From Pseudonocardia sp. SCN 73-27 (GTDB lineage Bacteria; Actinomycetota; Actinomycetes; Mycobacteriales; Pseudonocardiaceae), in assembly GCA_001725415.1 (NCBI GenBank), contig MEGH01000001.1, forward strand, positions 164,151 to 228,150: a stretch of DNA of 64,000 nucleotides, read 5' to 3'. The first letter of the stretch is position 1. Every line of letters begins with the position of its first letter. Positions 1-64,000 of this stretch are shown here, piece by piece. The translations under genes and the position numbers were made by a program. The notes below the pieces were generated by a model that did no database searches, had not been told where the DNA came from, and saw nothing but the letters and a program-made list of their open reading frames with translations.

Positions 1-1
1 C

Positions 2-130
2 AGCTACAGCGGCGACGAGCTGCCCGGCGTGCACCTGGGCTCGGTCGCGTCCTACTGCGTTCATCACGCGTCTTGCCCGGTGGTCGTGATCCGCGGCCAC
101 CAGCTGCCAGCGACCGGGACCAGCGGCTGA
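2..130 (+). CDS. Universal stress protein, C-terminal end (cut by window edge)
   Basis: The first 42 codons read as the end of a UspA-fold domain. The segment [19 protein letters not shown] is the classic C-terminal Usp signature, in which a G-x-S/V stretch contributes to ATP/phosphate binding and is followed by the final beta strand (CPVVVIR). The gene starts outside the window, so the number of Usp domains is unknown. Usp proteins are cytosolic ATP-binding stress proteins. Nothing suggests that the gene is broken. The stop codon lies only a few bases before the ctaD remnant begins. Confidence 0.8.
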
Positions 131-137
131 TCCCATT

Positions 138-674
138 CGTGACGGCCACCCGATGCTGTTCGCGATCGGGTTCGCCGCCACGTTCCTCCTCGGCGGGATG
201 ACCGGTGTCCTGCTCGCGTCCCCGCCGCTGGACTTCCACGTCACCGACACCTACTTCGTGGTGGCGCACTTCCACTACGTGCTGTTCGGGACGATCGTGT
301 TCGCGACGTTCTCCGGCATCTACTTCTGGTTCCCGAAGATGACCGGCCGGATGATGGACGAGACGCTGGGCAAGGTTCATTTCTGTCTGACGTTCGTCGG
401 CTTCCACGCGACGTTCCTGGTGCAGCACTGGCTGGGCAACGAGGGCATGCCCCGGCGTTACGCCGACTACCTGTCGTGCCCGCCGCCGCGGCACGACTTC
501 ACCGAGCTGCCCCGGATCCGGTCCGAGCGGCCGGCGTTCGAGCTGCACCACCCGCACCTGGTCGAGCAGTTCCTGCGCGAGGCACACGTCGACGGGCACC
601 CCGCTCCATCAGAGGCCGCAGCCGAGCGAGTGGGGCGCGAGGAGCAGCCCGATGCCGATCCGCGCTCGCGCTGA
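138..674 (+). pseudogene. ctaD: Cytochrome c oxidase subunit I (ctaD) remnant with internal in-frame deletion
   Basis: The reading frame encodes the late helices of aa3-type oxidase subunit [36 protein letters not shown] and [19 protein letters not shown]. Subunit I is the haem-copper catalytic subunit of the terminal oxidase, normally about 550-580 residues. Here the first two thirds, including the early haem-ligand histidines, are absent. Right after RRYADYL the frame jumps to [20 protein letters not shown], the extreme C-terminal tail. In the intact family these two segments are separated by the last membrane helix and a VDDPWGYG-type stretch of roughly 55-60 residues. The gene is therefore both 5'-truncated and internally deleted in frame. 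It cannot make a working oxidase subunit; an intact copy is presumably elsewhere in the genome. Confidence 0.85.
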
Positions 675-809
675 GCCGACTGCGCCGAACGAGTACGGAG
701 GCGCGAGCCGCGACCGAGGCTTGCATGGCTGGCTCGGAGCAGGAAACGGGCGTGCACTGCGGTCACCGAGGAATCGTGCCTCAGCCGCAGGCCTTGCACT
801 CAATCGCGT

Positions 810-1418
810 TCAGCGCGAGGCCACTTCGGGTGCGGTCGCGCAGACGAGGGTGTCGATTGCATACCGGAGCTTGCCGTCGACCTCGACCGGCCGGCGGACT
901 CTTTCCGCGACCTGCACCTGAAGGCTGTGCAACAGCGAGGTGACCTGCGCCGGGGTCTGCAGCACGGCCGGGTCCTGCGGACCGCCGACCCCGCCGTCGA
1001 GGTTCGTCAGGTCGTGGGCCACCAGCAGGAACGTGCCGCCGGGCGCGAGCGCCGCGGCAGCCGTGCCGAGCGCCTGGCGTAGCTGCTCCTCCGGCAGTTG
1101 CAGGTAGGCCACGACGACCAGGTCGAAGGTCCGGCCCGGCTGCCACCTGGTCACGTCGGCGACGAGCAGGCGCACGTCCAGCCCGCGCTGGGCGGCCGCA
1201 GTTCGTGCCTTCTCGATGGCCACGGAGGAGAAGTCGACCCCCGTGACTGTCCAGCCCTGCTCGGCCAACCAGAGCGCGTTGCGACCCTCACCGCAGGCGA
1301 GGTCCAGCGCGCTGCCGGGCTGCAGGCCGGACACTTGGTCGGCGACCGTCCGGTTGGGGCCCGCCGACCAGACCAGATCGGATGCCGCGTACCGCTGGTC
1401 CCATCCTCGTGCGTCCAC
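810..1418 (-). CDS. Class I SAM-dependent methyltransferase
   Basis: About 202 residues with a class I methyltransferase fold of the Methyltransf_11/25 or TehB-like type. The SAM-binding motif I is ALDLACGEGRNALWLAEQG, followed by TVTGVDFSSVAIEKAR (acidic residue after beta 2) and a motif IV region FDLVVVAYLQLP. The GTG start at 1416-1418 is preferred over an upstream ATG because GAAGGAGG lies about five bases before it and the protein then begins VDARGWDQRYAASDLVW, typical for this family. The substrate cannot be read from sequence; relatives act on small molecules or tellurite. It stands alone, on the same strand as the ferritin-like lipoprotein gene upstream, with about 100 bp between them. 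Confidence 0.8.
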   Translation of the reverse strand: MDARGWDQRYAASDLVWSAGPNRTVADQVSGLQPGSALDLACGEGRNALWLAEQGWTVTGVDFSSVAIEKARTAAAQRGLDVRLLVADVTRWQPGRTFDLVVVAYLQLPEEQLRQALGTAAAALAPGGTFLLVAHDLTNLDGGVGGPQDPAVLQTPAQVTSLLHSLQVQVAERVRRPVEVDGKLRYAIDTLVCATAPEVASR

Positions 1419-1520
1419 GCTGCCCTCCTTCGTTCGGCGTGACACAGGACATGGTGCCCGGGGGTACCTGTGGCCTGCGTCCATGGGTGGCGTACAGGAA
1501 GTCCGAAAGGGCAGAGTCCG

Positions 1521-2159
1521 TCAGGCGCAGCGTTGGAACGCGGGCAGGTGGTTGTCCTGGGAGGCGGCACGGAGACCGTCGAGGACGCGGACGACGTCGG
1601 GGTACGCCCGGACCTGAGGGATGAGCTCGTCATATAGCTGCACGTCGGCCTGCTCCGCGGCGACACCTGCTGCGCAGGCGGCGGCACGGGTGGGCGGGGC
1701 CGGCCGCCCCGGAGAAGCGGTGGCCGGAAGTGCGACCTGGTGAGCTGCCGCGACGGCTTCGAGTTCGGCGATGTGTTGAGCTTCCGCTCGAGCGATCTGC
1801 GAGAACGGCGGAATCTGTCCGAAGGCGGCCACCACGTTGTCGTAGGTCGCCTTCGCGTCGCGTTCCTCCTCGATCGCGCGGGTCAGCACCGCGGTGAGGT
1901 CTGCACTCGCCGTCGGAGTGACCACTGCTGACGGAGTGGTCGCCGCGGGCGGTGTGGCCGCTGCCGGTGATGAGCCTGTCGGCTCGCTGTTCTGCGCGCA
2001 TCCGGAGGCAAGGCCTCCGAGCAGCAGGGCGACGAGGAGGGCCTTGGGAATTCTCCGAGCCGTCGCGATGGACCGCCGGCGCGACCGACTGGGCAGCAGT
2101 GCAGCCGACGGCGACGCGTTCACTGTGCTGACCTTCATGAGTGGCTGCTTCGTCGTCAT
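1521..2159 (-). CDS. Lipoprotein with DUF2202-type ferritin-like domain
   Basis: 212 residues. The N-terminus is basic (RSRRRSIATARRIPK), followed by a hydrophobic stretch and the lipobox LASGC, so the mature protein should be lipid-anchored outside the membrane. A Pro/Ala/Thr-rich linker leads to a four-helix ferritin-like domain containing EEERDAKATYDNVVAAFGQ and ARAEAQHIAELEAV, with the E-x(n)-E-x-x-H pattern expected of a diiron or degenerate diiron site. The end NHLPAFQRC matches the DUF2202 terminus. The family function is unknown, with metal binding or storage likely. A strong ribosome site (GGGGAG) precedes the ATG. Confidence 0.75.
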   Translation of the reverse strand: MTTKQPLMKVSTVNASPSAALLPSRSRRRSIATARRIPKALLVALLLGGLASGCAQNSEPTGSSPAAATPPAATTPSAVVTPTASADLTAVLTRAIEEERDAKATYDNVVAAFGQIPPFSQIARAEAQHIAELEAVAAAHQVALPATASPGRPAPPTRAAACAAGVAAEQADVQLYDELIPQVRAYPDVVRVLDGLRAASQDNHLPAFQRCA

Positions 2160-2330
2160 TTGTCTCCCCCTCCGCTCCCGGACCCCGGTGAGCCTGGGGG
2201 ACGGGCTTGAAAGTCCGCGCTGACCGAGCGGGAGGAATTAGGCCCTGCCGGTCGATCGAGGGCTTCAGCCGATCTCGGGATCGTCCCGGTCAACAGGGGC
2301 TTCCGTCCCGATGCGCCCCCAGGAGGGCGC

Positions 2331-2853
2331 TCAGCGGACGAGGAGCGTGGCCATCATGCCGGCGCGTCCTCGTGGTCGAGGATGTGGCAGTGGTAGACGC
2401 TGCGACCGGTACGGGTGTTGACCGGGATGCGTAGCCGCACCCACCCGCCCGGTGGCACGAGCACCACGTCCTGCGGCACGGCGGCCATGGGTCTCCCGTC
2501 GCTGGCCGCGACGACGGGTGAACGGCCAGACGTGCAGGTGGAAGGGGTGGGCGAGCGGGCCGGTATCGGTCACGGTCCAGTCTCCGACGGTGCCGTGATG
2601 ATCTGGTCGTCGCGGGCGGGATCGAAGGAGCGTTGGGGGAGCGGGTGGTGGTCGCGGAGGCAGGCGGGGGTTCGGCGGGCAAGGTGGCCGCAGCGCGGGT
2701 GTCGCCGCCGGGCCGTCGACGACCAAGGTCACGAGGGTGACCGGTCCTGTCGACACCGGTGGAGCGCCGCCCCATGCCGGCCATCGCGGGGCCCCGGTCG
2801 TAGGGGTTGGTGAGCAGGGTGAAGCGGCCGTGGCATTCGGGAGATGCGTTGAT
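2331..2853 (-). pseudogene. Multicopper oxidase remnant, multiply frameshifted
   Basis: On the minus strand three reading frames must be joined to recover the C-terminal third of a multicopper oxidase. One frame has GRFTLLTNPYDRG, the next VTLVVDGPAATPAL and later DWTVTDTGPLAHPFHLHVWP, and a third carries PQDVVLVPPGG followed by RSVYHCHILDHEDA. A last shift restores the end GMMATLLVR and stop. HPFHLH and HCH are the type 1/type 3 copper-binding motifs of periplasmic laccase/bilirubin-oxidase-like enzymes. At least three frameshifts and loss of the N-terminal two thirds (intact family about 450-500 residues) make this a dead gene. Such genes often follow a SHOCT-domain gene, and a SHOCT fragment lies immediately upstream. 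Confidence 0.75.
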
Positions 2854-2939
2854 CAGCCGCCGGCGCTGGGCGCGGCCGGGACGGTCGGCTGGTACTGGCG
2901 GCGGCGACTGATCGGCCGCGGGCTCGTCGCGACCGATCT

Positions 2940-3018
2940 TCCAGCACTGATCGCCGTCGGCGGTACTGCTGCTCGTCGATCTCACCGCGGGCGAACCGTT
3001 CGGCGAGTAGGCGGCGAG
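2940..3018 (-). pseudogene. SHOCT domain fragment
   Basis: The minus-strand frame contains LLAERFARGEIDEQQYRRR followed by SVLED, the short C-terminal oligomerisation (SHOCT) motif found at the end of many small actinobacterial membrane proteins. It is fused in frame to a TauE-like segment upstream and runs into the oxidase remnant downstream. No membrane segment of its own is present, so only the terminal motif of the original gene survives. Confidence 0.6.
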
Positions 3019-3180
3019 CCCCGACGAACCCGGCGCCCGAGTTGATCACGATGACGGACAAGGAGGTGGCCACCGCCGCGCCCAGGGGTGGGCCGAGCAG
3101 CAGGACGAAGGCGGGGACGTTCAGAAACCGCCGTCGACACCGAACAGGCCGGTCAGGAACCTGACGGCCAGCCCGGCCTG
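3019..3180 (-). pseudogene. TauE/SafE anion exporter fragment
   Basis: The minus-strand segments AGLAVRFLTGLFGVDGGF and, after a two-base shift, LNVPAFVLLLGPPLGAAVAT and SLSVIVINSGAGF match the first repeat of the TauE/SafE (DUF81) permease family, whose hallmark is GFLxGxxGVGGGxLxVPxL. The frameshift falls inside the hallmark, and only about 55 of roughly 250 residues remain. It joins directly to the SHOCT fragment. Confidence 0.6.
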
Positions 3181-3237
3181 CTGGGTGTGCACTACCCGAG
3201 CGACGTCCTCGCCGGGGGCCTTCTCGGCGTTGCCTGA
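3181..3237 (+). pseudogene. PAP2-type phosphatase C-terminal scrap
   Basis: Eighteen plus-strand codons ending in TGA read LGVHYPSDVLAGGLLGVA, the terminal PAP2 signature (active-site histidine and aspartate in HYPSDVLAG). Nothing upstream in this frame resembles the rest of the family; the sequence abuts the oppositely oriented TauE fragment. It is best read as a junction of unrelated gene pieces. Confidence 0.45.
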
Positions 3238-3374
3238 GCGTTCCTCACGATCGCCGAATCGGTACACCGAGGCGGAGGAGCAGCGGAGTCGACGGCGGTG
3301 ACCTGCGGCAGAGCTGAGGCGGGTAACCCTCCGACACCTGACGAGTCGGATACGTCAGCCGCAGAGGGTCGGTC

Positions 3375-3593
3375 TCAGCGTGGCGTGGCCTCGATCCGCA
3401 GGGCGAGGGTGGGGCATGCCTCGACGGCGGCCCGGGCGTCGCGCTGGTCGTCGCGGCCCAGCGGCCGTCCGGTGCGGCCGTCGGCGAGGATGGGATAGCC
3501 CCATTCGTCCAGGTCGATGTGGTCGGGGAGAAGGTCTGCGCACAGCCCGTGCGCTGCGCAGGCGATCGGATCGACGCGTAGACGTTTGATCAT
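3375..3593 (-). CDS. Single-cluster ferredoxin, probably [3Fe-4S]
   Basis: 72 residues beginning MIKRLRVDPIACAAHGLCAD. The cysteine pattern is C-x2-H-G-x-C near residues 12-18 and one C-P at residue 60, i.e. three cysteines as in small actinobacterial ferredoxins with a [3Fe-4S] cluster (CxxHGxC...CP). These are soluble one-electron carriers. The ATG overlaps the stop codon of the NuoF-like gene by four bases (ATGA), so the two are translationally coupled and the ferredoxin is the likely redox partner. It is the last gene of the operon. Confidence 0.85.
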   Translation of the reverse strand: MIKRLRVDPIACAAHGLCADLLPDHIDLDEWGYPILADGRTGRPLGRDDQRDARAAVEACPTLALRIEATPR

Positions 3594-4912
3594 CGAAACT
3601 CCAGCGGGAAGATCATGGGAGCGCCCGCGGCGAGGCAGGGGCGACCGGTCAGGTGGTCGCGCAGGTCCGCGGAGAAGACGTCGAGAGCGGTCCGGGTGAG
3701 TCGTGCGGCGCCATCGGGCAGCGCACAGGCTCCTCTGCCGGTGACCAGGTCCAGTCGATGACGGAGGCGGTCGTGGGCGTGGCGGGCGTCGCGGGAGCCG
3801 GCGGCGATCGCGGCCAGATCGGCGGCGACGGCAGGGAGCCCGAACAGGCACGGTCCGCACTGGCCCGCCGACTGATCGGCGAGGAAGCGGACCAGCCGGG
3901 CGGTGTGGGCGAGCCCGCACGCGCCGGACGGCAGCGGAAGCAGTGTCGGGACGCCGAGCGCGGCACCTGCGGCGCGCATCGCGGTGTGCGTCAATGGCGT
4001 CTCGATCGCCGTCGCGGGCAGCCATGCACCGCCGTAGCCGCCGGACAGCACCGCCTGGACGTGTCCGGAGGGGCCGCCGCAGAGCTCGATGGCCGCCCGC
4101 ACGGTCGTCCCGGCGGCCACCTCGACCACCCCAGGGGTGTGGACGGCACCGTCGATGCTGACCAGCAGGGTGCCGGGTAGGTCGGGGGTACCCAGCTCGC
4201 GGAACCAGGGGGCGCCGTTGCGGGCTATGAGGGCGATGTGGGCGAGCGTCTCGATGTTGTCGACGAGCGTCGGGGCTCCTCCGACGCCGCGATCGGTGGG
4301 TCGTGGTGGGCTGGTCGTCGGCGTCGCCGGGCCGCCGGAGAGGAAGTTGACCAGTGCGGTCTCCTCGCTGGCGACGTAGCGGGCGGGGACGCCGCGCACC
4401 CGGACCGGGACCGGGCCCTGCCGTTGCGCTGCGAGAGTGCGCAGGCGTGGACCGGGGCCGTCGGGGCCGTCGTGGATGGCGAGGATCGCGGACTCGGCGC
4501 CGAGCGTGCGTGCGACGAGCTCGATGCCGTCGAGGACGAGATGGGGGGCGCAATCGAGCAGCGCGGCGTCCTTGCAGGAGGCCGGTTCTCCCTCGCACCC
4601 GTTGGCCACGACGACCGGGCGTCGGCGTCGGTCGGCGACCGCGCGCAGTTTGACCGAGGTCGGGAACCCTGCGCCTCCGCGCCCGCGCAGACCGGCGGCG
4701 TGGACGAGGTCGACGAGCTCGTCGGCGGTGAGATGCGGCAGTGGACCGTACCGACGTCGATGGGTGGTGAGATCGTCGGCACGTCCGCCGGCGGACCAGC
4801 CGGCGAGCAGGCGTGAGGGGCTCGGCGTGGCCGCCCGAGCCCGGGTTGGCTGCGGAGTGTGATCCGTTCGCGGAACGGTGTCGGCAAGGGGGTGCGTGCC
4901 GGTTGGGTTCAC
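3590..4912 (-). CDS. NuoF-like (complex I 51-kDa type) flavoprotein
   Basis: 440 residues resembling the NADH-binding subunit of complex I but encoded apart from nuo genes. Visible parts are GRGGAGFPTSVKLRAVA and NGCEGEPASCKDAALLD (FMN/NADH-binding fold, about residues 90-135), ASEETALVNFLSGG, VDNIETLAHIALIARNG, an SLBB-type region around residue 270, and a C-terminal cluster region SAGQCGPCLFGL with a later GRGACALPDGA. The complex I cluster uses four cysteines (SCGxCxPC plus one); here the first position is Ala, leaving three. The GTG start overlaps the previous stop (GTGA). Probable role: NAD(P)H-side electron input to the ferredoxin and to the membrane haem protein of this operon. Confidence 0.85.
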   Translation of the reverse strand: MNPTGTHPLADTVPRTDHTPQPTRARAATPSPSRLLAGWSAGGRADDLTTHRRRYGPLPHLTADELVDLVHAAGLRGRGGAGFPTSVKLRAVADRRRRPVVVANGCEGEPASCKDAALLDCAPHLVLDGIELVARTLGAESAILAIHDGPDGPGPRLRTLAAQRQGPVPVRVRGVPARYVASEETALVNFLSGGPATPTTSPPRPTDRGVGGAPTLVDNIETLAHIALIARNGAPWFRELGTPDLPGTLLVSIDGAVHTPGVVEVAAGTTVRAAIELCGGPSGHVQAVLSGGYGGAWLPATAIETPLTHTAMRAAGAALGVPTLLPLPSGACGLAHTARLVRFLADQSAGQCGPCLFGLPAVAADLAAIAAGSRDARHAHDRLRHRLDLVTGRGACALPDGAARLTRTALDVFSADLRDHLTGRPCLAAGAPMIFPLEFR

Positions 4913-5265
4913 GATGCTCCCGAGGTGACGTGAGAGATTCCCGGCGCTGTGTGCTGGGGCGCGAGCGTCGGCGGTTGCAGGCGTGATCCGCTTCCGACGT
5001 CTCCTCGACCGGCGACGGCCGATGGGCTGCCGTTCGGGGCGACGCTGTCGGGGGCCGTAGGTGTGTCGGAAGCGGTGATCGGATGGGCGAAGATCAGGGC
5101 GGCGACCGCGGTGGCGACGACGCCCCCTGTTGCGGTCCAGCTGGTGACGGTCCGGGTGCGACGCAGGCCCTCGTCGCGGGCGGCTCGGCGTGCACGGGGG
5201 TCGCGTGTCCCAGGGGCGCGGACGGGACGACCGCCGTTCGGCGGGGGTGTCCGGGTGGTGGTCAT
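4909..5265 (-). CDS. Small membrane-anchored protein with C-terminal SGAS, paralogue 2
   Basis: 118 residues with no recognised domain. It starts MTTTRTPPPNGG, has a basic stretch (RDPRARRAARDEGLRRTRT), one membrane segment SWTATGGVVATAVAALIFA around residues 41-60, and a Pro/Ser/Gly-rich outer tail ending exactly in SHVTSGAS. The layout (basic inside, one helix, low-complexity tail) is the same as the protein at 6830-7288, which shares the stretch GLRRxxTVTxWTAxGGxxAT and the ending SHxTSGxS. The terminal TSGAS resembles the S/T-G-A-S/T core of ApbE flavinylation sites, and apbE is in the same operon. Being a flavinylated carrier is an inference. The stop codon overlaps the GTG start of the NuoF-like gene. 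Confidence 0.75.
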   Translation of the reverse strand: MTTTRTPPPNGGRPVRAPGTRDPRARRAARDEGLRRTRTVTSWTATGGVVATAVAALIFAHPITASDTPTAPDSVAPNGSPSAVAGRGDVGSGSRLQPPTLAPQHTAPGISHVTSGAS

Positions 5266-5349
5266 GACCTCAGACAACCCGTCAATTCTTGGAGGTTCCG
5301 TGGGAGGTCGGAGTCGGTTCGGCACGCACAAGGTCACGGCGCACGGCGA

Positions 5350-5895
5350 TCACCTCAGGTGTTCGCTTCGCGATCCGTCGGACCAGATGAGTGCGCGCCA
5401 CAACAGGCCGGCGGTCGCGGCGGCGACGCAGCAGAGAGTCAGGACGAGGATCCACCCGGTCGTGGTGTCGGGGCCCCCGAGCCCGAGTCCGTGCACGACG
5501 GCGAGCGGCCAGCAGGCGTAGGCGGCCATGTGTACGACTCGCCAGGTCCGCAACCCTATCCGGGCGCGCAGCAGGCTGGTGAGGATCAGCGCGGCGAGCA
5601 GATCGAATGCGGCAGCGCCGAGGCCGAGCCAGAAAGCCTGGTAGCCCGAGGTGAAGGGGACGACGACGTCGACCCAGCGGATCGGCACGTAGCCGTCGAG
5701 CACGGCTGTGACGACGTGGAGCGCGACGAAGGCGACAGCCAGCAGAGAGGCGTTGCGGTGCAGGCGGGCCAGCGCGAACCGGGGCCAGCGCGCGGTCGCT
5801 GCGCGGGCGATGCCGGAGATACCGAGCACGAGGGTGGTCGTCAGCAGCACGAGCGAGACGAGGCCGGCGGCCCGGCTGGCGTACCAGGTCCACAT
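5350..5895 (-). CDS. Ferric-reductase-like transmembrane haem protein
   Basis: 181 residues with five to six membrane segments and no soluble flavin domain. Histidines in membrane positions (RLHRNASLL, ALHVVTAVL, RVVHMAAYA, AVVHGLGLGG) give the paired pattern expected for two b-type haems in the ferric reductase/MsrQ/YedZ superfamily. Its ATG shares one base with the apbE stop (TGATG). In the family such proteins pass electrons across the membrane; here that would link the cytosolic NuoF-like/ferredoxin side to an outer acceptor. Start chosen at MWTWYASRAAGLVSL because of the coupling and because the first helix follows directly. Confidence 0.8.
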   Translation of the reverse strand: MWTWYASRAAGLVSLVLLTTTLVLGISGIARAATARWPRFALARLHRNASLLAVAFVALHVVTAVLDGYVPIRWVDVVVPFTSGYQAFWLGLGAAAFDLLAALILTSLLRARIGLRTWRVVHMAAYACWPLAVVHGLGLGGPDTTTGWILVLTLCCVAAATAGLLWRALIWSDGSRSEHLR

Positions 5896-6833
5896 CAGAG
5901 ATCGCCTTCGTTCTCCGGCGGCCACTGACCGATGGTGCGGACCTGGCCGTCGTCGCCGACCAGCCGTGCGGGGAGGCCCGCGGTGGTGAGCCACCCGGGC
6001 GCGGCGGCTCCGAGCAGGAGTGAGGCGGTGGCGGCGATGTTGGCGTCGACGCAGGCGCCGGCGGCCACGGTGACGGTCCGCCAGCCACTCTGAGCAGGCA
6101 GCCCGGTACGTGGGTCGACCACGTGATGGCAGTGACGGCGGCCCCGCCGCCACCGTCGCCGAGTGGTGCCGGAGGTCGCCAGCCCGCCGGAGGCGAGGGA
6201 GATCACCGGGCCCGGGCCGGCCTGAGCGTGGTCGTCGGTGACATGTATCCGCCATCCGCCGGCCGGTGGAGGGCCTGCGACGGCGAGGTCACCGCCGAGG
6301 CTGATGAGTACTCCGCACCCGGTTCGCCCGGCGATCCGCGTGGCGGCCAGGTCGGCGGCCAGGGCTTTGGCGGTGGACCCGAGATCGATCCGGGTGCCGC
6401 GCGGGACGAGCAGCGAGCGATCGGCCGGGCTCCAGGCCAACCGCCACCATCCGGGCGCCGGCACGGGCACGATGTCGGCATCGGTGTCGGTGACCTCGGC
6501 GAGGTCCCGGTCGTAGCCGAGGGCGTCCATGCACGTGCCGACGGTCGGGTCGAGGAGGCCGTCGGTGATCCTGGCTGCGCGCAGCGCGGCGTCGAGGTGC
6601 ACTGCGAGGACGGCGCCCACCTGCACAGCGTGGCCGGCCTGGTGCTCGACAGTGCGGACCTCGGAGTCGGGCCGGAAGCGCGAGCATGCTCGGTCGAGAT
6701 CGTCGAGGTCCTGACGGAGCATCTCGACGGCGATCGGGAGGGCGATGCGGTCGGTGATCACCACGGTCGCGGTGGTCCCGATCGCGGGGAACGACTCGGA
6801 GGCATCGGGCCCGACGATCACCGGAGCCGTCAC
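5895..6833 (-). CDS. apbE: FAD:protein FMN transferase ApbE
   Basis: 312 residues covering the ApbE fold. Landmarks are DRACSRFRPDSEVRTV near residue 50, IDLGSTAKALAADLAAT near 170, GVLISLGGDLAVAGPPP, the GGLATSGTTRRRW segment and HHVVDPRTGLPA near 240. ApbE transfers FMN from FAD to a Ser/Thr in a D-x-x-[S/T]-G-A-[S/T] motif of extracytoplasmic redox proteins. No obvious signal peptide or lipobox is visible, so export is not assured, as in several actinobacterial ApbE proteins. The GTG start overlaps the stop of the small anchored protein upstream (GTGA). No canonical FMN-binding-domain (PF04205) substrate is encoded nearby; the two small anchored proteins are the only obvious candidates in the operon. 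Confidence 0.9.
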   Translation of the reverse strand: MTAPVIVGPDASESFPAIGTTATVVITDRIALPIAVEMLRQDLDDLDRACSRFRPDSEVRTVEHQAGHAVQVGAVLAVHLDAALRAARITDGLLDPTVGTCMDALGYDRDLAEVTDTDADIVPVPAPGWWRLAWSPADRSLLVPRGTRIDLGSTAKALAADLAATRIAGRTGCGVLISLGGDLAVAGPPPAGGWRIHVTDDHAQAGPGPVISLASGGLATSGTTRRRWRRGRRHCHHVVDPRTGLPAQSGWRTVTVAAGACVDANIAATASLLLGAAAPGWLTTAGLPARLVGDDGQVRTIGQWPPENEGDL

Positions 6834-7288
6834 GAGGAGCCCGAGGTGGCGTGGGAGTAGCTGCGGACCGTCGGAGGGGACACCGGTGCAACCGGTGCCG
6901 CGGGCGGCTGCAGCCCCTGCCCGGACGCTCCCTGCCCGGACGCTCCCTGCCCACTCGGCGACTGCCCAGCCGATCCTGACGACGAGTGATGGGTGGTGTG
7001 TGAGCGCCGTGGAGCCGGGATGGATGTGGTCGGGGCGGCGGTGTCGGGGTTCACGCTCTGGCCGGGGGAGACATCGCCCGGGGAGTCCTGGCTGCCGAGG
7101 GTGGGAGCGGTCGGGATCGTGTCGGCGGCGGCGTCGGAGGTCTGGGCGCCGGCGGGGCTCTGCGCGAGCACGAACGCGGCGAGCGCGGTGGCCGCGGCAC
7201 CGCCGACCGCAGTCCAGGTCGTGACCGTCGAGGCGCGGCGCAGGCCCCGGTCACGAGCGTCGGCGCGGATGCGTTGTGACTCGTTCAC
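6830..7288 (-). CDS. Small membrane-anchored protein with C-terminal SGSS, paralogue 1
   Basis: 152 residues from a GTG at 7286-7288. A charged N-terminus (SQRIRADARDRGLRRAST) precedes one membrane helix (TWTAVGGAAATALAAFVLA) that may also be a cleavable signal (SPAGAQT). The tail is low complexity with tandem GQGAS/SGQ units (residues about 107-125) and Pro-rich runs, ending SYSHATSGSS. It is a paralogue of the protein at 4909-5265 and is the first gene of the operon. No known domain. The conserved feature besides the anchor is the C-terminal SH-x-TSG-x-S, which lies where an ApbE-type acceptor would have to be. Start is supported by paralogue alignment, with only a weak G-rich ribosome site. 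Confidence 0.7.
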   Translation of the reverse strand: MNESQRIRADARDRGLRRASTVTTWTAVGGAAATALAAFVLAQSPAGAQTSDAAADTIPTAPTLGSQDSPGDVSPGQSVNPDTAAPTTSIPAPRRSHTTHHSSSGSAGQSPSGQGASGQGASGQGLQPPAAPVAPVSPPTVRSYSHATSGSS

Positions 7289-7413
7289 GCGCCCCACCCA
7301 ACTCCGGTGTTCTTGGAGAATCCTGGGTATCACTGCACCCGGCTGGAGCATCCGAGGTCGGCGCATGCAGGTCCGCCGCGGTGAGCGAGGTGGCGCGGCG
7401 GCCGACGCGGTCC

Positions 7414-7863
7414 ATGATTGCCGCCGTGACCACCGAACCCGGACATGACGTCGCCGCGCACATCGGCCGGCCGTGGGTGCTGCTCGTCGAGGACGAGGCG
7501 GAGTTGGCGGGGACGCTGCCGGTCGGCGCCGCCCGCTTGGCGCTGGACGCGCGCGAGGTCGTCGCGGGTTCGACACGGACTGCGTTGTCGCAGCGCGAAT
7601 GCGACCTGCTCGCGGCGTTGGCGGCGCGGCCGCGGCAGGTGTTCGGGCGTGACGACCTGCTGGCGCCGGCGTTCCAGGAGGCGGAGAACCCGGTGGTCGT
7701 CGACACCTGTGTGCACGACCTGCGGCGCAAGCTCGGTCGCGGTGTCGTCGAGACCGTTCGCGGCCGGGGCTACCGCCTCGGCACACCTCTCCCGGAGGCA
7801 GACGGTCCGGACGGCAGCTCGACGGACGGCGCGGGCGCTACCGCCGACCGGCCGCTCGGATGA
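7414..7863 (+). CDS. OmpR/PhoB-type regulator lacking its receiver core
   Basis: About 149 residues. It opens like a response regulator (WVLLVEDEAELAGTL, acidic pocket D-E) but the next residues PVGAARLALDAREVV belong to the start of the winged-helix effector domain. Roughly 100 residues, including the phospho-acceptor aspartate and switch residues, are missing in frame. The DNA-binding domain is complete: ALSQRECDLLAALAARP, QVFGRDDLLAPAF, VVVDTCVHDLRRKLG and ETVRGRGYRLG. It would bind DNA without phosphorylation control, or be inactive. The stop overlaps the ATG of the histidine kinase gene. It lies divergent to the flavin redox operon and may have controlled it. The ATG at 7414 and a GTG at 7426 are both possible starts. 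Confidence 0.75.
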   Translation: MIAAVTTEPGHDVAAHIGRPWVLLVEDEAELAGTLPVGAARLALDAREVVAGSTRTALSQRECDLLAALAARPRQVFGRDDLLAPAFQEAENPVVVDTCVHDLRRKLGRGVVETVRGRGYRLGTPLPEADGPDGSSTDGAGATADRPLG

Positions 7864-9107
7864 CTCGCGGTGGCGCCACGGGCGAAGCCGTTCTCGCCCG
7901 GCGTGCCGCCGTGCGGCTCGGGGTGCAGGCTGCGGTGCTCGCGGGACTGATCGTCGTCGCGTTGACGGCGGTGGCCATCGTGGTCCTGCTCGACGCGCAG
8001 CGAACCCAGGTCGGCGCGGCGTTGCAGGAGGCGATCGACCGTGCGGACGACGCCACGGACCCGCCTGCGGGCATGTTCCTGGTGTTGCGTGAGCCGACCG
8101 GGTCGGTGAGAGCGACCCCGAGGCTGCCAACCGGTGTCGCGGACCCGAACAGCCTCTCACTGGCCGCAGACGGAGCATCGGTACCGACGAGGGAGCGCAG
8201 TGTTCGTGGGGTGCGGTACGAGATCGCGACGCAGTTGCGTGACGACGGCGTCACCGTCCAGGCGATCCTCGACCTGACGGCCAACCACAGCGCACGCAAC
8301 CAGCTCCTCGCCACCATGTTCGCCACCGGGCTCGCCGGGCTCCTCGTGGCCGGGGCGGCCGGGACCTGGCTCGGCCGCCGGGCCCTGACCCCGCTCTCGG
8401 GTGCGCTGTCGCTGCAACGACGCTTCGTCGCCGACGCGGGCCACGAACTGCGGACCCCGCTGACGTTGCTCGGCACTCGCGCGCAGCTGCTGCGCAGGCG
8501 CCTGCGCCGTGATCCCGACGCCGATCCGCAGCTGCTCGCGGAGGTCGAGGGTGTCGTCAGCGACGCGGGCCGACTCACCGCGATCCTCGAGGACCTGTTG
8601 CTCGCCGCCGATCCGTTGGGCGTGCGGCCCCGCGAGCCGGTGGACCTGGCCGAGCTGTGCCGCGACGTGCTCGCCGCCGCGGCAGCCGCCGCCGAGGACC
8701 GAGGCATCGAGTTGCGGCTCGACGTCGAAGGAGCCGTGCGGGCCGTCGGATCCACGGCGGCCCTGCGTCGGGCGGTCACCGCGCTGATCGACAACGCCGT
8801 GCGGCACGCGACCCACACCGTCGACGTCAGGGTGCGCTCCGAGGGTGCCACCGCCGCCCTCGAGGTCGCCGATGACGGGAGCGGCGTCGATCCGGCGGTG
8901 GCGCCTCGGCTGTTCGAACGGTTCGCCACGGCCGCTCGGCCGGGGGAGTCGGGTGAGCGTCGCTACGGTCTCGGCCTCGCCCTCGTGGCGGAGATCGCAA
9001 CCGCCCACGAGGGCCGGGTGACACTCCTGGGCACCACCGGCGGCGCCACGTTCCGGCTCTCGATTCCCGCCGCCGACCCGTCTTCACAGCCTCCAAGGAA
9101 GCTCTGA
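7860..9107 (+). CDS. Membrane sensor histidine kinase
   Basis: 415 residues. A first membrane helix (VQAAVLAGLIVVALTAVAIV, about residues 22-42), an outer sensor region to about residue 145, a second helix (LLATMFATGLAGLLVAG), then the phospho-acceptor box FVADAGHELRTPLTLL near residue 190. The HATPase has the N box LIDNAVRHATH, a G1 motif VADDGSGVDP, and YGLGLALV. HAMP is short or absent. It is the ordinary partner of the adjacent OmpR-type regulator (ATGA overlap), but that regulator now lacks the phosphorylation site, so the kinase either signals elsewhere or is stranded. Confidence 0.9.
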   Translation: MTRGGATGEAVLARRAAVRLGVQAAVLAGLIVVALTAVAIVVLLDAQRTQVGAALQEAIDRADDATDPPAGMFLVLREPTGSVRATPRLPTGVADPNSLSLAADGASVPTRERSVRGVRYEIATQLRDDGVTVQAILDLTANHSARNQLLATMFATGLAGLLVAGAAGTWLGRRALTPLSGALSLQRRFVADAGHELRTPLTLLGTRAQLLRRRLRRDPDADPQLLAEVEGVVSDAGRLTAILEDLLLAADPLGVRPREPVDLAELCRDVLAAAAAAAEDRGIELRLDVEGAVRAVGSTAALRRAVTALIDNAVRHATHTVDVRVRSEGATAALEVADDGSGVDPAVAPRLFERFATAARPGESGERRYGLGLALVAEIATAHEGRVTLLGTTGGATFRLSIPAADPSSQPPRKL

Positions 9108-9161
9108 GATTGCGCCGCGACGATCGGAGCCGTACCTGACCGACTGCGGAAGGCCTGATCG

Positions 9162-9725
9162 TTGCCCACGTTCATGTTCGGACTTCCGTTGCACCCCTTG
9201 GTGGTCCACGCGGTCATCGTGTTGGTCCCGGCGGCCGTGATCGGATCGGTGCTGGTCGCGGTGTGGCCGCGCGTCCGTGCCCGGTGGGCATGGCCGGTCG
9301 TCGCGCTCACCGCCATGGCGACGCTCGCCATCCCCGTCGCCACCAGCACCGGGGAAGGCCTGGAACGCAACATCCCCCGCACCCCGTCGATCCAGGCGCA
9401 CGTCGAGCTGGGGGACCAGCTGCTGGTCTTCGTCGCCGCGATGCTGGTGTGCGTGGCGGCACTCGTGGCGCTCGACCGCATGCGCCGCCGTCGCACCGCG
9501 GACGCGACGCTGGCCGCACACCGGGCCGGACCCGGCACCATGGCCGCGCCGCGGATCCGCGATGGTCAGGCCCAGGTAGCCGCCCTCGTGCTGGCCGTGC
9601 TCACGGTAGGGTTCGCGCTGGTGTCGGCGGTGCAGGTCGTCCGCATCGGTGACAGTGGCGCCCGCGCCGCGTGGGGGAGTCTCCAGTACGCGCCGCAGCC
9701 ATGGCCGGTCGGGCGTGACGGGTGA
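9162..9725 (+). CDS. DUF2231-type four-helix membrane protein
   Basis: About 187 residues with four predicted membrane helices. The opening MFGLPLHPLVVHAVIVLVP carries the HPxxVH pair of histidines typical of DUF2231 proteins, which are thought to be haem or quinone associated but are uncharacterised. A second region SIQAHVELGDQLLVFVAAML is also family-like. The TTG start at 9162 follows GCGGAAGG at a normal distance; an ATG at 9174 is an alternative. It follows the histidine kinase by about 55 bases and may be co-transcribed. Confidence 0.7.
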   Translation: MPTFMFGLPLHPLVVHAVIVLVPAAVIGSVLVAVWPRVRARWAWPVVALTAMATLAIPVATSTGEGLERNIPRTPSIQAHVELGDQLLVFVAAMLVCVAALVALDRMRRRRTADATLAAHRAGPGTMAAPRIRDGQAQVAALVLAVLTVGFALVSAVQVVRIGDSGARAAWGSLQYAPQPWPVGRDG

Positions 9726-9731
9726 GCACCC

Positions 9732-10016
9732 CGTGGAGTCCACGCCGGCGTCCCAGTTCACGACTCCGGCGGTATCAGCGCAGGTCGGGCGGCGAGACGT
9801 GGTCCCAGATGCTGTCCCCGCTGTAGCGGCGACAGCGCTTCCCCTGAATCTGCCACGGCCCAGACTCTGCGGGCACGTCACGTCACGGGAGTCGCACCGA
9901 TGGCGGTAGACGATCCCCTCGGCCACCGGGCGGCCGTCGCGGAACTGACGGCCGCAACGACCAGTCGACGACGGCAGCAGCGTGGCGATCGGCGCCCACA
10001 CTGGACGTCGGAGTGC
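9732..10016 (-). mobile_element. IS5-family (DUF4096) transposase remnant
   Basis: The minus strand reads WAPIATLLPSSTGRCGRQF, then RDGRPVAEGIVYRHRC and, after frame changes, KRCRRYSGDSIWDHV and DTAGVVNWDAGVDST. These follow the order of the N-terminal DUF4096 domain of IS5/IS427-type transposases (LLP-x-GRRGRPFRD, GIxYRYR, KRHRRYSxDGxWD, VDWxVSVDST). Several frameshifts interrupt it and the DDE catalytic part is missing. No terminal inverted repeats or target duplications could be identified. It marks an old insertion at the left edge of a lower-GC segment. Confidence 0.65.
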
Positions 10017-10330
10017 AGCGCAGTCCGCGACACCGATCACGCATCTCTCGACCACGAGCTCCCATTCGGGAGACACAGCCCTTAGCCCTAATTGGCTGAC
10101 CGTCTTCGGCGGGCGATCGGCCTCGAGGAACTGCCACCTCCAGGCCCCGGCGCGCGACAGCCCGCTCGACGGCGGGACTGTTCGCCCTGGCCCCCCGTTT
10201 ACCGTCCGCTAAGCAGTCGCGTGTCGACCTGTAACTGAACCTCGCCTATCGTTCGGATCCGAGGATCCTTTGAAGTCTGGCGTCAATTTCAGATGCGGCG
10301 GGGTTGACCTTGAATGGCGTACGGAAATAC
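10017..10330. other. Intergenic stretch without a recognised gene
   Basis: No reading frame in either direction looks like a real protein. The composition becomes less GC-rich toward 10250, where AT-containing sequence (AACCTCGCCTATCGTTCGG) appears. No clear promoter or terminator hairpin was found. Confidence 0.4.
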
Positions 10331-10435
10331 ATGTCGAACGTGGGGCGCCTACTTGTGTTGGTCGGCGCGGGCAGTTTCATCGTCGGGTTGGCGATCGCGG
10401 CTGTCCTCACGGCAGTGCTGCTGGTTCTCGGGTGA
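10331..10435 (+). CDS. Possible 34-residue single-helix membrane peptide
   Basis: ATG to TGA encodes MSNVGRLLVLVGAGSFIVG followed by LAIAAVLTAVLLVLG, a short basic start and one continuous hydrophobic helix. Real single-pass peptides of this size exist in actinobacteria, but the upstream ACGGAAA is a poor ribosome site and nothing around it helps. It could be chance. Confidence 0.25.
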   Translation: MSNVGRLLVLVGAGSFIVGLAIAAVLTAVLLVLG

Positions 10436-11106
10436 CCGCCCCGCTACAGCTTTGCGCGCTGACTTCACGGTCGCGAGATCACGCTGTGCGAGACCAGTCC
10501 GACCGTGACGACAGAGGAGATCGTCTCCGCAGAAAGGAGGCAGACCAGCGATCTGCGAACCGTGCACGGTGTCGCGTCGGACGGCGAGGTCGTCATCAGC
10601 GTGCACAAGCGGGCGGCCCGGACGTGGCCACGGGATTGCGGCGTCGTCTCCTACGCACTCACCACCGGTGAGCATCTTCCGCGCCGAGGACGACATCCAT
10701 TCAGTCCTGGCAGGCGCGATCTCGGATCGTCGTTCGGGACAGCTCGCGGGCGGTGAGGCCGCGCCCGTCTATGACCCATGCCGTGCTCGACGTCCGCGCC
10801 CCCCCGGGACCCTTGCCCTCGTATCGCGAATCGCGAAGGGGGCCGCGAGGGAGATCGCGGAAAGGATAGGGGTCGGCCCGAGACGTCGGCCGACGCTGAC
10901 CTCCGGTCTCCCGAACCCGAACCCGTCAGTCAACAGTCCGTCCGCGAGCTCGATTGCGCGCAAATCCACCGTGCCCGATATCTGTGCACGGGATACCGAC
11001 GATCGGAACTGGTCCATCGCTTGCTCTGCGACGACCGACAGCTTACGCAGCGCTTGCCTCGCCGCCCACAAACTGGAACCAGACAACCAGGCAAGGGTGA
11101 ATCGCA
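10436..11106. other. Lower-GC region with decayed coding sequence
   Basis: No intact recognised gene on the plus strand. A short plus-strand segment around 10466-10560 reads GREITLCETSPTVTTEEIVS, weakly like the C-terminus of a CoA-transferase beta subunit, but it is preceded by a stop and does not extend. The region is visibly less GC-rich than its surroundings and separates an IS5 remnant from the FkbM gene, as expected for imported or eroded DNA. A possible minus-strand gene overlaps its right half and is listed separately. Confidence 0.35.
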
Positions 11107-11131
11107 ATGATGACAGATCACGTTCAATCAT
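10769..11131 (-). CDS. Hypothetical protein, doubtful
   Basis: 120 residues starting MIERDLSSLRFTLAWLSG with segments such as ALRKLSVVAEQAMDQF and GTVDLRAIELADGLLTDG. Codon third positions are moderately GC-rich, so it looks more protein-like than the other frames here, but no family is recognised and its start overlaps the first codons of the FkbM gene on the other strand. It may be a degraded gene of the same imported segment. Confidence 0.25.
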   Translation of the reverse strand: MIERDLSSLRFTLAWLSGSSLWAARQALRKLSVVAEQAMDQFRSSVSRAQISGTVDLRAIELADGLLTDGFGFGRPEVSVGRRLGPTPILSAISLAAPFAIRDTRARVPGGRGRRARHGS

Positions 11132-12081
11132 CGATCAACGACGGACAGCCCGTGCGATTTTGTCGCAGTGGTCCTGGAATCAGAGATGCTGCTGTTGTGG
11201 CCGTATTACGTGCCGCATTCTTTGTCGTCAACCACACCGTCAGGCGCGGGCACTACACAACGTGCCGCATGGTGGGGACTCTAGCGTCCTCCGGCGCATA
11301 TGCCGAATTTATCGTACCCGGCGGAGGCCGTTTCCGCGCCCATCCACGGGATGGCTATTGGATGCGGAGCTTGTCCGTGCAGCGACGTTACGAGCCCGAA
11401 CTGCTCCCCGTCGTTGAGAAGGCCTTGCAGGTGGGCATGCGGTTCCTGGACTGCGGAGCCAACCTTGGATGGTGGGCGGTGATCGCAGGCTCAACTCAGC
11501 AGGGTCCCGAACGGGTGCTGGCCGTAGAGGCCTCGCCCTCGACATTCCGGGGTCTATCGGAAAACCATCGTCTAAACGGAGACACCTTCCGCACGCTGCA
11601 GGCCGCTGTGTGGTCGCGCAGCGGCGAGACCGTCGACTTCGTCGAGGCCCGCGAAAGTGCGGCATCGAGCGTGGCGCAGACGAGCCTCCCGATGATGGTC
11701 ACGGGCCGTCATCGTCGTGTTCCGACCGCGACATTGGATGAACTACTCACCGCGGTTGCGCCCGATGGGGAGCCCGTGTTGTGCAAACTCGACGTGGAGG
11801 GTGCGGAGGTCGAAGCGTTGAGCACGTCGGAGCTGATTCGCAGTGGCGATGTTGCCGTCGTGTTCGAGGATCACGGCAGCGATCCGACGAGCGCCACGTC
11901 CATGTGGTTCCTCGAACGCGGCTACATCGTGCACGTCCCAGCCCCCGACGGGACCCTGATGCGCATAACCGACATTGCGTCGATCAACGCGTTCAAGGTC
12001 GACCCTGCGCGCGGTTACAACTTCCTTGCGTGGGCGGTGGGCGGCGCCGCCGAGCAGCTGTTCGGACCGCAGGTGCGTTGA
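11107..12081 (+). CDS. FkbM-family methyltransferase
   Basis: 324 residues. After an N-terminal segment of about 100 residues comes the FkbM fold: MRFLDCGANLGWWAVIAGS (motif I), ERVLAVEASPSTFRGLSENH (acidic ribose-binding residue), and CKLDVEGAEVEALS, the D-x-E-G-x-E motif typical of FkbM O-methyltransferases. Relatives methylate hydroxyls of sugars, polyketides or glycolipids; the substrate is not deducible. AAGGG lies about nine bases before the ATG. Codon use and GC are lower than in the flanks, and the gene sits between an IS5 remnant and a long hairpin, suggesting acquisition by transfer. Confidence 0.85.
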   Translation: MMTDHVQSSINDGQPVRFCRSGPGIRDAAVVAVLRAAFFVVNHTVRRGHYTTCRMVGTLASSGAYAEFIVPGGGRFRAHPRDGYWMRSLSVQRRYEPELLPVVEKALQVGMRFLDCGANLGWWAVIAGSTQQGPERVLAVEASPSTFRGLSENHRLNGDTFRTLQAAVWSRSGETVDFVEARESAASSVAQTSLPMMVTGRHRRVPTATLDELLTAVAPDGEPVLCKLDVEGAEVEALSTSELIRSGDVAVVFEDHGSDPTSATSMWFLERGYIVHVPAPDGTLMRITDIASINAFKVDPARGYNFLAWAVGGAAEQLFGPQVR

Positions 12082-12131
12082 CATCATGACGCGAAGCGAC
12101 GGCGTTGACCTCGGGCCGGCCGCTGAACACG

Positions 12132-12172
12132 CGGGTGAGGTGGAGCTCCCGGCAGGAGCACCACCTCACCCG
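12132..12172. terminator. Long near-perfect hairpin
   Basis: Arms CGGGTGAGGTGG (12132-12143) and CCACCTCACCCG (12161-12172) pair over 12 bp. Inside, GCTCC/GGAGC pair again around a five-base CGGCA loop with a single A-A mismatch between the two stems. It follows the FkbM gene by about 50 bases and lacks a T tract, as most actinobacterial terminators do. It could also be the end of a small mobile repeat. The rest of 12082-12416 shows nothing recognisable. Confidence 0.6.
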
Positions 12173-12416
12173 TTCGAACCTGCCCCACTCGCACACCTCG
12201 AAGACATGTCCGTCAACGTCGCGGCCGGCCTCGACAACACCCGCCAGAACGTCCGGGCCCGTTGAACGAGGGCCTTCGGTACCCACCCACCTGCAGCCAT
12301 CGACTGGCAGAGACACACGAAGAGGCCGCGAATCTGCTTCATCGCGTGCTGCCCAGGCCGAACACCATCGACACATCGGGACGGATCGACTCCCTCCCGC
12401 CCGGCGGCATCCGGCG

Positions 12417-13166
12417 GTGAGCACACTTGGTCCCGTGCTCGTCGATCTGCTGCCGAAACTGCTCGTCGCCTCGGTCGCTGCGTTCGCGCTCGCGTTGCTG
12501 TCCGCGGTGGCCGGGTTCGGCGGTGGGGTGTTGCTCCTGCCAGTGTTCACCGCCCTGTTCGGGCTGCGAGCCGCTATCCCGATCCTCACCCTGACCCAGC
12601 TGTCCAGCAACGGCTCCAGGATCTGGTTCAACCGCAGTGAGCTGCGCTGGTCCCCGATCGGCTGGTTCGCCCTCGGCGCCATCCCCTGCGCCGTCGTCGG
12701 TGGGCTACTCCTCGCGCACGCCCCCCTCTCCCCGCTGAAACGGCTGCTCGGAGCCTTCCTGATCGCCGTCGTCATCTGGCGACGGCTCAGACCCGAACCG
12801 CGGAAGCCCCCTGAACCGGCATTCGGCGCGGTCGGCGCCGTCTCCGGGCTCGGCTCCGCCCTGCTCGGCTCGGTCGGCCCCCTGACTGCCCCGTTCTTCC
12901 TCGCCCTCGGCCTGACCCGCGGCGCCTACATCGGCACCGCGGCCGCCAGCGCGCTGACCATGCATTTCACCAAGATCGCCACCTACGGCGCCGGGGAACT
13001 GCTCACCGCCCAGGTGCTGTTGTTCGGGATCGCTCTCACGCCCGCGTCACTGCTCGGCACCTGGGCCGGCAAAAAGATCGTCGGCTGCATCAGCGACCAC
13101 CTCTTCGTACTGCTCGTCGAGATCGGTCTGATCGTTGCGGGCGTGATCTTCCTGCTCGGTCTGTGA
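12417..13166 (+). CDS. TauE/SafE-family sulfite/anion exporter
   Basis: 249 residues with about eight hydrophobic helices. The first repeat shows LLSAVAGFGGGVLLLPVFTALF and LTLTQLSSNGSRIWFN; the second repeat has GAVSGLGSALLGSVGPLTAP and ASALTMHFTKIATYGAG. These are the paired glycine-rich signatures of the TauE/SafE (DUF81) permeases, which export sulfite, sulfoacetate or related organic anions across the inner membrane. GTG at 12417 is used; GTG at 12435 is equally possible because neither has a strong ribosome site. It is intact, in contrast to the TauE fragment at 3.1 kb. Confidence 0.8.
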   Translation: MSTLGPVLVDLLPKLLVASVAAFALALLSAVAGFGGGVLLLPVFTALFGLRAAIPILTLTQLSSNGSRIWFNRSELRWSPIGWFALGAIPCAVVGGLLLAHAPLSPLKRLLGAFLIAVVIWRRLRPEPRKPPEPAFGAVGAVSGLGSALLGSVGPLTAPFFLALGLTRGAYIGTAAASALTMHFTKIATYGAGELLTAQVLLFGIALTPASLLGTWAGKKIVGCISDHLFVLLVEIGLIVAGVIFLLGL

Positions 13167-13492
13167 CGTCAAGGCCGATCCGATGGACCGCGAGTTCAGT
13201 CAAGAAGCGCGTCGAACTTCGCAGCCACGCGAGCCGGCTCCGACATCCGTGCTCGGGGCGAGGCCGTCCGGCAGAACCACGAACCCGCTGCCATGACACG
13301 CCGTGTGACACGAAACAACGCGGAATTCCGTCGGGGCGGGGTTCTCCGAGACACCGATGGATGCTGTTGTCGCTGGTAGTGAGCAGGGTCGACGCTGTCG
13401 GCCAGCTGTGCATCCCGGGTCGGGTGGCCGGTCTCGAAGTGCCAAGACCGGCGCGTCCGAACCGGTGGGGCTCGGCCGCGCGAACGTCGGGT
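13167..13492. other. Leader region of sigK without a gene
   Basis: No convincing protein in either direction. The stretch precedes the sigma-factor gene and presumably carries its promoter; no clear -35/-10 pair was identified by eye. Confidence 0.4.
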
Positions 13493-14119
13493 GTGAACGA
13501 TCCGAGAGCCGTTGCGCCGGCGGAACGAGTCGGCGCATCGCCGCCCTCGGACGAGGTGCTGCTCGCCCGCATCGCGGAGGGCCGCACGGAAGCTCTGGCC
13601 GCCTTGTACGACCGGTACGGCCGACGTGCCTGGTCGTTGGCGCGCAGCATCTGTCGTGACGACGCACTCGCCGAGGACGCGGTCCAGGAGGCGTTCCTCG
13701 GCGTCTGGCGGGACGCGAGCAGGTTCGATCCTGATCGCGGCCGCGTCTCCTCGTGGCTGCTCACGGTCGTCCACCGGCGCGCGGTGGACCTGGTGCGGCG
13801 GGAGGAGTCCCGCCGCCGACGCACCACGGTGCTCGACGAGTCGACCGAGCTCCCGGAGCTGCCCGCTGCGGAGAACGAGGCGATCGACGCGGTCGTCGCC
13901 GGATCGGTGCGCAAGGCGATGGGAACGTTGCCGGACGACCAGCGGCGGGCTCTGACGCTCGCCTACTTCGGCGGATACACCCAGCGCGAGGTCGCGGCGC
14001 TGACCGGGGTACCGCTGGGCACCGTGAAGTCGCGAACCTTCGCGGGGCTCGCCCGACTGCGCACGACGTTGGGCGACGCGTTCGGATCGCAGTGCATCAC
14101 CGACCAGGACGTCCGATGA
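13493..14119 (+). CDS. sigK: ECF sigma factor, SigK type
   Basis: 208 residues. Region 2 is seen in ALYDRYGRRAWSLARSICRD and DALAEDAVQEAFLGVWRDAS (the -10 recognition helix), with RGRVSSWLLTVVHRRAVDLV. Region 4 has LPDDQRRALTLAYFGGYTQR and EVAALTGVPLGTVKSRTFAG, the helix-turn-helix for the -35 element. The GTG start gives the usual length. Its stop overlaps the start of an RskA-type anti-sigma gene (ATGA), and a fasciclin lipoprotein gene follows. In Mycobacterium tuberculosis SigK/RskA control the fasciclin-domain antigens MPT70/MPT83, so the order here is strong support for SigK identity. Confidence 0.9.
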   Translation: MNDPRAVAPAERVGASPPSDEVLLARIAEGRTEALAALYDRYGRRAWSLARSICRDDALAEDAVQEAFLGVWRDASRFDPDRGRVSSWLLTVVHRRAVDLVRREESRRRRTTVLDESTELPELPAAENEAIDAVVAGSVRKAMGTLPDDQRRALTLAYFGGYTQREVAALTGVPLGTVKSRTFAGLARLRTTLGDAFGSQCITDQDVR

Positions 14120-14883
14120 CTGCGCGGACGGGGCCGTGCGCGATGAGCAGGCATGTCGCCGGGCACGCCCTGCACGCGCTGGAGCCGGACGAGGAGCTCG
14201 CGGTCACGGCGCACCTCCGCGGCTGCGCCGAGTGCGCCCAGGCTCTGCGTGGTCACCACGCGGTTCTCGGCGCCCTCGGTGCCGCGGTGCCGAGCACGGC
14301 GCCGCCGCTGCGGTTGCGGGAACGGATCCTGCGCGCCGCGAACGGTGAGCCGGTGTCGCCGCTGCGGGTGGTCGATGGAGGTGCGCCGGCTCCGCCAGCG
14401 CGGGCGCGGACCCTCGGCCGACGCCGGGTGGCGGCGGCCGCGGCGGTGTTCGCGATCGTCATCGGCGGGTTGGCAGGGCAGGCGTCGAGCCTCGCCGGCC
14501 AGCGCGACACCGCGATCGCACAGGCCCAGGAGCTGGGGCGCATCGTCACGGGGCTGGACACACCGGGGAGTAGGCACGCGACCCTGACCGACGGGCACGG
14601 CGCGCCGGTCGCGGCGGTCGTCGTCGGTTCCGGGGCCGTCCAGGTGGTGACGGCCGACCTGCGTGCCAACGACGCGACCCGCACCGTCTACGTGCTGTGG
14701 GGTCTCGACGGGGCCGCGGCACCACAAGCGCTCGGCACCTTCGACGCCGGGCCGGCCGCCCCGGAGGTTGTGCGGATCGCGTCGACGGCCCCCGTGTCGG
14801 CATACGCGGTGTCGGTGGAGCCGGGCCGCGCCGCGCCCGCTGCGCCGACGGAGGTCGTCGCCAGCGGGCAGGTCGTCGTCTGA
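14116..14883 (+). CDS. rskA: Anti-sigma-K factor RskA family
   Basis: 255 residues. The N-terminal anti-sigma domain has the zinc-type H-x3-C-x2-C pattern in VAGHALHALEPDEELAVTAH followed by LRGCAECAQAL. One membrane helix (VAAAAAVFAIVIGGLAGQAS, about residues 97-116) separates it from an extracytoplasmic RskA domain (VVTADLRANDATRTVYVLWG, TEVVASGQVVV). Such proteins hold the sigma factor at the membrane until regulated proteolysis; a rhomboid and other proteases exist elsewhere but no site-2 protease is in this window. Translational coupling with sigK ensures balanced production. Confidence 0.9.
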   Translation: MTARTGPCAMSRHVAGHALHALEPDEELAVTAHLRGCAECAQALRGHHAVLGALGAAVPSTAPPLRLRERILRAANGEPVSPLRVVDGGAPAPPARARTLGRRRVAAAAAVFAIVIGGLAGQASSLAGQRDTAIAQAQELGRIVTGLDTPGSRHATLTDGHGAPVAAVVVGSGAVQVVTADLRANDATRTVYVLWGLDGAAAPQALGTFDAGPAAPEVVRIASTAPVSAYAVSVEPGRAAPAAPTEVVASGQVVV

Positions 14884-14971
14884 CGACTACGCGGCCGGCG
14901 CGCCTGGTTCGAATTGTGTGGTGATTCCGACAGGAATTTCCGGCGTTGTTGCGGAGCGATTCGCTGGGCAC

Positions 14972-15001
14972 CGGTTACTGCGTCTCCTGCGTGCGTAACC
15001 G
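14972..15001. promoter_or_regulatory. Dyad in the fasciclin leader
   Basis: CGGTTAC (14972-14978) and GTAACCG (14995-15001) form a perfect 7-bp inverted repeat with a 16-base spacer in the 269-bp leader between rskA and the fasciclin gene. It could be an operator or an mRNA element. No SigK-like promoter (CCATCC-type -35) could be assigned with confidence. Confidence 0.3.
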
Positions 15002-15152
15002 TCTCACCACCTGGGCAGATGTCACCTGATCGGAGTCGAACCGGATCGGCGGTGAATTCGAAGCGGAAGTTTCCGTGAACCGCCCGGCTCCCTTGTCGCG
15101 AAAGTTCGATGACAGGCCCGGACGAGCCGGGCCGAAAGCACTGGAGAATCCG

Positions 15153-15836
15153 ATGAAGAAGCCTTTCCGGCTCGCCGCCGCCGGCGCGATCGCCGCGCTC
15201 ACCGTCACCCTCGCGGCGTGTGGGGGTGGCTCGGGCTCCGGCTCGACGACGGCGTCCTCCGCGCCCATGTCGGCGCCCGCGTCGGCCTCGGCGTCCGCTG
15301 CCGCGTCGAGCGGTGTGACCACCAACGCCGACGTGTTCGGTCCGGCCTGCAGCCAGCTGCCGCAGGGTGAGGCGCCGGGCTCGCTGAACAGCATGGGCCC
15401 GCAGCCCGTCGCGAGTGCGGCGAGCACGAACCCGCTGCTCACCACGCTGGTGACGGCCGTCGGCAAGGTCCCCGGCTTGGCCGACACCCTCAACAGCCAG
15501 AAGGCGATCACTGTCTTCGCCCCGTACAACGGCGCCTTCGACGCGGTGCAGACCCAGCTGGGCAGCCAGGCGTTCAACGAGTTGCTGGCCAACCCGACGC
15601 AGCTCGGCGGCCTGCTCAGCTACCACGTCGTCCCGCAGCGGTACGACGCCAAGGGCCTCGTCGCGGCCGGCACCACGACCGAGCTCGCCGGTGGCACGCT
15701 GAAGATCGGTGGCACCCCCGAGGCACCGACGGTGACCGACGGAAAGGGCAACACCGCCAAGATCCTGTGCGGCAACATCCCGACCTCGAACGCGACCGTC
15801 TTCGTGATCGACAAGGTGCTCATGCCGGCGAGCTGA
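15153..15836 (+). CDS. Fasciclin (FAS1) domain lipoprotein, MPT83/MPT70-like
   Basis: 227 residues. A signal peptide with lipobox (LTVTLAACGGG, Cys near residue 24) is followed by a Ser/Ala-rich linker and one FAS1 domain: AVGKVPGLADTLNSQKAITV (H1-type start), FAPYNGAFDAV, LGGLLSYHVVPQRYDAKGL and TVFVIDKVLMP at the end (H2-type). FAS1 proteins act in cell-surface adhesion. Two Cys in the mature part (GPACSQ, ILCGN) match the disulfide of MPT70-like proteins. The ATG follows CTGGAG. The gene lies directly behind sigK-rskA, the same regulon arrangement as in mycobacteria, so SigK control is likely. Confidence 0.9.
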   Translation: MKKPFRLAAAGAIAALTVTLAACGGGSGSGSTTASSAPMSAPASASASAAASSGVTTNADVFGPACSQLPQGEAPGSLNSMGPQPVASAASTNPLLTTLVTAVGKVPGLADTLNSQKAITVFAPYNGAFDAVQTQLGSQAFNELLANPTQLGGLLSYHVVPQRYDAKGLVAAGTTTELAGGTLKIGGTPEAPTVTDGKGNTAKILCGNIPTSNATVFVIDKVLMPAS

Positions 15837-15851
15837 TCGCAGTCGTGGCGG

Positions 15852-15885
15852 GAAGGGCGGGTGCCGGACCGGGCACCCGCCCTTC
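15852..15885. terminator. Bidirectional hairpin terminator
   Basis: GAAGGGCGGGTGCC and GGCACCCGCCCTTC pair perfectly over 14 bp around a six-base loop, followed by TCGTGTG. It sits between the convergent fasciclin (+) and RsbU-type (-) genes, so it can end both transcripts. Confidence 0.85.
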
Positions 15886-15927
15886 TCGTGTGCCAGGGAC
15901 ACACCTCGCGGGCCCGAGGCGGCGAGG

Positions 15928-17598
15928 TCAGGCGGGGTTCGCCGCGACGACGGCGATGTCGGCCACGACGATCTTGCCGCTCCCGCGGCGGTGGAACGTC
16001 CACGCCGACGACAGGTTCTGCACCATCTGCAGCCCCCGTCCCCGGGCCGCCCGCACGTCGAGGGGCTGGAGGCGCGGCTCGTCGGGGGACTCGTCGGCGA
16101 CCTCGACACGCACGTTGCCGGGGGTCACCGTGACGGTGAGGCTGAACGGCGTGCGGGCGTGGTCGACGGCGTTGCTGGCCAGCTCGTTGGCGACGAGAAG
16201 CGCGTCCTCGACGGTGTCGTCGTCGATCTGCCGGCCAGTGAGGAACGCCCGCAGGTCGCGCCGGACGTGGGTGGAGGCATCCGGCACGGGGTCGTAGTCC
16301 TGCCGCATGCTCCTCCCCTCGTGCGGTTCCGTCGGGTCGTCTGCGAGGTCGGAGTGCTCGGGAGGTGGGTCGGCGACACCATGTCCGTCCGCGACCGGTG
16401 ACGACGAGCTGGTCAGCAGCGCCACGGCGCGGTCGTCGGCGCGGACGGGCTTGAGGGAGTCGACGGTCCCGAGCAGCGCGTCGAGGACCGCGTCCGGTTC
16501 CGACCGCCAGTGCGTGCCGGCCTCGGCGAGCAGCGGGGTGAGGACGTCGACGAGGCCGTCGATCCAGAGCAGCTCGCCGCCCGCGTCGCGGGCCTCGATG
16601 AGTCCGTCGGTGTAGAGCAGCAGCGCCCACCCGTCCGGCAGGCCGACCTCGACGGGCTCCCACGTCGTGCCGAGGTGCACCCCCAGCGGAACGCCGAGCG
16701 CGTGGTCGGGAAGCGGGCGGGGCGTCGTCCCGTCGAGCAGCAGGGGCGGTGGATGGCCGGCGAGGTAGAGGTCCGCGTGCCGGCGGTCCGCGGCGACGGA
16801 GATCATCGCGACCGTGGTGAACAGCGTTCGGTCGTGCCGCTCGGTGACGAGGACCCGGTCGAGCACCGGCAGCACGTGGCCGGCGGGGACGCCGGCGAGG
16901 ATGAGCGTGCGCCAGGCGATCCGAAGGCTCACCCCGACGGCGGCCTCGTCGGGGCCGTGCCCGCTGACGTCGCCGACGATGGCGTGCAGGGTGCCGTCCT
17001 CGGTCTCGATGGTGTCGTAGAAGTCCCCGCCGAGCAGCAGCTGCTTCGAGCCCGGCTGGTATCGGGCCGTGACCGTGATGCCCTGGTCCTGTACGAGCGC
17101 GGTCGGGAGCAGGCCTCGGCCGAGGCGACGGTTCTCCTGCTCGTGCACGCGCGCCACGTGCAGCTGGTGGGCGAGCCGCTCGGCGTGGCGTCGTTCGACG
17201 GCGTACTGGACGGCACGGGTGAGCAGCTGCCCGTCGACTCTCCCTTTGATCAGGTAGTCCTCGGCGCCGGCGGCGACGGCGGCGTGGCCGCGGGACTCGT
17301 CGACGTCGCCGGTGAGGACGACGATCGCCGGGTGGCCCTCGACAGAGAGGAGGCGCGTCAGCGCGTCGAGGCCGGTCGCGTCGGGCAGGTGCATGTCGAG
17401 CAGGACGCAGTCGATCCCGCCGGTCGCGGTGACCGCTTCGGCGAGGCTGCGCACGTGGACGACGTCGTGGATCTCGCCGACGTCGGCGAAGAGCTCCGAC
17501 ACGAGAAGCGCGTCGCCGGCGTCGTCCTCGACGAGCAGGACACGGATGGGACGGGGTCCCGCGTCCGTCGGTGATCCTGTGGTCGCCGGCGTGGACAT
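15928..17598 (-). CDS. Receiver-PP2C phosphatase-HATPase fusion (RsbU/RsbW type)
   Basis: 556 residues with three modules. A receiver domain (residues about 18-135) has IRVLLVEDDAGDALLVSELF, phospho-acceptor CVLLDMHLPDATGLDAL and VVLTGDV/EDYLIKGR. A SpoIIE/PP2C serine phosphatase (about 175-390) shows LLLGGDFYDTIETEDGTL, GDVSGHGPDEAAVG and LLLYTDGLIEARD with the metal-binding aspartates. A C-terminal GHKL kinase-like domain (about 420-555) has LLVANELASNAVDHARTPF and GRGLQMVQNLS. Together these resemble a partner-switching node in which phosphorylation controls a phosphatase fused to an anti-sigma kinase. The ATG follows GAGGAGCG. It faces the fasciclin gene; no sigma-B-type sigma factor is adjacent. 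Confidence 0.9.
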   Translation of the reverse strand: MSTPATTGSPTDAGPRPIRVLLVEDDAGDALLVSELFADVGEIHDVVHVRSLAEAVTATGGIDCVLLDMHLPDATGLDALTRLLSVEGHPAIVVLTGDVDESRGHAAVAAGAEDYLIKGRVDGQLLTRAVQYAVERRHAERLAHQLHVARVHEQENRRLGRGLLPTALVQDQGITVTARYQPGSKQLLLGGDFYDTIETEDGTLHAIVGDVSGHGPDEAAVGVSLRIAWRTLILAGVPAGHVLPVLDRVLVTERHDRTLFTTVAMISVAADRRHADLYLAGHPPPLLLDGTTPRPLPDHALGVPLGVHLGTTWEPVEVGLPDGWALLLYTDGLIEARDAGGELLWIDGLVDVLTPLLAEAGTHWRSEPDAVLDALLGTVDSLKPVRADDRAVALLTSSSSPVADGHGVADPPPEHSDLADDPTEPHEGRSMRQDYDPVPDASTHVRRDLRAFLTGRQIDDDTVEDALLVANELASNAVDHARTPFSLTVTVTPGNVRVEVADESPDEPRLQPLDVRAARGRGLQMVQNLSSAWTFHRRGSGKIVVADIAVVAANPA

Positions 17599-18399
17599 CG
17601 GCACACGCTCCTCTCGACCGTGACCCGCACGAGAGTAGCCACTCGCGGCTCCCGCCGCGGGACGGAACCGTGTCGCGCCGCAGCACGACTCGAGGGGTGC
17701 TGAGCGTCTCAGAAGCGGATGGCGAAGACGACGACGTCTCAGCCGCATCGGAGGCCGAATCACCGACGGCGGGTCGGTGACGAGCAGCGCGCCGAGCAGA
17801 GCGATCCCGATGGTGGGCAGGACGAACCGCGGCCCGACCTCGGATTCCGGATCGGCCCGGGTCGAAAGCGCCCGTCGGCTTGGTCGCTCGGCGTTACCTG
17901 GCCTGGACTCGCCGAGCTCACGGGCCTGCGCCGGCCCGGGAGGGACGGGTCCTGGTGGGCGTCGAGGGCCTTCGATTCCCCCGGCCCACCGCCCGGCAGA
18001 CCGTGGTCCGGCCCGTGTCATCGAGCGCGGTCGCAGTAGCCTGCGGGCGTACGGCGCAACCACTGGTGGCTGTGAGGAGCAGTGTGCAGGGCGGGCAAGG
18101 GCGCGGCGTCGAGAGGGCTGGTGCTCGATGCCGGCGCGTTCCGGGAGGCGCACGGCTGCCTTGCGCGCCGCTCGATGCCCCGTCGTGCTCACCGACGGGT
18201 TGCTCGGCAGATCGGCGCCCAACGCGCAGGACCAGCGCTCTCGCACGGAACGGCCCTGCGCGAGAAGGAGGCGCGCTTCTGCGCCTGGCCGAGACCTCGC
18301 CGCTCGGCGTCGCAGCGATCGTGCACGAGGTGGGAGTTGACGAGAGTGATCGCGAGCCACTGAGCCCTGTCGCGGAGGGCAAACGGGGAGCTGATTGCG
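17599..18399. other. 800-bp stretch without a recognised gene
   Basis: No intact gene is recognised. On the minus strand at about 17710-17840 a frame reads RFVLPTIGIALLGALLVTDP, a possible single membrane helix followed by basic residues, with no start or family match. The remainder shows only GC-driven open frames. It should contain the divergent promoters of the RsbU-type gene and the PAS-GAF-ANTAR gene; CGGGGAG before 18400 is the ribosome site of the latter. Confidence 0.4.
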
Positions 18400-19683
18400 A
18401 TGAACGTGGTGCTGGACTCAGCTGCGCGAAGTGCGATCTTCACGCACTCCGCGGCTCCGTACCTGCTTCTCGACCGGGACCTGACGATCAGGGCGAGCAA
18501 CCCGGCCTACCTCGCCGCAACGGAACGCAGTGTCGAGGACACCGTCGGACGTCCGATGTTCGAGGCGTTCCCCGACAACCCGAACGATCCCGGCGCGGAT
18601 GGCGTCCGCAACCTGTCCGCTTCCTTCCAACGGGTCCTGCGTCGCAAACGTGTGCACGAGATGCAGGTTCAGCGCTACGACGTGCGGCCGACCCGTTCCT
18701 CCGGATCCTTTGAACGCAAGTATTGGGCTCCGATCAACACCCCGCTGCTCGACGAAAGTGGCGACGTCGCCGCGATCCTCCACCACGTCGAGGACCTCAG
18801 CACAGCGGTGGCCCGGCTCGGCCTGGACCAGCCCACCGCCGACCTGACCGGGCCCGAGCTGCGCCAACTTGCCATCGGTGCACGGCGACTGTGGGCGAGG
18901 ACGGCGACGTTGGAGGCGCGCGCCGGGCGCCTCGACGAGGCGCTCACCGCCCTGGTCGCTGCACGAGGAGCCACCGACACCGACGTCGGAGTCGACCGGC
19001 GGGCACAGCTGTGGCGGGTGGTGGCCGCGCACGTCGACGACGCGCCCTGGACCGGGTGGGCCTCCGCCGTCTGTCAGGCGGCTGTCGAACTGCTCGACAC
19101 CGTCGAGGCCGCGACGCTGTCCCTCGTGCGCGACGACGGCCGCCTGCAACTCCTCACCGCGACCAGCCAGTGGGCGGCGGAACTGGACGTCCTCGAACGG
19201 CGAGCCGACGAGGGCCCCTCGCTCACGGCGGTGAGCACCGGCTTGCCGGTGATCGCGGATCCGCTCGAAGACGAGCAGCACCGCTGGCCGCTCTTCGTCG
19301 CCGCCGCATCCGACGCGCACCTCGAAGCCGTGGCGGCCTACCCTCTGGCGCTGACCCGCCGGCCTCTGGGGGTGCTCGTTCTCCACCGGCGCACCATGCC
19401 GATGCGCCCGACCCGCAGCGAGCACGCCGACGCCTCGGTCCTCGCCGAGCTCGCGCTCACCGGGATCGTCGCCGACTACGACAAACTCTCAGAAGCCTTC
19501 GGCGCCAGTCCCGCTGGGCCCGACCTGGCCATCGTTGCCGTCGCCGCTCGTGTCCTGGCACTGCGTCGAGACATCAGCCGAGACGAAGCACTGGGCAGGA
19601 TCCGGCTGCATGCGCTCTCGACGGGGAAGACGATCGTCGAGACCGCACACGAGGTCGTGACGCGAACCGTCCGGCTCACGTAG
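18400..19683 (+). CDS. PAS-GAF-ANTAR regulator
   Basis: 427 residues. An N-terminal PAS fold (residues about 15-130: SAAPYLLLDRDLTIRASNPA, then YWAPINTPLLDESGDVAAIL and HHVEDLS) is followed by a short helix region, a GAF domain (about 205-345: CQAAVELLDTVEAATLSLVR, DEGPSLTAVSTGLPVIADPL, AAYPLALTRRPLGVLVLHRR) and an ANTAR RNA-binding domain at the end (VAARVLALRRDISRDEALGR, IRLHALSTGKTIVETAHEVV). ANTAR proteins bind paired hairpins in mRNA leaders and antagonise termination. Its last 208 bases overlap the 3' end of the oppositely oriented GAF-ANTAR gene. Confidence 0.85.
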   Translation: MNVVLDSAARSAIFTHSAAPYLLLDRDLTIRASNPAYLAATERSVEDTVGRPMFEAFPDNPNDPGADGVRNLSASFQRVLRRKRVHEMQVQRYDVRPTRSSGSFERKYWAPINTPLLDESGDVAAILHHVEDLSTAVARLGLDQPTADLTGPELRQLAIGARRLWARTATLEARAGRLDEALTALVAARGATDTDVGVDRRAQLWRVVAAHVDDAPWTGWASAVCQAAVELLDTVEAATLSLVRDDGRLQLLTATSQWAAELDVLERRADEGPSLTAVSTGLPVIADPLEDEQHRWPLFVAAASDAHLEAVAAYPLALTRRPLGVLVLHRRTMPMRPTRSEHADASVLAELALTGIVADYDKLSEAFGASPAGPDLAIVAVAARVLALRRDISRDEALGRIRLHALSTGKTIVETAHEVVTRTVRLT

Positions 19684-20327
19684 CCGAGGTCGCAGAACAG
19701 CTCGGGTCCGACGTTCATGCGTTCGGATACCGAGCGCAGGATCTCGAAGGCCTCGGCGTCGTCGATGCCCTGGCGTTCCATGAGGATGCCTTTGGCTTGG
19801 CCGATGACGTCGCGGTTGCGCAGCGCATTGCGCAGGTCGGCGTTGAGCTGGGCGGCGGTCGCGGCCTGGGCGCGGGCGTCGAGAACTGCGGTGGTGTGGG
19901 CGGCCAGGACCATCGCGATTCCGTGGTCGGCCGTGTCGAGGCCACCGCGGGAGAAGGACATGAAGTTCAACGCTCCGACCCGCGCAGGCGTCCTGTGGGC
20001 GAAGAGGCCGACGGAGAGCACGCTCTGTACGCCGTGCTCGACCGCGGCCGGCCCCCACCGGGCCACACGGGGATCGGCCCCGACGTCGGAGGAGGCGAAC
20101 GGGCTGAGCGCAGCGAGGCGGCACGCGACGACGCAGGGGCCTTCCCGGAGCCGGTACTGCAGCTCGTCGAGGCGCACGGCCAGCGGGTCGGAGGCGGCGA
20201 CGGTGTCGAAGGTTCCTTCTTCGCTTCGAAGGGTGACGCTGACCAGGTTCGCGACGGGCAGCAGAGCATGTCCTGCGTCGATGACGACGCCCAGGGCGTC
20301 GGCTTCGCGGAACCTACGCGTCGGCAT
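19476..20327 (-). CDS. GAF-ANTAR regulator with abnormal C-terminal extension
   Basis: 283 residues. The GAF domain occupies about residues 10-165 (VIDAGHALLPVANLVSVTLR, LREGPCVVACR, SVGLFAHRTPARVGALNFMS). The ANTAR domain starts at about 170 (LRNALRNRDVIGQAKGILME, RQGIDDAEAFEILRSVSERM). Relatives end soon after SERMN-x-K with the third helix and a short tail. Here the sequence departs at NVGPELFCDLGYVSRTV and continues about 70 residues through the antisense of the convergent PAS-GAF-ANTAR gene to the first available stop. The normal end appears to have been lost by a deletion that brought the two 3' ends together. Whether the longer protein is functional is unclear. Confidence 0.75.
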   Translation of the reverse strand: MPTRRFREADALGVVIDAGHALLPVANLVSVTLRSEEGTFDTVAASDPLAVRLDELQYRLREGPCVVACRLAALSPFASSDVGADPRVARWGPAAVEHGVQSVLSVGLFAHRTPARVGALNFMSFSRGGLDTADHGIAMVLAAHTTAVLDARAQAATAAQLNADLRNALRNRDVIGQAKGILMERQGIDDAEAFEILRSVSERMNVGPELFCDLGYVSRTVRVTTSCAVSTIVFPVESACSRILPSASSRLMSRRSARTRAATATMARSGPAGLAPKASESLS

Positions 20328-20517
20328 CGCTGACTCTCCTCTCGCGTCGCGGTGCGATGCTCCAGCACGCCAGCTGAATAGTTAAAGCCTATGACTGAGA
20401 CTTGCTAGCCACAAGTCCCACGAAGCGCGGCAAGCCGCCGGTGAGTCTACGTCTCCAAGTGGAGGTTGTCGGTCCGGGTGCTGGGTGAGCCGCTATCGTG
20501 TGCGGGGAGGAGGGCGC

Positions 20518-21039
20518 ATGACTGGTCTCGACCAGCTCGACGACGAGGACTACCCGTCGGTGTCGATGGGGCAGGCGGCGGAGCTGCTGGATGTGCAGCA
20601 GGCCTTTCTGCGCAGTCTCGACGCTGCGGGGGTGTTGCACCCGCACCGGACGTCTGGTGGGCATCGTCGCTACTCCCGGCGTCAGCTCGCCCAGGCCGTG
20701 CGGTTGCGCACGCTCGTCGATGCCGGGCACAACCTCACCTCGGCGCAGATGATCCTCGAGCTCGAGGGGCAGGTCGCTGCCAGCGACGACGCGCGGCGCC
20801 GTGCCGATGACGCGCGCGACGAGGCCCGGCGCGATCGCGATCATGCTGAGGCGGAGCGGGACCGCGCGAACACCGATCAGGCGCGCGCCGTACGGGACCG
20901 AGACGTCGCGCAGACCGATCTACGCGAGCGGTCCGAGCAACTTCGCGCCGTGCGCCGCGAGCTGGATCAGGCCCGCGTGCAGATCACCGATCTCACCGAC
21001 CGTCTCGGTCGCAGCGATGGCCGTCCCCGGCAGACCTGA
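20518..21039 (+). CDS. MerR-family regulator with coiled-coil tail
   Basis: 173 residues. Residues 15-80 form a MerR-type winged helix: SVSMGQAAELLDVQQAFLRS, LDAAGVLHPHRTSGGHRRYS and LAQAVRLRTLVDAGHNLTSA. The remainder is a long charged coiled coil (RRADDARDEARRDRDHAEAE through ITDLTDRLGR) with no metal-binding cysteines or ligand domain, so it is not a classic metal sensor. Start ATG is chosen for the ideal GGGGAGGAG eight bases upstream. Located between ANTAR and STAS genes, it probably belongs to the same stress-response group. A six-base dyad (GACTTG/CAAGTC) lies about 100 bases upstream. Confidence 0.85.
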   Translation: MTGLDQLDDEDYPSVSMGQAAELLDVQQAFLRSLDAAGVLHPHRTSGGHRRYSRRQLAQAVRLRTLVDAGHNLTSAQMILELEGQVAASDDARRRADDARDEARRDRDHAEAERDRANTDQARAVRDRDVAQTDLRERSEQLRAVRRELDQARVQITDLTDRLGRSDGRPRQT

Positions 21040-21355
21040 TCGGTTCCCTCGTCGATCGACGCCTTCCTCGACGCCTCGGACACGCTCACCCGGCGGCTCG
21101 CTCGGCGGTCGGCGACCTCGGTGAGCGCTTGGATTCTGCGGAGCTCGTCGAACCGCTCGAGTGACGGCACGTGCTCCCGAACGGCCGTTCCCGCCGCCGT
21201 ACCCGTGACGCAGCCGCCGTACCTGCGACGCAGTCGTGTGGCAGCGCCCGCGGGGGGTTGCCGCGGTGGCGCGGTCGTGGTTCCGTCGTGTCCGGTCGCC
21301 ACGGTGGATCCCCTGGCGATTCCCGATGCTCTCGACCGGAGCGAGGACGGCGGCC
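21040..21355. other. Intergenic stretch without a recognised gene
   Basis: No recognised gene. A minus-strand frame contains EHVPSLERFDELRRIQALTE and VADRRASRRVSVSEASRKAS, which looks protein-like but has no clear start, family or stop context and may be a decayed fragment. Confidence 0.35.
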
Positions 21356-21721
21356 ATGGCACACCGGGACGACGGTCGGCCATCGGGGACCTGGCGGAGC
21401 GCGGGGGCCGCGGGAGAGGTGTCGCGTCCACGACCCGGCACGGCGGTCGTCGTCGTGGCCGGTGAGCTCGACCTCGCCAACTGCGACGACTTCGGGAGCT
21501 GGCTGGCCGGGCAGGACGCGGCGACGCTGCTGGTCGACCTGACCGGGGTGCGTTTCCTGGCCGTGTGTGCGGCACGCAAGCTGGCCAACGTCCAGAATGA
21601 CGTGGTCGCCCGCGAGGGATTCTTCCGCGTGCGGGTGGGCGACGACCCGGTGATCCGCCTGATCCTGGACGTGGCAGGGCCGTTCGTGATCGTCGACGCC
21701 ACGCTCGACGCCTCCGCCTGA
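21356..21721 (+). CDS. STAS-domain protein (anti-anti-sigma type)
   Basis: 121 residues. After about 25 disordered residues a STAS fold follows: TAVVVVAGELDLANCDDFGS, WLAGQDAATLLVDLTGVRFL, AVCAARKLANVQ. In SpoIIAA/RsbV the phosphorylated Ser sits after D-x-S-x-V/L in the loop following LLVDLTG; here the stretch is VRFLAVCAARKL with no serine at that place, so regulation by phosphorylation is doubtful. Start ATG follows GCGAGGACGG. Its neighbours (RsbU-type phosphatase, STAS-HATPase fusion, CheB/CheR) suggest a partner-switching role. Confidence 0.7.
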   Translation: MAHRDDGRPSGTWRSAGAAGEVSRPRPGTAVVVVAGELDLANCDDFGSWLAGQDAATLLVDLTGVRFLAVCAARKLANVQNDVVAREGFFRVRVGDDPVIRLILDVAGPFVIVDATLDASA

Positions 21722-21824
21722 CCGTCGCCGGTGTCGGCGGACCGGCATGGTCGTGCGTGAGGTGTGCGGCGGCTCTGCGTGGGTAGGAGAACTCGGAACC
21801 GGCCGGTGGCGAGGAGGTGCTGGC

Positions 21825-22898
21825 GTGGCGGTCACCTCGCGACGCGACGACACACCGCCGGCGTCGGCGGTCGTGGTCGTCGGCGCCTCCGCGGGCGGCG
21901 TCGAGGCCTTGCGCGCCTTCGTCGGGGCGCTGCCGCCGGCACTGCCCGCGGCGGTCGTGGTCGTGCTGCACATCCCCGCCGACGCCCCGAGCGCGCTCGC
22001 CGCGATCCTGCACCGCGCGGGGCCCCTGCGGGCGGTGACGGCCGCGCACGGGAGCCTGTTGTCGGCGGGCACCGTGTTCACCGCGCCCGCCGACCATCAC
22101 GTCGTCGTGGCGGACGGCCACCTGCATCTGTCGCGCGGGCCTCGTGAGAACGGCCATCGTCCGGCGGTGGACCCGCTGTTCCGGTCCGCGGCGGTCGACT
22201 TCGGGTCGCGCGCAATCGGCGTCGTCCTCTCGGGCAACCGTGATGACGGGACGGCCGGGCTGGCCGATCTCGTTCGTCATGGCGGCCTGGCTCTCGTCCA
22301 GGACCCGGAGGAGGCCGTCTACGACGGCATGCCGCGCAGCGCGCTCCAGCACGTGCACGGTGCGCGGGCCATGCCCGCGGTGAAGCTGGGTGCGACGGTC
22401 GCGGAACTGCTGGCCGGGTCGACGGTCCTGCCCGGGGACCTGTCGACGACGGCCGCCGGCGCCGGGCGCGATCAGCTGACCGAGGTGGAGGCTCGGATGG
22501 CGGCCGACGAGTACGAGGACCCGCACGGTACCCCTGGTCTCGACGACGCGGAGCCGTCCGGACTGTCCTGCCCCGACTGCGACGGCGTGCTGTTCCGCCT
22601 GCCGGGGGCGCCGCCGCCGAGGTTCCGTTGTCGCGTGGGCCATGCCTGGTCGCCGGCCAGCCTGGCCGCGCAGCAGGACGTCAACATCGGGGCGGCCCTC
22701 TGGTCGGCGGCACGCGCCTTGGCCGAGAAGGCGGAGCTGCACCAGCGGCTCGGTGTGTCGGCGGCGACGGCGGGCCGCCACGAGGCGGCCGCCGATCACC
22801 GGTACCGGGCCGAGCAGGCCGAGGGCGAGGCGGCGGTCCTGCGACGGATGCTGGCCCGCGGGGTCGGCGGCGAGGAGGGCGGGAAGGGTGTCGGCTAG
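21825..22898 (+). CDS. CheB-type methylesterase without receiver domain
   Basis: 357 residues. The methylesterase domain spans residues about 15-195: AVVVVGASAGGVEALRAFVG with the catalytic Ser in GASAGG, VVVLHIPADAPSALAAILHR with the catalytic His, and VVLSGNRDDGTAGLADLVRH with the catalytic Asp region. There is no N-terminal receiver. The C-terminal region has a zinc-ribbon-like SCPDCDGVLFRLPG followed by RFRCRVGHAWSP and a helical tail, as in CheB proteins of non-chemotactic bacteria. GTG at 21825 is preceded by GAGGAGG at seven bases. No chemoreceptor, CheA or CheW gene is nearby; the next gene encodes CheR-PAS. Confidence 0.9.
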   Translation: MAVTSRRDDTPPASAVVVVGASAGGVEALRAFVGALPPALPAAVVVVLHIPADAPSALAAILHRAGPLRAVTAAHGSLLSAGTVFTAPADHHVVVADGHLHLSRGPRENGHRPAVDPLFRSAAVDFGSRAIGVVLSGNRDDGTAGLADLVRHGGLALVQDPEEAVYDGMPRSALQHVHGARAMPAVKLGATVAELLAGSTVLPGDLSTTAAGAGRDQLTEVEARMAADEYEDPHGTPGLDDAEPSGLSCPDCDGVLFRLPGAPPPRFRCRVGHAWSPASLAAQQDVNIGAALWSAARALAEKAELHQRLGVSAATAGRHEAAADHRYRAEQAEGEAAVLRRMLARGVGGEEGGKGVG

Positions 22899-22956
22899 TC
22901 TCGCTCGCGCGCCCCGCTGAGGGGGCTTGCGCGGCCGAGTGATCAGGAGTGGGCCG

Positions 22957-24815
22957 TTGTCGCAGCCGGATCCGGACTTCGAGGCCTTGCTGCAGCACCT
23001 GAAGCAGACCCGTGGGTTCGACTTCACCGGGTACAAGCGCAGCAGCCTGGTGCGGCGGTGGCGCGGCGCATGTCGCAGGTAGGGCTCACCGAGTACGGCG
23101 ACTACCTCGACCACCTCGAGCTGCACGCCGAGGAGTTCACCGCACTCTTCAACACGATCCTGATCAACGTCACGGGTTTCTTCCGTGACCCCGACGCGTG
23201 GGACTACCTGCGCACCGAGGTGTTGCCCGCGCTGCTGGCGAGCAAGAGCGCGACCGAGCCGGTGCGGGTCTGGAGCGCCGGCTGCGCGTCGGGCGAGGAG
23301 GCCTACACCCTCGCGATCGTGCTGGCCGAGATGCTCGGTCCTGCCGAGTTCCGGGACCGCGTGAAGATCTACGCCACCGACGTCGACGAGGAAGCGCTGT
23401 CGCACGCGCGGCAGGGCATGTACTCCGAGCGCGAGGTGAGCGGTGTCCCTGAGGAGCTGCGCGACCGGTACTTCGAGCAGCTCGGAGGCCGGTTCACGTT
23501 CCGAAAGGACCTGCGCCGCTCGGTGATCTTCGGTCGCAACGACCTCGTGCAGGACGCCCCGATCTCGCGCATCGACCTGCTGGTGTGCCGCAACACGCTC
23601 ATGTATTTCAATGCCGAGACGCAGGCGCGCATCCTGGCGCGTTTCCACTTCGGGCTCTCGGAGCCCGGAGTGCTGTTCCTGGGCAAGGCCGAGATGCTGC
23701 TCAGCCACGGCACGATGTTCCTGCCGATCGACCTCAAGCGTCGTACCTTCCGCAAGACCCCGCGTGTCACGCCCCAGAACGGGACGCTGTTCGCCGACCC
23801 GCCGCCCATGGCCACCCGGACGGCGCCCGACGGCATCGAGCTGCTGCGCGACGAGGCGGCCCTCGCATCCCCTCTGGCACAGGTCGTGCTCAACGCCGAC
23901 GGCCTGGTCGCCGTGGTGAACCGGCAGGCCGAGGTGTTGTTCGGCATCTCGGCGCGCGACGTCGGGCGGCCGTTCCGGGACCTCGAGCTGTCGTACCGGC
24001 CGCTGGAGCTGCGCCGCCACATCGAGAAGGCCCTGGAGGAGCGGCGCACGGTCCGCATCACCGACGTCGCCTACAACCGCGGGCCCGAGGTCGTGTACCT
24101 CGAGGTCCAGGTGAGCCCGTTGGCCAACGGCGTGATCGAGCCGCTCGGTGTCAGCGTCGCGTTCCACGACGTCACCGACTTCCGCCGGTTGCAGGACGAG
24201 CTCGAGCAGGCCAACCGTCAGCTCGAGACGGCCTACGAGGAGCTCCAGTCGACCAACGAGGAGTTGGAGACGACCAACGAGGAGCTGCAGTCCACGGTCG
24301 AGGAGCTGGAGACGACCAACGAGGAGCTCCAGTCCACGAACGAGGAGCTGGAGACGATGAACGAGGAGCTGCAGTCGACCAACGACGAGCTCCAGACGAT
24401 CAACGACGAGCTGCAGGACCGTACGGCCGAGTTGGACCGCAGCAACGAGTTCCTCGAGACGATCCTGACCAGCCTTCGGGCGGGTGTGGTGGTCGTGGGC
24501 CCGGAGCTGGTGGTGCAGGCGTGGAACCACCAGGCGGAGGAGTTGTGGGGACTGCGCCGTGACGAGGCCATCGGGGAGCACCTGCTGAACCTCGACATCG
24601 GGCTGCCACTGGACCAGGTGCGGCCGGTCGTGCGGAGCACGCTCGCGGGTGAGGACGGCCCGCACGAGGTCACCGTCGCCGCCATCAACCGGCGTGGGCG
24701 GGGCATCGAGGTGCGCGTCGTCGCCAGTCCGCTGCGTGGGCCTGACGCGGCAGCCGTCGTCGGTGCGATCCTGACGATGGAGGAGGCGTCCGCGACCGAG
24801 GACGCCACCCGCTGA
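22957..24815 (+). CDS. CheR methyltransferase-coiled coil-PAS protein, apparent 1-nt frameshift near 23058
   Basis: The main frame from GTG 23058 gives 585 residues: the rest of the CheR N-domain (RMSQVGLTEYGDYLDHLELH), the SAM domain (RVWSAGCASGEEAYTLAIVL, CRNTLMYFNAETQARI), a PAS domain near residues 270-380, a heptad coiled coil and a second PAS-like domain at the end. The true beginning lies in another frame: TTG 22957 with CAGGAG upstream encodes DPDFEALLQHLKQTRGFDFT and GYKRSSLVRR, exactly the missing CheR start. One extra G in the run CGGCGGTGG would join them. Either a sequencing error or a real mutation removing about 34 residues. The methylation target is unknown because no MCP gene is close. 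Confidence 0.85.
24237..24419 (+). repeat. Tandem heptad repeats (EELQSTN/EELETTN)
   Basis: Almost nine consecutive seven-codon units within the CheR-PAS gene alternate EELQSTN and EELETTN, with the last units drifting to DELQTIN and DELQD. At the DNA level this gives 21- and 42-base near repeats. The protein segment is a continuous coiled coil linking the two PAS regions, with Glu-Glu pairs at a regular spacing next to Ser/Thr. Confidence 0.9.
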
Positions 24816-24848
24816 CCGCGCGCGCCCTGACAGCCGGCGGGAGGACGG

Positions 24849-25289
24849 ATGGACGACGACGCCGCCCTGCTCGCGGCGGTCGAGCGCCGTCGGGAGCAGA
24901 TCGCGGGCCGGCTCGAGGAGCTCCGGGTGCGCCGACGGCGGCTCGCCGCGCAGGGGAGCCAGGGGTCGACGGAGGCCGACGTCGGGACCGCGGCGCTGGC
25001 GGCGCAGGAGGCGCGTCGGTACGCCGCCGAGGCCAGGGCGCGGCTGGCCGAGCGTCACGAGGCCGCGATCGCCCGTCACGTCGAGGCGGCCGCAGTGCTG
25101 GCCGCGGCGGGTGACCATGTCGCGGCCGCGCGCCACCTCGCGGCGGCCGACGCCGCCCGCGCGGCCGGCCCGACCCGCGCCGCGCCGCCCCGGCCGTCAG
25201 CCTCTCCCGGAGCGGGCCCGGGTGAGGCACCATCGACGGTGGACGAGGGAGGCGACGCGGAATGCGGGACGGACGCGACGACGACCTGA
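24849..25289 (+). CDS. Hypothetical charged helical protein
   Basis: 146 residues. The first 100 are Ala/Arg/Glu-rich helices (DDDAALLAAVERRREQIAGR, ARRYAAEARARLAERHEAAI) likely to form a coiled coil; the tail is Pro/Ala-rich and disordered. No family is recognised. GGAGGA precedes the ATG closely, and its end overlaps the next gene by 28 bases, so it belongs to the same transcript as cheB-cheR and the STAS-HATPase gene. A structural or adaptor role is possible. Confidence 0.6.
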   Translation: MDDDAALLAAVERRREQIAGRLEELRVRRRRLAAQGSQGSTEADVGTAALAAQEARRYAAEARARLAERHEAAIARHVEAAAVLAAAGDHVAAARHLAAADAARAAGPTRAAPPRPSASPGAGPGEAPSTVDEGGDAECGTDATTT

Positions 25290-25990
25290 CCGTCCGGATC
25301 GAGGACGACCTCGGGGTTCCGGTGGCGGTCTGCACGGGCAGGCTCACGGTCGCGACCAGCAGCACGCTGCGCGGCGCACTCGGCAAGCAGCTGCTCGACC
25401 GTGGCCGGCTGCTCATCGAGGTCGACGGGCTGCAGCCCACGTCGTCGGCGCACACCGCGGTGTTCTCGTCCGTGCTGGCACGTTCCGGCGGGTGGCCGAC
25501 GGCACGGATGGTGGTGGTCGGGACGGGGCAGCTGGTCACCGTCATGCGGCTCGCGGGCAACGAGCGCGAGGTTCCGATCGCCGCCGACCGGGCAGCGGGC
25601 CTGGCCAGGCTGGACCACGCACCGGACCGGGTCCGGCGGACGACCGAGTTGCCGGGCGCCGTCCGCGCGACACGCTATGTCCGGGAGCTCGTCCGGGTCG
25701 CGTGCTCGGACTGGGACATCCCGGACGAGGTCCGCGACCGCGCGATGGTGGTCGCCGACGAGCTGGTGGCCAACGCGGTCCAGCACACCCGTGGCCCGGC
25801 GGAGCTGGCCCTCACCATGGATGCACAGGGGCTGCGCGTCTCGGTCCGCGACGGCTCGTCGACCCTCCCGCCGAGCACCCCCGACCCGATGCACGGGCTC
25901 GCGGTGGTGGCCGCGCTCGGCGACGCGCAGGGAGTGAGTCCTCACCTCGACGGCAAGACGGTATGGGTCCTCTTGCGACGGCCGGACTGA
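25262..25990 (+). CDS. STAS-HATPase fusion (RsbW-type anti-sigma kinase)
   Basis: 242 residues. The first half (about 10-105) resembles a STAS domain: VPVAVCTGRLTVATSSTLRG, LLIEVDGLQPTSSAHTAVFS. The second half (about 115-240) is a GHKL ATPase with the N box AMVVADELVANAVQHTRGPA and RVSVRDGSSTLPP. Fusion of an antagonist-like STAS and a kinase-like domain in one chain parallels other actinobacterial stress regulators. GAGGGAGG lies upstream of the ATG. With the RsbU-type phosphatase and the single STAS protein it completes a set for partner switching, though the controlled sigma factor is not in the window unless it is SigK. Confidence 0.85.
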   Translation: MRDGRDDDLTVRIEDDLGVPVAVCTGRLTVATSSTLRGALGKQLLDRGRLLIEVDGLQPTSSAHTAVFSSVLARSGGWPTARMVVVGTGQLVTVMRLAGNEREVPIAADRAAGLARLDHAPDRVRRTTELPGAVRATRYVRELVRVACSDWDIPDEVRDRAMVVADELVANAVQHTRGPAELALTMDAQGLRVSVRDGSSTLPPSTPDPMHGLAVVAALGDAQGVSPHLDGKTVWVLLRRPD

Positions 25991-26033
25991 CCGGACGACC
26001 CACGGTCGGCCCCGGCCGGCCCGGTCGAACAAC

Positions 26034-26363
26034 ATGGGCGCGCTGCTGATCGGCTTCGTCGTGGTCGCCATCGGCCTGAGCTTCGGGACCAACGCCGGGT
26101 ACGCGATCAACCCCGCGCGTGACCTCGGGCCACGGCTGCTCACCTACATCGAGGGCTGGGGCAGGCTGGCGTTCCCCGGCGAGGGGACGTACTTCGGCAA
26201 CTACTGGTGGGTGCCGATCGTCGGTCCGCTCATCGGCGGGGTCGTCGGGATCTGCGTCTACGACCTGCTCGTGGGTGGCACGCTCATCGACCGGGAGCGC
26301 GTCGGCGAGAGGCCCGAACCCGGCCGCGTCGCCGACAGCCCGCCGCCGGACCCCGACGACTGA
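26034..26363 (+). pseudogene. Aquaporin/GlpF-type channel, C-terminal fragment
   Basis: 109 residues covering only the last third of a MIP channel: LIGFVVVAIGLSFGTNAGYA, INPARDLGPRLLTYIEGWG with the second NPA box (NPARD, glycerol-facilitator type), and YWWVPIVGPLIGGVVGICVY. The first NPA box and four helices are absent. Family members are about 250-290 residues. The upstream sequence is the end of the STAS-HATPase gene, so the 5' part was deleted. Not expected to form a channel. Confidence 0.8.
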
Positions 26364-26373
26364 GCCGCGCCGG

Positions 26374-27216
26374 TCAGTTCGCGCGCGGGCTGAGCTGCAG
26401 GGACTCGACGGCGGCGTGCAGCTCGGTCGCGGTGAGCGGGGCGGCGTCGGAGCCGAGAGCGCGGAGCAGGTCGCGCACCGCCGGTGCCCAGGCCGGTCCC
26501 AGCCGCGCGGACCGCAGCAGGTCGACGTCGGCGAGGGCGGCGTCCGCGGTGGTGGTGTGGACGCGACCGCCCTCCACGACCGCGACCTCCTGCGCCCAGC
26601 GGTACGCGAGGTCGACGTCGTGGGTCGACAGGACGATGGTCGTCCCGGCGCGGTGCAGGTCGTCGAGGGTGCCGACGAGCTCCTCGACGCCTTCGGGATC
26701 GAGGCCCGCGGTGGGCTCGTCGAGAATCAGCACGCCGGGGCGCATGGCGACGGCCCCGGCGATCGCGACCCGCTTCTTCTGCCCGAAGGACAGCAGGTGG
26801 GTGGGGCGGTCGGCGAGGTTCGCGACGCCGAGTGCGGTGAGGGCGGCGTCGACCCGCTGCTCGACCTCGGCGGGCGGCAGCCCGAGGTTGAGGGGGCCGA
26901 AGGAGACGTCCTGGGCGACGTCGGCGGCGAAGAGCTGGTCGTCGGGGTCCTGCAGGACGAGCTGGACGCGTTCGCGCAGCCGGGTGAGGTCGGCGCGCTT
27001 GCGGCGCAGCGGGGTGCCGTCGACGATCACGGCGCCCTCGGTCGGTTCGAGCAGGCCGAGCAGCAGCCGGAAGAGGGTGGTCTTGCCGCCGCCGTTGGGG
27101 CCGAGCACGGCGAGGCGACGGTTCTCGTGGATCTCGAGGTCGGCGCCGACGAGGACGGGCCGGCCGGGCTCGTAGGAGAAGACGAGACCGGAGGCCTGCA
27201 GGACCGGGGTGGCCAT
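26374..27216 (-). CDS. cbiO: Cobalt ECF transporter ATPase CbiO
   Basis: 280 residues, a typical energy-coupling-factor ABC ATPase: Walker A LGPNGGGKTT, Q-loop QLVLQDPDDQLFAADV, signature LLSFGQKKRVAIAGAVAMRP, Walker B GVLILDEPTAGLDPEG and switch STHDVDL. The C-terminal about 60 residues are an extra regulatory-looking tail. It is the last gene of cbiMNQO and its start overlaps the cbiQ stop by one base. It powers cobalt (possibly nickel) uptake for cobalamin synthesis. Confidence 0.92.
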   Translation of the reverse strand: MATPVLQASGLVFSYEPGRPVLVGADLEIHENRRLAVLGPNGGGKTTLFRLLLGLLEPTEGAVIVDGTPLRRKRADLTRLRERVQLVLQDPDDQLFAADVAQDVSFGPLNLGLPPAEVEQRVDAALTALGVANLADRPTHLLSFGQKKRVAIAGAVAMRPGVLILDEPTAGLDPEGVEELVGTLDDLHRAGTTIVLSTHDVDLAYRWAQEVAVVEGGRVHTTTADAALADVDLLRSARLGPAWAPAVRDLLRALGSDAAPLTATELHAAVESLQLSPRAN

Positions 27217-27953
27217 CAGGGCGCCAGGAGCAGGGTCGAGGTGACGATCGCAGCGAGCAGCGCGATCGTCGCGATCAGGAACGGCGCCGAGACCGGCCGG
27301 GCCGGGACGAGGACGTGCAGCGAGCCGTTGTAGCCGCGGGACGCCAGGCCCTGCTCGAGGCGGCGGGCCCGGTCGAAGGCGCGCACGAAGATGGCGGCGC
27401 CCTGCCCGGTCAGCGACCGGAAGGTCGTCGGCCAGGTGCGGAAGCCGAGCCGGCCGGCCTGGGCGTCACGGATGACCCGGATCGACTCCAGGAGCAGGAA
27501 GAGCATGCGGTACATGAGCGATGCGATCTCCGTGACTGCGGGCGGGACGCCGAGCTTCTCGAGCCGGGGCAGGAGGTCGGCCAACGGTGTGGTCGCCGCG
27601 AACAGGAGCAGGCAGAGCAGGGCGGCGACGGCGCGGCCGCCGAGCTCGAGGGCGCGGGGCCATCCGGTCGGGTCCCACTGGATCCACTGCTGCCCGCCGA
27701 TGGCGACGAGCAGCGGCAGCATCCCGGTGACGACGAACCCGAGCGGAACCCGCACGGCCCGCCACAGCACCCGCGGCGCGAGCCCGGCCGGGCCGAGCAC
27801 GAGGACGAGCGCTGCGGCGCCGACGATGGCCGCACCCGGCCACGTCGGCAGGGCGACGGCGAGCACGAGCAGTCCCAGCGAGAGCAGGGCCTTCTCGCCG
27901 GGATGGCGGGTGCGCCAGCGGTTGGTGTAGGCGGCTGCGTCGAGCGGCAGCAT
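27216..27953 (-). CDS. cbiQ: Cobalt ECF transporter T component CbiQ
   Basis: 245 residues with five to six membrane helices. The start LPLDAAAYTNRWRTRHPGEK is characteristic of CbiQ, and the coupling helices carry ARRLEQGLASRGYNG, the A-R-G motif that contacts the ATPase. It scaffolds CbiO and the CbiMN substrate unit. It abuts cbiN with a one-base overlap. Confidence 0.92.
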   Translation of the reverse strand: MLPLDAAAYTNRWRTRHPGEKALLSLGLLVLAVALPTWPGAAIVGAAALVLVLGPAGLAPRVLWRAVRVPLGFVVTGMLPLLVAIGGQQWIQWDPTGWPRALELGGRAVAALLCLLLFAATTPLADLLPRLEKLGVPPAVTEIASLMYRMLFLLLESIRVIRDAQAGRLGFRTWPTTFRSLTGQGAAIFVRAFDRARRLEQGLASRGYNGSLHVLVPARPVSAPFLIATIALLAAIVTSTLLLAP

Positions 27954-28318
27954 CAGGAGTCGCGGGCGTCGACCGGCTGCGGACGGTCGGACACATTCGC
28001 GGACCCACCCGCGGCCGCCGCCGCGGTAGCAGCCTCCCGGGCGAAGCGGCGCTTCGTCCGGGCGACGCCGAAGTAGTAGCAGACGACGCCGGCGCCGATC
28101 GCAGCCTGGAGTGCGAACAGGCCCGATGCGACCTCGCCCGACGGCGGCTCGTAGATGTAGCTGAACCAGGGCTGGTAGTCGGGGTGCGACTCGGTGATCG
28201 CCTCCTGCGCGATGCCGTCGGCACCCCCGTACTCGCCCTCGACGAACAGCACCGGGATGGCGGCGAGGGCCAGGACGGCCACGACGATGAGCCAGTTGAG
28301 CAGCGTCGACCGCTTCAC
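27953..28318 (-). CDS. cbiN: Cobalt ECF transporter subunit CbiN
   Basis: 121 residues, two helices ([19 protein letters not shown] and [20 protein letters not shown]) flanking an outer loop with [11 protein letters not shown] and [20 protein letters not shown], the family hallmark. CbiN stimulates metal loading by CbiM. A Pro/Ala-rich tail is longer than usual. It overlaps the cbiM stop by four bases. Confidence 0.9.
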
Positions 28319-29016
28319 GCGTCGACCTCCTTCGAGGCGGCGGGGGTGGCGGACGCGGCCGGCAGGATGCGCAGGCGGCGCAGCTCGTCGGGGCTGATGC
28401 GGACGAGCAGGCGCACGACGAGCAGCGTCAGAAGACCTTCGCTGATGGCGAGCGGGATCTGGGTGATCGCGAAGATGGAGCTGAACTTGACGATCGCGCC
28501 GGCGATGCCGGAGGCGGCGTCGGGGAACGCGAGCGCGAGCTGAACGCTGGTCACGCAGTAGGTGGCGAGGTCACCCAGTGCCGCAGCGAGGAAGACGCCG
28601 AGGCCGAGTCCGCCGCCGAGCTGCCGGGTCAGCCGGTAGACGCCGTAGGCGACCCAGGGGCCGACGATTGCCATCGAGAAGACGTTCGCGCCCAGGGTCG
28701 TGAGCCCGCCGTGCGCGAGCAGCACGGCTTGGAAGAACAGCACGATCGTCCCGAGCAGGGCCATGACGGGTGGTCGGAACAGGACTGCCCCGAGGCCGGT
28801 GCCGGTGGGGTGCGAGCAGGAGCCGGTGACCGAGGGGATCTTCAACGCCGAGAGGACGAAGCTGAACGCTCCGGCGGCGCCGAGGAGAAGCTTGGTGTCG
28901 GGCTCGTCGCGGACCTGGCGGACCACGGCACGGGCGCCGTGGATCACGAACGGTGCGGCTGCCACTCCCCAGGCTGCTGCGTGCAGCGGCGGCAGATAAC
29001 CCTCGGCGATGTGCAC
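28315..29016 (-). CDS. cbiM: Cobalt ECF transporter substrate-binding subunit CbiM
   Basis: 233 residues. The start GTG at 29014-29016 gives [17 protein letters not shown], and the N-terminal Met-His-x-x-E segment with its His is a required metal ligand in CbiM/NikM, which fixes the start; GGGAG precedes it. Other signatures are [20 protein letters not shown] and [20 protein letters not shown]. Seven helices. First gene of cbiMNQO. No cobalamin riboswitch box could be recognised in the leader, but a palindrome lies at 29087-29102. Confidence 0.92.
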
Positions 29017-29086
29017 TGGTGGTCTCCCAACGGGCAGAGCAAGGACGGGCGGGACCGTAAGACGCGGCACTTGCTCAGGTCAATAC

Positions 29087-29102
29087 TTGACTATGTGGTC
29101 AA
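29087..29102. promoter_or_regulatory. Palindrome TTGAC-N6-GTCAA upstream of cbiM
   Basis: TTGACTATGTGGTCAA is an interrupted perfect palindrome in the only AT-rich patch between the divergent cbi and kdp operons; a further GTCAAT half-site sits eight bases away at 29079. The minus strand reads TTGACC, which could serve as a -35 for cbiM. The size and shape suit an ArsR/NmtR-like or other dimeric repressor, so metal-responsive control of cbiMNQO is a reasonable guess. Confidence 0.5.
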
Positions 29103-29295
29103 TGGTGTGGTGGTCAGGCCACTCCGGCGTCCGCCCTCCCGGTGACCGCCGTCTCGCGGGCGTCAGGATCGCGTCAAGACCGCTGGTGAGGGCGTCAAGG
29201 TCGCGTCGGGAAACCGTCGCCGGCCCCCGCCCGGACCAAGACTCGGCGACGTCTCCGCCAGAGGGTCTGGCGAGGGTCCCCGAGGGAGTTGTCCC

Positions 29296-29379
29296 GTGGC
29301 CGATGTGCTGTACGCACTGCTGCTGGTGGGCGGGTTCGTCGTCCTGGCGCTGTGCCTGCGCGGTCTGGAGCGGCTGTGA
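29296..29379 (+). CDS. 27-residue membrane peptide preceding kdpF
   Basis: GTG to TGA encodes VADVLYALLLVGGFVVLALC then LRGLERL: one hydrophobic helix ending in a basic Arg-x-x-Glu-Arg-Leu tail. The stop codon overlaps the GTG of kdpF (GTGA), which argues for genuine translation in the kdp operon. Its anchor-plus-basic-tail shape resembles KdpF itself. It might be a second small stabilising subunit of the Kdp pump. It is normally missed by annotation because of its size. Confidence 0.6.
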   Translation: MADVLYALLLVGGFVVLALCLRGLERL

Positions 29380-29477
29380 GCACCGTCGACGTGGTGACGA
29401 ACGTGGTGGGCGGCGGCGTCGCGCTCGCCCTGCTCGTCTACCTGGCGGTCGCGCTGCTGCGGCCGGAGAGGTTCTGA
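29376..29477 (+). CDS. kdpF: Potassium-transporting ATPase small subunit KdpF
   Basis: 33 residues from a GTG: STVDVVTNVVGGGVALALLV then YLAVALLRPERF. The ending LVYLxxALLRPERF is the KdpF signature. KdpF is a single-helix peptide that stabilises KdpFABC in lipid. It lies five bases before kdpA. Confidence 0.9.
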   Translation: MSTVDVVTNVVGGGVALALLVYLAVALLRPERF

Positions 29478-29481
29478 CGTC

Positions 29482-31125
29482 GTGAACGACACTCTCGCGG
29501 GCCTGCTCCAGGTCGCCGCGCTGCTGGTCCTGCTCGCCGCCTGCTACGCCCCGCTCGGGGACTACATGGCGAAGGTCTTCACCACCGAGCGGCACTGGCG
29601 CGTCGAGACGCTGCTGTACCGGGTGGCGCGGGTCGATCCGTCGTCCGGGCAGCGATGGCCCGTCTACGCCGCGGGCGTCCTGGGCTTCTCCTTCGTCTCG
29701 ATCGTGCTGCTCTACCTGCTGCAACGGCTCCAGCCGGTGTTGCCGGCGTCGTTCGACCGGGGCTCGGTGGGCCCGGCGACGGCGTTCAACACGGCGATCT
29801 CGTTCGTCACCAACACGAACTGGCAGTCCTACGTGCCCGAGCAGACGCTCGGCAACACGGTGCAGATGGCCGGGCTGACGGTGCAGAACGTCCTCTCCGC
29901 GGCCGTCGGGATCGCGGTGGCCGTAGCGCTGATCAGGGGCATCGTCGCGAGCAACACCGACCGGATCGGCAACTTCTGGGTCGACCTGACCCGCGCGGTC
30001 GTCCGCATCATGCTGCCCTTCGCGTTCGTCGCCGCGGTGCTCCTGCTGGTCATGGGCGTGACGATGTCGCTGCGCTCGGGCGTCGACGTCGGGGGCACGA
30101 CCTTCCCGTTGGCACCCACCGCGTCCCAGGAGGCGGTCAAGCAGCTGGGCACCAACGGCGGCGGCATCTTCAACGCCAACTCCGCGCACCCGTTCGAGAA
30201 CCCGACCGCGCTGTCCAACCTGTTCGAGATCTTCCTGCTGCTCGTCGTCCCGGTGAGCTTGACGCGGACCTTCGGGACGATGGTCGGCAACCGCAGACAG
30301 GGCTCGGTGCTGCTCACCGTCATGGCCGGACTGTGGGCGATCATGCTGACGGTCGCCTGGCTGGCCGAGACGCACCCCAACGGCGCCGCGGGCATCGCGG
30401 CAGGGGCGATGGAGGGCAAGGAGACCCGCTTCGGGGTCCCGTCGTCGATCCTGTTCGGGGTGTCGACGACCGGCACCTCCACCGGTGCGGTCAACTCGTT
30501 GCACGACAGCTATTCCGGCGGCGCGGGCGGCGTGACGTTGCTGAACATGCTGCTCGGCGAGGTCGCGCCGGGCGGAGTGGGTGCGGGCCTGTACGGGCTG
30601 CTCGTGCTCGCGATCATCGCGGTGTTCCTCGCCGGGCTGATGGTCGGCCGCACGCCGGAGTACCTGGGCAAGAAGCTCGGCCGCCGCGAGGTGACCGCCG
30701 CGGCGGTGTCGATTCTCGTGATGCCGGCCGTCGTCCTCGTCGGCGCAGGGCTCGCGATCGCCCTGCCCGGCACCCTCGACGCGCTCAACAACGACGGCGC
30801 GCACGGCTTCTCAGAGGTCCTCTACGCCTACGCGAGCGCCGCCAACAACAACGGCTCCGCGTTCGCCGGCATCACCGTGACCAGCGACTTCTTCCAGTCG
30901 ACGCTCGGGATCGCGATGCTGCTCGGCCGGTTCGTGCCGATCCTGGCGATCCTCGCCCTCGCCGGCTCCCTCGCGCAGCAACGGCGCACCGAGGCGGGCG
31001 CCGGGACCCTCGCGACCGACAAACCGCTGTTCGGCGTGCTCGTCGCCGGGACCGTCGTCCTCGTCGCCGCCCTCACCTTCTTCCCGGCGCTCGCGCTCGG
31101 GCCCATCGCGGAGGCACTCGCATGA
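29482..31125 (+). CDS. kdpA: Potassium-transporting ATPase channel subunit KdpA
   Basis: 547 residues, about ten helices. The potassium filter loops are visible: [58 protein letters not shown] and [10 protein letters not shown]. KdpA is the channel-like K+-binding subunit of the high-affinity Kdp pump. GTG start at 29482; GGAGAGG just upstream. The stop overlaps kdpB (ATGA). Full length. Confidence 0.95.
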
Positions 31126-33107
31126 CCGCCACCCTGGAGAAACCCGCATCTGTGGACGCGGGGGCGTTCAGCCCGCGCAGCCTGTGGACCTCGGTCCCCG
31201 ACGCGTTCCGCAAGCTCGACCCGCGCACCCAGCTCCGCAACCCCGTCATGTTCGTGGTCTGGGTCGGCTCCGTGCTCGTCACCCTCGACGCCGCCTGGCA
31301 GCCGACGCTGTTCGGCTGGCTCGTCGCCGTCTGGCTCTGGTTCACCGTCCTCTTCGCGAACCTCGCGGAGGCCGTCGCGGAGGGCCGCGGCAAGGCGCAG
31401 GCCGAGTCGCTGCGCAGGACCAAACGCGACACCGTCGCCCGGATGCTCGACGGGACCACCCGGGGCGCCTCCGAGCTGGCGGTCGGTGACCGGGTGGTCG
31501 TCGAGGCCGGCGAGACCGTCCCCGGCGACGGCGACGTCGTCGAGGGCATCGCGACCGTCGACGAGTCGGCGATCACCGGTGAGTCCGCGCCCGTCGTCCG
31601 GGAGGCCGGCGGCGACCGGTCGAGCGTCACCGGCGGGACGACCGTGCTGTCGGACCGCATCGTCGTCGAGATCACCACGAAGCCGGGGGAGTCGTTCGTC
31701 GACCGCATGATCGCGCTGGTCGAGGGGGCGTCGCGGCAGAAGACACCCAACGAGATCGCGCTGACGATCCTGTTGTCCGCGTTGACGATCATCTTCCTGC
31801 TGGCCGTCGTCGCGCTGCAGCCCATGAGCGCGTACGCGGGCGCGCCGCAGTCGGTCGTCGTGCTGGTGGCGCTGCTGGTCTGCCTCATCCCGACGACCAT
31901 CGGCGCCCTGCTCTCCGCGATCGGCATCGCGGGCATGGACCGGCTCGTGCAGCGGAACGTCCTCGCGAAGTCGGGCCGCGCCGTCGAGGCCGCGGGCGAC
32001 ATCGACAGCCTGCTGCTCGACAAGACGGGCACGATCACCTTCGGCAACCGGCAGGCCACCGAGCTGATCCCCGTCGAGGGGGTGTCCGCGCAGGAGCTGG
32101 CGGAGGCCGCGCGGCTGTCGAGCCTCGCCGACCGCACGCCGGAGGGCCGCAGTGTCGTCGACCTGTGCGCGCGGGAGTTCGGCCTCGCACCCGAGGCCAC
32201 GGCCGAGGAAGCGCGCGCCGAGTTCGTGCCGTTCACCGCGCAGACCCGGACGTCGGGGGTGGACATCGGGGGCAGGCGTATCCGCAAGGGCGCGGTCACG
32301 GTCCCGGACCCCGTCTCGGACGCCATCTCCGACGACGGCGGCACCCCGCTCGTGGTCACCGAGAACGACCGGGTCCTCGGCGTCATCAGGCTCTCCGACG
32401 TCGTCAAACCCGGCATCGCGGAGCGCTTCGCCGAGCTGCGCGCCATGGGGATCCGGACGGTCATGGTGACCGGCGACAACCCCCGCACCGCGCGGGCCAT
32501 CGCCGCCCAGGCCGGCGTCGACGACCACATCGCCGAGGCCACGCCCGAGGACAAGATGGCCTACATCGAGCGCGAGCAGGAGGGCGGGCGGCTCGTCGCC
32601 ATGACCGGCGACGGCACCAACGACGCCCCCGCCCTCGCGCAGGCCGACGTCGGCGTCGCCATGAACACCGGGACGGCCGCGGCCAAGGAGGCCGGCAACA
32701 TGGTCGACCTCGACTCCGACCCGACGAAGCTGATCGAGATCGTCGAGATCGGCAAGCAGCTGCTCATCACCCGCGGCGCGCTGACCACGTTCTCGGTGGC
32801 CAACGACCTCGCGAAGTACTTCGCGATCCTGCCCGCGATGTTCGTGACGCTCTACCCGTCGCTGGGCGCGCTCAACGTGATGGGACTGCACTCGCCGCAG
32901 TCGGCGATCCTGTCGGCGGTGATCTTCAATGCGCTGATCATCATCGCGCTGATCCCGCTCGCCCTGCGCGGCGTGCGCTACCGGCCGACCTCCGCCGATC
33001 GGCTGCTGCGGCGCAACCTGCTCGTCTACGGCCTCGGCGGCGTGGTGCTGCCGTTCGTCGGCATCTTCCTCATCGACCTGCTCGTCCGACTGATCCCCGG
33101 GATCTGA
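31122..33107 (+). CDS. kdpB: Potassium-transporting ATPase ATP-binding subunit KdpB
   Basis: 661 residues, a P-type ATPase. Phosphorylation motif [16 protein letters not shown], actuator [11 protein letters not shown], nucleotide-binding KGAV and hinge [20 protein letters not shown] are all present, with the KdpB-specific N-terminus [20 protein letters not shown]. It hydrolyses ATP to drive K+ uptake through KdpA. Start ATG overlaps the kdpA stop. Full length. Confidence 0.95.
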
Positions 33108-33108
33108 T

Positions 33109-33681
33109 GTGCTGACCACTCTGAGGCGGCAGGCCGGCACCGGCCTCGCCGTGCTGATCGTCTTCACCGTGCTGTGCGGCGTCGTGTACCCGCTGGTCGT
33201 GTGGGGGGTGTCGCGACTCCCGGGGCTGTCGGCCACCGCCGAGGGACAGGGTTCGGTCCCGGTCGTCGCCGTCGACCCCGTGGCCGCCGACCCCGCCGCC
33301 GACCCGTACTTCCACACCCGGCCGTCGGTGGCGTCGCTCCCCGCCTCGGGCGGGTCGAACAAGGCCCAGGACTCCACCGACCTCCTCGCCACCCTCGACG
33401 AGCGCCGCGCCGCGATCGCACAGCGCGAGGGGGTCGCGCCCGCAGCCGTGCCCGCCGACGCCGTGGCAGCGTCGGCGTCCGGCCTCGACCCCGACATCGG
33501 CCCCGACTACGCGGCGCTGCAGACCGCGCGGGTCGCCCGCGTGACCGGGCTGCCCGTCGGGCGTGTCGAGCAGCTCGTCGCCGACGCGACGGACGGGCGG
33601 ATACTCGGCTTCCTGGGCGAGCCCGCGGTGAACGTGCCGGAGCTCAACGCCGCGATCGCGGCGGCCGCGTCGTCACGGTAG
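33109..33681 (+). CDS. kdpC: Potassium-transporting ATPase subunit KdpC
   Basis: 190 residues: one N-terminal helix (GLAVLIVFTVLCGVVYPLVV) and an outer domain with DPYFHTRPSV, SGGSNKAQDST, SASGLDPDIGPDYAALQTAR and a C-terminal NVPELNAAI. These are KdpC signatures. It assembles KdpFABC and may raise ATP affinity. GTG start one base after the kdpB stop. Confidence 0.95.
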   Translation: MLTTLRRQAGTGLAVLIVFTVLCGVVYPLVVWGVSRLPGLSATAEGQGSVPVVAVDPVAADPAADPYFHTRPSVASLPASGGSNKAQDSTDLLATLDERRAAIAQREGVAPAAVPADAVAASASGLDPDIGPDYAALQTARVARVTGLPVGRVEQLVADATDGRILGFLGEPAVNVPELNAAIAAAASSR

Positions 33682-33690
33682 GAGCGGAGC

Positions 33691-36258
33691 ATGACCGGGC
33701 CTCGTACGTCGGGGGAGCTGCGCATCCACCTGGGCGCGGCACCGGGCGTCGGCAAGACCTACGCCATGCTGTGCGAGGCCCGACGCCGGCGCGACCGCGG
33801 CACCGACATCGTCGTCGGCGTCGTCGAGACCCACGGCCGCGCGAGGACCGCCGAGCTGCTCGACGGCCTGGAGGTCCTGCCGCGGCGCCACACCCGGGTC
33901 GGCAGCCTCGTCGACGGCGAGCTCGACGTGCAGGCCGTCCTCGACCGGCGTCCCGAGGTCGTCCTCATCGACGAGCTGGCCCACACCAACGCCCCCGGCA
34001 GCACGCACGAGAAGCGCTGGCAGGACGTCGAGACGATCCTCGCAGCGGGGATCGACGTCCTGTCCACGGTGAACATCCAGCACCTGGAGTCGCTCAACGA
34101 CGTCGTCGAGCGGATCACCGGGGTGCGCCAGCGCGAGACCGTGCCCGACGAGTTCGTGCGCCGCGCCGAGCAGATCGAGCTCGTCGACATCACCCCGGAG
34201 GCGCTGCGCCGCCGCCTCGCGCACGGCAACGTCTACGCCGCCGAGAAGGTCGACGCCGCACTGGCCAGCTGGTTCCAGGTCGGCAACCTCATCGCCCTGC
34301 GCGAGCTGGCACTGCTGTGGGTCGCCGACGAGGTCGACGTCGCCCTGCAGCGCTACCGCAACGACAAGCACATCCGCGAGACCTGGGAGACCCGCGAACG
34401 GGTCGTCGTCGCCCTCACCGGCGGGCCCGAGTCGGAGACGGTGCTGCGCCGCGCCACCCGCATCGCCAAACGTGCAGGTCAGGCCGATCTCCTCGCCGTG
34501 CACGTGCTGCGCGGCGACGGGCTGGCCGGCGCGCCCGTCGGGGCCACCACCGCGTTGCGCCGACTCGCCGACGACGTCAGCGCCAGCTTCCACACCGTCG
34601 TCGGCGACTCCGGGGCGGCCGGGGTGGCCGACGCGCTGCTGGAGTTCGCCCGCGGCGCCAACGCCACCCAGCTGGTGCTCGGCACGTCGCGACGGTCCCG
34701 CTTCGCCCGGCTCTTCGACGCCGGCATCGGCGCCCACGTCGTCGCGGAGTCCGGGTCGATCGACATCCACATGGTCACCCACGGCGCCGCCGGATCGGCC
34801 CTGCGCGTCCCACGCTTACGCACCGCGCTGCCGACCAACCGGCGGGTGCTCGGCTGGGTGCTCGGCGTCGTCGGCCCGGTGGTCGCGACCGTCCTCGGCG
34901 CCACGCTCGAGAACGTCATCGGCCTGTCGACCGACGTCGTCCTGTTCTTCCTGGCGACCATCGTCGCGGCCCTGGTGGGCAGCCTCGGGCCGGCGCTGCT
35001 CGCCGCGCTGCTCGGTGGCCTGCTGCTGAACTTCTTCCTGACCCCGCCGCGCTACTCCCTGACGATCAACGAGCCCGAGAACGCGGTCACGATCGCCGTC
35101 ATGCTGGTCGTCGCGGTGCTGGTGGCGCTCGTCGTCGACCGGGCCGCCCGTCGGGGCGAGCAGGCCGCCCGCGCCCGGACCGAGGCGGCGCTGCTGGCGT
35201 CGTTCGCGCGGACCGTCCTGACCAGGGCCGATCCGGTGCCGCGGCTGCTCGAGAAGGTGCGGGAGGCGTTCGGGCTCGGCAGCGTCGCCCTGCTGGAACG
35301 CGACGGCGGCGACTGGCGACGCGTCGCCGTCTCCGGGCCGCCCGACTGCGCCCGCCCCGAGGACGCGGACGTCGACGTCGAGGTGGAGGACGGGCTGCAC
35401 CTCGTCGGCACCGGACGTTCCCTGCCGGCCTACGACCGGCGGCTGCTGGAGACCGTCGGCGGCCAGGCCCTGCTCGCGCTGCGCAGCCAGCGGTCGGCCG
35501 AGCAGGCCAGGCTCGCGCAGCGACGCGCGGAGGTCAACGAGACCCGCAGCGCCCTGCTCTCGGCCGTCGGCCACGACCTGCGCACCCCGCTGACCTCGAT
35601 CAAGGCCGCCGTGGGGAGCCTGCGCGACCCGGGGCTGCCGCTCTCGGACCACGACCGCACCGAACTGCTGGAGACCGTCGAGGAGTCCGCCGACCGGCTC
35701 ACCGGGCTCGTCGACAACCTCCTCGACTCCTCCCGGCTGGCTGCCGGCGCCGTGACGCCGCTGCTCGAACCGACCGGGTACGACGAGGTCGCCGCCCGGG
35801 CCCTGCTCGGGCTGCCCGAGGCGGAGCGGGTCGTCGTCGAGCTGGCCGAGGACCTCCCCGACGTCGTCGCCGACGTCGGCCTCCTGGAACGGGTCGTCGC
35901 CAACCTCGTCGACAACGCGCTGCGCCACGGCCGCGGCGCCCCGGTGGTGCTGCGCGCCAGCGTCCACGAGGGCCGCGCCGAGCTCCGCGTCGTCGACTCC
36001 GGGCCCGGCGTCCCCAAGAAGCAGCAGGACAAACTGTTCACGCCCTTCCAACGGCTCGGTGACCGGCACGCCACCGGCGCCGGGCTCGGCCTGTCCGTCG
36101 CGCGCGGGCTCACCGAGGTCATGGGCGGGACCCTCACCGCCGAGGACACCCCCGGTGGCGGCGTCACGATGGCGATCTCACTGCCGGTGGCGGCCGGGGC
36201 GCGGACCGGCCTGACCAGGCCCGACCGTCGGCCGACGGCGTCGTCGACGGGACAGTGA
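33691..36258 (+). CDS. kdpD: Sensor kinase KdpD
   Basis: 855 residues in standard order: KdpD domain with Walker-type GAAPGVGKTYAMLCEARRR and VVLIDELAHTNAPGS (1-210), a Usp domain (about 235-370), a four-helix DUF4118 segment (about 385-490), a GAF-like domain, HisKA with AVGHDLRTPLTSIKAAVG near residue 630, and HATPase with NLVDNALRHGRG and TGAGLGLSVARG. KdpD senses K+ limitation and normally phosphorylates KdpE, usually encoded right behind it. No kdpE is present downstream in this window. GGAGCGGAGC precedes the ATG. Confidence 0.95.
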   Translation: MTGPRTSGELRIHLGAAPGVGKTYAMLCEARRRRDRGTDIVVGVVETHGRARTAELLDGLEVLPRRHTRVGSLVDGELDVQAVLDRRPEVVLIDELAHTNAPGSTHEKRWQDVETILAAGIDVLSTVNIQHLESLNDVVERITGVRQRETVPDEFVRRAEQIELVDITPEALRRRLAHGNVYAAEKVDAALASWFQVGNLIALRELALLWVADEVDVALQRYRNDKHIRETWETRERVVVALTGGPESETVLRRATRIAKRAGQADLLAVHVLRGDGLAGAPVGATTALRRLADDVSASFHTVVGDSGAAGVADALLEFARGANATQLVLGTSRRSRFARLFDAGIGAHVVAESGSIDIHMVTHGAAGSALRVPRLRTALPTNRRVLGWVLGVVGPVVATVLGATLENVIGLSTDVVLFFLATIVAALVGSLGPALLAALLGGLLLNFFLTPPRYSLTINEPENAVTIAVMLVVAVLVALVVDRAARRGEQAARARTEAALLASFARTVLTRADPVPRLLEKVREAFGLGSVALLERDGGDWRRVAVSGPPDCARPEDADVDVEVEDGLHLVGTGRSLPAYDRRLLETVGGQALLALRSQRSAEQARLAQRRAEVNETRSALLSAVGHDLRTPLTSIKAAVGSLRDPGLPLSDHDRTELLETVEESADRLTGLVDNLLDSSRLAAGAVTPLLEPTGYDEVAARALLGLPEAERVVVELAEDLPDVVADVGLLERVVANLVDNALRHGRGAPVVLRASVHEGRAELRVVDSGPGVPKKQQDKLFTPFQRLGDRHATGAGLGLSVARGLTEVMGGTLTAEDTPGGGVTMAISLPVAAGARTGLTRPDRRPTASSTGQ

Positions 36259-36498
36259 GGCGCTGACCGCTTCGCCGCGTGCACGGCGGGGTTCGCCGCC
36301 GGTACTGGCGGAGACGGCCGGTCTGCAGTGGGATCGGGAGCGGTCCGCCCGACCGGGCTCCCCATGAGAGCGAGGTACCTCCGGGCGGACCCCGGCCGAT
36401 ACGCCGCCTCGTGTCCGGGACATCGGCCGGCCCCGAGCGCCGGTGGTGCGCCGCGCCCCCCTCCGCACCGCACCGCCGGCGCTGCCCACGGGCAGGGT

Positions 36499-36525
36499 GG
36501 GGCGGCGGCCGCGTGCCGCCGCCCC
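36499..36525. terminator. GC-rich hairpin behind kdpD
   Basis: GGGGCGGCGGC and GCCGCCGCCCC pair perfectly over 11 bp around CGCGT. A second overlapping pairing CCCCC/GGGGG follows at 36522-36536. It lies between kdpD (+) and the convergent methyltransferase remnant (-). The rest of the 320-bp gap holds no gene, and in particular no kdpE fragment was seen. Confidence 0.65.
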
Positions 36526-36580
36526 CCGTCGGGGGGTCGGCGGAGCGCTGACGCAGAATGCGCCCGACCTGCGACGGGCC

Positions 36581-36792
36581 TCAGGGACGGGCCTCGAACA
36601 CGTTGTTGAACGGGGTCTCCGCCACTCGCCGGAAGCGCGTGAAGCCCGCGTCCCGGGCGACTCCGGCGATCGCGGCCTCGCCCGCCTGGCCCCCAGCGAG
36701 TACCCGCCCGGCTGCGAGAGCCCGTTGGGCACGCACAGGAAGCTGGAGAACGAGTAGTAGACCCGGCCGACCGGGTTGAGGTCGCCCTCCAC
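36581..36792 (-). pseudogene. C-terminal fragment of a SAM-dependent methyltransferase
   Basis: Two minus-strand frames join to give GDLNPVGRVYYSFSSFLCVP, NGLSQPGGYSLGA and, after one shift, QAGEAAIAGVARDAGFTRFR then RVAETPFNNVFEARP with a stop. This matches the last 65-70 residues of a family of actinobacterial class I methyltransferases (ending FRRxxETPFNxVxEARP). The SAM-binding domain is gone and a frameshift interrupts what remains. It directly follows the FkbM gene. Confidence 0.65.
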
Positions 36793-36816
36793 GGTGTCGG
36801 TCGCCGGGTGCCGCGC

Positions 36817-37596
36817 CTACGGCCGTCGTGCGACCACGATGTGGTGGCGCAGCTCGGCGGCCATCATCGCCGGGGTACGGGTGTCGCAGCGGAACCCGTT
36901 GGCCTGCAACAGGCCCAGCACCTCGGCGAGCCGTCCGTCGACGTCGTGCACCTCGGCCACCACCGCCGCGACGCGCGGCCAGTCGGCCGGGGCGAGCCCG
37001 CGCAGGGCGTCGAGCTCGGCGCCCTCCACGTCGACCTTCAGCAGGTCGACGACGGACCCGTCGGCGGGCAGAAGGGTCGTGAGCGGCACCACGTCGACCT
37101 CGACGTCCGCGGTTCCGACCATGGCCGCCGCCCGCGTCGGGTCGGACTCCAGCGCCCGGGTCGCGGCCGTCCACTCGGCCGGCTTCTCCGCGGGCCGGGT
37201 CGTCGAGTTGGCGAGCAGGTTCCGGTAGACGGTGAGCGTCACCCGGCCGGGCCGCGCCCCGAGCGCGACCTCGTGCACGGTCACCCCGGCGAGGCGCTGC
37301 TCGGCGAGGTTGTGGCGCAGCAGCGCGCACGTGGCCGGAGCCGGCTCGATCGCGACGATCCGGGCGTGCGGGCAGGCCCGTGCGACGCGGATCGCGAACA
37401 GCCCGATGTTGGCGCCCGCATCCACGACGACGGCGTCGGGACGCAGCGGCGGGAGCCCCGCCAGGTAGTCGTCGTGGGTGAAGATCTCGTGGTAGAGGTA
37501 GTGCGCCTCGCCGGCCGACCACGGATTGTCGAGGGTCAGCACGGCCAGGTCGTCGGCCACCTGCACCGGCGCCCACGCTCGGTCAGTGCTCACCAC
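36817..37596 (-). CDS. FkbM-family methyltransferase
   Basis: 259 residues. Motif I is AVVVDAGANIGLFAIRVARA, followed by ARIVAIEPAPATCALLRHNL, and the family motif DLLKVDVEGAELDALRGL. Unlike the 11-12 kb copy it has normal high GC for the region. Tandem GTG codons at 37596/37593 are the possible starts. It lies just downstream of the WcbI-like gene on the same strand (24-base gap), suggesting a pair acting on a surface glycan, which is an inference from the families. Confidence 0.85.
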   Translation of the reverse strand: MVSTDRAWAPVQVADDLAVLTLDNPWSAGEAHYLYHEIFTHDDYLAGLPPLRPDAVVVDAGANIGLFAIRVARACPHARIVAIEPAPATCALLRHNLAEQRLAGVTVHEVALGARPGRVTLTVYRNLLANSTTRPAEKPAEWTAATRALESDPTRAAAMVGTADVEVDVVPLTTLLPADGSVVDLLKVDVEGAELDALRGLAPADWPRVAAVVAEVHDVDGRLAEVLGLLQANGFRCDTRTPAMMAAELRHHIVVARRP

Positions 37597-37620
37597 GCCA
37601 TCCTGCCCCGGAGCGCGCTG

Positions 37621-38526
37621 TCACAAACCCAGCCGGTCGATCCGCTCCGCGTGCCGTTCGAGACCGGCGGCGACCCAGCCCGGGTGCGACCGGTACCAGT
37701 CCAGCTGGGTGCGGCGCACGTCGTCGTCCCGGACAGGTTCGCCGCGCACCGACCAGTGCGGCCGGGCTGCGACGTCGAACCCCCGTGCGTCGACGACGGC
37801 CTGCTCGAGCGGCGCCCGCACCTCACCCAGCAGGGTCCGTCCCGGATCGGCCGCGTCGGCGGGCAGACCCAGTGCCTGCTGGACGCGCCGCGCGAGCGCG
37901 ACGACGACGTCGTTGCCCGGGTGATTGATCGTGTGCGCGGCGCCGACCCCGAACCCCTCCAACAGGTCGGACACGCCGACGTCGCAGAACGCCTGCTCGC
38001 GACGGGCCAGCTCCGCGACCGAGGCGGCACCGACCTCGTGCAGCACCTCCGGGGTCGGCGGCGCCGTCGGTGCCGGGCGTCCCGCGGCGGCGGTGAGGGT
38101 GCGCAGGTCGTGATAGGCCACCAGCGGGGGCGCGAGCGCCGGGTCCGACGGATGGCGCACGATCGCCGACCACGGGTGCAGGCCCAGGTACCGCACCACC
38201 GGCACGCGCACGACGCGTGCGCTCCGCGGCAGGAGCTCGGCCAGCTGGGCGGTCCCCAGCGGGAGGTCGCGGTAGTCCGGACGCACCGGCTGGCTGACGA
38301 GCAACTCGCACCGAGTGAGGAGCGCGTGCAGGTGGGGGAGGTCCGTCGCCTCCAGCTCGTGCACCGGCGGCATCCGGACGGTCCGCATCGGCAGCCCGGG
38401 CGACCCCGCGAGGACGACCCGTAGCGACTCCGCCTGGCAGTTGCCGTGCACCAGGGCGACAGGGCCGCGGTCGCCGGGGGCGGCGGCATAGAAGTCCCCG
38501 TAGTGCGCGCGGCGTCCCGCGTCCAT
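37621..38526 (-). CDS. WcbI-domain polysaccharide biosynthesis protein
   Basis: 301 residues. The start is MDAGRRAHYGDFYAAAP, then VALVHGNCQAESLRVVLAG, the H-G-N-C-Q signature of the WcbI family (named for capsule biosynthesis in Burkholderia; SGNH-hydrolase-like fold). Further on VSQPVRPDYRDLPLGTAQL and INHPGNDVVVALARRV are family-like. The ATG has GGGGAGGG upstream. Enzymatic role uncertain, probably acyl transfer or hydrolysis on polysaccharide. A terminator hairpin from the upstream PAP2 gene lies in its leader. Confidence 0.75.
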   Translation of the reverse strand: MDAGRRAHYGDFYAAAPGDRGPVALVHGNCQAESLRVVLAGSPGLPMRTVRMPPVHELEATDLPHLHALLTRCELLVSQPVRPDYRDLPLGTAQLAELLPRSARVVRVPVVRYLGLHPWSAIVRHPSDPALAPPLVAYHDLRTLTAAAGRPAPTAPPTPEVLHEVGAASVAELARREQAFCDVGVSDLLEGFGVGAAHTINHPGNDVVVALARRVQQALGLPADAADPGRTLLGEVRAPLEQAVVDARGFDVAARPHWSVRGEPVRDDDVRRTQLDWYRSHPGWVAAGLERHAERIDRLGL

Positions 38527-38540
38527 CCGGCGGCCCTCCC

Positions 38541-38571
38541 CTCGGTTCCGGGCGGAATGCCCGGAACCGAG
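38541..38571. terminator. Perfect 13-bp hairpin
   Basis: CTCGGTTCCGGGC and GCCCGGAACCGAG pair perfectly around GGAAT. It ends the minus-strand PAP2 gene (stop at 38585) and lies just before the ribosome site of the WcbI gene. Confidence 0.8.
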
Positions 38572-38584
38572 AGGACGAAACGGG

Positions 38585-39250
38585 TCAGCGCCGGTTCGCG
38601 ACACGGTCGACCGCGGCGGCGGCGACGACCGTCATGAGCACGGCCAGGCAGAACCCGCCGATCGTGTCGGTCGGGTAGTGCGCCCGCTCGGCGACGAGCC
38701 CGACCGCGACGACCACCGCCACCGCGACGGTCGCCAGGGCGCCGACCGTCAGCGCGAGTTCGCGACGCTCCCGCACCACCCCGGCGACGACGAGCGTCAG
38801 CGCCAGCACCAGTGCCGTCGCGCCTGCCGTGTGGCCGCTGGGGAAGGCCAGGTCGCCGGACGGGATCGTTCGCCCGACCACGGGCTTGAGCACCAGCTCG
38901 GCGATGCCCGTCAGCCCCGGGCCGGCCACGACGATCGCGGCGGGCCGCCAGTGCCGCTTCCACGTGCACCACGCCGCGACGAGGACCGCGACGGCCACCA
39001 CGGACACCGGCTCGCCCGGGGCGACGGCCACGTCGGTCCAGCCGGACGGGAGCACGTGCAGGCCCCTGACCAGGTGCTCCCCCCAGGCGTCGAACGACGT
39101 CGGCGCGGAGGTGCGGCCCACCAGCACGGCGAGCACACCCAGCAGGACGGCGCACCCGGCTGCGACGACGACGGCGGGCCGGCGCAGCCCCGCGGGCATC
39201 AGAGGCGTGGCGGTGATGGTGGCGGGCGGAGCCGGGGGCGTGACGATCAC
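38585..39250 (-). CDS. PAP2-family membrane phosphatase
   Basis: 221 residues with six helices. The three phosphatase motifs are present: KPVVGRTIP (K-x6-R-P variant), FPSGHTAGA (P-S-G-H) and ERAHYPTDTIGG (x-R-x5-H-x3-D). Such enzymes remove phosphate from undecaprenyl diphosphate or phosphatidic acid at the outer face of the membrane. GTG at 39248-39250 chosen over an upstream start because it begins directly before the first Pro-rich segment and helix. Confidence 0.85.
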   Translation of the reverse strand: MIVTPPAPPATITATPLMPAGLRRPAVVVAAGCAVLLGVLAVLVGRTSAPTSFDAWGEHLVRGLHVLPSGWTDVAVAPGEPVSVVAVAVLVAAWCTWKRHWRPAAIVVAGPGLTGIAELVLKPVVGRTIPSGDLAFPSGHTAGATALVLALTLVVAGVVRERRELALTVGALATVAVAVVVAVGLVAERAHYPTDTIGGFCLAVLMTVVAAAAVDRVANRR

Positions 39251-39342
39251 AGCACCGAGGTTATGGAGCCGGCCGGAAGCGGATGCCCAGCCGAAAGCCA
39301 ACGCCCGGCAAACGATTCGGGAGCGACGGTTACGGTCTGACC

Positions 39343-40170
39343 GTGACCGGACTCGACCCCCGCCAGGCGGCGCTGCTGCAGGCCTGGCTCCCCGGCGCGG
39401 AGCACGTCGCCGATCTGTCGTGGGGGATCGTCGGCACCACGGTCCTGCGGATGCGCCACGAGGGTCGCGACGTCGTCGTCAAGGCGGGCGACGCCGCCGA
39501 CCGCCACATCGCCCGGGAGTTGCGCGCGCACCGTGAATGGCTCGGGCCGTGGCACGGCAGCGCCCCGGAGCTTCTGCACGGTGACGCCGACGCGAAACTG
39601 CTGGTCACCGGCTATCTGCCGGGTGAGCTGGTCGAGGGTCGTCCCGAGGAGACGGACCCTGGCACGTATCGACAGGCGGGGCGGCTGCTGGCCCGGCTGC
39701 ACGAGCAGGCCGGCACGGTCGACCACGGCTACGAGCGGCGGATGCGCGAGCGGTCGCTGGGGCACCTCGACTCCTCGCACCGCATCGAGCCCGAGCTCAC
39801 CGCGCGGCTGCGCGCGGCGGTCGCGTCGTGGCCCGACGAGCCCGCGACCCTGGTCCCCACCCACGGCGACTGGCAGCCACGCAACTGGCTGGTGCACGAC
39901 GGGGTCGTCGCCGTCATCGACCTCGGCCGCGCCGACCTGCGGCCCGCGCACACCGACCTGTGCCGGCTCGAGGTCCAGCAGTTCCGCGGCCGGCCCGACC
40001 TGGACGCGGCGTTCGTCGACGGCTACGGCCGCGATCCCCGCACGCAGCCGGGGTGGCGACGGGAGCTGCTGCGCGAGGCGATCGCGACGGCGGTGTGGGC
40101 GTTCCGGGTGGGAGACGAGGCGTTCGAACGCCAGGGCCACCGGATGATCACCGACGCGCTCGGCGGCTGA
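39343..40170 (+). CDS. APH-type phosphotransferase
   Basis: 275 residues of the aminoglycoside/choline kinase fold. ATP-site strand VVVKAGDAADRHIARELRAH, catalytic loop PTHGDWQPRNWLVHDG (H-G-D-x3-N) and metal-binding IDLGRADLRPAHTDLCRLE are visible; the usual D-F/W-E/G is D-L-G here. Substrate may be an aminoglycoside, a nucleoside or a sugar; resistance is not established. GTG start. Divergent from the PAP2 gene. Confidence 0.8.
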   Translation: MTGLDPRQAALLQAWLPGAEHVADLSWGIVGTTVLRMRHEGRDVVVKAGDAADRHIARELRAHREWLGPWHGSAPELLHGDADAKLLVTGYLPGELVEGRPEETDPGTYRQAGRLLARLHEQAGTVDHGYERRMRERSLGHLDSSHRIEPELTARLRAAVASWPDEPATLVPTHGDWQPRNWLVHDGVVAVIDLGRADLRPAHTDLCRLEVQQFRGRPDLDAAFVDGYGRDPRTQPGWRRELLREAIATAVWAFRVGDEAFERQGHRMITDALGG

Positions 40171-40219
40171 GCGACGCGCGGGTCACCGTTCCCGCACGTC
40201 GTCGAGCCTGCCTGTCGCC

Positions 40220-40426
40220 GTGCTCGCGACGGTCGTGAACCCGACGGTCCCGACGTCCGACGGCACCGACGGCGTCGACCTCCTCGGGGGTGCGCTGTTG
40301 CCGGCCGGGTCGCTCCCGACGATCGCGGTCGCGAAACGGCTGCTGCTCGCGATCCCGGACCGCGCGCACGCGGTCGCCTGCACCGGGCTGCTCGTTCTCA
40401 CCCTGGTCGCGGTGCTGGTCGTGTGA
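40220..40426 (+). CDS. Possible small protein or fragment with one C-terminal helix
   Basis: 68 residues from a GTG: LATVVNPTVPTSDGTDGVDL, an Ala/Leu middle, and ACTGLLVLTLVAVLVV as a terminal hydrophobic helix. No family recognised, no good ribosome site. It could be the end of a lost membrane protein or a chance open frame in the 308-bp gap. Confidence 0.3.
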   Translation: MLATVVNPTVPTSDGTDGVDLLGGALLPAGSLPTIAVAKRLLLAIPDRAHAVACTGLLVLTLVAVLVV

Positions 40427-40478
40427 GAGGCGCAGGGGAATACTCCGTGCGTCGACGACGCCGCCACCTGGGGAGCCC

Positions 40479-40997
40479 ATGACCGCGAGTTCCACGGACG
40501 TCCGGGACCTCCTGCGCCGCATGTTCGACGCGCTCTCGGCGTGCGACGAGACGGCTCTGGCCGAGGTGATCCATCCCGACGCGACGAACCGGGAGGCCGT
40601 CCGCGAGCCCCTCGACTGCCGCGGCAGGGGGCCGGCGGCGTTCGCGGCCACGGCCCGCTGGCTCACGGCCGCCCACTCGGGGCTGCGGTGGGACGTGCGG
40701 GAGGTCGTGCAGGAGGGCGATCTCGTCGTCGCGCACACGACGATGAGCGGCACGCAGACCGGCCCGTTCGTCGTCTACACCGCCGGCGGCGCGATCGACA
40801 CGGTGTTCCCGCCGACGGGCCGCGCCTTCGCCGCACCGCAGACCCACTGGCTGCGGATCGTCGACGGCATGGTCGTCGAGCACTGGGCCAACCGCGACGA
40901 CATGGGCATGGCCAAGCAGCTCGGCTGGGTGCCGCCGCGGCCCGCCTACCTCGCGAAGATGGTGCTGGCGACGCGCCGGGCCCGCGCCGCGGCCTGA
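40479..40997 (+). CDS. SnoaL-like/ester cyclase family protein
   Basis: 172 residues with the NTF2-like cone fold of the SnoaL polyketide-cyclase/ester cyclase family: LRRMFDALSACDETALAEVI near the start, LRWDVREVVQEGDLVVAHTT, FPPTGRAFAAPQTHWLRIVD and GMVVEHWANRDDMGMAKQLG at the end, the last being a strong family signature. Substrate unknown; most such stand-alone proteins are uncharacterised. ATG with GGGAG upstream. Confidence 0.8.
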   Translation: MTASSTDVRDLLRRMFDALSACDETALAEVIHPDATNREAVREPLDCRGRGPAAFAATARWLTAAHSGLRWDVREVVQEGDLVVAHTTMSGTQTGPFVVYTAGGAIDTVFPPTGRAFAAPQTHWLRIVDGMVVEHWANRDDMGMAKQLGWVPPRPAYLAKMVLATRRARAAA

Positions 40998-41020
40998 CCC
41001 GCGGGCGCGACGTCGGCAGA

Positions 41021-41599
41021 ATGGCAGGGGTGGCACGCACTCTCGCCGAACTGCCCTGGCCCGTCACGACGGAACGGCTGTCGCTGCGCCCGGCGACGAT
41101 CCTCGACGCGGCGGCGGTGTTCGGCTACCGGCGCCTCCCGGAGGTCGGCCAGTGGCTGACCCGGCTGCCCGACGACCTCGACGCGTGGCGGGTCCGGTTC
41201 GCCGAGCGCCTCCCGACGGCGATCATGATCGAGGAGGACGGCGACGTCATCGGCGACTTGTTCCTGCAGGTGCAGGACGCGTGGGCGCAGCACGAGGTGA
41301 AGGAGCTGGCCGAGGCCGCGGAGGCGGAGATCGGCTGGGCGCTCGACCCGCGGTTCGCCGGCCACGGCTACGCCACCGAGGCCGCGCGCGAGCTGCTCCG
41401 GATCTGCTTCGACGATCTGGGCGTGCGGCGGGTGTTCGCGTCGTGCTTCGCGGCCAACGAGCCGTCGTGGCGGCTGATGGAGCGGCTCGGGATGCGACGC
41501 GAGCAGTACGCGGTGGCCGACTCGCTGCACCGCGACGGCCGCTGGCTCGACGGCGTGACCTACGCCCTGCTCGCCGACGAGTGGCGCGCCGCCGGGTGA
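41021..41599 (+). CDS. GNAT acetyltransferase, RimJ/RimL type
   Basis: 192 residues. N-terminal ERLSLRPATILDAAAVFGY, central AEIGWALDPRFAGHGYATEA with the acetyl-CoA pyrophosphate loop (R-x-x-G-x-G/A variant: RFAGHGYA), and VRRVFASCFAANEPSWRLME then RLGMRREQ are the RimJ-like signature. It probably N-acetylates a protein or small molecule. It follows the SnoaL-like gene by 23 bases. Confidence 0.85.
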   Translation: MAGVARTLAELPWPVTTERLSLRPATILDAAAVFGYRRLPEVGQWLTRLPDDLDAWRVRFAERLPTAIMIEEDGDVIGDLFLQVQDAWAQHEVKELAEAAEAEIGWALDPRFAGHGYATEAARELLRICFDDLGVRRVFASCFAANEPSWRLMERLGMRREQYAVADSLHRDGRWLDGVTYALLADEWRAAG

Positions 41600-41679
41600 G
41601 CTGCGCGTTCCCCGCCGCCGAACACCACGGTTGACGGTGCCGGTCCGCCCCGCATCCTGGGCGGGGAGCGGAGGCGACG

Positions 41680-42642
41680 ATGCCGGCCATCTCGATGACG
41701 ACCCGTGCCCGGGACGAGGCGCAGGACGCGGTCGCGCGCGTCTACTTCCCGCATCGGCTCGCGGTGCTCGAGGAGGGTGCCGGGTTCGCGATGTCGCTGT
41801 CGGCGGTGACGCTGGGGTCGGTGTCGGCGGGGCTGCTGGCGTACTCGGGCGAGGTCAGCCTGGAGACCGGCGAGCTGGAGACCGGCTACGAGGTCAATGT
41901 GCCGCTCGACGGCGACCTGCGGACCTGGACCGGGCATGCCGACGTCTGCGCGTCGCCGCAGGTCGCGGCCGTGTACCGGCCCGACGGGCGCACCCGGCTG
42001 CACGGCTGGGCCGGGGGTGGGCGGCTGTTCGGGCTGAAGATCGAGCGGGACGCGTTGGAGTCGGCGCTGGAGGAGCTCAGCGACCGGCCCGTCCGCGCGG
42101 TGGTGCCGCTGGAGCCGCGGCTGGACCTGCGCTCGGCGGCGGGCCGGCAGTGGTGGGCGCTGGCGAGCAGCCTGGTCGCGCTGGTCGAGGACCCGGACGG
42201 GCCGCTGTCGTCGCCGATGGTGACGCGGCCGTTGGCGCGCAGCGTGCTGGTGTCGCTGCTGCACGCCGTCGACCATCCGTACCGGGACGCGATGGCGGTG
42301 CGGCCGGCGGCGCCGCGGTCGTCGACGGTGCGGGAGGCGGTCGCGTTGCTCGAGGCGGAGCCGGCGACGCCGTGGACGGTGGCCGACCTGGCGCGCCGCG
42401 TCGGGGTGGGGACGCGGGCGTTGCAGGACGGGTTCGCCCGGCACGTCGGCGTGACGCCGACGGCGTACCTGCGGCAGGTGCGGCTGAGGTGCGCGCACGC
42501 CGACCTGGTGGCGGCCGACCCGGCGCGGACGTCGGTGACCGAGGTGGCCGCGCGGTGGGGGTTCACGCACACGGGGCGGTTCGCGGGGGAGTACCGGCGC
42601 CGGTACGGCTGCGCGCCGTCCGCCACGTTGCGTGGCTCGTGA
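41680..42642 (+). CDS. AraC-family regulator
   Basis: 320 residues. The N-terminal part is an AraC-binding-like (AraC_binding_2) domain (residues about 20-200), the C-terminal part the double helix-turn-helix: WTVADLARRVGVGTRALQDG, FARHVGVTPTAYLRQVRLRC, TSVTEVAARWGFTHTGRFAG and YRRRYGCAPSATLR. It immediately precedes the P450 gene on the same strand (about 100 bp) and may control it, as this AraC type often does with oxygenases. Confidence 0.85.
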   Translation: MPAISMTTRARDEAQDAVARVYFPHRLAVLEEGAGFAMSLSAVTLGSVSAGLLAYSGEVSLETGELETGYEVNVPLDGDLRTWTGHADVCASPQVAAVYRPDGRTRLHGWAGGGRLFGLKIERDALESALEELSDRPVRAVVPLEPRLDLRSAAGRQWWALASSLVALVEDPDGPLSSPMVTRPLARSVLVSLLHAVDHPYRDAMAVRPAAPRSSTVREAVALLEAEPATPWTVADLARRVGVGTRALQDGFARHVGVTPTAYLRQVRLRCAHADLVAADPARTSVTEVAARWGFTHTGRFAGEYRRRYGCAPSATLRGS

Positions 42643-42746
42643 CATGCGGGAATCGGATCGCCCGTCTGCGCCTGACGGATCGACCGTGACCGGGGTCACT
42701 TCGTAGCGTCGCTCGACGCCGCCCCGACCACGGAAGGTGCCCCGCC

Positions 42747-43988
42747 GTGACCACCACCGAATCGTCCGTCGAGGACGCCGCGTTCGACTTCAACCCGATG
42801 GTCAGCCCGCACCGGGAGGACCCGCACCTGTTCTACCGCGCGGCCCGCGAACGCCCACCCGCGCTGAGCGCGACCCTCGGCGCCTACATGGTCACCCGCT
42901 ACGAGGACCTGCTCACCGTCATCGACGACCCGGACACGTACTCGTCGAAGGCGGCACTCCCGATGATCTACGACAACCCGCCGGAGGTCGTCGATGAGCT
43001 GCGCCGGGGCGGGGTGCCGGAGACGACGATGGTCGTCAACGAGGACGAGCCCGAGCACGAACGCTTCCGCCGCGTGTTCGACGCCGGGTTCACCGGTGCC
43101 CGGGTCCGCGCCATGCTGCCGACGATGCGCGCCCGCGCCGACGAGCTCATCGACGGCTTCGACGGCGACCGGGCCGACCTCGTCGCCGGGTATGCGATCC
43201 CGTTCGTGCAGACGGTGATCAGCGCGATCATCGGGTTCCCCGCCGAGGACACCGCGCGCGTCCAGGGCTGGACCGACGACGTCAACACCCTCTGGAACCC
43301 GCTCGCGCCCGTGGCCGACCGGGTCGCCTCCGCGAGCCGGATGGCCGAGTACACCCGCTACCTGCAGGCGCTGGTCGACGACCGCCGCGCCCACCCCCGC
43401 GAGGACCTGCTGTCCGATCTCGTCCACGGCGCCAACGGCTTCCCCGGCCTGCCCGACGAGTACGTCCACAACATCGTCCGCGGTGCCGCCCGGGTGGCCG
43501 GGTTCGACACGACCCGCGACGCGATCACCGCGACCGTCCTGCTGATCCTGCAGAACGACGACGTCCGCGAACGGCTGCTCGCCGACCCGGTGAAGACGAT
43601 CCCCAAGGCCACCGAGGAGGCGCTGCGCCGCGACGCCCCGCACCGCGGCCTGTTCCGGATCACGACGCGCGACACCGAGCTGGGTGGGACGGCGCTGCCG
43701 GCGGGATCGCCGCTGCTGCTGCTCTTCGGGTCGGGCAACCGCGACGAGGCCCGGTTCCCGCGCCCCGACCACGTCGACCTCGACCGGCCCAACGTGCGCG
43801 ACCACCTGGCGTTCGGCCGCGGGCTGCACGTGTGCCCGGGGGCGCCGATGGCGCGGGCGGAGATCCGGGTGGCGCTGGAGACCTTGTTCCACCGGTTGCC
43901 CGGGGTCCGGCTCGCCGACGGGTTCGAACCCACCTACATCGCGAGCTTCTTCTTCCGGGGCCTGGAGTCGCTGCAGGTCAGCTGGTAG
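42747..43988 (+). CDS. Cytochrome P450
   Basis: 413 residues. Haem-binding loop FGRGLHVCPGAPMAR, ExxR helix EEALRRDAPHRG, I-helix with GFDTTRDA (acid-alcohol pair D-T), and the K-helix region follow the normal order. A bacterial class I P450 needing ferredoxin and reductase; no dedicated ferredoxin is adjacent. Start GTG at 42747 with GGAAGG upstream. Substrate unknown. Confidence 0.92.
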   Translation: MTTTESSVEDAAFDFNPMVSPHREDPHLFYRAARERPPALSATLGAYMVTRYEDLLTVIDDPDTYSSKAALPMIYDNPPEVVDELRRGGVPETTMVVNEDEPEHERFRRVFDAGFTGARVRAMLPTMRARADELIDGFDGDRADLVAGYAIPFVQTVISAIIGFPAEDTARVQGWTDDVNTLWNPLAPVADRVASASRMAEYTRYLQALVDDRRAHPREDLLSDLVHGANGFPGLPDEYVHNIVRGAARVAGFDTTRDAITATVLLILQNDDVRERLLADPVKTIPKATEEALRRDAPHRGLFRITTRDTELGGTALPAGSPLLLLFGSGNRDEARFPRPDHVDLDRPNVRDHLAFGRGLHVCPGAPMARAEIRVALETLFHRLPGVRLADGFEPTYIASFFFRGLESLQVSW

Positions 43989-44132
43989 CGCCCGGGGGCA
44001 CAAGGACGCGGTAGCGCAGGTGCGGGGCGTCGGTCCCCTGGAGCCGGCGGGTCAGTTCCAGCTCGGTGCGCACGCCGAGCTCGGCGAACAGCGGCCTGCC
44101 GTCGCCCACTAGAGACGGACGGGTCCGGTCAT
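43978..44132 (-). pseudogene. RibD-C/dihydrofolate-reductase-like gene reduced by internal deletion
   Basis: On the minus strand an ATG at 44130-44132 with a strong GGAGAGGAG site opens MTGPVRL and then meets a stop. One frame over, VGDGRPLFAELGVRTELELT and RRLQGTDAPHLRYRVL form the C-terminal 44 residues of a dihydrofolate-reductase-like (RibD C-terminal) protein. The middle 110-130 residues expected for the family are missing, so the gene has lost its body but kept both ends. The remnant end overlaps the 3' end of the P450 gene. Confidence 0.65.
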
Positions 44133-44189
44133 CGTGCGCTCCTCTCCGGTGGTGGTGTCAGGAGAGGAGACCGCCGAGGGCGCGCGGGC

Positions 44190-45443
44190 TCATCGGTCGT
44201 CCGTCTCCACGGTCCCCTCCGTGTCGCCGGAGGCGGCGGGCTCGGGTGAGGCCGATTTCCGGGCGGCCCGGTCGTACAGCCGGATCACGACGCCCGTCGA
44301 CAGGCCGTGGATCACGATGCTCGCCACGATCGTCACGACGGTGACCGCGAGGACGAAGTTCTTGTCGCCGGGGAGCTCGACGACGGCGAGCATCCCGAAC
44401 ACGAGCGTCGCGATCCCACGCGGCCCGACCCAGCCGATCGTGAACCTGTCGACGACCCGCACGTCGGTGCCGAGGAGCGACAGCACGACCGGCAGGACGC
44501 GCACGACCGTCAGCGCCAGCAGCGAGTACACGACGACCTGCCACGTGATCGCGCCGCTCGCGATCACCTGGTTGACGATCGTGCCGAAGATGAACCACAG
44601 CGCGAGGGAGAGCATCTCGCCGATGTCCTCGGAGAGGTGCATGGTGCCCTTCGGCAGCCGCCGCGCAGCGGGTTCGAAGAACACCCCGGCGACGAAGGCG
44701 GCGACGAACCCGTTGCCCGTCAGGAGGATCGCGGTGCCGTAGGCGAGCAGCGGCAGCGCGAGCACCCCGATGCGCAGCGCCGACGGCAGCGTCCACCCGC
44801 GGTCGAGGGCCTTCCCCAGCAGCCAGGCCGCGGCGGAGCCGACGACAGCGCCGACGACGACCGCGACGGCCAGGGAGGGGACGGCGTCGGCGGCGGCCTC
44901 GGCGAGGCTGTCCTCCCCGTGCGCGGCCGCCCCGGCGACCGCGATGAGGAAGACGGGGGCGACGAGGCCGTCGTTGAGGCCGCTCTCGACGTTGACGAGC
45001 CGGCGTAGCCGTTCGGGCACGCGGCGGTCGCGGATGAACGCGGCGGCGGGCGCGAGGTCGACGGGCATGACGATCGTCGCCAGCGCGGCGAGCAGCCACA
45101 GCCCGGTGCCGCCGAACAGGGCGATGCCCGTGGCCCACGCCAGGATCAGTGACAACGGCAGCGCGATGAGCAGGAGCCGCAGCATCACGCGGGGTTCGCG
45201 GCCGAAGATGCCGCCCGGGACCTCGGTGGCGTCGACGAACAGCAGGATCGCGAGGATCGCCTCGACGGCGTGCTCGCCCGACTCGAAGTCGATGATGAAC
45301 ACGAAGTACGGGTCGGAGCCGGCGGTGAGCAGGACGCCCGCGAGGAGCAGTGCCAGCGGCATCGTCACGCTGACCCGGGCGAGCCGGCCCGCGACGAGCG
45401 CCCACACCAGCAGGATCAGCATGATGGCGACGAGCGCGGTCAC
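44190..45443 (-). CDS. Cation:proton antiporter (CPA1 type)
   Basis: 417 residues, about twelve helices. Signatures include TIVMPVDLAPAAAFIRDRRV, RLVNVESGLNDGLVAPVFLI (the N-D pair of CPA1 exchangers is visible as GLNDG), GNGFVAAFVAGVFFEPAARR and RFTIGWVGPRGIATLVFGML. It exchanges Na+/K+ for H+ at the membrane. GTG at 45441-45443 is chosen because GAAGAGGAGG lies just before it; upstream in-frame codons lack this. Short charged C-terminal tail only, no RCK domain. Confidence 0.88.
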   Translation of the reverse strand: MTALVAIMLILLVWALVAGRLARVSVTMPLALLLAGVLLTAGSDPYFVFIIDFESGEHAVEAILAILLFVDATEVPGGIFGREPRVMLRLLLIALPLSLILAWATGIALFGGTGLWLLAALATIVMPVDLAPAAAFIRDRRVPERLRRLVNVESGLNDGLVAPVFLIAVAGAAAHGEDSLAEAAADAVPSLAVAVVVGAVVGSAAAWLLGKALDRGWTLPSALRIGVLALPLLAYGTAILLTGNGFVAAFVAGVFFEPAARRLPKGTMHLSEDIGEMLSLALWFIFGTIVNQVIASGAITWQVVVYSLLALTVVRVLPVVLSLLGTDVRVVDRFTIGWVGPRGIATLVFGMLAVVELPGDKNFVLAVTVVTIVASIVIHGLSTGVVIRLYDRAARKSASPEPAASGDTEGTVETDDR

Positions 45444-45525
45444 GCGTCCTCCTCTTCGGGGTCGAAGGTCATCCTCGGTGGCCCGGGGGAGATCGCACAA
45501 CGACGCGCCGGTGTTGGGGGGAACG

Positions 45526-45861
45526 GTGGAGCTCTTCGCAGGGGTCGCGGTGAGCGACCTGGAGCGGGCCGTCGGCTGGTTCGACCGGCTGCTGGGCGAC
45601 GTGGAGACGTTCGTGCCCAACGACGCCGAGCACGTGTGGACGGTCGCCGAGCACCGCCACGTCTACGTGCTGGTCCGGCCCGGCGCGGCAGGGCATTCCG
45701 TCGTGACCCTGTTCGTCGACGACCTCGACGGTTTCGAGGCCGCCGCGGCCGGCCGGGGTGTCGAGCCGGAGTCGCGGGAGACCTACGGCAACGGCGTCCG
45801 CAAGCTGCTGTTCCGGGACCCGGACGGCAACGAGATCGGCGTCGGGGGCGGCCCCGGTTGA
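45526..45861 (+). CDS. Glyoxalase/VOC-family protein
   Basis: 111 residues, a single VOC module: FAGVAVSDLERAVGWFDRLL, EHVWTVAEHRHVYVLVRPGA, VTLFVDDLDGFEAAAAGRGV and KLLFRDPDGNEIGVGGGPG. The last segment with D-P-D-G-N-E-I is the glyoxalase signature carrying the metal-binding Glu. GTG start after GGGGGG. Function unknown. Divergent from the antiporter. Confidence 0.85.
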   Translation: MELFAGVAVSDLERAVGWFDRLLGDVETFVPNDAEHVWTVAEHRHVYVLVRPGAAGHSVVTLFVDDLDGFEAAAAGRGVEPESRETYGNGVRKLLFRDPDGNEIGVGGGPG

Positions 45862-46058
45862 CGGGTCGCCGGGCCGTGAGGGGGTGCGCCACCGGTGGAT
45901 GTGGGGTGTCGCACCCCGACGCGACGCGTGGGGGTCGCCGCCGCAGCTGACGGACGTCGTCGCGAAGAATTTCCGGGTGGTTGTCGATCCGGCGCCCACG
46001 CCGTTCGACCTGTGGGTGAGAGGGTCCGCACGGGACCCGACGAACAGGGAGAACCACC

Positions 46059-46478
46059 GTGAAGTACATGCTGATCATGCGGGCCACCGACGAGTCCTGG
46101 GCCGCCATGGGCGACATCGACTTCGGCGAGATCATCGAGGCGATGGGCCGCTTCAACGACGAGATGATCCGCGCGGGCGTCCTCGTGGCGGCCGAGGGTC
46201 TGGACGACGCCGCGAAAGGCGTGGTCGTCGACTACTCGGCGCAGCCGCCGGTCGTCACCGACGGTCCGTACGGGGAGACGAAGGAGCTGTTCGGCGGCTT
46301 CTGGATCGTCGACGTCGCCTCCCAGGAGGAGGCGGTGGAGTGGGCCAAGCGCGCCCCGATGCAGGGTCCGGGTGTGAAGGCCGAGATCCGGCGCGTGACG
46401 TCGATCGACGAGTTCCCGCAGGACAACGAGTGGATCAAGAAGGAGCGGGCGTGGCGCGAGGCGACGGGCCAGCTCTGA
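46059..46478 (+). CDS. YCII/DGPF-domain protein
   Basis: 139 residues. KYMLIMRATDESWAAMG at the start and VVTDGPYGETKELFGGFWIV (the DGPF-type motif, D-G-P-Y here) place it in the YCII-related/DGPF family. Its end overlaps the next gene, an ECF42-type sigma factor, by 28 bases; ECF42 sigma factors are known for exactly this partnership with DGPF genes. GTG start with GGGAG upstream. Confidence 0.9.
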   Translation: MKYMLIMRATDESWAAMGDIDFGEIIEAMGRFNDEMIRAGVLVAAEGLDDAAKGVVVDYSAQPPVVTDGPYGETKELFGGFWIVDVASQEEAVEWAKRAPMQGPGVKAEIRRVTSIDEFPQDNEWIKKERAWREATGQL

Positions 46479-47743
46479 ACCCGGGACGCCAGGCCGTCGC
46501 GGCGGTCTGGCGGATCGAGTCGGCGCGGATCGTCGGTGCGCTCGCGCGGTACACCGGCGACTTCGCGCTGGCCGAGGACCTCGCCCAGGAGGCGCTCGCC
46601 GAGGCGCTCGTCTCGTGGCCCCGCGACGGGGTGCCACGCAACCCGGCGGGCTGGTTGCTCACGACGGGCCGGCGGCGCGCGATCGACGCGTTCCGCCGCA
46701 GGTCCGCCCGCGACGAGCGCTACGCCGCCCTCGCGCACGGGTTGTCCGAGGGCGGCGTGGTGACGGGTGCGGACCCGGGGGAGGTGGCCGACGACGTGCC
46801 CTGGGACCCCGACCAGATCGACGACGACGTCCTCGCGCTGATGTTCACCGCGTGCCATCCGGTGCTGTCGCGGGAGGCGCAGGTGGCGCTCACCCTGCGC
46901 GTGGTGGGCGGTCTGACCAGCGACGAGATCGCCAAGGCCTTCCTTGTGCCGACGGCCACCGTGCAGGCCCGCATCACCCGCGCGAAGAAGACGCTCGGCG
47001 CAGCCCGGGTGCCGTTCGCACTCCCGCCCGCGGAGGAGCGCCGCACCCGCCTCGGGTCGGTGCTCAGCGTCGTGTACCTGATCTTCACCGAGGGCTCGTC
47101 GGCCAGCTCCGGCGACGACCTCATCCGCCTCGACCTGGCCGCCGAGGCCCAGCGCCTCGCCCGGATCCTGGCCCGGCTCGTGCCGGACGAACCGGAGGTC
47201 CACGGCCTGCTGGCGCTGCTGGAGCTGACCGCGGCCCGCTTCCCCGCCCGCACCGGACCCGACGGCGGACCGGTCCTGCTGGAGGACCAGGACCGGCGTC
47301 GCTGGGACCGGTCCGCGATCGCCCGCGGCCGGGCTGCGCTGGTGCGCGCCGGCCAGGTCGGGAGGGGGCTGGGTGCGTACGGGGTGCAGGCGGCGATCGC
47401 GGAGTGCCACGCCGTCGCCGGGTCCGTCGCGGAGACGGACTGGGACCGCGTCGTCGTGCTCTACGAGGCGCTCGGGCGGCTTGCGCCGTCGCCGGTGGTG
47501 GAGCTCAACCGGGCCGTGGCCGTGTCGATGGCGCAGGGTCCCGCCGCGGCGCTGCTGATCGTCGACGGGCTCGCCGGCGACGCGCTCGCCGGGTCCCACC
47601 TGCTGCCGACGGTCCGCGGCGAGCTGCTGCGCCGCCTCGGCCGCACCGACGACGCCCGCACCGAGCTGGCGCGGGCGGTGTCCTTGTGCGGCAACGCCCG
47701 CGAACGGGCGGTGCTGGAGAGCAAGCTCGCGGACCTGGCCTGA
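46451..47743 (+). CDS. ECF42-type RNA polymerase sigma factor with TPR-like extension
   Basis: 430 residues. Sigma region 2: GDFALAEDLAQEALAEALVS and WLLTTGRRRAIDAFRRRSAR. Region 4: EAQVALTLRVVGGLTSDEIA and KAFLVPTATVQARITRAKKT. Beyond residue 190 comes the long ECF42-specific C-terminal helical domain ([60 protein letters not shown]). In this group the extension replaces an anti-sigma factor. The GTG at 46451 follows AGGAG at five bases. Natural target is the DGPF gene upstream. Confidence 0.92.
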   Translation: MARGDGPALNPGRQAVAAVWRIESARIVGALARYTGDFALAEDLAQEALAEALVSWPRDGVPRNPAGWLLTTGRRRAIDAFRRRSARDERYAALAHGLSEGGVVTGADPGEVADDVPWDPDQIDDDVLALMFTACHPVLSREAQVALTLRVVGGLTSDEIAKAFLVPTATVQARITRAKKTLGAARVPFALPPAEERRTRLGSVLSVVYLIFTEGSSASSGDDLIRLDLAAEAQRLARILARLVPDEPEVHGLLALLELTAARFPARTGPDGGPVLLEDQDRRRWDRSAIARGRAALVRAGQVGRGLGAYGVQAAIAECHAVAGSVAETDWDRVVVLYEALGRLAPSPVVELNRAVAVSMAQGPAAALLIVDGLAGDALAGSHLLPTVRGELLRRLGRTDDARTELARAVSLCGNARERAVLESKLADLA

Positions 47744-47779
47744 CGGTCGCGTCGGCCGGTCGGACGACGGTCACATCGT

Positions 47780-48235
47780 CTGCAGCGGCACCCGCCCGCC
47801 GCGGTCGGGTCAGTCGCCTTCCCCGCGACCGCCCTGGCCGGCGGGCTCGTCGCCGCGGTCGCCCACGAGCCGCTCGCCGACCTGCTGCCCGGCGCCCGTG
47901 CACCCTTCGACGCCGCGGCGCTGGGCCTGCTGTGCGTCGCCGGGGCGATCATCGCGCTCGACCGGCACATGTCGGCCCTCGGCGCCGTCCTGCTCGGGAC
48001 GGTCAGCGCCGTCGGCGGGGGTGCGATCCGCGACCTCCTCACCGGCTCCGTCCCCGTGGTGCTGCGCCACGACGTGAGCGCCGCGGTGGCCACCGCGACC
48101 GGCGCGACCGTCACCGTGGTCGCGCTGCGCTGCAACGCCCCGCGGCCGGTCGCCGCGGCACTCGGCGTCACGGCGTGCGCGGCGTTGTCGCTGGTCGCGA
48201 TGTACCTGGGCTGGCGGTTGCCCCCGCTGTCCTGA
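47780..48235 (+). pseudogene. 5'-truncated TRIC-type channel (tandem copy)
   Basis: The frame reads LQRHPPAAVGSVAFPATALA, LGLLCVAGAIIALDRHMSAL, GAVLLGTVSAVGGGAIRDLL and SLVAMYLGWRLPPLS without a start codon near its beginning. It aligns over its whole length with residues about 75-225 of the intact trimeric-intracellular-cation-channel-like protein encoded next at 48354-49031. The first two helices are missing and it begins about 35 bases after the sigma factor stop. A decayed tandem duplicate. Confidence 0.75.
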
Positions 48236-48353
48236 CCCGGGTCCACCGGTCGGCCGACATCGGGGTCGTCCCTCGACGGCCCGCCCGACCGACCGCGCGA
48301 CCGTCCCGTCGGCGAGAGGGTTGGACCATCCCCAGCGCAGGAGGTTCACCATT

Positions 48354-49031
48354 ATGACCGCCGCGACCTTGCGGTCCCTGACCACCACGCACTCCGACGA
48401 CCACGACGGCGCCGCCGACCCGCCGCTCTGGCTGGTAGGGCTCGACCTGGCGTCGGTGCTGCTGTTCGCCGTCGAGGGCGGGCTGATGGCGGTCTCGGCG
48501 GGGTTCGCACTGGTCGGCATCCTCGCCGTCGCGTTCCTGTCCGCGCTCGGCGGCGGCCTGATCCGCGACCTGCTCGTCCAACGGCACCCACCGGCGGCGC
48601 TCGGCTCGGTCGCCTATCCGGCGGTCGCCCTGGCCGGCGGGCTGCTCGCAGCGTTCGGACACGACGCGCTCGCCGTCCTCATGCCGGGGATGCGGATGCC
48701 CCTCGACGCCGCCGGCCTCGGCATGATGTGCGGCATAGGCGCGGTCGTCGCGCTCGGCCGGCACATGTCGTCACTCGGCGCGATCCTGCTCGGCACGATC
48801 AGCGCCGTCGGCGGCGGCGTCATCCGCGACATCATGACCGGCGACGTTCCCATGGTCATGCGCCACGACACCGCCGCGGTCGCCGCGGCCGCGGGCGCGG
48901 CCGTCACCGTCGTGACCATGCGGCTCGGTGTCCGCAGCCAGGTCGCCGCGGTGCTCGGCGCGACGACGTGCGTCGGGCTGTCGCTCGCCGCGACCTACCT
49001 GGGCTGGCGGCTGCCGGGCCTGACTGCCTGA
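48354..49031 (+). CDS. TRIC/UPF0126-family channel protein
   Basis: 225 residues, seven helices in two repeats: LASVLLFAVEGGLMAVSAGF, AFLSALGGGLIRDLLVQRHP (G-G-G-x-x-R-D signature), LGAILLGTISAVGGGVIRDI, and LAATYLGWRLPGLTA. TRIC-type proteins conduct K+ as trimers. AGGAGG nine bases upstream of the ATG supports the start. Confidence 0.88.
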   Translation: MTAATLRSLTTTHSDDHDGAADPPLWLVGLDLASVLLFAVEGGLMAVSAGFALVGILAVAFLSALGGGLIRDLLVQRHPPAALGSVAYPAVALAGGLLAAFGHDALAVLMPGMRMPLDAAGLGMMCGIGAVVALGRHMSSLGAILLGTISAVGGGVIRDIMTGDVPMVMRHDTAAVAAAAGAAVTVVTMRLGVRSQVAAVLGATTCVGLSLAATYLGWRLPGLTA

Positions 49032-49051
49032 GGGCTCTCGTGTGAGGCCCC

Positions 49052-49333
49052 TTGGTGTACGAGCTCGGCGGCCCCGCGTTCACGCTGCGCGAGCCGGCGG
49101 CCGCGCTGTCCGAGATCACCGGGGAGGAGCTCCCGTTCCGCGAGGTCACCCTCGACGAGTACCGGGCGGGCCTGCTCGCCGCCGGTCTCGACGAGGGCAC
49201 CGCCGGGTTCGTCACCGCCCTGGAGGCCGGCACCGCCCGCGGCGACCTCGACCTCGCCCCGACCGCGCTCGAGGAGCTGATCGGCCGTCCCGCAACGGGT
49301 CTGCGCCCCGCGCTGGCGGCGATCCTGGGCTGA
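49052..49333 (+). pseudogene. NmrA/SDR-type oxidoreductase, C-terminal fragment
   Basis: 93 residues: VYELGGPAFTLREPAAALSE, ITGEELPFREVTLDEYRAGL, and ELIGRPATGLRPALAAIL. This is the end of an NmrA-like NAD(P)-binding protein (family about 280 residues); the Rossmann GxxGxxG part is absent. The YEL-x-GP-AFTL join is the usual boundary, so the 5' two thirds were deleted. Confidence 0.65.
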
Positions 49334-49340
49334 GTCCCGG

Positions 49341-49889
49341 TCAGGCGCGCGGCCCGTAGGTCAGGTGCACGACCTGGTTCGTGTACGACTCGCAGCCCAG
49401 CAGGGTCAGCGTGTTCTCCGTGCCCTCGGGGAAGAGCTTCGGGCCCGTGCCGAGCGCGACCGGGTAGACGAACAGATGCAGCTCGTCGACGAGCCCGTCG
49501 GCGAGCATCGCCCGCACCAGGGTGCCGCTGCCGCTGACATAGACGTCGCCGTCGTTGTCCACCTTGAGCTTGCGGATCGCGTCGGCGTCGTAGGCGCCGA
49601 GCAGGTGGGAGTTGTTCCACCCCTCGGCGCTGGTCAGCGTGCCCGAGACGACGTACTTGGCCGTGTTGTTGAAGAACGGCACGCCGGGGTCGTCCTCCAT
49701 GCTGCGCCCCGACCAGGCCGGGCCCATCTCGACCCAGGTGGTCCGGCCGAACAGGAGCGCCGTCGCGCTGCCGGTCAACGCCCCGACCGACGCCATCATC
49801 TCGTCGGTGAACGGGTACTCCATCGTCCACATCGGAGCGCCGATGCAGCCGTCGAGGGTGATGAACTCGTGGACCTTCAGGGCGCCCAT
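49341..49889 (-). CDS. Dihydrofolate-reductase-like (RibD C-terminal domain) protein
   Basis: 182 residues. LKVHEFITLDGCIGAPMWTM at the start, TALLFGRTTWVEMGPAWSG, and DGDVYVSGSGTLVRAMLADG plus ELHLFVYPVALGTGPKLFPE are the family marks (NADPH-binding V-x-G-S-G-x-L). Cytosolic; substrate unknown. ATG at 49887-49889 with GAGGAG upstream. It is an intact relative of the reduced gene at 44.0 kb. Confidence 0.85.
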   Translation of the reverse strand: MGALKVHEFITLDGCIGAPMWTMEYPFTDEMMASVGALTGSATALLFGRTTWVEMGPAWSGRSMEDDPGVPFFNNTAKYVVSGTLTSAEGWNNSHLLGAYDADAIRKLKVDNDGDVYVSGSGTLVRAMLADGLVDELHLFVYPVALGTGPKLFPEGTENTLTLLGCESYTNQVVHLTYGPRA

Positions 49890-50050
49890 GGGAAATGCTC
49901 CTCGCTCGGGGTCGGTCATCGCGGATCGCGATGTCGTCAGAGCAGACCGCGCCCGGGGCCCGGACTCATCGGTCCCGCGTTGACTCGTAAAAGTCTGATG
50001 TTTAGCGTCGGGCTCGGGCCCATCGTCGGACTCGACCGGAAGGACGCCTC

Positions 50051-51130
50051 ATGGCCACCGGACGTCTCGCCTACATGCCGAAGCCCGGGAGCGTCGAGCT
50101 CCGGGAGTACGAGCTCCCGAGCCCGCAGCCGGGGGCGCTGCTGATCGAGACCGTCGCGGCCGGTGTGTGTGGCTCCGACGTGCACATGTTCGCCGACAAG
50201 CACCCGCTGAAGTCGATCGTGCTCGGCCACGAGGTGATCGGGCGCGTCGTCGACCCCTCCACCCGGCCCACCGACTCCGCCGGTGTCGAGCTCGCCCCCG
50301 GCGACCTGGTGTCGGTGGTCTACTTCGCGTTCTGCCAGCACTGCCGCCAGTGCCAGGCCGGGCGTACCCATCTGTGCGAGAACTCCTACAACCACTGGAT
50401 CGCCTCGCCCGAGGACTTCCCGCACTTCACCGGCACCTTCGGCACCCACTACTACGTCGGCCGTTTCCAGCACGTGTTCAAGGTGCCCGACAACGTCGAC
50501 CCGCTCGCCGCCGTCAGCGCCAACTGTGCGCTGGCCCAGGTGTCGGCGGGTATCGACCGTGGTGGGGTCAGGGCGGGCGACACCGTCGTGATCCAGGGCG
50601 CCGGCGGGCTCGGGCTGTGGGGGGTCGCCGTCGCGAAGGAACGTGGCGCGCGCGTGGTCGTCGTCGACGCCGTGCAGCGTCGTCTCGACGCCGCCACGGC
50701 CTTCGGTGCCGACGCGACCGTCTCCTTCGACGAGGCGCCGGAGGCCGCCGACCGGATCGCGCGGGTTCGCGAGCTCACCGACGGCGGCGCCGACGTCGCC
50801 CTGGAGCTCACCGGTGTGGGTTCGGCCGTGCCCGAGGGCATCGAGATGGTCCGTCCCGGCGCCACCTACATCGAGATCGGCAACGTCATGCCCGGTGTCG
50901 AGATCACGCTCGACATCGGCTCCATGACGCGGCGGGCCGTGACCATCCACCCGGTGATCCGCTATCACCAGCGCTTCCTCAAGGGTGGGCTGGAGTTCAT
51001 CTCGCGCAACGTCGGGAAGCTGCCGTTCGACAAGCTGGTCGACGCCACCTACCCGCTCGACGACGTCCTGGCGGCCATGGAGGACTCCAAGGCGCGCAAG
51101 GTCAACCGGGCCGCACTCGTGATGGACTAG
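50051..51130 (+). CDS. Zinc-dependent alcohol dehydrogenase (MDR family)
   Basis: 359 residues. Catalytic zinc segment ETVAAGVCGSDVHMF and IVLGHEVIGRV, structural zinc FCQHCRQCQAGRTHLC (C-x2-C-x2-C-x7-C), and Rossmann motif VVIQGAGGLGLWGVAVAKER with the acidic VVVVDA that suggests NAD. Oxidises an alcohol or polyol; substrate not deducible. GGAAGGA lies upstream of the ATG. Confidence 0.9.
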   Translation: MATGRLAYMPKPGSVELREYELPSPQPGALLIETVAAGVCGSDVHMFADKHPLKSIVLGHEVIGRVVDPSTRPTDSAGVELAPGDLVSVVYFAFCQHCRQCQAGRTHLCENSYNHWIASPEDFPHFTGTFGTHYYVGRFQHVFKVPDNVDPLAAVSANCALAQVSAGIDRGGVRAGDTVVIQGAGGLGLWGVAVAKERGARVVVVDAVQRRLDAATAFGADATVSFDEAPEAADRIARVRELTDGGADVALELTGVGSAVPEGIEMVRPGATYIEIGNVMPGVEITLDIGSMTRRAVTIHPVIRYHQRFLKGGLEFISRNVGKLPFDKLVDATYPLDDVLAAMEDSKARKVNRAALVMD

Positions 51131-51133
51131 CGG

Positions 51134-51352
51134 TCAGCCCGCGCGCCGGCGGCCCGCCCCGCCGCGGGCCCGGAACGTCACCCCGGCGTCCTCCAGCAGC
51201 CGGCGCACGCGGCCGATGCTGTAGCCGGTCTCGGCACACAGCTCCCGGACGCTCTTCCCGGTCTCGTACCGCTTGAGCAGCTCGGCGCCGATCGTCGAAC
51301 GTTGCGCGTCCGACAGGCGCTGGCCGCGCTTCAGGTCCGGAGTCTTGGCCAT
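51134..51352 (-). CDS. Small helix-turn-helix protein
   Basis: 72 residues, MAKTPDLKRGQRLSDAQRST then KRYETGKSVRELCAETGYSI and GRVRRLLEDAGVTFRARGG. A compact Sigma-70 region 4/HTH_38-like fold with a basic tail. This is a conserved actinobacterial single-domain HTH of unknown role. It follows the MT-A70 gene by 49 bases on the same strand, so it may be part of that cassette. Confidence 0.75.
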   Translation of the reverse strand: MAKTPDLKRGQRLSDAQRSTIGAELLKRYETGKSVRELCAETGYSIGRVRRLLEDAGVTFRARGGAGRRRAG

Positions 51353-51401
51353 GGCGCGGATCTTCCTCCCGCCACGACGCCGGATCCAGTGTTCGACGAG
51401 G

Positions 51402-52085
51402 TCAGCGGTATGCCGGGTAGACACGGCCGCGTGGAGTGATCTCCCCGTCCGACTCGTTGCCCCAGACGGTCCAGCCCGGACGCGGATAACGGGCGAACAG
51501 CTCCAGATAGGGCCCGGGGGAGCAGGCCTCGATCAGCCCGTACGCCTCGTCGGGCTTGCGGGAGTGCTCCCTCTTGCGCGTCTCGATCATGTTGACCTGC
51601 CGACGGCCCGGATCGAGCGTGCGCAACGTGCCCCGCACCCCGAACAGGATCAGCTCGGTGACGTTGCGGAAGTAGAACCCGACGCCGCGCCCGTCGGGCC
51701 CGCCGTCCTTGCGCCGCTTGGCCCACACGATGTTCGACACGTAGCGGTAGCCCCACGCCTCCATCACCGAGAGGCCCTCGGGCAGCAGCGCATTGGGCAC
51801 CCACAGGTACAGGTGCGCGTTCGCGGCGGCGACGTCGGCGACCGGCAACGCCTCGATCTCCCGCGTGGTCATCGTGTCGTAGCGGTCGAGCCGGCGGTGC
51901 TCGGGCGCGACCTTCCCCGTCCGGTTCGCGAACCGCCACGGCGGGTCGGCGTAGACCGTCGCCCAGCCGCCGTCGATCCGGGGGAGCGCCGCGATCTCGG
52001 CGGGGCCGGCGTCGACACGCAGCGGCGCGGCACGACGCCGACCGGCGGTGGGATCGTCGACGGTCGTCACAGCCTCGATTGTCAC
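51402..52085 (-). CDS. MT-A70-family adenine N6-methyltransferase
   Basis: 227 residues. The catalytic motif ATVYADPPWRFANRTG (D-P-P-W), NAHLYLWVPNALLPEGLSVM, WGYRYVSNIVWAKRRKDGG, and VNMIETRKREHSRKPDEAYG with ELFARYPRPGWTVWGNE are canonical for MT-A70, the family of METTL3-like RNA and phage/bacterial DNA m6A methylases. The GTG start at 52083-52085 overlaps the stop of the WYL regulator (GTGA), making the pair translationally coupled. No cognate restriction enzyme is adjacent. Confidence 0.9.
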   Translation of the reverse strand: MTIEAVTTVDDPTAGRRRAAPLRVDAGPAEIAALPRIDGGWATVYADPPWRFANRTGKVAPEHRRLDRYDTMTTREIEALPVADVAAANAHLYLWVPNALLPEGLSVMEAWGYRYVSNIVWAKRRKDGGPDGRGVGFYFRNVTELILFGVRGTLRTLDPGRRQVNMIETRKREHSRKPDEAYGLIEACSPGPYLELFARYPRPGWTVWGNESDGEITPRGRVYPAYR

Positions 52086-53059
52086 CGAGATCCGGTCCGC
52101 GCGGGGGATGCGGACGCGGCGAGCCGCTGCGCGAGTCCGGCGAGCCGCTCCCGGATCTCCGGGGGCGCCTCCACACCGCAGGGTTCCGCAACGACGGCCA
52201 CGGTGGCGATGTCGTGCACGACCAGGTCGGCCGACTCCGCACTGATCCGCACCCGCGCCCCCGAGCCGTCCTCCTCGACCTCGCCGACCAGCGCCGACGG
52301 GAGACGTTCCCGCAGCTCGGCGGCCGTCACGTCGACGGTGACGACGGCCGTCCACCGGTAGGTCGCCGTCGCGAACGACCGGGCCAGCGAGGCCGCAGCG
52401 TCCGCCTCCGGCAGCTCCCGCGGCGTGAACGTGCGGTGCGTCGTCGCCGGGTCGGCGATGCGGTCGACACGGAAGCTCCGCCAGTCGTCGCGGTCCCGGT
52501 CGAACGCCAGCAGGTACCAGCGCCCCTTCAGCGTGACCAGCGCGTGCGGCTCGACGCGGCGCAGCGTCGGCGCGCCCGCCCGGCTGCGGTAGCCGAACGT
52601 CACCAGCTCGTGGTCGCGCGCGCAGGAAGCCAGGACAGCGAGCACGGCCGGGTCGGCGGGCGGGACCTCACCACCCGGCACCGCCTCGGTGGCCGACGTC
52701 AACGCCGCCAGCCGCGGCCGCAACCGCGCCGGCAGCACCCGTTCCAGCTTGCCCAGCGCCCGCATGGACGCGTCCTCGATCCCGGCGACGTTCCCGCCCG
52801 CGGCCGTCGACAACCCGATCGCGACGGCCACCGCCTCCTCGTCGTCGAGCACCAGCGGTGGGAGGTTGCGTCCAGAGGTGAGCCGGTAGCCGCCCGCGGT
52901 ACCGGTCGTCGCGGCCACCGGGTAGTCCAGCGCGCGCAGCCGGTCGACATCGCGACGGATCGTCCGCGTCGTGACGCCGAGGCGCTCCGCCAGCTCGGGG
53001 CCCGCCCACTCGCGGCGTGTCTGCAGCAGCGCGAGCAGCCGCAGCAGCCGCGCGGGCAT
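52082..53059 (-). CDS. YafY-type WYL-domain transcriptional regulator
   Basis: 325 residues. Winged HTH at the start (ARLLRLLALLQTRREWAGPE, LAERLGVTTRTIRRDVDRLR), wing GTAGGYRLTSGRNLPPLVLD, then a WYL domain (RDHELVTFGYRSRAG, HALVTLKGRWYLLAFDRDRD, WRSFRVDRI) and a C-terminal WCX segment. WYL domains sense nucleic-acid-like or small ligands. It is coupled to the MT-A70 gene and divergent from an FAD oxidoreductase gene, so the shared 80-bp gap probably contains its operator. Confidence 0.9.
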   Translation of the reverse strand: MPARLLRLLALLQTRREWAGPELAERLGVTTRTIRRDVDRLRALDYPVAATTGTAGGYRLTSGRNLPPLVLDDEEAVAVAIGLSTAAGGNVAGIEDASMRALGKLERVLPARLRPRLAALTSATEAVPGGEVPPADPAVLAVLASCARDHELVTFGYRSRAGAPTLRRVEPHALVTLKGRWYLLAFDRDRDDWRSFRVDRIADPATTHRTFTPRELPEADAAASLARSFATATYRWTAVVTVDVTAAELRERLPSALVGEVEEDGSGARVRISAESADLVVHDIATVAVVAEPCGVEAPPEIRERLAGLAQRLAASASPARTGSR

Positions 53060-53140
53060 GTCCCGTCCTTCCTTCACACGATCCAGGTTCGCACAGAACG
53101 AGGACGTTCAATGTCCGCAAGGGGTCATAGCGTCCATTCC

Positions 53141-54421
53141 ATGCCCACCGACACTCTCCTCGGATTCCAGCGCGCCACCCGCCACGAGCCCGACCAGGTG
53201 GTCGTGGCGCGATCCGCCGACGACATCCGGTCCGCCCTCGCCGCCGACGACCTCCCCGTCGCCGTCATGAGCAGCGGGCACGGCCAGGGCCGCGTCCTCG
53301 ACGGCGGCACCCTGATCTCGACGCGCCAGCTCACCGGCGTCACGGTCGACCCTGCGCGGAAGACGGCCTGGGTGGAGGCCGGAGCGTCCTGGCAGCACGT
53401 CGTCGACGCCGGCGCACCCCACGGGCTCGCCCCGCTGTCGGGCAGCTCCCCGGGCGTCGGCGCGATCTCTTACACCCTCGGTGGCGGCACCGGCCTGCTC
53501 GCCCGTCGCCACGGTTTCGCCGCCGACCACGTCCGCCGCATCGACCTCGTCGACATGACCGGTACACCGCACACCGTCACCGCCGACTCCGATCCCGAGC
53601 TGTTCGCCGTCCTGTGCGGCGGCGGCGCCGGACTGGGCGTCGTCACCGGGATGGAGATCGATCTCGTCGAACTGACGACGATCCTCGGCGGCGGCCTCCA
53701 CCTGCCCGCGTCGCCGGGCGTCCTCGACGGGTGGCGCCGCTGGACCGGGACCGTCCCCGAAGAGATGACCTCCGCCGTCGCCATGCTCGTCCTCCCCGAC
53801 CTGCCGATGGTCCCCGAGGCGCTGCGCGGCCGGCACGTGGCCCAGGTCCAGCTGGCCTGGTGCGGCGATCCGGCCGAGGGCCGAGAGGTGCTCGCACCGC
53901 TGCGCGAGCTCGGGATCATCCTGCGCGACACCGTCCGCGAGATCCCGTTCACCGAGTCGGCCGCCGTGTTCGACGAGCCCGACCGCCCCCACGCCTACCG
54001 CTCCACCAACCGTCTGGTCAGCAGCCTCGACCCCGCAGCGCTCGGCGAGCTGGTCGGGATCACCGGACCGTCCGCGCCGGTGACGACCGTCGTCGGCATC
54101 CGGCACCTCGGCGGCGCGCTCGCCCGGCCGCCCGCTGTCCCGAACGTCGTCGGGCACCGCGAGGCCGCCTACTCCGTCATGGTGCTGTCCCCGCTCGAGG
54201 AGCCCGGCGACGCCGCGGTCGTCGAAGGCCTGCACGACACCGCCCTCACGCTGTTCGACGACGCCGGCCTGGGCCGCTCGCTCAACTTCAGCTACGGCGC
54301 GATGACGCCCGAGCAGGTGCGTGAGTGCTGGGCACCCGCCGACGCCGACCGCATCGCCGCCGCGACCACCGCGATCGACCCCACCGGCCGGCTGTTGTCG
54401 AACCAGCCGATGCCGCGGTGA
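53141..54421 (+). CDS. FAD-binding oxidoreductase (BBE/FAD_binding_4 type)
   Basis: 426 residues. The FAD domain is seen in DQVVVARSADDIRSALAADD, VAVMSSGHGQGRVLDGGTLI, and AWVEAGASWQHVVDAGAPHG with SSPGVGAISYTLGGGTGLLA; the C-terminal end LLSNQPMPR resembles the berberine-bridge C-terminal motif. The bicovalent flavin Cys is not obvious. ATG at 53141 preferred; 53111 is an in-frame alternative. Divergent from the WYL regulator, which commonly controls such neighbours. Confidence 0.85.
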   Translation: MPTDTLLGFQRATRHEPDQVVVARSADDIRSALAADDLPVAVMSSGHGQGRVLDGGTLISTRQLTGVTVDPARKTAWVEAGASWQHVVDAGAPHGLAPLSGSSPGVGAISYTLGGGTGLLARRHGFAADHVRRIDLVDMTGTPHTVTADSDPELFAVLCGGGAGLGVVTGMEIDLVELTTILGGGLHLPASPGVLDGWRRWTGTVPEEMTSAVAMLVLPDLPMVPEALRGRHVAQVQLAWCGDPAEGREVLAPLRELGIILRDTVREIPFTESAAVFDEPDRPHAYRSTNRLVSSLDPAALGELVGITGPSAPVTTVVGIRHLGGALARPPAVPNVVGHREAAYSVMVLSPLEEPGDAAVVEGLHDTALTLFDDAGLGRSLNFSYGAMTPEQVRECWAPADADRIAAATTAIDPTGRLLSNQPMPR

Positions 54422-54442
54422 GCGCCGGCCGGTTCGCGGTCG

Positions 54443-55120
54443 TCAGGTGTACGACAGCTCCGGGTACCAGCCCGCGCCGCGACCCTCCGGGCAGAAGTCG
54501 AAGAGGTTCCACAGCGTGTCGACGGTGTCGGCGTGCCGCGGGTCCTGGTCCGGCTCGGCATCGGCGTACATCAGCTCCGAGCTCCAGAAGTGCCGGACCG
54601 CGCCCGTGTCGCCGCCCTGGTCGCGACGGAACACGTGCAGCATCGGCAGCTGCTGCGCACCGTCGGGAGTCTCCGCCAGGTAGTCGCGGTTGAACGAGTT
54701 GGCCGCCGACGACACCACCCGCAGGTTCCGCCAGCCCCGCGCCTCGCGGTGCGCCAGCCCCGCCTCGATCGGGTCCTTCACGACCACGGCCATCGCCACC
54801 CGGCGATCGGAGTGGCGGATGACGCCGTCGAGCCCGTCGAGGAACGCCGTACACGTCGGGCAAGGGCCGCCGCACTCGTCGGCGGGGAACATCATCGAGT
54901 ACACGACCAACGTCGAGCGGTCGCCGAACAGCTCCGACAGTGTCACCGGACCGTCGGCACCCGCGAACACGTAGTCCTGCGGCACCTCACCGCCCGGCGG
55001 CAGGGCACGACGGGCAGCGGCGACGATCTCGGTCAGCCGCCGCAGCTCGGCCTCCCGCTCCAGGAGCCGGTCGCGCGCGGCACGGTACTCGGACGACTCG
55101 CCGGGAAACGTCACTTGCAT
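54443..55120 (-). CDS. DUF899 thioredoxin-like protein
   Basis: 225 residues. EYRAARDRLLEREAELRRLT, the LVVYSMMFPADECGGPCPTC segment (Cys-rich thioredoxin-like loop), FLDGLDGVIRHSDRRVAM, and NLFDFCPEGRGAGWYPELSY at the end are DUF899 hallmarks. Probably a thiol-redox protein. GAAGGAGG precedes the ATG. Confidence 0.88.
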   Translation of the reverse strand: MQVTFPGESSEYRAARDRLLEREAELRRLTEIVAAARRALPPGGEVPQDYVFAGADGPVTLSELFGDRSTLVVYSMMFPADECGGPCPTCTAFLDGLDGVIRHSDRRVAMAVVVKDPIEAGLAHREARGWRNLRVVSSAANSFNRDYLAETPDGAQQLPMLHVFRRDQGGDTGAVRHFWSSELMYADAEPDQDPRHADTVDTLWNLFDFCPEGRGAGWYPELSYT

Positions 55121-55202
55121 GGAATGTCCTCCTTCGGGTCCTGACGTACAGACCGTCCGGAGTGCCCGAAACTCATCGGCCGACGCCCGCACACACGAGA
55201 AC

Positions 55203-55252
55203 GGCGCGCCCTGCCGCAGGCCACAGCGCTGGGACCTGCGGCGGGACGCGCC
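55203..55252. terminator. Long imperfect hairpin
   Basis: GGCGCGCCCTGCCGCAGG and CCTGCGGCGGGACGCGCC pair over 18 bp with one G-T type and one mismatched position around a 14-base loop. It lies just behind the stop of the minus-strand secreted-protein gene. Confidence 0.7.
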
Positions 55253-55271
55253 GCTCGTGGAACGGGTCGGG

Positions 55272-55877
55272 TCAGCTGACCGCGAAGCCCTGGACCTGCG
55301 TCGGGTTCGCAGCCAGAGCCGCGACCTGCGCCGGGTCGACCGTGGGCGGGGCCGGGACGACCGCGTTGCTGTTGACGAAGTCCGCCGGGCTGATCGCCGT
55401 CGGGTCCGGCAGACCGGTGCCCTGCGCGTTGACGACCGGGGCCAGCGCCTCGGGGCCGGGGAGCGGAGGCAGCGGCAGGTCACTCGGGGCCGGCAGCGCC
55501 GACAGCGCGTCGGTGCCCGGGACCGGGGGGAGCTGCGGGACGCCCGGGAGGGCGCTGTTCATCGCGACGTTGTCGTCCGACGAGTCGTCGGCGTCGGCGT
55601 CGGCGTCGTCGGCCGAGGTGTCGACCGTCGGGGCCTCGAACGAGAACGCGGGCGGCAGCGCACCGGCGCCGGGGAGGGCGTCGGCACCGGGAAGCGTGGA
55701 CAGCGCGTCGGCGCCGGGGAGCGCGTCGGCGCCGGGGAGGGCGTCGGCGCCGGGGAGCGACGGGAGGGCAGGCAGGGCCGGGGCCGCGAAGGCCGGGGCC
55801 GCCAGGCCCGCACCGAGCGCCGCGATGCCCGCGGCGGTCACGGTGGTGCGCAAGGTGCGCCGAGCAAGGCTGCTCAT
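55272..55877 (-). CDS. Secreted Pro/Ala/Asp-rich repeat protein
   Basis: 201 residues. A Sec signal peptide (SSLARRTLRTTVTAAGIAAL, cleavage likely after APAFA) is followed by tandem LPGADA units (five copies between residues about 40 and 72), an acidic stretch DDADADADDSSDD, and more Pro-Leu-rich sequence. No known domain. The composition points to an extended, disordered exported protein, perhaps cell-wall associated, but no LPxTG-type sorting signal was seen. ATG start at 55875-55877. Confidence 0.75.
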   Translation of the reverse strand: MSSLARRTLRTTVTAAGIAALGAGLAAPAFAAPALPALPSLPGADALPGADALPGADALSTLPGADALPGAGALPPAFSFEAPTVDTSADDADADADDSSDDNVAMNSALPGVPQLPPVPGTDALSALPAPSDLPLPPLPGPEALAPVVNAQGTGLPDPTAISPADFVNSNAVVPAPPTVDPAQVAALAANPTQVQGFAVS

Positions 55878-56099
55878 CGCAGGTGGATCCTTCCGATCGG
55901 GGGTCTCGGACGTTGCGACGGTGATCTGCACGCCCAACGACACCCCCCGCGTACGGTTGTCCCGGCAAGTTGGTTTTCACCCGTTCCGGTGGCGGCGAAA
56001 GCGCAGGTCGCAGCGTTTTCACCGATCCGTATGACCGTGTGCAACTTGACCCGGCGGTTCCACGCCACCTCACCGGCCGGACTGCGCCATCATCGGGGT

Positions 56100-57218
56100 G
56101 TGCGGGGGAACGGGTGGCTGCGGGCCGGCATCGCCGGCGTCGGTGCGGGGCTGGGCGCCGGGGTGCTCGGCGTCGGCTGGTTCTACTCGAGCGTCCTGCT
56201 CGACACCCGGCAGCGGCTCGTGCTGCCCGAGCGTGTCGTCGACGCCGGCGACGGCACCGTGACGCTGCGCCGCTCACGGCTCGTCGAACAGCCCGGGGTG
56301 TGGGGACTGCGCTGGGCCGACGGGCTCTCCGTCATGGGGCCGGTGCTGCGCACCGAACGCGACGTCGTCGTCCGGGCGCTCGACGAGGGTCCCGTCCCCG
56401 CACCCGGCACGGCCGCGGTCGTCGACACCGGGCCCTACGACCCCGACCCCGGGGCCCGTGGGCTCGCGTTCACCGAGGTCGCGATCCCCACACCGCTCGG
56501 GCCCGCGCCCGCGTGGTCGGTACCTGCCGCTGACCCCGGTTCTCCCTGGCTGGTCCATGTGCACGGCCGCGGCGGCGCCCGCCGCGAGGCGCTGCGCATC
56601 CTGCCCGCGCTGCACCGCGCCGGCTGGTCGCAGCTCGTCATCTCCTACCGCAACGACGACGTCGCCCCGCCCAGCCCCGACGGCCACTACCACCTCGGCG
56701 ACACCGAATGGGAGGACCTCGAGGCCGCCGTCCGTTACCTCGTCGCCGGCGGGGCGTCGCGGCTGTCGCTGTTCTGCTGGTCCATGGGCGCCGCCATCTC
56801 CGGGGCCTTCCTCGACCGGTCCAGCGAAGCGGGCCGCATCGACGCCGCCGTCTGGGACGCCCCCCTCGTCGACTGGCGCGCCACCCTGCGCCAGCAGGCC
56901 CGCAACAGGAAGCTGCCGCCCGCGCTCACGCCCGTCGCCGCGGGCTGGACCAGCCGCCGCATCGGCATCGACTTCGACCGGTTCGCCCTGCACGAGAGCC
57001 CGCCCGCCGTCCGGCCGCCCACGTTCATCGTGCACAGCACACCCGACACCGCCGTGCCCGTCACGTCCAGCCGGATGCTGGCGCAGGCCGCGCCCAGCAT
57101 CGGCTGGGACGTCGAACTCCTCGAGGTGCCCGGCGTCGAGCACACGTCGTCCTGGAACGCCGACCCCGCGCGCTACGAAGGCGCGGTCGTCGAGTTCCTG
57201 GGACGACGCCGGGGCTGA
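56100..57218 (+). CDS. Membrane-anchored alpha/beta hydrolase
   Basis: 372 residues. One N-terminal helix (AGIAGVGAGLGAGVLGVGWF), then a hydrolase domain: LVHVHGRGGARREALRILPA (oxyanion region), SRLSLFCWSMGAAISGAFLD with nucleophile C-W-S-M-G, APLVDWRATL, HSTPDTAVPVTSSRMLAQ (Asp) and PGVEHTSSWN (His). Probably an exported, membrane-tethered esterase or peptidase. GTG at 56100 chosen because the helix follows at once; ATG 56031 is in frame but adds a Pro/Arg-rich leader. Confidence 0.8.
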   Translation: MRGNGWLRAGIAGVGAGLGAGVLGVGWFYSSVLLDTRQRLVLPERVVDAGDGTVTLRRSRLVEQPGVWGLRWADGLSVMGPVLRTERDVVVRALDEGPVPAPGTAAVVDTGPYDPDPGARGLAFTEVAIPTPLGPAPAWSVPAADPGSPWLVHVHGRGGARREALRILPALHRAGWSQLVISYRNDDVAPPSPDGHYHLGDTEWEDLEAAVRYLVAGGASRLSLFCWSMGAAISGAFLDRSSEAGRIDAAVWDAPLVDWRATLRQQARNRKLPPALTPVAAGWTSRRIGIDFDRFALHESPPAVRPPTFIVHSTPDTAVPVTSSRMLAQAAPSIGWDVELLEVPGVEHTSSWNADPARYEGAVVEFLGRRRG

Positions 57219-57230
57219 CCCCCAGCGGGC

Positions 57231-57656
57231 TCAGCCCGAGGTGTGGCCGTTGCGCGTCGCGGCCGACGGCGTCGGCGCGTCCGGAGCCGCCGTCGAGGCA
57301 CCCTCACCGCCCGCCGCCGGCGACCCCGGCACCGCGCGGATCGGCTCGTCGACCTGCTGCGGACGTCGCGACAGCACCGCCCACAACGCCACCGCGACCG
57401 CCGCCGCGACCCCACCCGCCAGGAACCAACGCCACTTCCGCGACGGCTGCTCCGGCTCGATCCGGGCCGCCAGCTCGTGGCGGGCGTCGGTGAGCGCGTC
57501 GGCCGCGACCTCCGCGAGACGACGCGCCCCCTCGGCGACGACACCGCCACCCACCTCGACACGGTCCCGCACGTCCGCGAGCGCATCCGCAGCCAGCTCG
57601 CCGAGCTCTTCACCGATCGTGGCGAGGTGGTCGGGGGCATTTCTGGTGGTCCTCAT
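57231..57656 (-). CDS. Hypothetical single-helix membrane protein
   Basis: 141 residues. N-terminal helical region (HLATIGEELGELAADALADV, RRLAEVAADALTDARHELAA), one membrane helix (WRWFLAGGVAAAVAVALWAV, about residues 85-104), and a disordered outer tail ending RNGHTSG. YtxH-like layout without a recognised domain. Conserved type of small protein beside the cyclophilin gene in actinobacteria. Upstream ATG codons are possible starts. Confidence 0.6.
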   Translation of the reverse strand: MRTTRNAPDHLATIGEELGELAADALADVRDRVEVGGGVVAEGARRLAEVAADALTDARHELAARIEPEQPSRKWRWFLAGGVAAAVAVALWAVLSRRPQQVDEPIRAVPGSPAAGGEGASTAAPDAPTPSAATRNGHTSG

Positions 57657-57714
57657 GCTCGCCATCATCCTCGACCTGCTTCCCGCGTGGGCGTCCGTTT
57701 CCGGTGCTGGCACG

Positions 57715-58254
<540 letters not shown>

Positions 58255-58273
58255 GAGCCGGAGCGCCTCCGAC

Positions 58274-59143
58274 GTGACTGACCCCGCAGGTCCTCCGCAC
58301 GACCGCTACGGCCCTCCCCCGGGCGCACCCGCCCCCGCGGTGTGCGTCCGGCACCCCGACCGGCCCACCGGTCTGCGGTGCACCCGGTGCGACCGTCCGG
58401 CCTGTCCGGAGTGCCTGCGGGAGGCGTCCGTGGGCTACCAGTGCGTCGACTGCGTCGCGGAAGGCCGCCCCGCGGCCCGGCGCACCGTCCGACCGGCGGC
58501 GCGGGCCTCCCGCGTCCCGGTCGTCACGACGTCGCTGATCGCCGTCAACGTCGTCGTGTTCCTGCTGACGGTCGTCCAGGCCGGCAGCCTCAACCAGAAC
58601 AGTTCCTCCGAGCTGTTCCGCGACTGGTCGCTCATCCCCGCGGCCGTCGCCGGCGGCGAGTGGTGGCGCGTCGTCACGGCCGGGTTCCTGCACTTCGGCC
58701 CCCTGCACCTGCTGTTCAACATGCTGGCGCTGTGGGTCATCGGGCGCGACATGGAAGTCTTCCTCGGCCGCGCCCGGCTCCTCGGCATCTACCTCGTCGC
58801 CCTGCTCGGCGGCTCCGCCGCCGCCCTCCTGTTCTACGGGCCCACCGCGCAGGTCGCCGGTGCCTCCGGTGCCGTGTTCGGGCTGATGGGCGGCCTCGCC
58901 GTCGTCCTGCGCCGGATGAACATCCCCGCCACGCAGGTCATCGTCGTCATCGGCATCAACATCGTCCTCAGCATCACGCTGCCCGGCGTCTCGCTGATCG
59001 GGCACGTCGGCGGGCTGGTGGTCGGCGCCGTCGCCACCGCCGCCGTCGTCTATGCCCCCGCCCGCAACCGCAACGCCCTGCAGGCCGGGGCCCTCGCCCT
59101 CCTCGCGGTGCTCTCGATCGTCGTCATGCTCATCGCCGCTTGA
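58274..59143 (+). CDS. Rhomboid-family intramembrane protease with zinc-finger N-terminus
   Basis: 289 residues. A B-box-like zinc finger (VCVRHPDRPTGLRCTRCDRP, ACPECLREASVGYQCVDCVA) precedes a seven-helix rhomboid domain with HFGPLHLLFNMLALWVIGRD (H-x3-N), nucleophile GASGAVFGLMG and catalytic H in LIGHVGGLVVG. It cleaves membrane proteins within the bilayer; the Cys-rich domain may bind substrates. GTG 58274; 19 bases after the cyclophilin stop, probably the same operon. Confidence 0.92.
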   Translation: MTDPAGPPHDRYGPPPGAPAPAVCVRHPDRPTGLRCTRCDRPACPECLREASVGYQCVDCVAEGRPAARRTVRPAARASRVPVVTTSLIAVNVVVFLLTVVQAGSLNQNSSSELFRDWSLIPAAVAGGEWWRVVTAGFLHFGPLHLLFNMLALWVIGRDMEVFLGRARLLGIYLVALLGGSAAALLFYGPTAQVAGASGAVFGLMGGLAVVLRRMNIPATQVIVVIGINIVLSITLPGVSLIGHVGGLVVGAVATAAVVYAPARNRNALQAGALALLAVLSIVVMLIAA

Positions 59144-59144
59144 C

Positions 59145-59214
59145 GCACCCCGCGCGCGCAACCTCACTGTTGTGAATCGGGCTCCGGAGAGCAGTGAGGT
59201 TGCGTGCGGGGTGC
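59145..59214. terminator. Very long inverted repeat behind the rhomboid gene
   Basis: The left arm (59145-59169) reads GCACCCCGCGCGCGCAACCT plus CACTG. The right arm (59192-59214) is its complement except for a two-base length difference in the CGCG run, giving about 23 paired bases around a 22-base loop. It starts one base after the rhomboid stop codon. It could act as a terminator in both directions or be a palindromic interspersed element. The rest of the gap to 59466 contains no recognised gene. Confidence 0.7.
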
Positions 59215-59466
59215 TGTCGTCGGTCGGCGGCGAAGTGTTCGCAATGGGCGGTGCGCCGAGTGCTGATCGGCGTCTCCGGGGGCTCGGGGACCGGCGCTGA
59301 CCGGAACCCCGACCACGCGTCGACCACAGAGACCGCGCGACGACGGGACGGACGGGGTGTTGGCCGGGCGGGCCGCGTCCCCCGGGCGCCGGAACGTCGC
59401 CGGCGCCCCCGTCGCGTGGTTTCTGCGGGCGGTGGCGGCCTTGTCGGGTCCGCCGCGCGTCGTGGG

Positions 59467-59937
59467 TCAGTGCCGGGCAGCCATGACGGTGGCGGCGACG
59501 TCGACGGGGTCGGCGCCGAGGTCGAGGCGACCGAACACCAGCAGGCGCTCGCCGTCGAGGGCCTTGTCGTCGCGGACGTCGACGCCGAGCAGGAAGGTCT
59601 CGCGACCCAGCCGGCGGGCCTGGATGACGCGGACGTCGGTGACCTGCGGCCATGGGTAGCGGCGGTGGTGCAGGAGCCCGCGAACGTCGATGCCGTCGGG
59701 TGAGACGGCGAGCCGTGGCCGGGCACGGCTGCTCCACACGGCGGCAAGAAGGAGACCGAGAGTAGCGACGGCGGCGAGCAGCGAACCAGTGGGGTCCGAG
59801 TGGGTGACGAGCATCATGGCCATCCAGCACGCAGCGGCGACCGTGCACAGCCACGCGACGACCACGAGGCCCGTCGGGGTACTCCACGAACGGGCGGGCA
59901 GCTCCGGGGCGTCACCTGCGGTTTCGCCGTCACCCAT
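59467..59937 (-). CDS. PH-domain membrane protein
   Basis: 156 residues. Two helices (TGLVVVAWLCTVAAACWMAM, SLLAAVATLGLLLAAVW) are followed by a bacterial PH-like domain: RLAVSPDGIDVRGLLHHRRY, PWPQVTDVRVIQARRLGRET and LLVFGRLDLGADPVDVAATV. The same gene type (Rv0010c-like) sits beside crgA in mycobacteria. Function unknown; probably linked to envelope or division. Start at MGDGETAG; a GTG two codons upstream is possible. Confidence 0.8.
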   Translation of the reverse strand: MGDGETAGDAPELPARSWSTPTGLVVVAWLCTVAAACWMAMMLVTHSDPTGSLLAAVATLGLLLAAVWSSRARPRLAVSPDGIDVRGLLHHRRYPWPQVTDVRVIQARRLGRETFLLGVDVRDDKALDGERLLVFGRLDLGADPVDVAATVMAARH

Positions 59938-59963
59938 GATCACGAAGAGTAGTTCTTGTGAGG

Positions 59964-59995
59964 TTGTCCACAGCCTTCATCCACAGTGTGGACTG
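59964..59995. promoter_or_regulatory. Cluster of DnaA-box-like sequences
   Basis: TTGTCCACA (59964-59972), TCATCCACA (59977-59985) and, on the opposite strand, CAGTCCACA (59987-59995) lie within 32 bases in an AT-enriched gap between the PH-domain and crgA genes. The first matches the actinobacterial DnaA box exactly, the others by seven or eight of nine. CCACAGTGTGG also forms a small palindrome. It may bind DnaA as a titration or regulatory site; the origin itself would be expected next to dnaA, which is not in the window. Confidence 0.5.
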
Positions 59996-60019
59996 CTTAC
60001 AATGGTGTGTTTCCGCTGG

Positions 60020-60280
60020 TCAGCGCCATCTCATTGTCATCAGCAGACCGACTACGATGAGTGAGAATCCGATGAGGAAGTTCCAGGAGCCGAGCGCGGT
60101 GAAGAGCGCGATCTTGTCGCCCGCGATGTAGTTGACGACCAGCCACGCCAGCCCGATGAGCATCAGTCCGAGCATCACGACCACGTAGACCGGACTGGTC
60201 GGCCCGGCCTCCTTCACGGCCGAGCGCTGAGCCGGCGGCGTGTAGGCGGCTGCCTTCTTCCGGACCTTGGACTTGGGCAT
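60020..60280 (-). CDS. crgA: Cell division protein CrgA
   Basis: 86 residues with two helices (VYVVVMLGLMLIGLAWLVVN and FLIGFSLIVVGLLMTM) and the N-terminal PKSKVRKKAAAYTPPAQRSA conserved in CrgA. CrgA helps organise the septal division complex with FtsZ/FtsI partners in actinobacteria. Its ending MRWR is family-typical. Neighbouring pknB and trpG/pabA confirm the locus. Confidence 0.95.
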   Translation of the reverse strand: MPKSKVRKKAAAYTPPAQRSAVKEAGPTSPVYVVVMLGLMLIGLAWLVVNYIAGDKIALFTALGSWNFLIGFSLIVVGLLMTMRWR

Positions 60281-60418
60281 CGAGACCTCGCGAGACGGTT
60301 GTGCGCGTCCGGGACGGCACGCCCGGGCGTGCCTCCACCGTAACGTGAACCGCCCGTGGCGTGCGCGAACGCCCGATCCGGGGCCGATTCGTGACCGGCC
60401 CGGGGCCCGGGGCCGGGG

Positions 60419-61057
60419 TCAGGCCTGCTGGGTGCCCAGGGCGGCGACCTCGGCCGTCAGCTCCGTGACCAGCGCCTCCGGCACGGGGTGGCCCGCCGAG
60501 CCCATCCAGTTGGCGAGCAGCCGGTGCCCGCCCTCGGTGAGGACGGACTCGGGGTGGAACTGCACACCTTCGAGCGGGGCGTCGCGATGGCGCAGCGCCA
60601 TGATCACCCCGCCGTCGGTGCGGCCGGTGACCTCCAGCTCCGGCGGCAGCGTCTCCGGGCGGATGGACAGCGAGTGGTAGCGGGTCGCGACGAACGGGTC
60701 GGGCAGGTCGCGCAGGACGCCGACCCCGTCGTGGTGCACCAGCGAGGTCTTCCCGTGCAGCAGCTCCGGGGCGCGGTCGACGACGCCGCCCCAGGACACT
60801 CCGATGGCCTGGTGGCCGAGGCACACCCCGAGCAGGGGGATGTTGCGCTCGGCGCAGGCCTTGATGACGTCGACGCTGCGCCCGGCCTCCTCGGGGATGC
60901 CGGGGCCGGGGCTGATCAGGACGCCGTCGACGCCGTCGAGCTCGTCGAGCTCGACCTCGTCGTTGCGGCGCACCGTGTTCTCGGCGCCCAGCTGGGCGAG
61001 GTACTGGACCAGGTTGTAGACGAAGCTGTCGTAGTTGTCGACGACGAGAACGCGCAT
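60419..61057 (-). CDS. pabA: Aminodeoxychorismate/anthranilate synthase glutaminase subunit
   Basis: 212 residues, class I glutamine amidotransferase: VLVVDNYDSFVYNLVQYLAQ, GVLISPGPGIPEEAG, nucleophile LLGVCLGHQAIG and the His-Glu pair in PLEGVQFHPESVLTEGG. In the origin-proximal actinobacterial cluster this gene is annotated trpG or pabA and supplies ammonia for p-aminobenzoate or anthranilate synthesis; sequence alone does not separate the two. It starts two bases after the pknB stop. Confidence 0.92.
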   Translation of the reverse strand: MRVLVVDNYDSFVYNLVQYLAQLGAENTVRRNDEVELDELDGVDGVLISPGPGIPEEAGRSVDVIKACAERNIPLLGVCLGHQAIGVSWGGVVDRAPELLHGKTSLVHHDGVGVLRDLPDPFVATRYHSLSIRPETLPPELEVTGRTDGGVIMALRHRDAPLEGVQFHPESVLTEGGHRLLANWMGSAGHPVPEALVTELTAEVAALGTQQA

Positions 61058-61058
61058 G

Positions 61059-62981
61059 TCAGTTGCCGCCGCCCACGCCGAGCCGGCCGACGCCGAGCAC
61101 GACCTGGTCCTCGGGATCGATGTTCGAGCCCGCCTGCGGTGTCTGGGCGACGACCTTGCCGACCTGGCTGGGGTCGGTGACCGTGACGTTCTGGCGGCTG
61201 ACCCGGGTCAGCCCGGCCTGCTGGGCGGCGGCCTGCGCCGTGGCCAGGTCCATGCCGACGAAGTTCGGAACCTGCACCTGGCCGCCGTTGGAGCTGCCGC
61301 TCATCGTGATCGTGACGGTGGTGCCCTTGGCGACCTTCGTGCCCGCCGACGGGTTGGTGCTCGCGACGGTGGCGTTGTTGCCGGTGTCGCCGGAGACCTT
61401 CACCTGGAAGCCGGCCTGCTTGAGGGTGTTGGTCGCGGCGTCGGCGCTCTGGCCGGTGACGTCGGGGACCGACACCGTCGACGGCTCCTTGCCGACGACG
61501 ACGTTGACCGCGCTGCCGCCGGGTGCGTTGGCGCCGGCCTGCGGGTCGGAGGAGATGATCTTCCCGACCTCGGAGGAGCTGGTGGTCTCCTGCTCGGTCT
61601 GCTTGCCGAGTGTGAGGCCGCGTTGGGTGAGCAGCTGCTGGGCCTGGTCGACCGTCTGCCCGATGAGCGGCGGGACGGCGGCCTGGGCCGGTCCCTTGCC
61701 GATGAACATGGTGACGGTCTTGTTCTCGTCGATCTGGGTGCCGCCGGCGGGGTCGGTCCGGACGACCTTGTTGACCTGGTCGACGGGGGACTCGTCCTGC
61801 TGGACGTTGACCTGCAGCCCGGCGGCGACGATCGCGGCGCGGGCGGCGTCCTGCGGCTGGCCGACGACGTTGGGCACCGCGACCTGCTTGACCGAGGGGC
61901 TGCCGAAGAACTGGAACGCGACGAAGGCGATGAGCCCGAGGACGACCGCGATGCCGACGCCGATTGCCACCTTGCGGCCGGTTCCGGCGCCCTGGTCGTC
62001 GTCGTCGCGCCATGCGGGGACGGTGCCCGGGGGGATGGTGTGGCGGCCGCCGCCGGCGGAGTTCATGCGGCGGGTGGGGCCTGCGTCGGAGGCGAGCAGG
62101 GCGGTGCGCTCGTCGTCGCTCATCACGAGCGGGGCCTGGGGGCGCTGGCCGTTGCGGACGCGGATGAGGTCGGACCGCATCTCCGCCGCGGACTGGTAGC
62201 GGTTGATGGGATTCTTGCTCAGCGCCTTGAGGACGATCGCGTCGAGCTCCGGCGGCACGTCGGGGTTGAGCTGCGACGGGTGCCGGGGGTCCTCGCGGAC
62301 GTGCTGGTAGGCGACGGCGACGGGGGTGTCGCCGGTGAAGGGCGGGTCGCCGGTGAGCAGTTCGAAGAGCACGCAGCCTGCGGCGTAGACGTCGCTCCGC
62401 GCGTCGACGGCCTCGCCGCGGGCCTGCTCGGGGGAGAGGTATTGGGCGGTGCCGATGACGGCGGCCGTCTGCGTGACGTTCTGGCCCTCGCCCAGCGCGC
62501 GGGCGATGCCGAAGTCCATGACCTTCACCGCGCCCTGGGTGTTGATCATGATGTTGGCGGGCTTGACGTCACGGTGGATGATCTGGTGCCGGTGGCTGAA
62601 GTCGAGCGCCGCGCACACGTCGGCCATGACGTCGACGACGCGGGACTGCTCGATCGGGCCCTGCGTCTTCACGATCTCGCGCAGCGTCTGCCCGTCGACG
62701 AACTCCATGACGATGTAGGGCAGCGGACCGAACTCGCTGACGGTCTCGCCCGTGTCGTAGACGGCGACGATGGCCGGGTGGTTGAGCGCCGCGGCGTTCT
62801 GTGCCTCGCGACGGAACCGGAGCTGGAACTGCGGGTCGCGCGCGAGGTCGGCGCGCAGGACCTTGACGGCCACGTCGCGGCCGAGGCGCGTGTCGAGGCC
62901 GCGGTGAACCTCGGACATGCCGCCGTAGCCGAGCGTGTCGCCCAGCTCGTAGCGCTCGGACAGCAGGCGGGGGGTGGTCAT
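61059..62981 (-). CDS. pknB: Serine/threonine protein kinase PknB with four PASTA domains
   Basis: 640 residues. Kinase domain (10-275): LGYGGMSEVHRGLDTRLGRD, VAVKVLRADLARDPQF, HRDVKPANIMINTQGAVKVM with catalytic Asp, DFGIARAL, and GTAQYLSPEQARGEAVDARS with activation-loop Thr. A disordered linker with TRRMNSAGGG precedes one helix (VAIGVGIAVVLGLIAFVAFQ, about 332-351) and four extracellular PASTA repeats (VPNVVGQPQDAARAA, VPPLIGQTVDQAQQLL, VPDVTGQSADAATN, VPNFVGMDLATAQAA) that bind peptidoglycan fragments. It controls cell-wall growth and division. Confidence 0.95.
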   Translation of the reverse strand: MTTPRLLSERYELGDTLGYGGMSEVHRGLDTRLGRDVAVKVLRADLARDPQFQLRFRREAQNAAALNHPAIVAVYDTGETVSEFGPLPYIVMEFVDGQTLREIVKTQGPIEQSRVVDVMADVCAALDFSHRHQIIHRDVKPANIMINTQGAVKVMDFGIARALGEGQNVTQTAAVIGTAQYLSPEQARGEAVDARSDVYAAGCVLFELLTGDPPFTGDTPVAVAYQHVREDPRHPSQLNPDVPPELDAIVLKALSKNPINRYQSAAEMRSDLIRVRNGQRPQAPLVMSDDERTALLASDAGPTRRMNSAGGGRHTIPPGTVPAWRDDDDQGAGTGRKVAIGVGIAVVLGLIAFVAFQFFGSPSVKQVAVPNVVGQPQDAARAAIVAAGLQVNVQQDESPVDQVNKVVRTDPAGGTQIDENKTVTMFIGKGPAQAAVPPLIGQTVDQAQQLLTQRGLTLGKQTEQETTSSSEVGKIISSDPQAGANAPGGSAVNVVVGKEPSTVSVPDVTGQSADAATNTLKQAGFQVKVSGDTGNNATVASTNPSAGTKVAKGTTVTITMSGSSNGGQVQVPNFVGMDLATAQAAAQQAGLTRVSRQNVTVTDPSQVGKVVAQTPQAGSNIDPEDQVVLGVGRLGVGGGN

Positions 62982-63089
62982 CGGTGCCGGTTCCTGAGTC
63001 GTGTCGAGGGTCGGATCATCATGCCTGGTCGCGCCGCGCGTCGGTCCGCTCGCTCGGCGCGCGGTCGCCGGACAGCGTGTTCCCGGGGC

Positions 63090-64000
63090 TCACCGGACAT
63101 TCTCCGTGACATCGTTCCCGGTCCCTCCGACCCGATGTGCCGTCCAGCCCATCGCGACGCCCTCCTGGCGGGACACGCTACCCGGGGCGAACCCGGACGG
63201 CTCGGACATCGCACTCGACGACCCGACGAGCCGCGGCAGCAGGAGCAGCAGCGTGACGAGCACGGCGACGACGGCGAGCACGACGAACAGCACGACGAGC
63301 GCGGTGTTGCGCGAGCGGGACCGCGGCTCCAGCGACACGGGTTCGGATCCGGGTACGCGTGACGGCGTGTCGGCCGGGTCCAGGTCGTCGGCGGGCGGGT
63401 CGGCGCGGAGGTCGTCGAGCGGCTCGTGGTCGTCGGCCAGGCGGTGGGCGCCGGCGGGACGGTCGGGGGTCGCGACGGGACCGGTGGCGGCGAGCCGCGC
63501 CGACGTCGCTGTGGTCTCGACGGTGGTCTCGACCGCGGACACCGGCGGCATCGAGGGCGAGGACACCGGCGGCATCGAGGGCGACGACACCGGGGGCATG
63601 GAAGGGGAGGAGGCCGGTGGCATCGCCGGGACCGATCCGGGCCCGTGGGGGGTGACGGGTGGGGCGGGCGACACCGGCGACGGGACGGCCCCGAGCACCC
63701 CGGGGGGAACCGATCCCGGGAACGCGGGAGCGGCGGGTGCAGGCGGTGTCGCCGCGTGCCGTCCGCCCTCGGGGACGCGACGCCGCGGGGTCGGCCGTGA
63801 GGGTTCCTGCCACGTGTCGGGAGGCGGGGTGCCGGGCGGGACCAGCGCGTGCGTCCCGGTCGGCGGCCCGGCGGGCACAGCGGCAGGCGGGGCGGCGGGA
63901 GGCGCTGCGACGACGGGCGAATCCGGGGCGTCGTCCGGTGCGGACCAGGCCTCGGCGACGGGTGCGTCCTCGGCCCGGTGCGCGGCGCGGCCCCGGGAAC
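63090..64000 (-). CDS. pknA: Probable PknA kinase, C-terminal part (continues beyond window)
   Basis: Open from the window edge to a stop at 63090. The visible part is a Pro/Ala-rich cytoplasmic linker with three tandem SSPSMPPV-type units, a basic stop-transfer stretch (EPRSRSRNT) and one helix (ALVVLFVVLAVVAVLVTLLL), then a 45-residue outer tail with no PASTA motif. No kinase motif is visible because that domain would lie to the right. Position directly upstream of pknB in the same orientation is where pknA lies in actinobacteria, and PknA has this linker-helix-short-tail layout. Identity therefore rests on context. Confidence 0.65.
   Translation of the reverse strand, partial: SRGRAAHRAEDAPVAEAWSAPDDAPDSPVVAAPPAAPPAAVPAGPPTGTHALVPPGTPPPDTWQEPSRPTPRRRVPEGGRHAATPPAPAAPAFPGSVPPGVLGAVPSPVSPAPPVTPHGPGSVPAMPPASSPSMPPVSSPSMPPVSSPSMPPVSAVETTVETTATSARLAATGPVATPDRPAGAHRLADDHEPLDDLRADPPADDLDPADTPSRVPGSEPVSLEPRSRSRNTALVVLFVVLAVVAVLVTLLLLLPRLVGSSSAMSEPSGFAPGSVSRQEGVAMGWTAHRVGGTGNDVTENVR

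Follow-up and report, generated by a model that had tools for sequence, protein, structure and literature searches.

Small anchored proteins with C-terminal ApbE-type motifs in a Pseudonocardia redox operon: candidate minimal flavin carriers

Flavinylation by ApbE, the FAD:protein FMN transferase, places FMN on a serine or threonine in a [S/T]GA[S/T]-like motif. The substrates named in the main text of PMC8238504 and in the sections of PMC11334425 that deal with them are FMN_bind, NqrB/RnfD, DUF2271, DUF3570, Flavodoxin_4 and FMN_red proteins, and less prevalent substrates remain unidentified (PMC8238504). Among the described systems, the closest to the locus reported here are the MsrQ-like flavinylation systems of Meheust et al. 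2021 (PMC8238504), in which ApbE is combined with a PF01794 haem protein and which are broadly conserved in Actinobacteria. The main text mentions 31 such clusters with a NuoF-like protein, and the systems typically include a protein with an FMN-binding domain. That survey retained a cluster only if a signal peptide or lipid site was predicted for its ApbE, FMN-bind, DUF2271 or DUF3570 protein. Operons that have an ApbE without a signal and none of these domains should therefore drop out.

In this study, we describe such an operon. It encodes two small anchored proteins that end in a sequence resembling the ApbE acceptor motif, a type of putative substrate that the main-text parts of PMC8238504 do not describe. 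The silence of the survey may reflect its demand for an export signal, which is not seen on this ApbE.

The operon and its two small proteins

The operon lies in the 64-kb window, by which we mean the whole stretch of Pseudonocardia DNA that was analysed. All of its six genes are on the minus strand (Table 1). As in the MsrQ-like systems, a PF01794 protein with haem-type histidines is encoded beside apbE, and an NAD(P)H-linked cytosolic partner, the NuoF-like protein, is present; unlike in those systems, the operon has no gene for an FMN-binding-domain protein. The first-pass annotation described six tightly coupled genes with four overlapping junctions, and these could be read off directly as GTGA (small protein 1/apbE), TGATG (apbE/msrQ), GTGA (small protein 2/nuoF) and ATGA (nuoF/ferredoxin). 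At the fifth junction, 84 nt separate msrQ from small protein 2, provided that no GTG further upstream serves as the start.

Table 1. Genes of the operon in the window (coordinates include stop codons)
Feature	Protein	Length (aa)	Position	Strand	Characteristics
Small protein 1	P0001	152	6830..7288	-	Basic N-terminus, one hydrophobic segment, low-complexity tail, C-terminal SYSHATSGSS; proposed FMN carrier
ApbE FAD:protein FMN transferase	P0002	312	5895..6833	-	Pfam ApbE 7e-50
MsrQ/ferric-reductase-like membrane protein	P0003	181	5350..5895	-	Pfam Ferric_reduct PF01794 1.7e-8
Small protein 2	P0004	118	4909..5265	-	Same plan as small protein 1; C-terminal GISHVTSGAS
NuoF-like protein	P0005	440	3590..4912	-	Complex1_51K + SLBB + NADH_4Fe-4S (FMN/NADH domain, SLBB, 4Fe-4S region)
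Three-cysteine ferredoxin	P0006	72	3375..3593	-	Fer4_15 3e-11

The two small proteins are paralogue-like, as had been noted: P0004 is 41% identical to P0001, and their ends are SHVTSGAS and SHATSGSS, respectively. Small protein 2 matched no Pfam family, and small protein 1 matched no Pfam or NCBIfam family above cut-off, the only hit being Autoind_bind with an E value of 0.11, below the cut-off of that family. When 21 small proteins (20 of the family and that of locus L054) were searched, no Pfam match was obtained at E <= 0.01, the known substrate domains FMN_bind, DUF2271, DUF3570, Flavodoxin_4 and FMN_red included. Homologues of small protein 1 are present in operons of other genomes. In the source genome itself there are three operons of this kind, and in all of them the gene directly before apbE encodes a small anchored protein ending in SHxxSGxS; at the two further apbE loci the ends are SHATSGAS and SHARSGAS. 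The idea of an acceptor pair needs correction: two copies in one operon are exceptional, and by the criteria used no second copy was found in 100 other loci.

We propose that both small proteins serve ApbE as minimal substrates. Each would be anchored by its short basic N-terminus together with a single transmembrane segment, and the flexible tail, in which Ser, Ala, Thr, Pro and Gly abound, would end exactly in the sequence recognized by ApbE. The neighbouring ApbE would move FMN from FAD onto the last serine, so that the flavin would sit at the free end of a tether. That the tails are flavinylated by ApbE in this way, on whichever side of the membrane they lie, is in our judgement very probable from the comparative evidence given below, which supports the earlier proposal of minimal flavinylated carriers.

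Conservation of the C-terminal motif

One hundred loci (98 distinct) were fetched, 20 from the family and 80 named ones, the latter being the 80 top-ranking ones among 572 confirmed relatives. The counts therefore apply to ApbEs close to that of the window and not to all ApbEs. The strict end [ST]G[AGS][ST]-COOH was found in 83 of the 100 loci, namely in all 20 family operons and in 63 of the 80 named loci, and 12 further loci had variant ends. The figure of 63 comprises 61 adjacent cases, minus the spurious L107 (first scored as a match, then removed because it has neither operon nor anchor), plus 3 displaced cases. As background, an ORF with this end occurred in 80 of 38427 random windows of the same size (0.2%), and 20 of 14207 other six-frame ORFs of at least 35 aa in the 100 loci ended in the same way. 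Small proteins were also picked without regard to the C-terminus, which yielded no pick in 16 of 92 loci; 66 of the 76 picks carried the strict end and 73 had Ser or Thr as the last residue. Control apbE loci were drawn from an order-wide apbE survey. An upstream tail protein was found in 1 of 20 controls (L150, operon-like), and in 0 of 18 after removal of L150 (NuoF-like protein and ferredoxin, end DASTGAS) and L166 (weak MsrQ-like match, end STSHAS), both dropped after the count; the apbE start is an estimate for several of the 18.

Whether the terminal S-G-x-S is the most conserved part of these proteins had been set as a test. This is true within the tail, where conservation is concentrated in the last seven of the last 20 residues: positions -1 to -7 of the 76 motif-blind proteins hold 1.06-2.30 bits, whereas tail positions drawn at random reach no more than 0.41. 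In the family alignment R12 and T23 near the N-terminus are invariant alongside the terminal G and S, and the end is therefore not the sole conserved part. The tails consist to 79% of S, T, G, P, A or Q, and ordinary low-complexity surface proteins could have Ser/Gly-rich ends that resemble the motif by composition. However, a chance or compositional origin of the motif was ruled out by the random windows, the other ORFs and the randomly drawn tail positions, and the place of the protein beside apbE is conserved; we regard such an explanation as having almost no likelihood.

The known acceptor motif has Asp at the position equivalent to -7. Of the positions that the filter leaves free, this one is the most informative (H 27, V 14, D 12 and Q 10 of 79 proteins, L107 and L150 among them). 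The ends of 9 of 14 Streptomyces loci, which are close relatives and not nine independent cases, read D-S-T-S-G-A-S, the textbook ApbE motif; the exact D-x-x-[S/T]-G-A-[S/T] is thus present in these nine and in L150. The replacement of Asp by His seen by the first-pass annotation applies to both window proteins, one of which also has Ser for Ala, but not to all relatives, as Asp stands at -7 in the nine Streptomyces loci, L052, L078 and L150. At position -2, where the annotation expected Ala, Gly is commoner (43 Gly and 28 Ala among the 76 motif-blind proteins). The consensus across relatives is mostly [H/D/V/Q]-x-x-[S/T]-G-[A/G]-S, that of the window H-x-x-S-G-[AS]-S. Many members lack Asp at -7 and carry Gly at -2, which we count against flavinylation; only minor effects have been reported for an Asp-to-Ala change in the known motif (PMC12052999). 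Other ends deviate further: S-[SA]-G-S in five Nocardia/Prescottella loci, SGQS (L058), SAAS (L066), THGS (L112), ATRAS (an Arthrobacter plasmid), and the motif followed by 2-5 extra residues in L070 and L100. In L065 the operon is present and no tail protein was found; in L061 the tail protein and MsrQ-like protein are present, with no NuoF-like or ferredoxin match within 12.9 kb. On a Streptomyces plasmid whose apbE has a 2Fe-2S partner, the two upstream small proteins lack the tail motif.

ApbE and the putative flavin acceptor

The small protein tracks apbE, as predicted for a substrate. Among 150 family genomes, it adjoins apbE in 26 of the 27 with an operon-type apbE (10 of 11 when the genomes used for building the profile are left out), and at the same cut only 1 of the 123 others matched, by a partial match without the C-terminus. 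In 92 of 97 loci, no more than 80 nt lie between its stop codon and the ApbE domain. In wider surveys, apbE matches were obtained in 113 of 298 genomes of the order and 193 of 394 genomes of the class.

The claim that no FMN-binding domain is encoded at the locus extends to the whole source genome, where PF04205 has 0 matches; the assembly is listed as 99.99% complete. In the 24 operon genomes tested (of 27; G057, G077 and G148 lay outside the test), 6 have no FMN_bind protein, and in the other 18 its gene is on a different contig or no closer than about 90 kb, ruling out an FMN_bind partner inside the operon of these 24. Scored by presence anywhere in the genome, such a protein occurs in 25 of 36 genomes of a second count, 15 of the 19 reached via the named loci among them.

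The window protein is assigned as ApbE on domain grounds and is a putative transferase; its relatives with solved structures include 1vrm, 4xdt, 4ifu and 6nxi. The active-site residues S221 and H237 are each found in 103 of 103 sequences (the window, the 100 loci, L150 and L166). The conserved Asp of the aDaLaTA segment, taken in our own mapping as Asp285 in V. cholerae, is replaced by Asn in 101 of the 103 (Asn265 in the window) and by Glu in 2, and 18 other ApbEs have Asp (15), Ala (2) or Glu (1) at this position. Asn in place of this near-active-site Asp could alter the activity of the enzyme; perhaps it makes room for the free carboxylate that an acceptor at the C-terminus would have.

It is also conceivable that the tail binds ApbE or the membrane haem protein as a docking or regulatory peptide, and that the true flavin acceptor is encoded elsewhere. 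The Asn substitution, the members that depart from the known motif and the FMN_bind proteins elsewhere in many operon genomes would fit this explanation, and flavinylation of the tail is itself read from sequence. Nevertheless, we consider it improbable: the nine Streptomyces loci and L150 match the known consensus residue by residue, Ser or Thr occupies the acceptor position in nearly all motif-blind picks, and the source genome has three ApbEs of the operon kind and zero FMN_bind proteins.

Proposed electron path and predicted membrane topology

If the tail is the flavin acceptor, electrons would pass from NADH to the NuoF-like protein, the three-cysteine ferredoxin, the two haems of the MsrQ-like protein and the tethered FMN, which would swing to a final acceptor, most likely outside the membrane. 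The NuoF-like protein, proposed as the NADH entry point, was matched in 88 of 100 loci and retains Cys 332, 352, 355, 396 and 426 in 85 or 86 of 89 sequences. Cys 12 and 18 of the ferredoxin, the proposed relay to the membrane haem protein, are found in 85 of 85 sequences and Cys 60 in 84 of 85. A PF01794 match was obtained in 92 of 100 loci. The MsrQ-like protein has no PDB relative by sequence; it probably carries two b-haems, with His 46, 60, 122 and 135, each conserved in 92 or 93 of 93 sequences, as candidate ligands. Rough clustering over the 100 loci with a crude gene caller gave no convincing electron-acceptor gene beside the operon. The same clustering returned one recurring neighbour group, in 43 loci; the Streptomyces loci share chromosomal neighbours.

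The side of the membrane on which the tail lies is predicted from charge. The N side of the small proteins has a mean net charge of +4.0, the C side one of -0.4, and in 91 of 97 called proteins, with start codons guessed, the N side is the more positive one; by the positive-inside rule, this would place the N-terminus in the cytosol and the tail outside. ApbE shows no visible signal peptide, and 11 consecutive residues of high hydropathy precede the domain in only 2 of 97 loci (a hydropathy count, not a signal-peptide predictor), so an outward tail would need to be modified before export. Tat export as an answer was unsupported: a formal Tat motif occurs in 14 of 97 small proteins, though twin Arg occurs in 74 of 97. 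Lipoprotein anchoring was rejected, with a lipobox-like match in just 1 of 97. Alternatively, a flavin-tagged tail on the inner face would take electrons from NuoF and the ferredoxin and pass them to the MsrQ-like protein at its inner haem. A signal-less ApbE would then pose no puzzle, and both donors are soluble and cytosolic by family. The charge distribution argues against this arrangement, to which we give a minor part of the likelihood assigned to tail flavinylation as a whole.

Breadth and comparison with known flavin carriers

Operons with a tail protein are spread over Actinomycetota (Pseudonocardia, Amycolatopsis, Streptomyces, Nocardia, Frankia, Acidimicrobiia, Solirubrobacterales) and Dormibacterota, where the tail protein may be the commonest partner of 'orphan' apbE genes. 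On balance, we lean towards seeing in these proteins a large and hitherto undescribed group of natural ApbE substrates that have no folded domain. Each would consist of an anchor and a disordered tether with FMN on its last residue, and the group would have an Asp-to-Asn ApbE clade of its own. In the literature covered, mainly the main texts of open-access papers, no description was found of an ApbE substrate that lacks a domain and takes the flavin at its C-terminus, and the novelty is therefore provisional. If the proposal is correct, it names the proteins modified by some leftover 'orphan' apbE genes in part of a large phylum, and a flavin without a binding domain can be a natural electron carrier for which a bare tether is enough. 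It would also define a simple electron-transfer module with a very simple membrane carrier. The tails could be used as very small flavinylation tags taken from nature, and their enzyme would be an ApbE able to act on a C-terminal residue. The proposal raises the question of how a seemingly cytosolic ApbE modifies a seemingly exported tail.

The tail proteins would share with the other ApbE substrates the Ser/Thr acceptor in its short motif. They differ in that those substrates, as far as they are described in the sources consulted, are tied to a folded domain or membrane core, whereas the tail proteins have no known domain and the acceptor would be the last residue. A likeness is found in FMN_red members with predicted sites on an unstructured C-terminal extension (PMC11334425). 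For the engineered Flavin-tag of Tong et al. (described in PMC12052999), ApbE needs no more than a terminal motif of seven residues, which it flavinylates well. That tag is man-made, and the tail proteins would be its natural counterpart, used in electron transfer. Lipoyl and biotinyl swinging arms likewise carry a covalent cofactor between partners on a flexible tether, as the tail proteins would. Those arms are side chains of folded domains, whereas in the tail proteins the whole tail would be the arm and the cofactor a flavin.

Operon and genome context

The sequence bears out the six genes of the first-pass annotation and its four overlapping junctions; the fifth junction is a gap of 84 nt. 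Pfam identified ApbE, a ferric-reductase-like (MsrQ-like) membrane protein, a NuoF-like protein and a ferredoxin, and neither small anchored protein matched any Pfam or NCBIfam family above its cut-off. The absence of an encoded FMN-binding domain extends to the whole genome: the 6.95 Mb assembly, with a listed completeness of 99.99% and contamination of 4.16%, has no FMN_bind protein and three ApbE genes. At both paralogous apbE loci, L001 and L002 (also L034 and L035), a small anchored protein lies directly upstream of apbE, ending in SHATSGAS and SHARSGAS, respectively, and MsrQ-like, NuoF-like and ferredoxin genes are also present. In total, the genome encodes four small proteins at three loci, all with an S-H-x-x-S-G-x-S end.

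Several neighboring features were observed (Table). The response regulator next to the operon apparently lacks a receiver domain; the regulator adjoining the paralogous operon in L001 looks complete by eye.

Table. Features near the operon and in related loci
Locus	Positions	Strand	Feature	Remark
Window	153-674	+	Fragment similar to cytochrome c oxidase subunit I	By eye
Window	2290-2990	-	Multicopper-oxidase-like remnants (HPFHLHVWPF), downstream of operon	Frames broken; by eye
Window	7276-7863	+	Response-regulator gene, divergent, adjoining operon	Pfam match to DNA-binding domain Trans_reg_C only
Window	7860-9725	+	Histidine kinase, then DUF2231 membrane protein	
L072	4775-5104		Small protein	Second, internal motif match
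L130	5573-5965		Small protein	Second, internal motif match
L197 (Rhodococcus plasmid)	8160-8906		VIT family gene near operon	

Conservation and spread of the C-terminal ending

The small proteins had been proposed as flavin acceptors on account of their C-termini. To avoid circularity, we picked small proteins at the 92 loci with an MsrQ-like match using only charge, codon bias and the presence of a hydrophobic segment. This yielded 76 proteins (16 loci gave no pick), 66 of which have the strict ending [ST]G[AGS][ST]. The predicted C-terminal conservation was found: information content is 1.06-2.30 bits over the final seven positions and 0.24-0.88 bits at positions -8 to -20, and tail positions drawn at random reached a maximum of 0.41 bits in 2000 draws. 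Chance as the source of the motif was ruled out, since the strict ending occurred in 80/38427 random same-size windows of the same loci, in 20/14207 other six-frame ORFs and at 1 of 20 control apbE loci (L150, itself operon-like); without L150 and L166 the controls gave 0/18.

The known ApbE motif, D-x-x-[S/T]-G-A-[S/T] in the available text of PMC12052999, has Asp at the equivalent of position -7, where the 76 picks have mainly H (26), V (13), Q (11) and D (10). The textbook motif stands exactly at the C-terminus in L150 (D-A-S-T-G-A-S) and in nine of the 14 Streptomyces loci among the best 80 of 572 (D-S-T-S-G-A-S). Judging from their internal motif matches, the L072 and L130 proteins possibly carry more than one flavin each.

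The operon ApbE matched 42 of 150 family genomes, 27 of them at E <= 1e-34. All 20 family regions fetched, including the two paralogous loci, have a small protein before apbE with an exact [ST]G[AGS]S end; MsrQ-like and NuoF-like genes were each found in 19 (the L045 contig stops earlier). Co-occurrence was confirmed with a profile made from 21 small proteins (A2) and run on the same 150 genomes: at E <= 3.5e-5, 26 of the 27 genomes carrying operon-type apbE gave a match next to that gene, and 23 of the 26 matches extend to the profile C-terminus. The profile was built partly from 16 of these genomes, and ten of the remaining 11 were found. In the missed genome (G077), the small protein (L166) ends in STSHAS. 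Only one of the other 123 genomes (G031) passed the cut, by a partial match without the C-terminus. At E <= 0.01, 73/150 genomes matched in all, the weaker matches being excluded from these counts.

The search was taken beyond the family with an 18-ApbE alignment (A1), which gave 593 pattern matches in genome_contigs, 572 of them confirmed. The best 80 of the 572 include Pseudonocardia, Amycolatopsis, Streptomyces, Nocardia and Frankia, and MAGs labeled Acidimicrobiia, Solirubrobacterales and Dormibacterota, among others. At 61 of these 80, an ORF adjacent to apbE has the strict ending; removal of spurious L107 and addition of three loci where it is displaced (L084 and L117, ~4-5 kb upstream; L121, 256 nt) brings the total to 63. 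Twelve have variant endings (L058, L066, L070, L079, L087, L091, L092, L100, L102, L105, L112, L129). No tail protein was found in five: L065, where the operon is present; L088, L107 and L113, with no MsrQ-like match; and L111, a Chloroflexi MAG truncated at the contig end. Together with the family regions there are 100 loci, 98 of them distinct (L056 duplicates L044, and L086 duplicates L042), and the strict ending occurs in 81 of the 98.

Among 114 plasmid records with some ApbE match, three were examined. Rhodococcus and Arthrobacter plasmids keep the gene order, with the small gene annotated 'hypothetical protein' and ending in SHARSAGS and ATRAS, respectively; on a Streptomyces plasmid, where apbE has a 2Fe-2S partner, the two small proteins upstream lack such an ending. 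A kinase/regulator pair also adjoins the Rhodococcus operon, and the VIT gene there agrees with the connection to iron that the available part of PMC8238504 suggests for some MsrQ-like systems.

Small proteins, ApbE and redox partners

The anatomy of 97 called small proteins is descriptive and not a test, because start codons were guessed and the ending rule was widened after the data were seen. They span 67-192 aa (median 108) and have a single N-terminal hydrophobic segment, almost missing in L118. Net charge averages +4.0 for the N side and -0.4 for the C side, the N side being more positive in 91/97, and S, T, G, P, A or Q make up 79% of the tail. None of the 21 A2 proteins matched Pfam at E <= 0.01; scattered NCBIfam matches, none better than 2e-4, resemble noise from low complexity. 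R12, T23, G150 and S152 are invariant in A2.

The small-gene stop lies <=80 nt from the ApbE domain in 92/97 loci, and a hydrophobic stretch precedes the domain in 2/97; a signal peptide on the operon ApbE is therefore unlikely. Position 265 of the operon ApbE (P0002), aligned to the Asp of the aDaLaTA segment in 4xdt and 1vrm, is Asn in 101/103 members of its clade and Asp in 15 of 18 other ApbEs. The replaced residue is taken to be V. cholerae Asp285, one of three conserved active-site residues according to the available text of PMC12052999; the metal site is treated in PMC4767422, in the part available. A tie between Asn265 and the carboxylate of a C-terminal acceptor is speculation. The Asn also occurs at L088, L107 and L113, where no tail protein was found in the vicinity, and Glu takes its place at L150 and L166, where a tail protein is present.

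In the MsrQ-like protein, each of four His (46, 60, 122 and 135) is conserved in 92-93 of 93 sequences, as would be expected for two b-haems. Five Cys of the NuoF-like protein are kept in 85-86/89. The ferredoxin keeps three Cys in 84-85/85, which may indicate a [3Fe-4S] cluster. Because some or all redox partners were undetected within the available stretch at L061, L100 and L126, module composition may vary between loci. L100 and L126, with tail protein and apbE together and no MsrQ-like or NuoF-like match there, are perhaps a different module.

Proposed mechanism and known systems

Most likely, ApbE would transfer FMN from FAD onto the last Ser of the tail, and electrons would pass from NADH through the NuoF-like protein, ferredoxin and MsrQ-like protein to the tail flavin. 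The charge pattern places the tail outside the membrane, whereas the lack of a signal peptide places ApbE inside; the simplest solution would be modification of the tail before export. The main rival is a cytosolic tail, which would put acceptor and ApbE on the same side, against the charge pattern.

Our literature search found no paper on a C-terminal tail-substrate class. In the portions available, the 2024 follow-up (PMC11334425) adds Flavodoxin_4 and FMN_red as substrates, and the 2025 review (PMC12052999) covers the motif, an engineered terminal tag and cytosolic ApbEs. Meheust et al. (PMC8238504), in the available text, describe MsrQ-like systems, 31 clusters of them with NuoF, and regard some ApbE substrates as still unidentified. 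Their survey retained a cluster only if its ApbE, FMN-bind, DUF2271 or DUF3570 protein had a signal peptide or lipid site by prediction; as described there, this filter should exclude an operon of the present type. The MsrQ-like systems in that text typically include an FMN-binding protein, whereas the genome studied here pairs its MsrQ-like proteins with small tail proteins.
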